In this document: piece after piece, positions 1-40,846 of the stretch
Layout: each line of letters starts with the position of its first letter
How positions within the stretch are numbered: position 1 is the stretch's first letter
Origin: Thiobacillus sp.
Lineage (GTDB): Bacteria > Pseudomonadota > Gammaproteobacteria > Burkholderiales > Thiobacillaceae
Direction: 5' to 3'
NCBI GenBank assembly: GCA_024709685.1
Contig: JANJWF010000187.1
Coordinates: 1 to 40,846, forward strand
Length of the DNA: 40,846 nucleotides
Made by a program: the position numbers and the translations under genes
The notes under the pieces: model-generated
Database searches by the model: none
The model's input: the letters and a program-made list of their open reading frames with translations, nothing else
What the model was told of the DNA's origin: nothing

Positions 1-120
1 AACCAGGGCGGTGGCGACGGGTCGGCTTGTGCACTTGGGTGAGATTTACTGCGGAGCCCTCGATCTGGTTGCGACGGCTGCTCACAGTCAAACTGGTTTT
101 GACTTTTTTTCCCCTTACAG

Positions 121-345
121 ACCCGCCGAAGATCAAGTGTGTCGGGTGGATCAGCGGCAAAGGTGTCTGAGCCCCGCCCACAAAAAACAAATTAAAAACA
201 GCCAAGGCGGGGCGAGTTCTTTGCCGCCCTCCCGGCGCGCTTGATCTTCGGGAATTCGGGTATGTCGGGGTCGCTTTTTCTTTGGTTACTTTCTTTTGGC
301 GAGACAAAAGAAAGTGACTAGCTGCCGGGCTACCCCCGGCCAACA
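121..345. repeat. Structured intergenic repeat-like element with nested inverted repeats
   Basis: Inverted pairs read directly: ccgaagatcaag (126-137)/cttgatcttcgg (240-251); cggcaaag (155-162)/ctttgccg (219-226); gccccgcc (171-178)/ggcggggc (206-213); gttactttcttttg (285-298)/caaaagaaagtgac (305-318). Confidence 0.6.
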
Positions 346-401
346 GTCCGTAGCCGAACGAAGCCTCAACTACTCGGCGGTGCTGCGCGGCGTTCATGCC
401 T

Positions 402-2360
402 TCAGGGCGCCGCAACGACAGGCGGGGCGTCATGCGAAGCGAAAAACCGCTCCACCACCTCCAACTTCCTCGTCCGCGTCATCGGCGGCAGCGCATTCAG
501 CAACAACCGCCCATACGGCTTGTCCGCCAGTCGCGTATCGCAGATCATCAGTACGCCGCGATCGGTCTCGGTGCGGATCAGCCGCCCCGCGCCCTGCTTC
601 AAACTGATCGCTGCATGCGGCAGTTGATAGTCCATGAACGGCTTGCCGCCATTCTTCTCGGCCTGCGCGATGCGCGCGGCGACAACCGGATCGTCGGGCG
701 GCTGAAACGGCAGCTTGTCGATGATGACGACCGACAGCACGTCGCCGGGCATATCGACGCCCTCCCAGAAGCTCTGGCTGCCCAGCAGCACGGCATTGCC
801 GGCTTTCTGGAAGCGCGCGAGGAGTTCATTCTTCGGCGCGTCGCCCTGCACCAGCAACGGGTAGTCCCAGCCGCGAAGCTTGAAGGCGTCGGTCAACAAC
901 CCGCGCGCCTTGTCCAGCGCGCGCAGGCTGGTGAACAGGATGAACGCGCGGCCGCGGCTGTTTTCCAGCACCGGCAGGGCGGCGTCGACGACCGCGTCGG
1001 TGAACTCGGGCGTGTTGGGCGCCGGCAAACCCTGGGGCACGTAGAGCACGCCCTGGCGCGGATAGTCGAAGGGGCTGTCGACGCAAAGGGTATCCGCCTC
1101 CTCGATGCCGAGCCGCGTCTTCAGGTGGGTGAAGTCACCGCCGACCGACAGCGTCGCCGACGTCAGGATCCACGCCTGCGCGCGCTCGCCGAGCTTGGCG
1201 CCGAACATCGCGCCGACCGACAGCGGCGTCGCATGCAGCAGCAGCGAGTTCATCGTCGTCTCGACCCAGCGCACGCGCGGATGCTCGGGGTCGTCGTCGC
1301 GTTGCCAGCTCGCCAGCGTCGCCTGCACCCCCTGCGCGCGCTCGAAACAGTTCTTCAGGTCGGCGTCACGCTCGGCCTGGCTCTCCAGCAGTTTTGCCAG
1401 TTCGTCGAGCGCGGCGTTCAGCGTCTTCAGTGAATCAGGCCATTTCTCGTAGCGCGCGAGTTCCACCACGGTCGCCTTCACCGGGTTCTGCGGGAACGCC
1501 AGGCGCAGGTCGCGCGCGGCCTTGGCCAACTCCTCCGCTGCGCGGCGCAGCGCCGGGAAGTCGCCCGCCTTGACTGCCGCGACGCGCTTCGTATCGCCGG
1601 CGAGCTCGAGCAGCTGCGCGGTCGAGAGCGTCTCGCCGAAGAACTGCGCGGCGGTCTCGGCGAGCTGGTGTGCCTCGTCGAGGATCACGGTGTTGCATGC
1701 GGGCAGCAGTTCGGCGACGCCCTCGTCCTTCAGCCACAGGTCGGCGAAGAAGAGGTGGTGGTTGACGACGACCACTTCGGCATCCAGCGCCTTCTTGCGC
1801 GCGGCCATGACGAAGCAGTCCTTGAAGTGGCTGCACTCGCTGCCGAGGCAGCTGTCACGGCTGGAAACCGCGTAGTGCCAGGCGTTGGCGTCCTCCGGGA
1901 TGCCCTCGGCTTCGGCACGGTCGCCGGAAGTGCTTGTCTCGGCAAAACGGGCAATCTTGGCGAGCCAGACGGGGTCGTCACGGTTGGCGAAGCGACCGTC
2001 GCTCAAATTGCGTTGCAGGTGATGATGGCAGACATAGTTGGCGCGCCCCTTCAGCAGCGCCACCGTGACCGGGGACTTCAGCGCCCGCCGCGCGGCGGGC
2101 AGATCACGATGGAACAGCTGGTCCTGCAAGGCCTTGGTGCCGGTGGAGATCACCACCTTGCCCCCCGACAGCAGCGCAGGAATCAGATAGGCCAGCGTCT
2201 TGCCGGTGCCGGTCCCGGCTTCGGCAAGCAGCACACCGTGGTCGGCGATGGTCTGCCCGACCGCCTCGGCCATGGCGAGTTGCTGCGGCCGCACGCGCCA
2301 TCCGGGCAGCACGGCGGCACACGCTCCATTGGGTGAAAAGATGGTTTCGAGATCAAACAT
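402..2360 (-). CDS. ATP-dependent DNA helicase, DinG/YoaA (XPD-like) family
   Basis: MFDLETIFSPNG start; Walker A EAGTGTGKT; DEAH box (VILDEAHQLAE); LLGSQSFWEGVDMPGD and QGAGRLIRTETDRG helicase motifs. Fe-S type cysteines (CHHH..CLGSECSHFKDC). Confidence 0.93.
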   Translation of the reverse strand: MFDLETIFSPNGACAAVLPGWRVRPQQLAMAEAVGQTIADHGVLLAEAGTGTGKTLAYLIPALLSGGKVVISTGTKALQDQLFHRDLPAARRALKSPVTVALLKGRANYVCHHHLQRNLSDGRFANRDDPVWLAKIARFAETSTSGDRAEAEGIPEDANAWHYAVSSRDSCLGSECSHFKDCFVMAARKKALDAEVVVVNHHLFFADLWLKDEGVAELLPACNTVILDEAHQLAETAAQFFGETLSTAQLLELAGDTKRVAAVKAGDFPALRRAAEELAKAARDLRLAFPQNPVKATVVELARYEKWPDSLKTLNAALDELAKLLESQAERDADLKNCFERAQGVQATLASWQRDDDPEHPRVRWVETTMNSLLLHATPLSVGAMFGAKLGERAQAWILTSATLSVGGDFTHLKTRLGIEEADTLCVDSPFDYPRQGVLYVPQGLPAPNTPEFTDAVVDAALPVLENSRGRAFILFTSLRALDKARGLLTDAFKLRGWDYPLLVQGDAPKNELLARFQKAGNAVLLGSQSFWEGVDMPGDVLSVVIIDKLPFQPPDDPVVAARIAQAEKNGGKPFMDYQLPHAAISLKQGAGRLIRTETDRGVLMICDTRLADKPYGRLLLNALPPMTRTRKLEVVERFFASHDAPPVVAAP

Positions 2361-2479
2361 GCCAGGACCGACTTCGGGATGAAGTGTAACACCCGACAAG
2401 GCGCCGACCGTTGAGGAAAGACTTCAGTTTCATCGGTTTGCTGCCGTTACCTTCGCAGAATTCATCATTTCTCCCGGCC

Positions 2480-3334
2480 ATGCGCACCTTTCTGCTTTGC
2501 CTGCTGTTTTCGGCACTGCCGACTTCGGCTCAGGCTGTGATAACCCAACTGGAGATGCATCCCGGCATTCCCGCCAGTGCCGAGTATTTGGCCGGGCAAG
2601 CGGACAGGCCCGCGGTGCTGCTGCTGCACGGTTTCTTGCAGACACGCGCGTTTTCAACCGTAGGAGCGCTGGCGCGCGGCATGCATGATGCGGGCTACGC
2701 CGTCTTGTCGCCCACGCTCAGCCTGGGCATTCCCGGCCGGAACAAGAGCCTGGCGTGCGAAGCGGTGCATGCTCACAGCCTGGACGACGATGTCACGGAA
2801 ATCGCGCGCTGGGTGGCCTGGCTGAAATCACGAGGCCACAGCCGGATCGTGCTGGTCGGGCACAGTTTCGGCAGCATGCAGTTGTTGGCCTATCTGGCAG
2901 GGCGGCCGGATCCCGCCGTCAAGGCCTATATCGGGACTTCGCTGGTCGAAGCCCAGGTCGACACGGACTCGCGCGCCGGGCTCATCGGAAAGCTGGAACG
3001 CCAGGTTCGGGACAGGCAGCGGACACTGGTCACCGCGCGCCTTTCGTTCTGCAAGAACTATCCTTCGACACCGCAGGCACTGCTGTCGTACGTGCGCTGG
3101 GATCAGCCGCGCACCCTGGCGGCACTGAAGCAGTCGCCAGTCCGCACGCAGCTGATCATGGGTGATGCGGACGAATTGCTGGGGAAAAACTGGATCAAGT
3201 CACTCGAAGAAGTGAAGGTCCCCATGGTGATCGTGCAGGGCGCGAACCATTTCATGGATGGGGAACATGAGTTCGACCTGCTGGAACGCACGCTCGAGTT
3301 TCTGGAACGCACCCGAATGTCGTCACAGCAATGA
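2480..3334 (+). CDS. Secreted alpha/beta hydrolase-fold protein
   Basis: Signal peptide MRTFLLCLLFSALPTSAQA; LLLHGFLQT oxyanion region; nucleophile elbow GHSFGS; C-terminal GANHFMDGE. Confidence 0.8.
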   Translation: MRTFLLCLLFSALPTSAQAVITQLEMHPGIPASAEYLAGQADRPAVLLLHGFLQTRAFSTVGALARGMHDAGYAVLSPTLSLGIPGRNKSLACEAVHAHSLDDDVTEIARWVAWLKSRGHSRIVLVGHSFGSMQLLAYLAGRPDPAVKAYIGTSLVEAQVDTDSRAGLIGKLERQVRDRQRTLVTARLSFCKNYPSTPQALLSYVRWDQPRTLAALKQSPVRTQLIMGDADELLGKNWIKSLEEVKVPMVIVQGANHFMDGEHEFDLLERTLEFLERTRMSSQQ

Positions 3335-5598
3335 TTCTTCCGGCTTCCATCTCCATCAAGCAGATCGCACTCGCCTTCGTGACCGGCCTGCTTGTTCTGA
3401 TGAGTCTGATCGCGGGCTTTGCCACCTATCAGACGCGCGCCGTGACGCGCAGCCTCGAGCAGCACAGCCAGGACGCCGCGCATTCCGAAATCGCAGCAGC
3501 CATCCAGCAGCTCCTGAGCCAGACTCAGGATCAGGCTGTCAATCTGGCGCGCTGGGATGAAACCCGGCAACAGTTGGTGATGCCCGAGTACTACTCCTAC
3601 TGGCGGGATCAGCGGGTCTATGAAAGCGGCATGCTGTCCAGCCCTCTGGCCCGTGCGGCCTTGTATAGCCACTCGGGCGAGGTGCTGGCCGGCGGCGAGC
3701 CAAAAAAGGATTTGCCGTCCAGCCTGCCGGCTGGCCCCCCGCAGACACGCGCCTGGCTGACGCTCGAGGCCGGCGGGATCGCGTTGTATCAAACATTCAC
3801 CGTTTATAGCGATGAACAGAAGCAAGCCCTGCTTGGCCATGGCTTGATCCGGGTCGACTTCATGCCGGCGCTTCAGCAGAGGCAAAGATTTTATTTCGTG
3901 GACACGGCCAGCATTGCCCTGATGCTCAAGCCAGGCGAGACACTGGCAGCGTCGGAACTGCATTCACGTTTGCGTTTCAAAATCCGCCAGGATCAGGATC
4001 AGCTTCGTTTTCAGGAAATACTGTCTCACATCCTGCTCGCGCTGTTCGTGCTGCTGATGGTCTCGTCGCTGCTGGAATTTCTCGCGTACAACCACCTGCT
4101 GATACGGCCGCTGCATCGACTTTCAGACGACATCGACGCGATGCAGAGGGGCCGTTTCAGCGACAGCCGGACACGCTCGCAGCCGCTGCGCATCGTGGAG
4201 CTGGAAAACATCCGCCGCTCGTTGTACGACTATCAACTCCAGCTGCGCGAACTGCACGGCTCGCTGGAACGCCAGAACCGGGAGTTCCATTCCCAGGCAC
4301 ACCAGGATGCCCTCACCGGCTGCCACAACCGGCGCGCCTACGAGGAAGACTGGCGGAATTTCCGCGACGAACTGAAGACCGCGCCGCAGGACACGGCCTT
4401 CCTGCTGTTCGACTGCGACCGTTTCAAGACCATCAACGACACCTACGGCCACGCCAAGGGCGATCGCGTGCTCACCATCATTGCCGACGCACTGGTCATG
4501 GCGTTGCGCGCCAACGACCGCCTTTATCGTCTGGGCGGCGACGAATTTGCGACCTTCCTCTCGCACACCACGCCCGCCCAGGCCAGGCAGATCGCTCAAC
4601 GCTGCCAGCACCTGCTCGATGCGGCAAACTTCACAGACCTGGGAATCAACGAACCAGTCGGGATCAGCATCGGCATCGCCTATTGCGAGGCCGGCCGGCT
4701 TGCGCATATCGACGAACTGCCCAAGCAGGCCGATATCGCCATGTATACGGCCAAGCAGCCCGGGCGCAACCGTATCGCGCTTTATGGACGTGACACCGAG
4801 AATGCCGCGCAGACGCTGGTCGCCAGTCGCGAGACCAGCGCCCTGTTCCAGGCATTGGGCGCACCGGGCCTGATGGAAATGCACTACCAGCCCATCCATG
4901 CACTGCCCGGGCGCAATGTAGCGTATTACGAGGCGCTGGCGCGCATCCGCTACCACGGGAAACTCATCATGCCGGGAGCGTTCCTGCCGGTGGTCAGCAG
5001 CCGCCGCCTGGAGACCGAATTCGATCTGGCCATCCTGCATCAGGTCGACATGGACCTGTCGTCGCAGTTGTTGCCGCTGGGCAACGGCGTTTCGATCAAC
5101 CTGTCGGCGCAGAGCATTTCACACCCCGAAGTCGTCTCCCTGCTGCTGGAGTTGTCCCGTCATAACGCCCGCCATCCGTTGATGCTGGAAATCACTGAAA
5201 CCTCGCTCATCACGCAGATGACCGAGGTCCGTGCCTATCTCGATTTGCTGCGCACGGTGAATTACCGCATTGCGATGGACGACTTCGGGACCGGATACTC
5301 ACCGCTGCGTTATCTGGTCGACTTGCCGGTGGACGTGGTCAAGTTCGATATTTCTCTGGTCAACAAGCTGGGGCAGAACGACCGCGCAGGCAAGGTGGTA
5401 GCCGATTTCGTGCACATGATGAACGACGCCGGCTACGGGCTGGTAGCCGAAGGCGTCGAGACAGAATCGGTCCTGAACAAGGTCGAGTCCCTAGGCTTCG
5501 CCCATGTGCAGGGCTACTTGCTTGGACGGCCGGTCCCCCTTGCCCAGCTGGCCGCCCGACCCGCCGCAACGGCCTCCGTCACCACGTGTACCGCGTGA
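3331..5598 (+). CDS. Membrane-bound GGDEF-EAL protein (diguanylate cyclase/phosphodiesterase) with N-terminal periplasmic sensor region
   Basis: N-terminal TM, CHASE4-like periplasmic region, second TM (ILLALFVLLMVSSLLEFL), intact RLGGDEF, YEALARI and DDFGTGYS motifs. ATGA overlap with upstream hydrolase. Confidence 0.93.
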   Translation: MILPASISIKQIALAFVTGLLVLMSLIAGFATYQTRAVTRSLEQHSQDAAHSEIAAAIQQLLSQTQDQAVNLARWDETRQQLVMPEYYSYWRDQRVYESGMLSSPLARAALYSHSGEVLAGGEPKKDLPSSLPAGPPQTRAWLTLEAGGIALYQTFTVYSDEQKQALLGHGLIRVDFMPALQQRQRFYFVDTASIALMLKPGETLAASELHSRLRFKIRQDQDQLRFQEILSHILLALFVLLMVSSLLEFLAYNHLLIRPLHRLSDDIDAMQRGRFSDSRTRSQPLRIVELENIRRSLYDYQLQLRELHGSLERQNREFHSQAHQDALTGCHNRRAYEEDWRNFRDELKTAPQDTAFLLFDCDRFKTINDTYGHAKGDRVLTIIADALVMALRANDRLYRLGGDEFATFLSHTTPAQARQIAQRCQHLLDAANFTDLGINEPVGISIGIAYCEAGRLAHIDELPKQADIAMYTAKQPGRNRIALYGRDTENAAQTLVASRETSALFQALGAPGLMEMHYQPIHALPGRNVAYYEALARIRYHGKLIMPGAFLPVVSSRRLETEFDLAILHQVDMDLSSQLLPLGNGVSINLSAQSISHPEVVSLLLELSRHNARHPLMLEITETSLITQMTEVRAYLDLLRTVNYRIAMDDFGTGYSPLRYLVDLPVDVVKFDISLVNKLGQNDRAGKVVADFVHMMNDAGYGLVAEGVETESVLNKVESLGFAHVQGYLLGRPVPLAQLAARPAATASVTTCTA

Positions 5599-5608
5599 CG
5601 CCAGCGGC

Positions 5609-7288
5609 TCAGTGCTTGCCCGAGCGCCAGATGGAAAAAAGGATCCACAGGCTGTTGACGAATGCGATCAGGAATCCGACGAGGCCGAAAAAAGGCAGGC
5701 CGAACAGCTGAGGGCCTCCCTCCACCGTCATGATGATGCTCGACCCCACCACCAGCGAGGCAGTGAGGATACCCATGGTGAGCCGGTTGCTGGCACGGTC
5801 CAACTGTTGGCCAAACTGATCCAGCCGCTTCAGGTCAAGATCGATCTTCACCCGTCCCCGCCGCGCATCCCGCAACAGATTCCGCAGATCGCGCGGCAAA
5901 TCGGCCAGCACTTCCAGCGTCTCGCGCACACTCTTGCGTCCGCGCGTCCACAGGGCCTGCGGGGTGAAGCGCTGCTGGATGATGTGCTCCACGAACGGCG
6001 TCACGTGATCGATCATGTGAAATTCCGGATCGAGCTGCTGCCCCAGCCCTTCCAGCGTGATCAGCGCCTTGAACAACAAGGTCAGATCGGCGGGCAGCAC
6101 CAGGTTGTTGTCGCGCATCATGGCCGTGATGTCGTTCAACAACGCGCCGAGTTTTACGTCCTTGAGCTTCAGGTCGTCGTAGCTTTGCAGCAGCTCTGCC
6201 ACGTCGTAGGCCAGGCGGTTCTCGTCGGTCACCGAATCGCCGCTCCAGTCAAGCAGCACCTGCAGCAGGCCCTGTTCGTCCTTGCGTATCAAGGCGTACA
6301 ACAGATCGACAATCTGATTGCGGCGTGGATTGGTCAGCATCCCCACCATGCCGAAATCGATCATGCCGATACGGTTATCCGGCAGGAACAGGACATTGCC
6401 AGGGTGGGGGTCCGCATGGAAATGGCCGTGCTCCAGCACCATGCGCAGTACCGCGTCAGCACCGCGCGCCGCCAGCAGCCGCGGATCGAGCCCGGCGGCA
6501 CGCAGCTTGGCGAGATCCACCCCTTCTATGCCGACGATTTCTTCCTGCACGTTGACGTGGTTATTGGTGAACTCCCAGTACACGCGGGGGATCTTCACCC
6601 GCGGCTCGTCGGAAAAATTGCGGGCGAACTGATCGATGTTGCGCGCCTCCTTGGCCAGATCGAGCTCGCGGCTCAGCGAACGGCCGAACTGCGAGACGAT
6701 ATGCACCGGGTCATAACGTCTGGAATCCGGCACCTCGCTTTCAAGCAATTTGGCGGCGTGTTCCAGAATGCGCAGGTCGGCCCGGATCACGTTCTCGATG
6801 CCCGGACGGCGCATCTTGACGACCACGCGCGTGCCGTCCTTGAGGGTAGCGCGATGTACCTGTGCGATGGACGCTGCGGCCAGCGGCACGGGATCGAATT
6901 CGGCGAATACTTCGGTGGGTTCGCCGCCAATGGCGGCTATCAGGTCGGGGCGCAGGTTTTCGTAGGGCACCGCAGGCACCCGGCTGTGCAGCTTTTCGAA
7001 TTCGGCGATCCAGTGCGGCGGGAACATGTCTACCCGCGTTGCCAGCACTTGTCCCAGCTTGACAAAAGTCGGCCCCAGTTCTTCCAGCGCGCGGCGAACG
7101 CGGACGGGTGCGTCGAGCTGGCTGATTTCGCTGGTGCTGTGCCAGTGCAGCACCCGGCCGGCGCGTTCCAGAACGCCGCTGATGCCGAGAACGCGCACCA
7201 GGTCGCCCCAGCCATACCGAATCATCACCGTGGCGATTTCATGCAATCGCGGCAGATCGCGCACGACCGAAATGGTTTCCCAGAGCAT
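5609..7288 (-). CDS. ubiB: AarF/ABC1/UbiB family atypical kinase
   Basis: KLGQVLATR (KxGQ), AAASIAQVHRATLKDGTRVVVKMRRPGI, FHADPHPGNVLFLPDNRIGMIDFGM, two C-terminal TM helices. Confidence 0.9.
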   Translation of the reverse strand: MLWETISVVRDLPRLHEIATVMIRYGWGDLVRVLGISGVLERAGRVLHWHSTSEISQLDAPVRVRRALEELGPTFVKLGQVLATRVDMFPPHWIAEFEKLHSRVPAVPYENLRPDLIAAIGGEPTEVFAEFDPVPLAAASIAQVHRATLKDGTRVVVKMRRPGIENVIRADLRILEHAAKLLESEVPDSRRYDPVHIVSQFGRSLSRELDLAKEARNIDQFARNFSDEPRVKIPRVYWEFTNNHVNVQEEIVGIEGVDLAKLRAAGLDPRLLAARGADAVLRMVLEHGHFHADPHPGNVLFLPDNRIGMIDFGMVGMLTNPRRNQIVDLLYALIRKDEQGLLQVLLDWSGDSVTDENRLAYDVAELLQSYDDLKLKDVKLGALLNDITAMMRDNNLVLPADLTLLFKALITLEGLGQQLDPEFHMIDHVTPFVEHIIQQRFTPQALWTRGRKSVRETLEVLADLPRDLRNLLRDARRGRVKIDLDLKRLDQFGQQLDRASNRLTMGILTASLVVGSSIIMTVEGGPQLFGLPFFGLVGFLIAFVNSLWILFSIWRSGKH

Positions 7289-7320
7289 TGTTGGTTGTTG
7301 GAATCAGTAATGCCGAGAGT

Positions 7321-7434
7321 GTACCCGCAAGGGGCACGCCGGATTCGTAAAGCCGCTAAAGCGGCAACGACTCCGCTGTACCCGCAAGGGGCACGCCGGA
7401 TTCGTAAAGCCGCTAAAGCGGCAACGACTCCGCC
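7321..7434. repeat. Two tandem copies of a 57-bp palindromic (REP-like) repeat
   Basis: Copies at 7321-7377 and 7378-7434 differ only at the last base (56/57). Each contains cggattcgt-aaa-gccgct-aa-agcggc-a-acgactccg, able to form a long hairpin. Confidence 0.85.
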
Positions 7435-7452
7435 GTTTGCTGCCGGTGAAGC

Positions 7453-8139
7453 TCAGGACCGCAGGCGGTCGCTCTGCCGTTTGAGCGATTCCGACAGCGC
7501 CGCCAGGACGCCGCTCGCTACCTGCGACAGGCGCTCGGTTGCCGCGCTCGCCGACTCGTTCAGTCCGGCACGCCCCGCGCTGCTTGTGGCCTTTACACCA
7601 CTGGCCAGCTGCTGCAATGCCTCGCGCACCTGCTCGCCGGTGCGGGTGCCGCTGATTTTCAGGTGGTCGCTCAGCATTTCGAGTTCATCCTTGAGTTTGC
7701 CGCCTGAGTGATTCGCTGTTTGCTTCAGAGCATCGACGATCTGCGACTCAAGGTCACGCAACTGCTCCAGTCTGGCCTTCAGTTCGTTATCCTTGAACGC
7801 CTTCCCCTGTGAGATGGCTTCCTGCAGGGAGTACGAGGCCGCCTGCGCCGCGCCGCCTACAGCGTCGTCGAGTCCGGACACGGCCTGCTTGAGTCCGGCC
7901 TTCATTTCACCGCTGCGAGAGCTCAGGCCACTGCCCACGCCGGAGGTAATCGCGCTGACGATCTCGCGCAGGTCGCTGAAAGCCAGCCGGCGCTCGTGCA
8001 GCGCATTCGCGGTCAGTTCGTATACTCTTTCCCGCAGGTCGGGCGCGGACGCCGCAGCAGCCGCCTCCTCCTGCAATTGCTCAAGTTGCGTGCTATCTGG
8101 GATACTCGTGTATGTAGCAGTTGTCTCAGCGTCATTCAT
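7453..8139 (-). CDS. Coiled-coil/apolipoprotein-like helical protein, resembles DUF6781-type hypotheticals
   Basis: Uninterrupted ORF rich in Ala/Leu/Glu/Gln heptads, no signal peptide. Family call from memory only. Confidence 0.7.
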   Translation of the reverse strand: MNDAETTATYTSIPDSTQLEQLQEEAAAAASAPDLRERVYELTANALHERRLAFSDLREIVSAITSGVGSGLSSRSGEMKAGLKQAVSGLDDAVGGAAQAASYSLQEAISQGKAFKDNELKARLEQLRDLESQIVDALKQTANHSGGKLKDELEMLSDHLKISGTRTGEQVREALQQLASGVKATSSAGRAGLNESASAATERLSQVASGVLAALSESLKRQSDRLRS

Positions 8140-8211
8140 CGTGTTGTCCTCCGGTCAAGATCCGCCAGGTTTGGCCGTATATCGATTCAACTATAGAGCA
8201 GATTGGATTCC

Positions 8212-8685
8212 ATGAAGCCGCTCATACTGCTGTGCATCCTCCTGCTGGTGCCACCCGTACACGCCGAATCCCCGACGGATGAAATTCCCCTATACGCGGT
8301 CAGCCTGGTAGGCAGCCCCTATCGACTGGGCGGCACCTCACCCGAAACCGGGGTCGACTGCAGCGGTTTCGTCGGCCACGTGTTCAGACAGACTGCAGGC
8401 GTGGTCCTGCCGCGCGACAGTCGCGCGATCAGCGAAGCCGCGCAGCCCTTGGCGCAGGGCGAACTTCTGCCGGGCGACCTGGTCTTCTTCAACACCCTCA
8501 AGCGCGCGTTCTCCCATGTCGGCATCTATCTGGGCGATGACCGTTTCGTGCATGCATCGAGCAGCCGCACCGGCTCGGTCATGGTTTCCAGTCTCAACGA
8601 CCGTTACTGGCGCGAGCGTTTCGACGGTGCGCGACGCGTCGTCGTCCCCGGCGCCACGCCAGTTCCGGCCGCTGGTCTCGAATAG
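8212..8685 (+). CDS. Secreted NlpC/P60 (C40) peptidase
   Basis: Signal peptide MKPLILLCILLLVPPVHA; catalytic Cys GVDCSGFV; His FSHVGIYLGDDRFVHASS. Confidence 0.9.
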   Translation: MKPLILLCILLLVPPVHAESPTDEIPLYAVSLVGSPYRLGGTSPETGVDCSGFVGHVFRQTAGVVLPRDSRAISEAAQPLAQGELLPGDLVFFNTLKRAFSHVGIYLGDDRFVHASSSRTGSVMVSSLNDRYWRERFDGARRVVVPGATPVPAAGLE

Positions 8686-8719
8686 GGCGCCTGCCCGGCG
8701 CGCCGGGCCGCGTCCAGCC

Positions 8720-9370
8720 GTGCTGGCGCTGGTTCTGTTGAGCGTCGGTAGCATGATGGGAGCGCCTGTGGCTGCAACCGACCTCAGCCTGGAAAGCGCA
8801 GAAGCGGTCAATGAAGGATCCCTGCGATTCCTCGCGACCTTGCCTGCCAAACCCGTTCACCATCACCAGAACCGCATCCTCATCAGTCCCGACAGCCTGG
8901 TCTCGGGCTGGGTTTCACTGTCGCAATGCCACGATCATCTTGACGCCGTGCCGCAGGCGCAGATCACCTTCCGCGAGGGCTTCGTGCGCGACCTCCGGAT
9001 CGACGTCGCCAGCGGAATCGGCACGGCGCGGGTCGAAGGCGCCAGCGTGCAACTGCAGCAAGTCGCGCCCGGCGCCCGCCTCTGCCTGTCTGCGCAAACC
9101 CGTGCCCTGCACAGTGCCGGTGCGGGCGTTTTCGATCTGGTGAATGGGCCTTACATGCGCAGGTTTCTCGACGGCTACTACCCCATGCGGGTAACGCTCG
9201 AGGTCACCTATCCGCAACAGACCTTGAAGCTGACCGATGTCGATCCGCCGTTGCAGCCTGGGCTTACCATCGTCGAACAGCCCGGCCACATTCGGCTGGA
9301 CGCGCTGTTCGAGGGCGAGTTGCGCACACGGATGCAGTTCGAGTTCGCACTGCGTAATGACCACAGATAG
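8720..9370 (+). CDS. Secreted hypothetical protein
   Basis: Signal-like VLALVLLSVGSMMGAPVAA after a candidate GTG start; ORF open to 9370. Start uncertain (GTG 8720 or ATG 8753). Confidence 0.6.
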   Translation: MLALVLLSVGSMMGAPVAATDLSLESAEAVNEGSLRFLATLPAKPVHHHQNRILISPDSLVSGWVSLSQCHDHLDAVPQAQITFREGFVRDLRIDVASGIGTARVEGASVQLQQVAPGARLCLSAQTRALHSAGAGVFDLVNGPYMRRFLDGYYPMRVTLEVTYPQQTLKLTDVDPPLQPGLTIVEQPGHIRLDALFEGELRTRMQFEFALRNDHR

Positions 9371-9380
9371 TCATTGCTAT

Positions 9381-9395
9381 TGATAACCGTTCTCA
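9381..9395. promoter_or_regulatory. Candidate Fur box upstream of the iron ABC transporter
   Basis: TGATAACCGTTCTCA compared with the 7-1-7 Fur consensus TGATAATnATTATCA, about 45 bp upstream of the substrate-binding protein start. Confidence 0.65.
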
Positions 9396-9441
9396 TTGTT
9401 AGTACCATGTCGAACATCCACTGTTTCCGAGGAAGACCGAC

Positions 9442-10455
9442 ATGAAGCCGACCCTGACCCGACTGCTCGCGGCGCTGGTGCTGACAGCCGCCGCCCTGCC
9501 CGCGCTGGCTGAACAGGTTGTGGTGTATTCCGCGCGCAACGAACAGCTGATCAAGCCGCTGTTCGATGCGTACACGCGCGACACCGGCGTGCAGATCAAA
9601 TTCATCACCGACAAGGAAGGTCCGCTGATGGCACGCCTGCAGGCCGAGGGCAGGAACACCCCGGCCGACGTGCTGCTGACGGTCGACGCCGGCAACCTGT
9701 GGCAGGCCGCGCAACAGGGCCTGCTGCGCCCCATCCGGTCGAAGACCCTCGAGGCCAACGTGCCGGCCCACTTGCGCGACCCTGACAACGAGTGGTTCGG
9801 CCTGTCGGTGCGTGCCCGCACCCTGGTCTACAACACGCAAAAGGTGAAGCCGGCGGAGCTGTCGACGTACGAGGATCTCGCCAGTCCGAAATGGAAAGGC
9901 CGCCTGTGCCTGCGCACCTCGAAGAAGGTGTACAACCAGAGCCTGGTGGCGATGATGATCAAGGAATACGGCGAGGACAAAACCGAAGCCATGGTGCGCG
10001 GCTGGGTTGCCAATCTGGCGACTTCGCCCTTCCCCGACGACACCAAGGCGATGGAAGCCGTGGCGGCCGGACAGTGCGATGTCACGCTGGTCAATACCTA
10101 TTATTTCGGTCGCCTGATGGAGAAGAATCCCGCTCTGCCACTCGCGATCTTCTGGCCCAACCAGGGCCTGAAGAGCCAGGCCGCCGGCGTGCACGTCAAT
10201 ATCTCCGGCGCGGGCGTGACGCGTCATGCCAAGAACCCTGCCGGCGCGCAGAAGCTGATCGAGTGGCTGTCGTCCGACAAGGCGCAGAACCTGTTCGCCG
10301 ACGTCAACCTGGAATACCCGGTCAATCCCAAAGTGGCGCCCGACAAGACGGTCGCGGCCTGGGGCAGCTTCAGGCAGAACCTCATCAACGTGAAGGAAGC
10401 TGGCAGCCTGCAGGCGAAGGCCGTAAAATTGATGGACCGCGCAGGCTACAAGTAA
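9442..10455 (+). CDS. Fe(3+) ABC transporter substrate-binding protein (FbpA/FutA type)
   Basis: Signal peptide, [52 protein letters not shown] (Tyr iron ligands). Confidence 0.92.
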
Positions 10456-10475
10456 GCGCCAACCCGCCACCCATC

Positions 10476-12146
10476 TTGTCTGAGACTGTCGCCGTCCCAA
10501 CGCAAACGCCCCCAGCGGGCGTTTTCGTTTTAGCTGCCCGCCGCCCCAGCGGCTGGATGCTGATCGCCCTGGCTGTAGCGGTGCTGGTGATGGTGCCTGT
10601 CGTCGTCACGTTCTCGTCTTTTGCCCAGGTCGAAGGCGACATCCTCCCCCACCTGGCTAAGTTCGTACTCCCTGAACTGGTCGGCAATACGCTGTGGCTG
10701 GTGCTCGGCGTAGGCATCGGCGTCAGCGTGCTGGGCGTCTCGCTCGCCTGGCTCACGGCGATGTGCGAATTTCCCGGCCGCCGCGTGTTCGACTGGGCGC
10801 TCCTGCTGCCGCTGGCGCTGCCTGCCTACGTCACCGCCTTCGTTGCGATCGGCCTCTTGGATTTCACCGGGCCGCTGCAGACCTGGCTGCGCGAGAGCTG
10901 GCGCATCACTGGACTGCCCGAGATCCGCTCGCGCGGCGGCGTCATCCTGGTGATGTCGCTGGCGCTCTATCCCTACGTCTACCTGATTGCCAGGAATGCT
11001 TTCGCCACGCAGGGCGCGATCGCGCTGGAGGCCGCGCAGTCGCTCGGGCTTTCTCGCACCCGGGGCTTCTTCCGGGTGGCCTTGCCGATGGCACGGCCGT
11101 GGATCGCGGCGGGTCTGATGCTCGCACTGATGGAAACGCTGGCCGACTTCGGCACCATGGCGATCTTCAACTACGACACCTTCACCACTGCCATCTACAA
11201 GGCGTGGTACAGCCTGTTTTCCCTGCCGGCGGCGGCGCAGCTTGCCTCGATCCTGATCCTGTTCGTGCTGGTCACGGTGGTGTTCGAGCAGCGCTCGCGC
11301 ACGCAAATGCGCTACGGGGCAGTGGGCCGCAGCGCCGCGTCGCGGCGCATCAGCCTGTCGCCCGCGCTGGCCGGACTGGCCTTTGCCTATGCCGGAGCGG
11401 TGCTGGCGATCGCTTTCCTCATCCCGGTCGCCCAACTGGCGCTGTGGACGCGCGAGGTCGTCGCCACCGACCTCGACACCCGCTACTGGAGCTTCACGTG
11501 GCATTCGGTGCTGCTGGCCGGGATCGGCGCGCTGATGGTGGTTGCCGTCGCCCTGCTGCTCGCCTACGCCGGGCGCCAGCGCCCCGGCAGCGCGATGCTG
11601 TGGACGCAGCGGCTGGCTACCCTCGGCTACGCCTTCCCCGGCGCGGTCCTGGCGGTGGGCCTGTTCATCCCGGTGGCGGCGCTGGACAACTGGTTGATCG
11701 ACACGGGGCACGCGTGGTTCGGCTTCGACGGCACCGAAATTCTCAAGGGCACGCTGCTGGTGATGCTGCTCGCCTACCTGGTGCGCTTTCTCGCCGTGGG
11801 CTTCGGCCCGATCGACAGCGGACTGCACCGTATCACCCGCAACATCGACGAAGCCGCTAAGAATCTCGGCACCGGTACCGGTGCGCTGCTGGCCCGGGTG
11901 CACCTGCCGATGCTGCGCGCCAGCCTGCTGACCGCAGGGGCGCTGGCCTTCGTCGATATCATGAAGGAAATGCCGATCACCCTGATGACCCGGCCGTTCG
12001 GCTGGGACACCCTCGCGGTACGGGTGTTCGAGATGACTTCCGAAGGCGAGTGGGAGCGCGCCGCACTACCTTCGCTCGCCATCGTCATAGCCGGTATCAT
12101 TCCCGTCATTCTCCTTACCTGGCGCGGAGCGCATTCCCATGGCTGA
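10476..12146 (+). CDS. Fe(3+) ABC transporter permease (FbpB type)
   Basis: About 12 TM segments, duplicated permease EAA-like loops (EAAQSLGLSRTRGFFRVALPMARPWI; EAAKNLGTGTGALLARVHLPMLRASL). Start uncertain: TTG 10476 or ATG 10557. Confidence 0.88.
   Translation: MSETVAVPTQTPPAGVFVLAARRPSGWMLIALAVAVLVMVPVVVTFSSFAQVEGDILPHLAKFVLPELVGNTLWLVLGVGIGVSVLGVSLAWLTAMCEFPGRRVFDWALLLPLALPAYVTAFVAIGLLDFTGPLQTWLRESWRITGLPEIRSRGGVILVMSLALYPYVYLIARNAFATQGAIALEAAQSLGLSRTRGFFRVALPMARPWIAAGLMLALMETLADFGTMAIFNYDTFTTAIYKAWYSLFSLPAAAQLASILILFVLVTVVFEQRSRTQMRYGAVGRSAASRRISLSPALAGLAFAYAGAVLAIAFLIPVAQLALWTREVVATDLDTRYWSFTWHSVLLAGIGALMVVAVALLLAYAGRQRPGSAMLWTQRLATLGYAFPGAVLAVGLFIPVAALDNWLIDTGHAWFGFDGTEILKGTLLVMLLAYLVRFLAVGFGPIDSGLHRITRNIDEAAKNLGTGTGALLARVHLPMLRASLLTAGALAFVDIMKEMPITLMTRPFGWDTLAVRVFEMTSEGEWERAALPSLAIVIAGIIPVILLTWRGAHSHG
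10504..10524 (+). terminator. Terminator-like hairpin between substrate-binding protein and permease genes
   Basis: aaacgccc-ccagc-gggcgttt followed by tcgtttta. Confidence 0.45.
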
Positions 12147-12151
12147 GCCCT

Positions 12152-13219
12152 ATGGCTGAACTGGTCCTCGATTCGGTTTCGCAGTCGTACGCCACGCGGC
12201 AGATCATCGCCGACCTCTCCTTCACCCTGCCTGAAGGCGCGATCGGCTGCCTGCTGGGTCCCTCCGGTTGCGGCAAGACGACCGCGCTGCGCTGCATTTC
12301 CGGCTTCGAGCCGATCCAGAGCGGCGAGATCCGCATCGGCGGTGAGGTCGTGAGCCGACCCGGCTGGATGCTGCCCGCCGAGAAGCGCCGGGTCGGCATG
12401 GTATTCCAGGATTACGCACTGTTTCCGCATCTGACAGTGTCGGATAACGTCGGCTTCGGCCTGCGCGGCCAGTCGGCTGCCGAAAAAAAGGCGCGCATCG
12501 TCGAGCTGCTCGAACTGGTCGGCCTCGCGGGCCACGCCGGCCAGTACCCGCATCAGTTGTCCGGCGGCCAGCAGCAGCGCGTGGCGCTGGCCCGTGCACT
12601 GGCCCCGCGCCCGCGCCTGATCCTGATGGACGAGCCCTTCTCCAACCTCGACGTCGAACTGCGCGAACGCCTGTCGCTCGAGGTGCGCGACATCCTCAAG
12701 CGCGAAGCCACCACCGCGCTCATCGTCACCCACGACCAGCACGAAGCTTTCTCCCTGGCCGACTGGGTCGGGGTGATGCACGAGGGCCGCATCCAGCAGT
12801 GGGACACGCCCTACAACCTGTATCACGAGCCGGTCAACCGCTTCGTCGCCGACTTCGTCGGCCAGGGCGCGCTGCTCGCCGGCGAGGTCATCAACGACCA
12901 CCTGGTGGAAATCGAGCTGGGCGTGCTGAATGGCCGCATCCCGGTTGAGTGTGGCGCCGATCGCTGCCACGAATGCGTGCGCGGTTGCCAGGTCGATGTG
13001 CTGCTGCGGCCCGACGACATCGTCCACGACGACGACAGCCTGCTGCTCGCCGAGATCGAAAACAAGGCCTTCCGTGGCGCAGAATTCCTCTACACCCTCA
13101 AATTGCCGAGCGGCCAGCGCGCGCTATCGCTGGTGCCGTCGCATCATAACCACGCCATCGGCGAAAAGATCGGCATCAAACTGGCGGCCGACCACGTCGT
13201 GGCGTTCCGGCGCGAATAA
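12152..13219 (+). CDS. Fe(3+) ABC transporter ATP-binding protein (FbpC type)
   Basis: GPSGCGKTT, LSGGQQQRVALARAL, LILMDEPFSNLD, C-terminal TOBE-like domain. Confidence 0.93.
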   Translation: MAELVLDSVSQSYATRQIIADLSFTLPEGAIGCLLGPSGCGKTTALRCISGFEPIQSGEIRIGGEVVSRPGWMLPAEKRRVGMVFQDYALFPHLTVSDNVGFGLRGQSAAEKKARIVELLELVGLAGHAGQYPHQLSGGQQQRVALARALAPRPRLILMDEPFSNLDVELRERLSLEVRDILKREATTALIVTHDQHEAFSLADWVGVMHEGRIQQWDTPYNLYHEPVNRFVADFVGQGALLAGEVINDHLVEIELGVLNGRIPVECGADRCHECVRGCQVDVLLRPDDIVHDDDSLLLAEIENKAFRGAEFLYTLKLPSGQRALSLVPSHHNHAIGEKIGIKLAADHVVAFRRE

Positions 13220-13234
13220 GCACCGGTACCATCC

Positions 13235-15838
13235 ATGCTTCCTCCCGATGGATCGACCCCTGTGACCGCGCCCCCAGGCAGGCGAGCTCCCGCATACACG
13301 CTGCGCGGCCTGCAGTTCAATGTCGGACTCGGCTTCGCCGTCGCGCTGCTGCTGATGCTTGCGGTGATCGCGCTGGGCGTCACCCAGATGTCGCGTCTCA
13401 ATTCCGAACTTGCGAATGTGGTGCAGGTCAACAACGTCAAGACGCGCCTGGCCTCGCACATGCGCAACGCCATACGCGACAGGCAGATGCTGATGAGCAA
13501 CATCGTGGTCTCGATCGATCCCTGGGAAAAGGACGCGCTCTTCATGCAGTTCCAGGAATACGGCGAACGCTATTCCAAGGACCGCCGCCAGCTGGGCTCC
13601 ATGCTCAGCACGATGGACGAAAAGCTGCTGATGGATGAACTCGACGCCATTACCGCCATCAATCAGCCCGTCATGTTCAGCGTGGTCGAGGCGGCGCTCG
13701 ACGAGAACAATTACGGCGCCCTGACGCTGCTGCAGGAAGAAGCCATCCCGCTGCAAAACCGCCTCGTCGAAGCACTCGACAACATGAACACCCTGCAGCG
13801 CAAAGCCAACGAAGCGGCGCTCGGTAAGACCTTCGCGGCCTACCAGGCAACCCGTAACCTGATGCTGCTGCTCGCCATCTTCGCCACGCTGCTGGCCACA
13901 CTCGTGGCGGTGCTGGTGGGACGCCGCATGGTGACCCAGACGCGGCAGCTGGATACGGAAAAACAGAAATTCCAGACCCTGTTCGAAACCAATTCCGATG
14001 CCGTCGTCATCCTCGAAGACAGGGGCTTCACAGACTGCAACCCGGCGACGTTGTCGCTGTTCGGCATGGATTCGGTCGACGCCTTCCTCCGCACCCCGAT
14101 ATCGCAACTCGGAACGCCGATTCAGCCGAACGGCATGAAGGCCTCCGACCACGCCCAGCAGGCGATCCAGCAGGCCCGCAGCCAGGGCCACGCGGTGATG
14201 GACTGGGAGGGGCGGCGGCAGGACGGCTCGGTTTTTACGGCCGAAATCGCCCTCCACGCGATGCAGCTGGAAGGCAAGCCGGTGATCCAGGCAATCATGC
14301 GCGACGTCTCCGAACGCCGTGCGGCCGAAGCCACGAAGGAGGCCGCACGCGAGGCCGCCCTGCAGATGGCGCGCGCCAAGTCGGAGTTCGTCGCCAACGT
14401 CAGCCACGAAATCCGCACACCCATGCATGGCATTCTGGGCATGAGCGGACTGCTGCTGAAAACGCCGCTCGACGGCAGGCAGCGCGAATATGTCTCCACC
14501 CTGAAAAGCTCGGCGGAAAACCTGCTCACCATCATCAACGACATACTCGACTTCTCCAAGATCGAGGCGGGCAAACTGGCCATCGAGCAGATCGCCTTCT
14601 CGCCGGCTGATCTGGTGCAGGGCGTAGCCGCATTGTTCCAGGGGCGTGCGCTGGAGAAAAACCTGCGCCTGACACTGTCGCTACCCGACAGTCCGCCCCC
14701 GGCCCTGCTGGGCGATCCCACCCGTATCCGCCAGATCCTGCTCAACCTGGTCGACAACGCCATCAAATTTACCGACCAGGGCAAAGTCGAACTGCGCTCG
14801 CACTTCGAACCCGACGCGGACGGAATCGGCTGCCAGTTCCGTGTGCGGGACAGCGGTATCGGCATGAGCGAGGAAACGCTGTCACACCTGTTCCAGGCAT
14901 TTTCACAGGCGGACTCTTCAACCACGCGCCGCTATGGTGGCACCGGCCTGGGGCTTGCGGTCAGCAGCCAGCTGGCGGAACTGATGGGGGGCCAGCTCAC
15001 CGTCGTGAGCGAACCCGGAAAGGGCAGCACCTTCACCCTGTCGCTTATGCTGCCCGCAAGCACGATGCCGCTGGCCGAATTGCCGTCGCCCCCTGAGATT
15101 CTGCTGCAGGGCCGCATCCTGGTCGTTGAAGACCACCCGGTGAATCAGAAAGTGCTGGCGCACCAGTTGCATGAAATGGGGCTGCAGTACGTGGTGGCCT
15201 CCAGCGGCAGGCAGGCACTGGACATCCTGGCTGTGGACGACTTCGACCTTGCCCTGATGGACTGGCAAATGCCTGAAATGGACGGTCTGGAGACCACCCG
15301 GCAGATCCGCCAACTGCCGACGGCGGCCCGTCATATCCCTATCCTCGCGCTGACCGCCAATGCCGGCAGCGGCTTCCGCGAAGCCTGCCTCGCAGCGGGG
15401 GCGAACGATTATCTGAGCAAGCCCTATACCGAGGCTGCGCTGACGACCTTGTTGATGCAGTGGCTGCCGCAGGCCGTCCCCAGCACGACCCAGCGGCCGC
15501 TGCTCGATCTCCCGGCCCTGCATGCGCGCTATCCCGGAAATCCCGGGCTGGTGCAGGAGCTGGAAGCGGTCTTCAATAGCACCACCGAAGCCAGCCTGGC
15601 TGTGCTGAAGCGCGCGATCGCGCAGGGCGAGGCCGAGTCGTGCCGCAGGGAGGCCCACGCGCTGAGAGGCGCGGCAGCCAGTGTGATGGCCACCGCCGTC
15701 CAGGAAGGCGCCACACGCATCGAGGCCCTCGCACAGGAGGGTGACTTCGAAGCCGCCGCAGCCGAACTCGCCGTACTTGAAAATATCTTCCGGGGCGCAT
15801 CCGACCCTGCATTGACGCATGTGTTGCGGCGTGCGTAG
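13235..15838 (+). CDS. Hybrid sensor histidine kinase (PAS-HisKA-HATPase-REC-HPt)
   Basis: FVANVSHEIRTPMHGILG; GGTGLGLAVSSQL; REC ILVVEDHPVNQ...LALMDWQMPEMDG; HPt HALRGAAASV. Confidence 0.94.
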   Translation: MLPPDGSTPVTAPPGRRAPAYTLRGLQFNVGLGFAVALLLMLAVIALGVTQMSRLNSELANVVQVNNVKTRLASHMRNAIRDRQMLMSNIVVSIDPWEKDALFMQFQEYGERYSKDRRQLGSMLSTMDEKLLMDELDAITAINQPVMFSVVEAALDENNYGALTLLQEEAIPLQNRLVEALDNMNTLQRKANEAALGKTFAAYQATRNLMLLLAIFATLLATLVAVLVGRRMVTQTRQLDTEKQKFQTLFETNSDAVVILEDRGFTDCNPATLSLFGMDSVDAFLRTPISQLGTPIQPNGMKASDHAQQAIQQARSQGHAVMDWEGRRQDGSVFTAEIALHAMQLEGKPVIQAIMRDVSERRAAEATKEAAREAALQMARAKSEFVANVSHEIRTPMHGILGMSGLLLKTPLDGRQREYVSTLKSSAENLLTIINDILDFSKIEAGKLAIEQIAFSPADLVQGVAALFQGRALEKNLRLTLSLPDSPPPALLGDPTRIRQILLNLVDNAIKFTDQGKVELRSHFEPDADGIGCQFRVRDSGIGMSEETLSHLFQAFSQADSSTTRRYGGTGLGLAVSSQLAELMGGQLTVVSEPGKGSTFTLSLMLPASTMPLAELPSPPEILLQGRILVVEDHPVNQKVLAHQLHEMGLQYVVASSGRQALDILAVDDFDLALMDWQMPEMDGLETTRQIRQLPTAARHIPILALTANAGSGFREACLAAGANDYLSKPYTEAALTTLLMQWLPQAVPSTTQRPLLDLPALHARYPGNPGLVQELEAVFNSTTEASLAVLKRAIAQGEAESCRREAHALRGAAASVMATAVQEGATRIEALAQEGDFEAAAAELAVLENIFRGASDPALTHVLRRA

Positions 15839-15868
15839 GATGGAACCCGTCACCGTCCAGGAGAAGTC

Positions 15869-16570
15869 ATGATGCACAGGTATTTGTTTGCTCTCGCCTG
15901 GCTTTGCAGCCTGCCGGCATTTTCCGCCGATCCTCCTCCCCCGCCAGCCGAAAAACCCGAAAGCTGGATCGGCGTCACACCGACCCCCTATGGCCCCATG
16001 CTGATCCAGCAGGACCTGCCGCCGCCCTATCGCGACTATCAGATGAACCGCATCCTGACGCCCGAGGAGAGGAAGCGCTGGTGGGAGACGACGATCCCCG
16101 CGATGGGCAGCGTGATGCAGATGGACGCGCGCGAGGCGATGAATCACTTCGCGGTCAAATACAAGGTGAAACCGGGTATCAGCTTCGATCACGTGGTCGA
16201 GTCGATGATGCTGCGCGCGAACCAGGTCAACCTGAAGTTCGTCGGCAGCAACCTGATCTGGAAGGAATTCCGCGCGATGCTCGGCGACACCAGCGCCCCC
16301 CGGGTCGAAGTGTTCAGTTTCTGCGACATCGCAGTCGGCCGCGAACTGCTGAGAACCATCCCGGAAATGGTCGTGTTCCTGCCCTGCCGCATCGCGGTGA
16401 TGGAAGACGCCGACAAGAACATCTGGGTGCTCACGATGGACTGGGACATCACCTGGCTCGAACTGGCCGGCAAGCAGGCGGGCATCACCCCGGAATTGCG
16501 CAAGGGCGCCATGGACATCCGCGAAAAGCTGGACAGCGTGATGCGTGCAGGCGCCAGCGGCGACCTGTAA
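15869..16570 (+). CDS. Secreted DUF302-like protein
   Basis: Signal peptide; AVKYKVKPGISFDHVVESMMLRANQVNLKFVG...FSFCDIAVGRELLRTIPEMVVFLPCRIAVMED resembles DUF302. Confidence 0.7.
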   Translation: MMHRYLFALAWLCSLPAFSADPPPPPAEKPESWIGVTPTPYGPMLIQQDLPPPYRDYQMNRILTPEERKRWWETTIPAMGSVMQMDAREAMNHFAVKYKVKPGISFDHVVESMMLRANQVNLKFVGSNLIWKEFRAMLGDTSAPRVEVFSFCDIAVGRELLRTIPEMVVFLPCRIAVMEDADKNIWVLTMDWDITWLELAGKQAGITPELRKGAMDIREKLDSVMRAGASGDL

Positions 16571-16639
16571 CCCCCCGGACGCACGTCTCACTCCGCGCCT
16601 GCCCACCGCAGGCGCGCATCAGGCGTCGGGCTCTATAGC

Positions 16640-17554
16640 CCGCCCCCTCCCACTGGGACTCACCGCTTGCGGATCGGCTCCCAAAGCGGCGGCCAAGGCG
16701 GCGCCGCGCGTCGTGGTCGTCGGCGGTGGTTTCGGCGGCGCCACCTGCGCCAAATATCTGCGCATTTACGACCCCGCACTCAAGGTCACCCTGGTCGAGC
16801 AGAACACCAGCTACATCACCTGTCCCGGCGGCAACTGGATGCTGGGCGGACTGCGCAAGATCGGGGACCTCACCCAGAACTACGCTGCGCTACGCGACAA
16901 ACACGGCATCAACGTGGTGCACGACCGGGTAACCGGGGTCGACCCTGGCAAGCGCCTCGTCGCGCTGGCCAGCGGCAAAACGATCGAATACGATGATCGA
17001 ATGGGTACCCGCATCCAAGGGCGGCGAGGTCGTCCGCGTCGAGGCCAAGGCCGGGCGGATACATACCCTCGACGGAAGCGCGCACAAGGCGGACGTCGTG
17101 AACATTCATCCCGCCGCAGCGCGCCGCGCAGATCGCCGTCGCAACCGGATTGTCCAACGATTCCGGCTGGTGCCCGGTGGATCAGCACACCTTCGAGTCC
17201 ACGCTCGTGCCCGGCATCCACGTGATCGGCGACTCGTCGGTCGCAGGCGCCCTGCCCAAGTCCGGGCACACTGCAAACAACATCGGCAAAATGACCGCGG
17301 CAGCCATCGTCTCGCTGTTCCGGGGCACCAAGCCGCCGCTTCCCTCGCACGTCAACACCTGCTACAGCCTGGTCGGTCCCGAGTACGGCATCAGCGTTGC
17401 AGCGGTTTATCGCCTGGACAAAGATGGCCAACTTGCAGGCATCAAGGGCGCTGGAGGCCTCAGCCCGATGGAGGCACCCCCTCTGCAACGCAGCCAGGAA
17501 GCCGGTTTCGCGCAGGGCTGGTACGAGAGCATCACCGCCGATTCCTTCGGCTGA
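16640..17554 (+). pseudogene. fccB: Decayed flavocytochrome c sulfide dehydrogenase flavoprotein subunit (fccB-like)
   Basis: Frame 1: LPLGLTACGSAPKAAAKAAPRVVVVGGGFGGATCAKYLRIYDPALKVTLVEQN...GKTIEYD; frame 2: MIEWVPASKGGEVVRVEAKAGRIHTLDGSAHKADVVN; frame 3: GLSNDSGWCPVDQHTFESTLVPGIHVIGDSSVAGALPKSGHTANNIGK...NTCYSLVGPEYGISVAAVYRL. Middle segment missing. Confidence 0.85.
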
Positions 17555-17576
17555 TCGTCGCCTGCCTGTGCGGTAA

Positions 17577-17616
17577 GGCAAGGGCCGCTACCAGACAGTC
17601 GGCCCTTGCCGTTTTT
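17577..17616 (+). terminator. Rho-independent terminator
   Basis: ggcaagggcc (17577-17586) / ggcccttgcc (17601-17610) followed by gttttt. Confidence 0.85.
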
Positions 17617-17673
17617 GGAAGCCGAAACGAATCGGCTATAGTGCCCAGCCACCAATCGACCCAGCTTCGACAC

Positions 17674-18708
17674 ATGGCTTCGCTCACTCAACCCTTCGCT
17701 TCAACGGCCGCACTGGAACAAGGTTTCGCCGGCGGGCTCGCTGCGATGCTGGATGCCCATCACGGACTCGGCGTGTATATCCTCGTACTGGCCAACGCCG
17801 CCTACGATAAAACCCTGTGGACACAGCTCGCGCCCGCCCTGGCGGCGCGCCATGTCGAACTTGCCGCTGCCCTGACCGAAACACTCAGGCGCGGCCAGAG
17901 ACTCACCGAGCCGGACGATGACGTGCTGGTTTTTCTCAAGCTCAACACCGTTGGCCTCGAACACCTTGGCGCCATGGAAAGCCGCCGCGCCGGACGGTGG
18001 GACGTCATGTTCAACCCCATCCGTGCGTTGCGCCCGCCGCGCATGAGCGGTCAGAAATTCGAGGCTTTGCTGCGCCCCTTCGATCGAGCGGGCTTCCACT
18101 TCAACAAGCCCTTCCTCGCGAAGGAGGTTCTGTGGGAAGGCGATCTCGCCGGCAAGCCCGCACGCCTGCTGTACAACAAGTTCCCTTTCGCACACCTGCA
18201 CGGCCTCCTGGTGCCCGAGCCGCTGCGCGAGATGCCGCAATATCTCACGCCGGAACTACATGGCTGGGCCTGGGAGTTGTGCGCGCAATCCGGCGTGCCC
18301 GGCCTGTGCCTGGGCTACAACAGCTACGGCGCGGGCGCTTCGGTCAACCATCTTCACTTCCAGAGCTTCGTGCAGGCGAATCCACTTCCGGTGCAGGACG
18401 CCCACTTTGTCCACAACGGCGGTACAGAGCCCTATGCGTTGCCCTGCCAGCGCTTCACCACACCCGTCGAAGCCTGGCTCGAACTCGACCGGCTGCACCA
18501 GCAGGACACCCCTTACAACCTGATCTACAGCAAAGACTGTCTGCACCTCGTCGCCCGGGTGCCGCAGGACAGCGACACCCTCAGCGCACAAGGCCGTGGC
18601 TACGGCTGGAGCGAAATGGCTGGCGCCGTCACCCTGTTCAGCAGGGAGGCCTACGAAGGCCTGGGCCCGACGGAGTTTGAAACCGAACTCGCGGCCTTTG
18701 CTCCCTGA
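17674..18708 (+). CDS. HIT/GalT-superfamily nucleotidyltransferase/phosphorylase-like protein
   Basis: LYNKFPFAHLHGLLVPEP and ASVNHLHFQSF (HxHxQ-like) motifs; start ATG 17674 after terminator. Confidence 0.6.
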   Translation: MASLTQPFASTAALEQGFAGGLAAMLDAHHGLGVYILVLANAAYDKTLWTQLAPALAARHVELAAALTETLRRGQRLTEPDDDVLVFLKLNTVGLEHLGAMESRRAGRWDVMFNPIRALRPPRMSGQKFEALLRPFDRAGFHFNKPFLAKEVLWEGDLAGKPARLLYNKFPFAHLHGLLVPEPLREMPQYLTPELHGWAWELCAQSGVPGLCLGYNSYGAGASVNHLHFQSFVQANPLPVQDAHFVHNGGTEPYALPCQRFTTPVEAWLELDRLHQQDTPYNLIYSKDCLHLVARVPQDSDTLSAQGRGYGWSEMAGAVTLFSREAYEGLGPTEFETELAAFAP

Positions 18709-18719
18709 GCACGCCCGAC

Positions 18720-19484
18720 TTAAAGCTCGATCACCTGGCCCTGTATCAAGGCCTCCACCCCCCAGCCGGACGCCGCCTCACGCAGTTCTTCCATGATCGC
18801 CACCTCGTTGCCCGGCTTCAGATGGGTGATCCAGATCTCGGGGCCGACGCTGAGCATGCCGAGTTCCGCCGCCAGCGAGTCCGGCCAGTGATGCCTGGAA
18901 GCCCGGGCGACGTCGGCCCGTTCGTTCTCGAACGATGTCTCGATGATGAGGTGGCGCAGGTCGGGGATGGCGTTGAGCGCGGCAACGAAAGCATCGCTGT
19001 GTGTGGTGTCGCCGCTGAACACCAGGCTGCCGGCTGCAGTGGACAGATGCAGGCCGCACGCCGGCACCACGTGATTGGCCGGCAAAGGACGGAAGCTGCG
19101 CCCCGCCAGGGTGAACGTCTGGCCGAAATCCAGCGGCTCGAAACGCAGCCATGGCGACTCCGCACTCGGGATGACGCGAAAGTCCGGCCACAGATGCCAG
19201 TTGAACAGATGGGTTGCCAGCACCTGCAGTACCTCCGGCAGTGCGTGCACGGTCACCGGGGTGCCACGCAGGTCGCCCACGCTGTCGAGCAGGAGCGGCA
19301 GGCCCAGCACGTGGTCGAGGTGGGCATGGGTAAGAAACACGTGGTCGATCTTCAGGAGTTGCTCGAAGTCGAGCGTGGTGAGGCCGCTGCCGGCGTCGAT
19401 CAGCACGTCGTCGTCGACCAGCAGGCTGGTGGTGTGGCGCCCGCTGCCGATGCCGCCGCTGCAGCCCAATACGGTGAGTTTCAT
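18720..19484 (-). CDS. MBL-fold metallohydrolase, putative class II 3',5'-cyclic-nucleotide phosphodiesterase
   Basis: MKLTVLGCSGGIGSGRHTTSLLVDDDVLIDAGSG; metal motif THAHLDH; FSGDTTHS; ITHLKPGNE. Confidence 0.82.
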   Translation of the reverse strand: MKLTVLGCSGGIGSGRHTTSLLVDDDVLIDAGSGLTTLDFEQLLKIDHVFLTHAHLDHVLGLPLLLDSVGDLRGTPVTVHALPEVLQVLATHLFNWHLWPDFRVIPSAESPWLRFEPLDFGQTFTLAGRSFRPLPANHVVPACGLHLSTAAGSLVFSGDTTHSDAFVAALNAIPDLRHLIIETSFENERADVARASRHHWPDSLAAELGMLSVGPEIWITHLKPGNEVAIMEELREAASGWGVEALIQGQVIEL

Positions 19485-19501
19485 CGCTATTCTTGTCGTG
19501 G

Positions 19502-21715
19502 TTATTTGGTGGTGTAGACGAACACGCCGTCCCACCCGGCGGGCGGCGGTGTTTCGCGGAAATGCGCGATGCGCCCGAGGTAGACATCGCATAGGCTGCA
19601 GGGTGCCGCGGCTTTGAGTTCGGTCAGCATCTTCGTGGCCTCGTCCCAGCCCTGCGCCTGATAGTGCGCAAAGGCCGCCTCGAACAGGCGCGCAAACATC
19701 TGCGCCTGCTCCGACAACGCTTCCTTGCGGCCCAGGGGCTGATAGATCGCCACCGGCGTCTCCTTGCCCTTGACCCGCACCACGTCGACCTTCATGAAAG
19801 CGTGCACGGGGTCGGCGTCGACGGTCGGCTGGGTGACGAGGATGCCGACACCGTACTGCTTGGTGATGCCCTCGAGGCGCGAGCCGAGGTTCACCGCGTC
19901 GCCCATCACGGTGTACGCCATGCGGAATTCCGAGCCCATGTTGCCGACGCTCATGCGCCCGGTGTTGACGCCGATGCCGATCTTCACTTCGGGCCAGCCG
20001 CGTGCGGCGAACTCCCGGTTCAGCTGCGGCAGCGCGTCCTGCATGTCGAGCGCGGTGGCGACCGCGCGGGTGGCGTGGTCGGCGAGATCGACCGGTGCGT
20101 TCCAGAACGCCATGATGGCGTCGCCGATGTATTTGTCGATGGTGCCGCGCTGCTGTTGCACGATGCGCGTCATGGTCGACAGGTAGGCATTCAGCACCTC
20201 GGCGAGCTCGGTCGGCGGCAGCTTTTCCGAAAAGTTAGTGAAGCCCCGTATGTCCGAGAACAGCACCGTCATGTCGCGCGACTGCCCTTCCATCGTGTAG
20301 TGCGCCGGATCCTGGCTCATCTCGGCAGCCAGTTCGGGTGGCACGTACTGACCGAACAGCTTGGTGATCTGGCGCTTGCTGCGCGTCTCGGCGAACAAGC
20401 CATAGGCGGTGTTAAGCGCGTAAAGGCCGAACACCGTCATCATCGGCGCCGCCATGGGCACCACGAGGAAGCGCGCCCACGCCGCAGCGTAGGCGGCCAG
20501 CAACAGCCCCAGCAGGGCGAGGGTCGTCACCAGACCGGCGGTCGGGCCGAAGCGTAGCAGCACGACGATGAGCAGCGCACCCAGCAGCAGCACCGCCGCC
20601 AGCCGCGCATCGTTCGCCCACGGCGGGGTGGCGCGGGTGGTGCCGTCCAGCATGCCGGCGATCAGGTGGGCGTGGATCTCCACGCCGGGAAATGTGCTGG
20701 AAAACGGCGTGACGCGGAGGTCAGCCAGCCCCGGCGCGGTCGATCCCACCAGCACGATGCGGTTTTCCAGTTGCGCCAGCGGGGCCTTGCCCGCCAGCAC
20801 CTCGGCCGCCGAAATGTAAGGGAACGGCGAGCCGGCACGGTACGGCACATGCACCGTTCCGTCCGCACTCAGCGGCACACGGATGCCGCCCACGTCGAGC
20901 CACGGCGATACGTAGTGCCGTCCCAGCACAGCCTGCCGTTCGACACCGGCCTGAGCCGGGTCGCCGCCGAAAGCGACCCGCAAGGTGGAAGCCGAGAGGG
21001 CGAGATAGTAGCCAGCGTCAAACGCACTGACCAGGTTCATTCGGCGCGCCGTACCATCGGCATCGGTCCGCATGTTGAAAAATCCGGCACCTTGGGCCGC
21101 GCGCTGGAATTCAGCCAGGTTCGCACCATACCCCACGGCAGGCGTGCCGGGCTGCAGCGGCCTGAAGGCGGAAGCAGGCAGGGACGGCGCCGGCAGCATG
21201 CCGGTGCGGGCGTCGCCATAGCCTTGCGGAATGAAGTAATAGCCCAGCGACACCGGGCGCTCGGCGAGTGCCCGGGCAAAGCGGGCATCGTAATCAAGGC
21301 GCGGTGCCAACCGTTCGAGCGCAACCCGGAAATCCAGGCTGCCCGCGAGATCGCGTTGCGCCAGCCGCCTCAGGCTGTCAAGGCCCGAACTCGTGTCCGG
21401 CTCGGCGAACACCACATCGAACCCGACCGCTGCCACTCCGTAGCGGTCGAACAACTGTTCGACCAGAGTGGTCATGGTGTCGCGGCTCCACGGCCAGCGC
21501 CCCACGCTCTTCAGGCTGGTCTCGTCGATGTCGAGGATGGTCACCCGATCGTCGGCGCCGGCCGGCGCGGTATGCTTCAGCCAGGCGTCATACAGCCACG
21601 CCTCCACACGCTGCATCGGGGCAATCGTAATCACTCCGCCGACGTGCAGCGCGATCAGCAGGACAAACAGCGCAGACAGCCCAGCCTGCGCCAGCCTTGA
21701 TGAAGCGCGCCTCAC
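19502..21715 (-). CDS. CHASE2-domain adenylate/guanylate cyclase (class III)
   Basis: CHASE2 (VTILDIDETSLKSVGRWPWSRD...), 3 TM, cyclase VLFSDIRGFTNFSE, DKYIGDAIMAFWNAP, YTVMGDAVNLGSRLE. GTG start overlapping M48 stop. Confidence 0.92.
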   Translation of the reverse strand: MRRASSRLAQAGLSALFVLLIALHVGGVITIAPMQRVEAWLYDAWLKHTAPAGADDRVTILDIDETSLKSVGRWPWSRDTMTTLVEQLFDRYGVAAVGFDVVFAEPDTSSGLDSLRRLAQRDLAGSLDFRVALERLAPRLDYDARFARALAERPVSLGYYFIPQGYGDARTGMLPAPSLPASAFRPLQPGTPAVGYGANLAEFQRAAQGAGFFNMRTDADGTARRMNLVSAFDAGYYLALSASTLRVAFGGDPAQAGVERQAVLGRHYVSPWLDVGGIRVPLSADGTVHVPYRAGSPFPYISAAEVLAGKAPLAQLENRIVLVGSTAPGLADLRVTPFSSTFPGVEIHAHLIAGMLDGTTRATPPWANDARLAAVLLLGALLIVVLLRFGPTAGLVTTLALLGLLLAAYAAAWARFLVVPMAAPMMTVFGLYALNTAYGLFAETRSKRQITKLFGQYVPPELAAEMSQDPAHYTMEGQSRDMTVLFSDIRGFTNFSEKLPPTELAEVLNAYLSTMTRIVQQQRGTIDKYIGDAIMAFWNAPVDLADHATRAVATALDMQDALPQLNREFAARGWPEVKIGIGVNTGRMSVGNMGSEFRMAYTVMGDAVNLGSRLEGITKQYGVGILVTQPTVDADPVHAFMKVDVVRVKGKETPVAIYQPLGRKEALSEQAQMFARLFEAAFAHYQAQGWDEATKMLTELKAAAPCSLCDVYLGRIAHFRETPPPAGWDGVFVYTTK

Positions 21716-22653
21716 TTGATGCGGTAGAACCGGCTGGCTACATCCTTGCCTCTGACCGAATCGAGACGTCCGTTCACCGCCTCGCCCAGCGCAGCCAGGC
21801 GGTCAGCCGGGTGCGGATGGGTCGTGTAAAGCAGGCTGGTCCGGCTGTCCTTGGCCGGCAAGCCCGCCATGTCCTGCAGCACGGCGGGCAGTCCCCATGG
21901 CTCATAGCCGGAGCGGGCGGCAAGCACGATGCCGACGCGATCGGCTTCGAACTCGGCATTCTTGTCGAGCTTGCGCGCCATGATCTCGGCGCCGTTGCCG
22001 ATCAGGTTCTGCACCACAGGATCGCTGTCCTTCGCCTTCTTGCTGGCGGCCTGCCCCAGTGCACCGATCAGGCTCGACTCCTTGAGCACCTTGAGGTGAT
22101 GCTTCTGGGTGACGTGGGCGATTTCGTGCGCGAGCACGCCGGCGAGTTCAGCCTCGTTGTTGAGGCGCCGGTAGAGCCCCTTGGTCAGGAAAACATAGCC
22201 CCCCGGTGCCGCAAAGGCATTGATGTCTTCGGTATCGAGCACGCCGAAATGCCAGGTAATGTCCTTGCGCCCGCTTTGCAGCGCGACCCAGCTGCCCACC
22301 AGGTTGACGTAGTTCTGCAGCTTGTCGTCACGCACCAGCGGCACGGCACCCAGGAGGTCGCCGGCGATCTGCCTGCCGATGCGCGTTTCCTCCTCCGGCG
22401 AATAGCCGGTCAGCAGTGTAAGGCCGAGCTGACGGGCATCGATTTTCTGCTTGGCCGGCGGCGGGGAAGCGGCGCCTTGCGCCTCCGCTGGCGCCTGATC
22501 CGTCGGCGGCACCGGCGCCGGTTGCGTCGGCTTGTCCTTGTTCAGTTCCTCCTTGACGCGATCTTCGAGCAGCTTGCCGAAGTCGAACCCCCCGGCGGCG
22601 CCGCCGGCGAAGGAGACGAGCGAAACGGCCAATATCATCAGTTTGAGTTTCAT
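21712..22653 (-). CDS. M48 family metalloprotease (secreted)
   Basis: Signal peptide MKLKLMILAVSLVSFAGGAAGG; HEIAHVTQKHH; EFEADRVG. Confidence 0.9.
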   Translation of the reverse strand: MKLKLMILAVSLVSFAGGAAGGFDFGKLLEDRVKEELNKDKPTQPAPVPPTDQAPAEAQGAASPPPAKQKIDARQLGLTLLTGYSPEEETRIGRQIAGDLLGAVPLVRDDKLQNYVNLVGSWVALQSGRKDITWHFGVLDTEDINAFAAPGGYVFLTKGLYRRLNNEAELAGVLAHEIAHVTQKHHLKVLKESSLIGALGQAASKKAKDSDPVVQNLIGNGAEIMARKLDKNAEFEADRVGIVLAARSGYEPWGLPAVLQDMAGLPAKDSRTSLLYTTHPHPADRLAALGEAVNGRLDSVRGKDVASRFYRIK

Positions 22654-23183
22654 CAGTTGCTCTCCCATGTCGAGGCCGGCTGCGCAGCCTGGGGCTTGGG
22701 CAGGTCGGGCACCTTGGCCACAGTCAGACCGGACTGGCCGGCAAAGCTTCTTGCCTGGGCCGCCGTCACGCTCAGGGCTTCCATCCGCGCCAGTTCCTCG
22801 GCGTTGAATTTGGCCTGCTTCAGGTCCTCCTCGTTCAGGCCGCGCAGGCCGGCCACCGCCACCACACGGCCGGGATCGGACCGGGTGGTGGCGGCGCCGA
22901 CGACGTCGCGTGCACCGACACCCGCCACTCCGCCTGCGCCTGCGCGCACCGACAGCAGCCGGATCCAGCCGGTGGATCTGCCGGCCCTCACCTGCAGCCA
23001 GCCGCCCTGCTTGGCAAGGATGTCGACGCTCGCCCCTTTAGCCACGCTTGCCGTCACCTTGGACGTCGAGGCGGGCTGGCTGTAGAGTTTTTCGGCACGC
23101 AATACCGTGCCGGGAGCGGCCCAGGCAGATACCGATGCGGCGCACAGCGCCAGCGCGGCGGCAGGAATAAGAAATGTCTTCAT
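22653..23183 (-). CDS. Secreted SH3-like (bacterial SH3) domain protein, paralog 1
   Basis: Signal peptide MKTFLIPAAALALCAASVSAWA; GTVLRAEKLYSQPASTSKVTASVAKGASVDILAKQGGWLQVRAGRSTGWIRLLSV. Stop overlaps ATG of M48. Confidence 0.82.
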   Translation of the reverse strand: MKTFLIPAAALALCAASVSAWAAPGTVLRAEKLYSQPASTSKVTASVAKGASVDILAKQGGWLQVRAGRSTGWIRLLSVRAGAGGVAGVGARDVVGAATTRSDPGRVVAVAGLRGLNEEDLKQAKFNAEELARMEALSVTAAQARSFAGQSGLTVAKVPDLPKPQAAQPASTWESN

Positions 23184-23375
23184 CGTGTGTCTCTCCGTGT
23201 GAAGCGGAACTGTATGGCCAGCCACCCGCTGGCGCAAGCGCGGCAGATGACGCCTTCGTGCCATCCAGGCTCAAACGCCCTCACGGCACCACCGAGCCGA
23301 GTTGGTCCGCTCGTCATCACGTAGTCGAGTGAGCCAGTCACATCGCTGAAGGATGCAGGTGGACTCGCCAATATC

Positions 23376-23413
23376 CAATATCGCCAGTTTGATTTGCATC
23401 AGTTGCTCTCCCA
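23376..23413 (-). pseudogene. Remnant copy of the 5' end of the M48 protease gene, left by duplication
   Basis: + strand ccaatatcgccagtttgatttgcatcagttgctctccca here versus ccaatatcatcagtttgagttt-catcagttgctctccca at 22628-22666 across the paralog-1/M48 junction. Confidence 0.7.
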
Positions 23414-24244
23414 GGAAGACGACGACTGCGCAGCCTGGGGCTTGGGCAGATCGGGCACCTTGGCCACGGTCAGGCCGGACTCGCCGGCGAAGCTTCTCGC
23501 CTGCGCCGGCGTCACGCTCAGGGCTTCCATCCGCGCCAGTTCATCGGCGTTGAACTTGGCCTGTTTCAGGTCCTCTTCGTTCAGGCCGCGCAGGCCTGCG
23601 ACCGCGACGACGCGTGTCGGGTCCGATCGGGTCGTGGCGGCGCCCACCACATCGCCGATGCCTGCTCCGCCCAGGCCACCGGTACCGGCGCGCACCGACA
23701 GCAGCCGGATCCAGCCCGTGGCACCCCCCGCCTTCACGCGCAGCCAGCCGCCTTGTCTCGCCAAGATGCCGACGCTCGCGCCCTTGGCGACGGTCGCGGT
23801 GACCTTCGAGGTGGAAGCCGGCTCGCTGTAGAGTTGTTCGGTTCGCAGGACCGTACCTGACGCCGCCGTTTCAGGCAGCGATACCGGGGGAGGAACTGGC
23901 GGAGCCGCCGAAGGCGATTCCTGCATCTTCGCTGGCTCGGTGGCATCACCTGGCGCCACCGTGGCGATGGGAGACGTGGGGGTGGCGGTACGAGGTGCCT
24001 CGGCCGCCGGGGAAGATGTGGCGGGGTCGGTCCGGGGTGCCTCGGCGGCCGGCGGAGCCGCAGCGATATCGCTCCGGGGCGCCTCGGCGGCGGGTCCGTT
24101 GGCGGGTGCGCCGACGTCTTCGGTGCGATCGCCGCACGCGCCGAGCACTGTGGCAAGCGACACCATCAGCAAAACGGCTGCTGGTCGCTTGGCATTGGCC
24201 ACACATGGCAGAAGTGCGGCGGCTGGAGTCCTGGATATCTTCAT
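23399..24244 (-). CDS. SH3-like domain lipoprotein, paralog 2 with Pro/Ala-rich linker
   Basis: Lipobox-like VLGAC; three AEAPR repeats; C-terminal ~150 aa near-identical to paralog 1. Confidence 0.82.
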   Translation of the reverse strand: MKISRTPAAALLPCVANAKRPAAVLLMVSLATVLGACGDRTEDVGAPANGPAAEAPRSDIAAAPPAAEAPRTDPATSSPAAEAPRTATPTSPIATVAPGDATEPAKMQESPSAAPPVPPPVSLPETAASGTVLRTEQLYSEPASTSKVTATVAKGASVGILARQGGWLRVKAGGATGWIRLLSVRAGTGGLGGAGIGDVVGAATTRSDPTRVVAVAGLRGLNEEDLKQAKFNADELARMEALSVTPAQARSFAGESGLTVAKVPDLPKPQAAQSSSSWESN

Positions 24245-24354
24245 CGTGTCGTTTCCCCCTTTTTGTGGCGCGATCCGCAGCGATGCAGGCACGGCGATGA
24301 TGTTTTCATGCCATCGACAGCCCTTGCCCTTGCGGATGGCGTTAAGATGCCGCG

Positions 24355-25149
24355 ATGAATTTTCTTGCGGCCTCCATCGAATCGCTCGGCGCCAAGATCG
24401 TCGGCTGGTTTACCGTGGCCTACGGCATGTTCGCATTTCTGGCGCGGGCCGGCCTGCTGCTGCTGGACCCGACGACCTGGAACCGCGCCACGTTCGACGT
24501 GGTGATCAAGCAGGTGTATTTCACCGCGGTGCAGATTCTGCATATCTTTCTTGCCTATGCCGTGGTCATTTCGTGGCTAATCATCAGCATCATCCTGTCC
24601 ACCGCGCGCGACTTCGGTCTCTCCGAATTCGCCAGCGAGATGACGATCCGCACGCTGGTGCTGGAACTACTACCTTTCCTCACCGCGCTATTTATCGCCC
24701 TGCGCTCCGGCAGCGCGATCAACACCGAAGTCGCGCTGATGAAGGTCAACAATGAATTGGATGCGCTGGCGCACTGCAAGGTTCCGCCGATGCAGTTCGA
24801 GTTCCTGCCGCGACTGGTCGGTGGGGTCATCTCGGTCATCACGCTGTCGGCACTGGCCGGCCTGCTTGCCTTGCTGGTGGGGTATCTCGCCATTTACGGC
24901 GTGAACACGGCCGGCTTTGAGCCCTATACCCGGACCATTGCAAAAATTCTCGACTTCCAGATCCTCGCCGGCCTCGTCGTCAAATGCGTGCTGTTCGGGC
25001 TGGCCGTCACCCTAATCCCGGTCACTGCCGGACTGGAGACGCCGAAGAAGCTGTTCATGGTGCCGGTCTCCGTGCTGCGCGGCATGATGCGGGTGTTCCT
25101 TGCAATCGTTGCGATCGAGGTGGTGTCATTAGCGCTCAAATACATCTGA
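24355..25149 (+). CDS. MlaE/YrbE-like permease
   Basis: TM-rich; FLTALFIALRSGSAINTEVALMKVNNELDALAHCKVPPMQFEFLPRLVGGVIS matches the MlaE-type core. Confidence 0.82.
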   Translation: MNFLAASIESLGAKIVGWFTVAYGMFAFLARAGLLLLDPTTWNRATFDVVIKQVYFTAVQILHIFLAYAVVISWLIISIILSTARDFGLSEFASEMTIRTLVLELLPFLTALFIALRSGSAINTEVALMKVNNELDALAHCKVPPMQFEFLPRLVGGVISVITLSALAGLLALLVGYLAIYGVNTAGFEPYTRTIAKILDFQILAGLVVKCVLFGLAVTLIPVTAGLETPKKLFMVPVSVLRGMMRVFLAIVAIEVVSLALKYI

Positions 25150-25187
25150 CCACCTTCTCCGATCGCGACAGCCTTCTCGCCGCTGTC

Positions 25188-25583
25188 GTGGCGTTGTCCG
25201 ACGATGTCGCACGGGTCTCGCCCGACCTGCCGTTGCGCGCCAATCTGTCAGCGCTCGACAACATCGCGCTAATCCCGATCTACCAGGGCCATTTCAACGT
25301 AACCGAATCGAACCGCCAGGCATTGCAGTTGCTGGCGCAGCTGGGGCACGACGACATCGCGTCGTTGCGCGATTCCGACATGACGCCCGCGCAGCGTTTC
25401 ACTACCAAGCTGGCGCGTGGCCTGATCCTGCATCGCCCGCGCCTGGTCATCGACCGCCCCGGTGCCATGCTTTACGATGTGCCCTATCCGCTCTTCATCC
25501 GGCGCTTGGCGGGGCAGGCGGACATGACGGGCACCTGGGAGATTTTCGACTTCAGCTGGAACCAGCCACTTTATTCCGAATGA
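25188..25583 (+). CDS. Short degenerate ABC-ATPase-like (MlaF-like) protein lacking Walker A
   Basis: LRANLSALDNIALIPIYQGHFNVTESNRQALQLLAQLGHDDIASLRDSDMTPAQRFTTKLARGLILHRPRLVIDRP aligns by eye to the Q-loop to Walker-B span of MlaF; start uncertain (frame open upstream to 24984, overlapping the permease). Confidence 0.6.
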   Translation: MALSDDVARVSPDLPLRANLSALDNIALIPIYQGHFNVTESNRQALQLLAQLGHDDIASLRDSDMTPAQRFTTKLARGLILHRPRLVIDRPGAMLYDVPYPLFIRRLAGQADMTGTWEIFDFSWNQPLYSE

Positions 25584-26485
25584 ACAAGATGCATTTCAAG
25601 GTCGGGCTGTTCGCCGCCGCCTCACTGCTCCTGACGGGTGCCTTCCTGGTCTACCTGTTGCATGCGCGCGGCTTCTTCGAGAGGACCTACCACCTGCAGT
25701 TGGCCGCAGCCAGTGCCGATGGCGTGGCGCCTGGCGTGCCGGTCGTGTTTTCCGGGATCCAGATCGGCAGTGTCACCTCGCTGGGGCTCAATGACAGGGG
25801 TGGCATCATCATCCGCGCCGAATTTCTTGAGCGCAATGCCAAATGGCTGAAGGAAAACAGCACCTTCACGCTTGACAAGCCTATCGTCGGCGGCGCCAAG
25901 ATCCGGGTCGAATCTCCTGACCTCGATGCCCCGGCCCTGCCCGACAACTCGACCATGCTGCTGCTTTCCTCCGACATCAGCAAGGAGATTCCGGTGCTGG
26001 TCGAACGGGTCAAGGCGATCCTCGCCAACGTCGAGCACCTCACCCGCAAGGATGGCGAAATCCATGGCACGCTCGCCAACGTACAGACCCTGACCGGACG
26101 GATGACCGGTGAATACGGCATGCTCGAAGGCCTGCTCGGCAGTCCGGAGAAGGCGCGTGCCGTGACCGACTCGCTCGACAAGACCCGCGCACTCATCACC
26201 AAGCTTGACGCCATGACTGCCAAGACCGATCAGTGGCTGTATGCGCAGGACGGTGTGGCGCAACAGGTGCGACTGATGCTGAACGACGCACAAGCCAGCC
26301 TGAAGAAGGCCGATGAACTGATGGCCAATGTGGTGGAGATCTCCGCCGACGTCAAGGAAGGGACGCAGGACGTCGCCGCCCTGCGTGCGGAAATCGACGA
26401 CGCGGTACGCAAGGCCAACGCACTGGTCAACGAGATCAACAAAAAATGGCCGTTCGCGCGCGACCCCGAGGTGAAGCTGCCATGA
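25580..26485 (+). CDS. MCE/MlaD family substrate-binding protein
   Basis: KVGLFAAASLLLTGAFLVYLL TM; ASADGVAPGVPVVFSGIQIGSVTSLGLND MCE domain; C-terminal helical region. Confidence 0.88.
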   Translation: MNKMHFKVGLFAAASLLLTGAFLVYLLHARGFFERTYHLQLAAASADGVAPGVPVVFSGIQIGSVTSLGLNDRGGIIIRAEFLERNAKWLKENSTFTLDKPIVGGAKIRVESPDLDAPALPDNSTMLLLSSDISKEIPVLVERVKAILANVEHLTRKDGEIHGTLANVQTLTGRMTGEYGMLEGLLGSPEKARAVTDSLDKTRALITKLDAMTAKTDQWLYAQDGVAQQVRLMLNDAQASLKKADELMANVVEISADVKEGTQDVAALRAEIDDAVRKANALVNEINKKWPFARDPEVKLP

Positions 26486-27213
26486 AGACCCTGCTCATGC
26501 TCGCCAGCCTGGTCATGCTTACCGCCTGCGGCAGCGGCGGCCCACCGCCGCCCGACTGGAAGAGCGACGCGGCCGACCTCATCGAGCGTTATCAGAAACA
26601 CGCCCTCTTGGGCGAAAACACCCTGGCCGAGCGCTATTTCCAGCAGGCCATTACCGCCACCGGCGGCGCCGGCCGCGTGACCGAAACTGCACGCCTGTGG
26701 CTGGTACGCTGCGCCACCCGTCGCGCCATGCTGATCGACGATGCGTGTGCCGGGTATGCGGATCTGGCCGGGATCGAGCCGAATGCCGCCGAACAGGCCT
26801 ACTACCATTTCCTCACCCTGCGCTGGGAAGCGATCGATGCCGGCCTGCTGCCCAGCCAGCACCGCGATCTGGTGCGTGCACCTGCCGACAAGCGACCCGG
26901 GATCGTCGGACGCATCGACGATCCACTGGCCCGTCTGCTCGACGCCAGCCTGCTGGTGATGCGCCAGGAAGCCAACGCGGCCACCTTGGCGCTGGCTGCA
27001 GAGACCGCTTCCGCCCAAGGCTGGCGGCGACCCCTTTTGACCTACCTGAAACTCCAGGAAAGACAGGCTGAAGCCCGCGGCGACCTCACTGGCCAGGCCC
27101 GACTCGCGCGACGCATCCAACTGGTTGAACAGAGCCTTTTGCCATCCAGCACGGAGACTGTTCGGCCTGACGATACGCCCCCCCAGGGCGGCCAACGGGG
27201 GAATGAGCGGTAG
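26482..27213 (+). CDS. Lipoprotein of unknown function, MCE operon
   Basis: Lipobox LVMLTACGSGG; ATGA overlap with the MlaD-like gene. Confidence 0.75.
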   Translation: MKTLLMLASLVMLTACGSGGPPPPDWKSDAADLIERYQKHALLGENTLAERYFQQAITATGGAGRVTETARLWLVRCATRRAMLIDDACAGYADLAGIEPNAAEQAYYHFLTLRWEAIDAGLLPSQHRDLVRAPADKRPGIVGRIDDPLARLLDASLLVMRQEANAATLALAAETASAQGWRRPLLTYLKLQERQAEARGDLTGQARLARRIQLVEQSLLPSSTETVRPDDTPPQGGQRGNER

Positions 27214-27335
27214 TCGCCGTTTAAACCGGCTGCCGCATTGACAAGCTTTCCACGGGTGTTTACCGTGCTCCCTCGGAGATTTATTTCTCCGTCCAAAATA
27301 AGCTGTAACCCTAATATTGCAAAGGAGGAGTTCCC

Positions 27336-27842
27336 ATGAAATACGCACCCATCGCGCTGGCTGCCCTGGCAGTTCTCGCAACCCCTGTCCATGCAGCGCC
27401 CCTGATGTCCGCCGAATGGACCGCGCAGGCCTGCGACGCCTGGAACAAGGACGCCCTGCTGGCCGGCGGTCTGGCTGACAAATGGATCAAGAACGACAAG
27501 GGCCGCGGCTACAAGATCATTCATCTGTATCGCACCGACTGCGGCGAGGCGACCCAGACCGAGATGAAGATCGCCGCCAAGGACGGCAAGGCAATGTGCG
27601 TATACGGCGGTGCCGTGCAGAACGCCAGCATGGATTACTCGGCAGACTACACCATGCACGCCACCACCGAGCGCTGGAACGAAATGGGCGCCGGCGAGTA
27701 CGGTCCGATGAAGGCGATGATGTTCGGCCGCCTCAAATTCACCGGCCCGAAAATGGAAGCCATGAGCGTGATGGGTCCGTTCGAGGCCTTCCTGCGTCTG
27801 CCGGGCAAGATTGCTGGCGACCAGGACTGCCCAGCCAAGTAA
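27336..27842 (+). CDS. Secreted SCP2 sterol-binding-like protein
   Basis: Signal peptide MKYAPIALAALAVLATPVHA; GRLKFTGPKMEAMSVMGPFEAFLRLPGKI resembles SCP2 C-terminus; RBS aaaggagg upstream. Confidence 0.65.
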   Translation: MKYAPIALAALAVLATPVHAAPLMSAEWTAQACDAWNKDALLAGGLADKWIKNDKGRGYKIIHLYRTDCGEATQTEMKIAAKDGKAMCVYGGAVQNASMDYSADYTMHATTERWNEMGAGEYGPMKAMMFGRLKFTGPKMEAMSVMGPFEAFLRLPGKIAGDQDCPAK

Positions 27843-27854
27843 GCGGGCTACGAC

Positions 27855-27886
27855 AAAAAAAGCCGGGACATTCTCCCGGCTTTTTT
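27855..27886. terminator. Bidirectional rho-independent terminator between convergent genes
   Basis: aaaaaaagccggga-cattc-tcccggcttttttt-type hairpin. Confidence 0.88.
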
Positions 27887-27908
27887 ACGTCAGTGCGCCA
27901 TGCTGCCC

Positions 27909-28406
27909 TTAATGGACGGTACCGGTCTTGACGTCGAGCGGCCGCCCGTTGCGGATTTCCTCCGGCGTGGCGTCGCGGATATCCGTCACGTTCACCAGGC
28001 AGGTCACGCTCTGCCCTGCCAGCGATGGGTTGCCGTCCAGAGTGAGCTTGCCGTTCTCGATTGACGTGACGTAGAACGCCTTGGTCTCGCCCGACTCGTT
28101 CTCGAACAGGACTTCGGCGCCGACGCGGCGAAACTCCGGCGGCACGTTCTCGATGTCGTCGACGAACACGAGACTCTCGTCGCGCAGCCCATACCCATCC
28201 TCGGGCGACAGGGTGATCTCGATCCGATCGCCTATCTTGCGCCCTACCACCGCTGATTCGATCGCCGGCAGAATGCCACTGTTCGCGCCCTGCACGTAGC
28301 CAACCGGAATGTCATGCTGCTCGACGACCATGCCGCGCGAATCGAGGATGGAATAGGTGATGTATACGAGTTTGTTCAGTGTCGCGGTGACCATGCTGTG
28401 TTCCAT
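27909..28406 (-). CDS. FKBP-type peptidyl-prolyl isomerase (SlyD-like)
   Basis: LVYITYSILDSRGMVVEQHDIPVGYVQGANSGILPAIESAVVGRKIGDRIEITLSPEDGYG. Confidence 0.88.
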   Translation of the reverse strand: MEHSMVTATLNKLVYITYSILDSRGMVVEQHDIPVGYVQGANSGILPAIESAVVGRKIGDRIEITLSPEDGYGLRDESLVFVDDIENVPPEFRRVGAEVLFENESGETKAFYVTSIENGKLTLDGNPSLAGQSVTCLVNVTDIRDATPEEIRNGRPLDVKTGTVH

Positions 28407-28499
28407 CTGCGTTGAAATAGACGCTGCCCCGTCGCCGGGTCGGCTTCGGCGCAGCCCGCGTATGATACCTTCGAAGCCTGCCCTACACATCGTTTGCCA

Positions 28500-30141
<1,642 letters not shown>

Positions 30142-30152
<11 letters not shown>

Positions 30153-31581
30153 CGCGTACGCGCCAGGTCAGCGTCGCCCTGCCCTCGGCAGGCACCTTCA
30201 CCTGCCATTCGGCGATGCCGGAGGCCTCCCGGGTGTGCGGCTGCGATTCGGAGACCATCGTCCAGTCGCCCAGCATCGGCTCGCGCACCTTAACGGTGAC
30301 GGCTTCCGGCTTGGCGTTCTTCAGCACGATCTCATAGGCCGACTCGTACACGTAGTTGTAGCGGCTGGTTCCCGACAATTTCTGGAAGGTGGTCTGCTTC
30401 TTGTCGGCGGTCAGGTCGAACGCGTCGCCGAGCTTCAGGCGGACCGTTTCGTTCTTCGGCGTGTGGTCGATGCGGTCCTCGCCGACGAACTGCGCATTGC
30501 CCTGGCTATCCCGCTTGTACATGCGGATTACGCCGCGTGGCAAGGGAATACCGAGGTTCTCGCCCTTGTTGTCGAATTCCACGAATACCCCCACCTTGAT
30601 TTTCCGGCCGAGTTCGCCGTGCTGCCCGGAGTAGTAGAAATTCTCACCCTCGAGCAGGAACTCCTTCTTCGCCGGTACCCCGGCGGCCGACATCAACGCC
30701 ACCTGCTTGGTCTGGTTTTCCGCCAGCGTGGTGGGGCGCTGCAGGGTGTAGAGGTGATATTCGAACAGCGACTCCTGCTGCATTTCTGCTGCGTCGGCCA
30801 CCCTGGCCGCCATCGCCATCGTCGCGCGCGGCTCCGGCCGTGCATCGCGCACCCGGTTGAGATCGCCCGCCACCAGCTGCAATCTGGCGTTTGGATAAGC
30901 CGCGCCACTCTGGTTGGTCAACGTCACCCAGCCGTTGAGATCGAGCCGGTCATCGCCGGGATTGAGTTCGGCCACGTAATCGGCGCGCCACGACAGGCCG
31001 CCGGTCAGGTAGGAAAGCTCCAGGTTTTGCGGGCCTGCCGTCGGATTGATCAGCGAGATCACCAGCGTGGGGCTGTCGCGCAGGGTATCGGGCACGCCGG
31101 GAAATGCCAGCCGTCCCGGCACGCCGGTTTCGATACGGTCGGCGAACTTCAGCACCACCCCGCCGTTGGTCGCCAACACGGTCGCGGTTTCTCGGGTTTC
31201 TGCCCCGCTGGTAGGGTGGGTGCGGATGACGCTGACCTCGCGGCCGACATACTTCTCGAGCAGCTTCTGCGGCGTCAGCAGGTCGAAATCGAAGTTCTGC
31301 TCCTGCAGCCGAAATCCGGCAGCATTCGACAGATTGCGCAACTGCGCGGTTTCCGGCTGCATCTGCGCCGAAACTTCGCGCCATGCGAGCTGGTTGCCGT
31401 CGCGCGCCAGCAGGACCCGACGCGCATCCTTCACGAGCGCCAGGTTGTCGTTGTAGATAGTAAGCGCCATGCCCTGCCGGTCCGCTGCGGTGCTGACGAT
31501 GCCCTTCTGCGGCACGGCCCAGCCGGCCTGGGCTGCAAGCATGAGCCCGGCGATCATCGTACTCGGCAATTTCTTCTTCAT
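30142..31581 (-). CDS. Secreted DUF4139-like protein
   Basis: Signal peptide; GMALTIYNDNLALVKDARRV...LSYLTGGLSWRADYVAELNPGDDRLDLNGWVTLTNQSGAAYPNARLQLVAG. Confidence 0.85.
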
Positions 31582-31686
31582 TATGCTCGGTCTCCTGCAC
31601 ATTTAGCGGCGAACCTTAATGATGACCCATGTGGGCAAAAAGTGTTGCACAGCGCTAGAATGGCCGGACGTCCCTGCAGCGAACAC

Positions 31687-32967
31687 ATGAGCTCAGACTC
31701 CCATTCGACGCCGCACATTGTCGGCGGCGGCATCAACACCCGCGACACCGAACAGCACGTCGCGGTGACCCACGTGCTCGGAGCCGACAGCAACGGGCCG
31801 GTTCGCGAGGAAGCCCTGCGCGCGCGCTTTCTGTCGTTCGATCCGCTATACGACGGAGCCTCCAATCTGGTCGCGCATCAACTGGTGCTGCGCGGCCGCG
31901 CCACCCCCGCCGATGCGCCCGCCCAGCTCCGGCAAATGGAAGAGGACATGCTGCTGACTGGCCTCTATTCGTTGACGCAGGCCGGCCTCGATGGCGAACT
32001 GCCCCTGCTGATACGGATCAGCCATGGCGTGCTCTTCAGCGATATCCCGCAGCAACTTGATCACCGCCAGTTGATCTGGTGCGTGGACATCGACGACGAG
32101 CAGCACCTGGGACGCGCGCTTACCCTGCAGGAGGCAGGGCTGACGTTCTGCCCCACCCTCAATTCCACCCATGCAGTTGTCCGGGACAGCGCCTCCGCCT
32201 GGCGCTACCTGGCCTGCGGGGAGAACCCGCCGCCCGCGGTCGCTGCCCGCCTCATCGTGGAGGCCAATACGCGTACCGCGTCGCACTGGCCGAGGAACGC
32301 CTGGTTCAGGAGCGTCTCTTCCAACGACACCCAGTCGGCAGCGCCCTCCCCCGAGTGGGCGATGCAACTGGACTTGCTGGCCATCGCGCTGCGCCAGTCG
32401 GTCGAAACGCTCATCCAGTTCTTCCGGCTGAATCCCGGCATGGCGCCGCGCCTGCTTGCCATCGCCAATTCCCCGATCGGCGGCCTGAGCCGCCCTGCCG
32501 AATCGGCCACCCATGCGCTGGTCTTGCTGGGTCCGCAACGCGCCCGGCGCGTTGCGGCACTGCTGGCGCTGACCGGCGCCAACCCAAGCGAGGCGATGCG
32601 AAATTATGCGGTGACAGCCCTTACGCGGGCGCTGTTCATGGGAAAAATCACTCGCCTGGGCGCCCCCGCCGAAAGTGCGGCATCGGCCTTCGAGATCGGC
32701 CTGTTGTCGATCGCTCCCCACGCCCTGTCGCTGCCGGTGGAGACGCTCATCCGCAGGCTCGGGCTGTCGGCAACGAACGCGCGTGCACTGAGTTCGCATC
32801 CATCGCCCGAAGGAACCCTGTTGCAGTTGACCTACGCCTGCGAAAGCAACGACGCAGAAGCCCTGGCCGTGCACGCGCAGCAATTGAGGATACCGCTGTA
32901 CCAGATTTCCACAGCCTACCTGGATGCCCTGATCACCGCCTCGACACTGGACGCGGCCTTGCACTGA
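31687..32967 (+). CDS. HDOD-domain protein with degenerate EAL-like N-terminus
   Basis: N-term FDPLYDGASNLVAHQLVLRG; C-term QSVETLIQFFRLNPGMAPRLLAIANSPIGGL...HALVLLGPQRARRVAALLAL HDOD-like. Confidence 0.7.
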   Translation: MSSDSHSTPHIVGGGINTRDTEQHVAVTHVLGADSNGPVREEALRARFLSFDPLYDGASNLVAHQLVLRGRATPADAPAQLRQMEEDMLLTGLYSLTQAGLDGELPLLIRISHGVLFSDIPQQLDHRQLIWCVDIDDEQHLGRALTLQEAGLTFCPTLNSTHAVVRDSASAWRYLACGENPPPAVAARLIVEANTRTASHWPRNAWFRSVSSNDTQSAAPSPEWAMQLDLLAIALRQSVETLIQFFRLNPGMAPRLLAIANSPIGGLSRPAESATHALVLLGPQRARRVAALLALTGANPSEAMRNYAVTALTRALFMGKITRLGAPAESAASAFEIGLLSIAPHALSLPVETLIRRLGLSATNARALSSHPSPEGTLLQLTYACESNDAEALAVHAQQLRIPLYQISTAYLDALITASTLDAALH

Positions 32968-33004
32968 GAGCGTAAAATGGCGGTTTTGCCTGCGCGCCTG
33001 CTCC

Positions 33005-33781
33005 ATGCATCCCACCCTGGTTTTCGACATTGAAACGATACCCGACCTTGCCGGGTTCGCCGCGGTCCACGGCATCGACGAAGCAGCGCTGCCGCAGGCC
33101 GAACTGGCCGAAATGGCACTGCTCGCCCGCCGCCAGAAGACCGGGAGCGACTTCATGCCGCATCACTTGCATCGCATCGTCGCCATCTCCTGCGTCCTGC
33201 GGAGCAGCGATCAACTGAAGGTATGGTCGCTGGGCGACCCCGGCAGCGGCGAGGCCGAGCTCATCCAGCGCTTCTACGACGGCATCGAACGCTACACACC
33301 GCAACTGGTGTCCTGGAACGGCGGCGGCTTCGACCTGCCGGTGCTGCACTACCGCAGCCTGATCCACGGCGTGGCGGCATCGCGCTACTGGGACTGGGGC
33401 GACGATGACAAGGAGTTCAAGTGGAACAACTATTTGTCGCGCTACCACACCCGCCACCTCGATCTGATGGACGTGTTGGCGATGTACCAGCCGCGCGCCA
33501 ATGCGCCGCTCGACGATATGGCCAAGCTGTGCGGATTTCCAGGCAAACTGGGGATGGATGGCTCCAAGGTGCTGGACGCCTTCCAGCGCGGTGAAATCGA
33601 TGCCATCCGCAACTACTGCGAAACGGACGTGATGAACACCTGGCTGGTCTATCTGCGCTTCCAGAAGATGCGCGGCACGCTGACCGAAGCGGCCTACACC
33701 GCCGAAATAGAACTTGCGCGCAGCACCGTGGCCGCGCATACGATTCCGCACTGGCAGGAATTCCTGGCAGCGTGGGCATGA
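33005..33781 (+). CDS. DnaQ-fold 3'-5' exonuclease related to the PolB exonuclease domain
   Basis: [45 protein letters not shown] (ExoI-III). Confidence 0.9.
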
Positions 33782-35076
33782 ACCCAATCGTCGATATCCT
33801 CTCCCTCGACCACGAGGGTCACGGTGTTGCCCGCGTCGACGGCAAGGTCACTTTCGTCGATGGCGCGCTCGCAGGCGAGCGTGCGGAAATTGCGATCTAC
33901 CGCAAGCACGCCAAGTACAACTCGGCCAATGCGATCGCCATCCTCAAGACCAGCGCCCAGCGTACCGAACCACGCTGCAAATACTTCGACCGCTGCGGCG
34001 GCTGCTCGATGCAGCATCTGGACGCCAGTGCCCAGGTCGCCGCGAAGCAACGCGTGCTGGAGGAGAACCTGGCCCGCATCGGCAAGGTCCGCCCCGACAC
34101 CATCCTGACCGCCCTGCACGGTCCGTCCTGGGGCTATCGCCACCGCGCACGGCTGTCCGCGCGATGGGTCGACAAGAAGGGCGGCGGGCTGGTCGGCTTC
34201 CGCGAAAAGCGTTCCAGCTTCATCACAGACATGGCAAGCTGCGAAGTCCTCACTCCGGATGTCTCGGCACTGATTCAGCCGCTGCGCGAACTGATCGGCT
34301 TGCTGTCGAATGCCGACCGCATTCCGCAGATCGAGGTTGCCGTCGGCGAGCATGTCACTGTGCTGGTGTTCCGCCTGCTCGAGCCTTGGACCGATGACGA
34401 TGCGGCCAAGGTGCGGATGTTTGCCGATGCGCATCGCGTGCAAATCTGGGAACAGAAGAAAGGCCCCGAGACCGCGCGCCCGTTCTGGCCCGACATCGCG
34501 CCCGAGCTCAGCTACAGCCTGCCCGAATTCGACCTGGTGATGCCGTTCAGGCCGACCGAGTTCACCCAGGTCAACGCCGCCATGAACCGCGCCCTGATCC
34601 GCCGTGCGCTGCGCCTGCTCGACCCGCAACCGGGCGACCGCATCGCCGACCTGTTCTGCGGACTCGGCAATTTCACCCTGCCGATCGCTCGCGGCGGCGC
34701 CGACGTGCTGGGCATCGAGGGCAGCGCGGAACTGGTCGCGCGTGCGAGAGAGAACGCGCTGCGCAACCAGTTGCCCAACGTCCGCTTCGCAGTCGACAAC
34801 CTGTTCGACATGACACCGGAGAAATTCGCCGCACTGGGGCATCTCGACAAGCTGCTGATCGACCCGCCGCGCTCCGGTGCCATCGAAGTGGTCAAATCGC
34901 TTCCCGAATCCGGCGCACCGCAACGTATCGTCTACGTCTCGTGTGATCCCGCGACGCTGGCGCGCGATGCCGAGGTGCTGGTGCATGTCAAGGGCTACCG
35001 CCTCGAGGCCGCCGGCGTCGCCAATATGTTCCCGCATACGGCCCATGTCGAGTCGATCGCGCTTTTCGAGCGTTAA
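33778..35076 (+). CDS. rlmD: 23S rRNA (uracil-C5)-methyltransferase RlmD
   Basis: TRAM-like N-term, Fe-[49 protein letters not shown]. Confidence 0.93.
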
Positions 35077-35128
35077 TCCCTTAAAATCCCCCGTTTCCGT
35101 CCCTAGTCCCTGGTTCCTAGCCCCTAAA

Positions 35129-36358
35129 ATGGCCCTCATCGTACAAAAATACGGCGGCACTTCGGTCGCCAATGTCGAACGCATCCGCGCAGTGGCGGAG
35201 CGCGTCGCCAAATTCAAGATGCTCGGGCATCAGGTGGTGGTCGTGCTTTCCGCCATGTCGGGCGAAACCAACCGTCTGATCGCACTGGCGAAGAACATCC
35301 AGGCCACGCCCGATCCGCGCGAACTCGACATGCTGGTTTCGACCGGCGAGCAGGTCACCATCGCTCTGCTGGCGATGGCGCTGAAAGACCTCGGCCTCAA
35401 GGCCAAGAGCTACACCGGCGCCCAGGTGCGCATCCTCACCGACGACGCCTTCACCAAAGCGCGCATCCTCTCGATCGACGAAGCCAACATGCGGCGCGAC
35501 CTCGATTCGGGCCATGTGATCGTGGTCGCCGGCTTCCAGGGTGTCGACGAGGCAGGCAACATCACCACGCTGGGCCGCGGCGGTTCCGATACCACGGGTG
35601 TGGCGCTCGCTGCGGCACTCAAAGCCGATGAATGCCAGATCTACACTGACGTCGACGGCGTCTATACCACCGATCCGCGCATCGTGCCCGAGGCGCGCCG
35701 GTTGAAGACCGTCACGTTCGAAGAAATGCTGGAAATGGCGAGCCTCGGCTCCAAGGTGCTGCAGATCCGCTCGGTCGAGTTCGCCGGCAAATACAAGGTC
35801 AAATTGCGGGTGCTGTCCAGCTTTCAGGACGAAGGCGACGGCACGCTCATCACATTCGAGGAAAAGGACAACATGGAACAGCCTGTCATCTCCGGTATCG
35901 CGTTCAACCGTGACGAAGCCAAAATCACCGTGGTCGGGGTGCCGGACCAGCCCGGTGTCGCCTACCGGATTCTCGGCCCGGTCGCCGACGCCAAGATCGA
36001 CGTCGACATGATCGTGCAGAACGTCGGCCACACGAACACGACCGACTTCACCTTCACAGTCCACCGCAACGATTTCAACAAGGCGCTGGACATCGTCAGG
36101 GCGACGGCAGCGGACATTGGTGCGCAGGAAGTCACTGGCGACGACAAGATCGCCAAGGTCTCCATCGTCGGCGTCGGCATGCGCTCGCACGTCGGCGTGG
36201 CGCGCAAGATGTTCGAGACCCTGTCGAAAGAGAACATCAACCTGCAGATGATCTCCACTTCGGAAATCAAGATCTCGGTGGTGGTCGAGGACAAGTACAT
36301 GGAGCTCGCGGTACGCGCACTGCACCAGGCCTTCGAGCTCGACAAGGCCACGGCGTAA
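35129..36358 (+). CDS. lysC: Aspartate kinase
   Basis: MALIVQKYGGTSVANVERI; RGGSDTTGVALA; DVDGVYTTDPR; tandem ACT domains. Confidence 0.96.
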   Translation: MALIVQKYGGTSVANVERIRAVAERVAKFKMLGHQVVVVLSAMSGETNRLIALAKNIQATPDPRELDMLVSTGEQVTIALLAMALKDLGLKAKSYTGAQVRILTDDAFTKARILSIDEANMRRDLDSGHVIVVAGFQGVDEAGNITTLGRGGSDTTGVALAAALKADECQIYTDVDGVYTTDPRIVPEARRLKTVTFEEMLEMASLGSKVLQIRSVEFAGKYKVKLRVLSSFQDEGDGTLITFEEKDNMEQPVISGIAFNRDEAKITVVGVPDQPGVAYRILGPVADAKIDVDMIVQNVGHTNTTDFTFTVHRNDFNKALDIVRATAADIGAQEVTGDDKIAKVSIVGVGMRSHVGVARKMFETLSKENINLQMISTSEIKISVVVEDKYMELAVRALHQAFELDKATA

Positions 36359-36401
36359 GGTGGCTTTCCGCCGCGCATTCCGATACAATGCGCGGCGGTT
36401 C

Positions 36402-36495
36402 GGAGACGTGGCCGAGAGGTTGAAGGTACTCCCCTGCTAAGGGAGCATGCGGGCTTAAACCTGCATCGAGGGTTCGAATCCCTCCGTCTCCGCCA
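36402..36495 (+). tRNA. tRNA-Ser(GCU)
   Basis: ggagacg...cgtctccgcca acceptor, long variable arm, anticodon loop ctGCTaa. Confidence 0.95.
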
Positions 36496-36556
36496 AATTA
36501 TGAGCCGTTGCATCTGCCATCGACGCAAAAACCGCGTATAATGCGCAACCTTCAAA

Positions 36557-36633
36557 GCGCCCGTAGCTCAGCTGGATAGAGTACTTGGCTACGAACCAAG
36601 GGGTCAGGAGTTCGAATCTCTTCGGGCGCACCA
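36557..36633 (+). tRNA. tRNA-Arg(ACG)
   Basis: gcgcccg...cgggcgcacca acceptor, anticodon loop ctACGaa, ggttcgaat-type T arm; TATAAT at 36537-36542. Confidence 0.95.
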
Positions 36634-36640
36634 AACATTG

Positions 36641-36669
36641 AAAGCCCGGTCAGCCGACCGGGCTTTTTT
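36641..36669 (+). terminator. Rho-independent terminator after tRNA pair
   Basis: agcccggtc-agcc-gaccgggcttttttc. Confidence 0.9.
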
Positions 36670-36777
36670 CTTTTCGATCCCGGGCGCCCGCACGCTCGAC
36701 CGGCCTTGTTTACCCCGTAAAGTGATGCCGGACTCCGGTAAAATGCCACATTGCTGTTTACCGCCTTGCCCTCCCCC

Positions 36778-38409
36778 ATGGAAGCCACCCAAACCGCGCC
36801 GGCGCAGACCGGCGACCCCGCCCTGGCGCGCGACGTCAGGAAGCGCCGCACGTTCGCCATCATTTCCCACCCCGACGCCGGCAAGACCACGCTGACCGAA
36901 AAGCTGCTGTTGTTCGGCGGCGCGATCCAGATGGCCGGCACGGTGAAGGCGCGTAAAAGCGGAAGATATGCCACGTCCGACTGGATGGAGGTCGAGCGTG
37001 AGCGCGGCATTTCCGTGGCGAGTTCGGTGATGCAGTTCTCCCACGGCGACTGCGTGTTCAACCTGCTCGATACCCCGGGTCACAAGGATTTTTCCGAGGA
37101 CACCTACCGTGTGCTGACCGCGGTGGATGCCGCCATCATGGTGGTCGACGCCGCCAAGGGCGTGGAAGCGCAGACGATCAAGCTGCTGGAAGTGTGCCGC
37201 CTGCGCGACACGCCCATCATCACGTTCATCAACAAGATGGACCGTGAAGTGCGCGAGCCGCTTGAACTGCTCGACGAGATCGAATCGATCCTGAAAATCC
37301 ACTGCGCGCCGGTGACCTGGCCGATCGGCATGGGCAAGCGCTTCCAGGGCGTGTACCACCTGATCAATGACGAGATCCTGCGCTTCAAGGCGGGAGAGGA
37401 AAACGCCGACCAGCAGTTCGAGTCGCTGCAGGGCCTGGGTGAGGCGGCATTGAAGGAACGCTTCCCGCTGGAAGCCGATGCCCTGCAGTCCGAAATCGAA
37501 CTGGTACGGGGTGCCGGCGCCAGTTTCGATCTCGATGCGTTTCTGCAAGGCAGGCAGACGCCGGTGTTCTTCGGCTCGGGCATCAACAACTTCGGCGTGC
37601 GCGAAGTGCTGCGCGCGCTGGCCGACTGGGCACCACCGCCGCAGCCGCGCGAGGCGGTCGAGCGCACGGTCGATCCGATCGAGCCGAAGTTCACCGGCTT
37701 CGTGTTCAAGATCCAGGCCAACATGGACCCGCAGCACCGCGACCGCATCGCCTTCTTCCGCGTCTGCTCCGGCCGCTACAGCCCCAACATGAAAGTGCGC
37801 CACCGCCGCACCGGCAAGGAGATGAAGATCGCCAATGCCGTGGTCTTCATGGCCAACGAGCGCACCCGCATGGACGATGCAGTGGCGGGTGACATCATCG
37901 GCATCCACAACCACGGCCAGTTGCATATCGGCGACACCCTGACCGAGGGCGAAGCCCTGCAATTCAAGGGCATCCCGTACTTCGCTCCCGAACTGTTCAG
38001 CCGCCCGCGCCTGCGCGACCCGCTGCGCGCCAAGCAACTGAACAAGGGCCTGTTGGAGCTCGGCGAGGAAGGCGCGGTGCAGGTATTCGAGCCGTTCGCC
38101 GACAACACGCTCCTGATCGGTGCGGTCGGACAGTTGCAGTTCGAGGTCGTCGCGCACCGTCTGAAAACCGAGTACGGCGTCGATGCGACGTTCGAGAACG
38201 CAGGCATCCACACCGCGCGCTGGGTGACCTGTCCGGATGCCCTGCACCTCGCCGAATTCGCCCGGGCCAATTCGCTCAAACTGGCGAAGGACGTCGACGG
38301 CAACCTGGTGTATCTGGCCGACACGCGCGTGAACCTGTCGCTGGCGCAGGAGCGCTGGCCGAAGGTCGCATTCCACGACACCCGCGAGCACGGACAGCTA
38401 CTGAGTTAG
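36778..38409 (+). CDS. prfC: Peptide chain release factor 3
   Basis: [80 protein letters not shown]. Confidence 0.96.
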
Positions 38410-38553
38410 GCCGGAGCGCTGGCGACGGTCTGATGACACCGCCGGGAAGCGACGATGTGCGTAAAGCGCTAGGTGCCGGAAGTCTCGGCGCGGAGGAATG
38501 CCGCCACGGCCGAACGCCGATGGATCGCACCGGCGATGGCGGGCTGACTGGAA

Positions 38554-38877
38554 TCAGAACGTGTTGCGCTCTCCCGTGTAGAACACCGCCCATCCCTCAC
38601 TGGCGCTGGCGGCACCCGAAGCCCCCTTGAAATCCTTGCTCGCTGGAGGAATCGGGGCGCCCTGCCTCATATTGAACGTATCCCAACCTTTGCCTGCGGC
38701 GGCGGCAGCCGACGAAGTGCCTGAGTAGGGCTTGCCGGAGACAGGAATCGGGTCACCCTGTCCCATGTTGAACGTATCCCAGCCTTTGCCGGGTGCGGAC
38801 ATTGCGGCAGGCGCAAGCAATACGCCAGCGACGCCGATGAGACCGGAGATGAGGGAAACGGTTTTGAAGGTTTTCAT
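38554..38877 (-). CDS. Small secreted protein with two intact and one degenerate GKGWDTF repeats
   Basis: MKTFKTVSLISGLIGVAGVLLAPAAMSA signal; GKGWDTFNMGQGDP, GKGWDTFNMRQGAP, EGWAVFYTGERN; RBS aggag upstream. Confidence 0.8.
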   Translation of the reverse strand: MKTFKTVSLISGLIGVAGVLLAPAAMSAPGKGWDTFNMGQGDPIPVSGKPYSGTSSAAAAAGKGWDTFNMRQGAPIPPASKDFKGASGAASASEGWAVFYTGERNTF

Positions 38878-38991
38878 GATCGACTCCTGAGATGTGATAA
38901 CGGACGTCGCGAGACGTTGATTGCGATCCAGCCTCGGCGAGCCTAGGCCGGGATCGCACGGTTCAAAAGACTGAACCGGGGGAACGAGGTA

Positions 38992-39300
38992 TTACTGCGG
39001 CAGGGGTTGACCCGCGCCGGTGCGGAAGGTGTCCCAGCCCTTGCCGGCAGCCATGCTCACCTTGGCACCGTTCGCCTGATGAACCGCAACAGGTTCGCCT
39101 GCGCCGGTTTGGAAGGTGTCCCACCCTTTGCCGGGGCTGCCGCCGCTCTTCTGAGCGGACTGATGTACGGCAATGGCTTCACCTGCGCCGGTGTTGAAGG
39201 TGTCCCACCCTTTGCCGGGTTGATCCGCAAACGCCGGAAGCGCGACAAGAAAGGCAGAGACGCCCAATGCGCCCGTCAGTGTTTTCAATGCATTCTTCAT
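38992..39300 (-). CDS. Small secreted protein with three GKGWDTF repeats
   Basis: MKNALKTLTGALGVSAFLVALPAFA signal; GKGWDTFNTGAGEA, GKGWDTFQTGAGEP, GKGWDTFRTGAGQP; RBS aacgagga upstream. Confidence 0.82.
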   Translation of the reverse strand: MKNALKTLTGALGVSAFLVALPAFADQPGKGWDTFNTGAGEAIAVHQSAQKSGGSPGKGWDTFQTGAGEPVAVHQANGAKVSMAAGKGWDTFRTGAGQPLPQ

Positions 39301-39423
39301 GTAAATATCCTCGTTAAGTTAGCTGTATCGTTGGGCCGGGGCCCGCTTCTCCTTGGCCCGGATGCTCACCCGTCTAGTGGCTGGCTGGTAGCACCGGACT
39401 GCACCTCTTGAAGGTGCATGTGA

Positions 39424-39460
39424 AATATATCTTCTAATTGCAGTATCTGCAATATATCTT
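39424..39460 (-). promoter_or_regulatory. Candidate promoter/operator for the GKGWDTF genes
   Basis: Minus strand ttgcag-(17 nt)-tatatt; perfect inverted repeat attgcag-tat-ctgcaat (39437-39453) flanked by direct repeats aatatatctt (39424-39433, 39451-39460). Confidence 0.45.
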
Positions 39461-39634
39461 TTAGGGCATAGACGCCGCGCCTGCTTTCCGTTTGGGTCGA
39501 GGTGGATGCGCCCGCTTCCGCTTTGGCTGGTGTCAACCCATTGGATGACAGCGCATCACGCCGCGCTGCGGCTCACGCTGGCCACCAATGAAGCTTGAAT
39601 CGGCTTTTGGGGCCGGGGAGTTGCCAAGCGAGAA

Positions 39635-40846
39635 CTAGGCTCTGAAGAACCCGATCGCTTCGTTGAGACGGTGCACGGCATGAATCTCCATACCGGCCAT
39701 TTTCTGCTTGGGCAGGTTGGCAGCGGGGACGATGGCCTGGGTGAAGCCGAGCTTGGCGGCTTCCTTGAGGCGTTCCTGGCCGCGCTGCACGGGACGGATC
39801 TCGCCGGCGAGCCCGACTTCGCCGAACATCACCAGTTTGTCGGGCAGCGGCTGGCTGCGCAAAGAGGACACGATCGCGGCAAGCACCGCGAGGTCGGCTG
39901 CGGGCTCGCTGATCTTCACCCCGCCCACCGCGTTGACGAACACGTCCTGGTCGAAGCACGCGATGCCGGCGTGGCGGTGCAGCACGGCCAGCAGCATGGC
40001 CAGGCGGTTCTGCTCCAGGCCGACGGAGAGGCGGCGCGGGCTCGGCGCGTGGCTGGTGTCGACCAGCGCCTGGATTTCCACCAGCAGCGGCCGCGTGCCT
40101 TCCTGCGTCACCAGCACGCAGGAACCAGGCACCGGCTCGCCGTGGCGCGACAGGAAGATCGCGGAGGGGTTGGTGACGCCCTTCAGCCCTTTCTCGGTCA
40201 TCGCAAACACGCCGATTTCATTGACCGCACCGAAGCGGTTCTTGAACGCGCGGACGAGCCTGAACGACGAGCCGGTGTCGCCCTCGAAATACAGCACGGT
40301 GTCGACAATATGCTCGAGCACGCGCGGGCCGGCGATGGCGCCTTCCTTGGTGACGTGGCCAACAAGGATGATCGCGCAGCCGGTCTGCTTGGCGTGGCGG
40401 GTAAGCTGCGCTGCGCATTCACGCACCTGCGCCACGGAGCCGGGGGCGGACGTCAGCGCTTCGGAATACACGGTCTGGATCGAGTCGATCACCGCGACCT
40501 CGGGCCTGTGCTCGGCAAGCTGACCCAGAACCGCTTCGAGCCGGATCTCCGGCAACACCGGCAGGTGGGTTTCGGGCAGACTCAGGCGCCGCGCGCGCAA
40601 CGCTACCTGGCGCGCCGATTCCTCGCCGCTGACGTAAAGCGTTTTCATCCGGCCAGACAGGCCCGCCAGCGCCTGCAGCAACAGCGTCGACTTGCCGATA
40701 CCCGGATCGCCGCCGATCAGCGTCACCCCGCCGGGCACCAGGCCGCCGCCAAGCACACGGTCGAGCTCGCTGATGTCGGTCGCGATGCGGCTCTCTTCCG
40801 ACGCTTCGACGTCGTGCAGCATCTGCACCGTGCTTGTCGCTGCCAG
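39635..40846 (-). CDS. radA: DNA repair protein RadA (5' end beyond window)
   Basis: GGDPGIGKSTLLLQ Walker A; KNRFGAVNEIG motif; Lon-like C-terminal domain. N-terminal zinc finger not in window. Confidence 0.95.
   Translation of the reverse strand: MAATSTVQMLHDVEASEESRIATDISELDRVLGGGLVPGGVTLIGGDPGIGKSTLLLQALAGLSGRMKTLYVSGEESARQVALRARRLSLPETHLPVLPEIRLEAVLGQLAEHRPEVAVIDSIQTVYSEALTSAPGSVAQVRECAAQLTRHAKQTGCAIILVGHVTKEGAIAGPRVLEHIVDTVLYFEGDTGSSFRLVRAFKNRFGAVNEIGVFAMTEKGLKGVTNPSAIFLSRHGEPVPGSCVLVTQEGTRPLLVEIQALVDTSHAPSPRRLSVGLEQNRLAMLLAVLHRHAGIACFDQDVFVNAVGGVKISEPAADLAVLAAIVSSLRSQPLPDKLVMFGEVGLAGEIRPVQRGQERLKEAAKLGFTQAIVPAANLPKQKMAGMEIHAVHRLNEAIGFFRA

Follow-up and report, generated by a model that had tools for sequence, protein, structure and literature searches.

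Two adjacent minus-strand genes in the window, by which we mean the whole 40,846-nucleotide stretch of Thiobacillus DNA analyzed here, encode proteins of about 100 amino acids (aa) that consist of a signal peptide followed by three copies of a short aromatic motif 28 to 32 aa apart. They belong to what we call the GWD family, which is lineage-specific and occurs in one genus only among the genomes searched. The window pair represents branch A of this family, whereas the genes of branch B are paired with a gene for an exported serine protease that combines a Trypsin_2 domain with tetratricopeptide repeats (TPR). This protease-linked slot, which is located at paralogous loci and not inside the window, is the most interesting result of our analysis.

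Sequence anatomy of the window pair and its family

The two reading frames lie 114 nucleotides (nt) apart, between genes that we take, from their sequences, to be prfC (36751-38409, plus strand) and radA (40828 down to 39635, minus strand). The features to which we refer below are the following.

39437..39453, no strand assigned: inverted repeat (ATTGCAG-TAT-CTGCAAT), some 140 nt ahead of the first gene (sequence search; unique in the window)
38992..39300, minus strand: coding sequence for the 102-aa branch A protein of the GWD family (open reading frame call and relatives)
39226..39300, minus strand: predicted signal peptide of the 102-aa protein, MKNALKTLTGALGVSAFLVALPAFA (by eye: basic N-terminal residues, then a hydrophobic core and an AFA cleavage site)
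39169..39216, minus strand: unit 1 of the 102-aa protein, GKGWDTFNTGAGEAIA (motif search, unit analysis)
39085..39132, minus strand: unit 2 of the 102-aa protein, GKGWDTFQTGAGEPVA (motif search, unit analysis; 87% DNA identity with unit 1 over 60 nt)
38998..39045, minus strand: unit 3 of the 102-aa protein, GKGWDTFRTGAGQPLP, one residue short of the C-terminus (motif search, unit analysis)
38554..38877, minus strand: coding sequence for the 107-aa branch A protein of the GWD family (open reading frame call; 69% identity to the paralogue on contig C181, dN/dS 0.28)
38794..38877, minus strand: predicted signal peptide of the 107-aa protein, MKTFKTVSLISGLIGVAGVLLAPAAMSA (by eye)
38743..38790, minus strand: unit 1 of the 107-aa protein, GKGWDTFNMGQGDPIP (motif search, unit analysis)
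38647..38694, minus strand: unit 2 of the 107-aa protein, GKGWDTFNMRQGAPIP (motif search, unit analysis)
38557..38601, minus strand: eroded third unit, C-terminal in the 107-aa protein, SEGWAVFYTGERNTF (unit analysis)

An earlier note on this DNA had described five near-perfect GKGWDTF copies and one eroded copy in these genes, and that count holds. The pattern GGNAARGGNTGGGAYNNNTTY matches the window at the five copies only, where shuffled sequences lead one to expect 0.00; the DNA form of GKGWDxF likewise occurs five times, always within the pair, against the same expectation of 0.00; and the eroded sixth unit, EGWAVFYTGERN, is present in the 107-aa protein. This erosion is peculiar to the window copy, and the C181 paralogue retains GGGWDVFYTGEGD. 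The regular spacing that had been reported is correct for the 102-aa protein (28 and 29 aa) and partly so for the 107-aa protein, where the distances are 32 and 31 aa and not 32 throughout. In both proteins unit 1 directly follows a cleavage site that is plausible by eye, in agreement with the proposed start of the array. A recent duplication may have produced units 1 and 2 of the 102-aa gene, whose DNA is 87% identical (the other units compared reach 60-68%). The mature proteins contain no cysteine and at most two histidines.

Both window genes have good ribosome-binding sites (GAGGATATTTAC-ATG and CAGGAGTCGATC-ATG), and such sites are conserved. Because the genes are so closely spaced and no convincing terminator was found between them, they may share one transcript. 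A search for a sigma-70-like promoter found none. The inverted repeat at 39437-39453, which is flanked by near-repeats of AAGATATATT and has neither a copy at the other family loci nor a second copy in the window, is a possible operator. Elsewhere in the window, a 57-nt unit with a small palindrome forms a perfect tandem duplication between two genes (7320-7433), and two adjacent paralogous exported proteins (22653-24292) have the same SH3-like C-terminal part, the second with an extra Pro/Ala-rich stretch.

Four family members are present in the source assembly (79% complete): the window pair and one copy each on contigs C181 and C41. Across the bacterial family, members occur in 10 of 117 genomes, all 10 in the window's genus, and samples of 399 genomes from the order and 369 from the class contained no further true member among the best 12 to 13 candidates scored per genome, a depth at which distant members could escape. 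The earlier note recognized no named family, and neither Pfam, NCBIfam, PHROGs nor PDB sequences provided a convincing named-family match for the window proteins. A peptide-pattern search of GTDB contigs revealed no wider relatives and a search of plasmid sequences no relatives at all; the motif strings appear in no paper that we found, and general literature searches gave no relevant result. The GWD family is new to the libraries searched, although of a known general kind.

Several candidate relatives were rejected. Two viral contigs have only GKGWDSW in common with the family, within an unrelated 453-aa protein, and marginal profile matches in other genera proved on reading to be apparent chance matches in larger unrelated reading frames. 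Another possible parallel, the secreted FDxYTxGA repeats of Burkholderiales, was dropped as well: relatives with multiple units were sought in 100 genomes, which yielded six single scattered matches, about as many as the reversed control.

We read 14 members in full, and all 14 have a predicted signal peptide and exactly three units, which supports the earlier description of these proteins as secreted and answers, for these members, the question posed there of whether homologues always combine a signal peptide with multiple copies. The question of repeat-number variation, raised there for strains, can be answered for relatives: the number is fixed at three in all 14. The consensus of the 42 units is G-x-G-[W34/F8]-D40-x-[F30/Y9]-x-x-G37-x-G37-[E/D]-x-[I/L/V]-P, and successive units lie 24-34 aa apart. 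The motif and not the linker is conserved, as had been supposed, since the spacers vary freely while the units are kept. Values of dN/dS range from 0.17 to 0.39 within a branch and reach 0.40 between the two window genes; the proteins are therefore under purifying selection, and the codon-level constraint that the earlier note would look for in relatives is present. All of these sequence comparisons indicate that the window reading frames are real genes.

Branch B, family C and the protease slot

Branch B comprises the C41 copy of the source assembly and members from six other genomes, and all seven sit at one fixed locus, divergent from the protease gene (the protease domain matches Pfam Trypsin_2 at 4.7e-26). 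On the far side of this locus lie genes that we presume from their sequences to be SlyX-, TlpA-, and CopD-like. At a threshold of E below 1e-60, the bacterial family contains 34 such protease genes, distributed over 33 genomes, and every one of them retains the catalytic His, Asp, and Ser. A secreted protein of about 100 aa is encoded beside 28 of them, 7 belonging to branch B and 21 to a second group, family C, and in no case do the two occur together in one slot. The family C neighbors are divergent in 18 cases and tandem in three (G085, G121, and G127); one of the 21 slots (G077 C28) was assigned by coordinates. As for the six other protease genes, G131 has a family C gene about 3 kb away, G035 has another small secreted protein, and no small protein was found near the loci of G010, G014, G004, and G136. 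The G035 protein (L174, 4211-4552), encoded directly upstream of the protease, carries YVGTS and two WDxxPNPD elements; it has no statistical match to GWD or family C, its scores not being convincingly above those of shuffles.

Family C (L104-L124, L134-L136, and L140) occurs in several genera of the bacterial family, mostly beside the Trypsin_2-TPR protease, and is characterized by the blocks NPDxxQSILND, ERGxGDTYGSVLLD, and PEKGxGDxYGSVLxD. It resembles branch B in size, signal peptide, short Gly-Asp-aromatic blocks, and the protease slot, a position that all seven branch B genes occupy and that branch A, including the window pair, does not. A Y/F-x-G-T-S/A/G element is common to 14/14 family C, 7/7 branch B, and 3/7 branch A proteins, against a chance rate, estimated by shuffling, of about 1-5% per protein. 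The wording of the units differs, however, and hhalign profile alignment of family C with GWD covers the signal peptide only, with no similarity in the mature part, where the YxGTS element alone is shared. In Pfam and NCBIfam, no entry scores above the cut-off for either family. A common descent of branch B and family C is plausible from the shared slot and the YxGTS element, but sequence statistics do not establish it.

In the tree, the proteases that accompany branch B group together (support, 0.999), and the adjoining group includes that of G032, a genome with family C; this placement points to one switch of partner, from C-type to B-type. G065, G078, and G082 have identical proteases, which leaves fewer independent slot cases than the count; the three genomes (L065, L078, and L082) are assigned to two different genera, and the identity may represent transfer or a binning problem. 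Stops occur both in the protease of G002 and in the family C protein beside it, which fits either joint decay or sequencing error.

Branch A genes, the window pair included, occupy a different place in almost every genome, and no protease gene adjoins them; nor are branch A and the protease associated at the genome level (p = 0.24). At four of six places, redox genes (Ferritin_2, cytochrome c, or multicopper oxidase) are nearby. The C181 copy lies upstream of an adjoining Ferritin_2 and cytochrome c pair, the G117 gene lies downstream of such a pair, and the G125 and G024 genes lie upstream of a multicopper oxidase/cytochrome c cluster, with one gene intervening in G024. The remaining places are the prfC-radA interval of the window and, in G016, the vicinity of DedA-like and glucokinase-like genes. 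In G117, the pair is preceded by an ECF sigma factor gene, and all four genes stand in a row on one strand (L055, 6451-8517). Branch A and ferritin co-occur at the genome level with p = 0.004, a value that carries no correction for kinship; the repeat gene is present at 2 of 11 ferritin loci only, and the ferritin link is therefore not general. Glucokinase-like and small membrane-protein genes accompany branch A in G016 (L051) and family C in G077 (L179), possibly as a second shared slot.

Possible roles of the three-motif proteins

Our best explanation, which we offer tentatively, is that these are exported, probably unfolded proteins that show three short binding motifs to a partner in the envelope, and that the partner of branch B is probably the protease. 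Predicted export, three motif copies, and free spacers, the constant features of the family, together make the layout of a multivalent motif carrier. Removal of the signal peptide would leave a mature chain of about 75-80 residues that is probably unfolded; AlphaFold2 pLDDT values of 38 and 36 for the window proteins are a weak sign of such disorder, because only two sequences entered each alignment and low confidence is expected from such input anyway. The chain would display GxG[WF]Dx[FY]xxGxG[DE]x[IL]P three times at intervals of about 30 residues, the third time at or close to the C-terminus, and these short linear motifs would bind, as a trivalent set, to a periplasmic or envelope partner. 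In branch B, that partner would most likely be the adjoining protease, for which the small protein could be a dedicated substrate or, in view of the near-terminal position of the last unit, a ligand that binds the TPR part. The branch A pair of the window presumably employs its motif in the same way, perhaps in redox or stress settings of the envelope.

The signal peptide and three units in 14/14 members, the protease beside all seven branch B genes, the small neighbor at 28/34 protease genes, the invariant catalytic residues, the stops in both genes of G002, the redox genes near branch A, the absence of cysteine, and dN/dS values of 0.17-0.40 support this explanation. Against it stand the lack of a protease beside branch A and of a genome-level association between the two, the four protease loci without a small protein, and the restriction of the repeat gene to 2/11 ferritin loci; moreover, divergent neighboring genes can be conserved without functional cooperation. 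A broader reading, possible but to our minds doubtful, is that the secreted protease constitutes an undescribed envelope pair with a small, disordered protein of three motifs, that the wording of this small partner can be completely rewritten from family C to branch B while slot, size, and layout are kept, and that the branch A copies carry the module to new locations, the window among them.

Gly/Ala/Ser/Pro-rich spacers between regularly placed aromatic motifs, together with several paralogues in one genome, would also suit a surface or matrix protein whose motifs act as stickers and hold many copies together at the cell surface or on a particle, the neighboring genes being incidental. Self-assembling repeats usually vary in number, however, whereas these always number three, and the slot is strongly conserved at the branch B and family C loci; we consider such a role unlikely. 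Distinctly unlikely is a small metal- or ligand-binding protein whose Asp/Glu/Gly/aromatic units hold an ion or a small redox-linked ligand. The redox genes near branch A, the His-rich spacers of some family C proteins, and sub-threshold matches to the calcium-binding repeat HemolysinCabind point toward it, but the cysteine-free, histidine-poor window proteins, the lack of generality of the ferritin association, and the poor fit to the calcium repeat (see below) argue against it. The ligand-binding repeat of the earlier note is accordingly possible in kind, although no known binding domain matches.

Its further suggestion of a precursor from which a repeated secreted peptide is excised, by a protease such as the Trypsin_2 neighbor of branch B, is weakened and now appears improbable. 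The near-identical units of the 102-aa protein and the protease itself speak for it, but the unit count is fixed, the units within branch B proteins differ in a position-specific order of GWD, GFD, and GWD versions, the Lys of GKG (position -2, a possible tryptic cut mark) precedes the core in 16 of 42 units, the spacers hold no conserved cut site, and no modifying enzyme was seen beside the loci. That the window genes are spurious or decaying frames without function is hardly credible, for although they score weakly in a simple codon-usage gene caller and one unit is eroded, the dN/dS values, the 14 related genes of the same layout, and the conserved ribosome-binding sites all contradict it.

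With the three-motif carrier explanation, an orphan repeat becomes one half of a pair that can be tested: its short motif is under selection, its valency is fixed at three, and an exported serine protease with TPR is the candidate partner. A functional pairing would provide a simple model for fast-evolving exported disordered proteins that keep their role through sequence replacement; if the pairing is not functional, GWD would be one more lineage-specific secreted family without annotation.

Comparison with known repeat systems

The GWD units recall RTX repeats (PF00353) as short Gly- and Asp-rich repeats in exported proteins. The HemolysinCabind scores of 13.4 and 11.1 bits, however, are far below the curated cut-off of 23 bits, and the tandem nonapeptide GGxGxDxUx does not occur; GWD has instead an aromatic core in a unit of about 14 aa, followed by a spacer, and three units only, 24-34 aa apart. 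An RTX reading has little support. Secreted low-complexity or disordered repeat proteins typically combine a signal peptide with short motifs and Ala/Gly/Ser/Pro-rich spacers, and the GWD proteins share this general plan. They differ from that generic kind in their fixed number of three units, in their strongly conserved W/F-D-x-F/Y core, and in having a branch that is tied to a protease gene.
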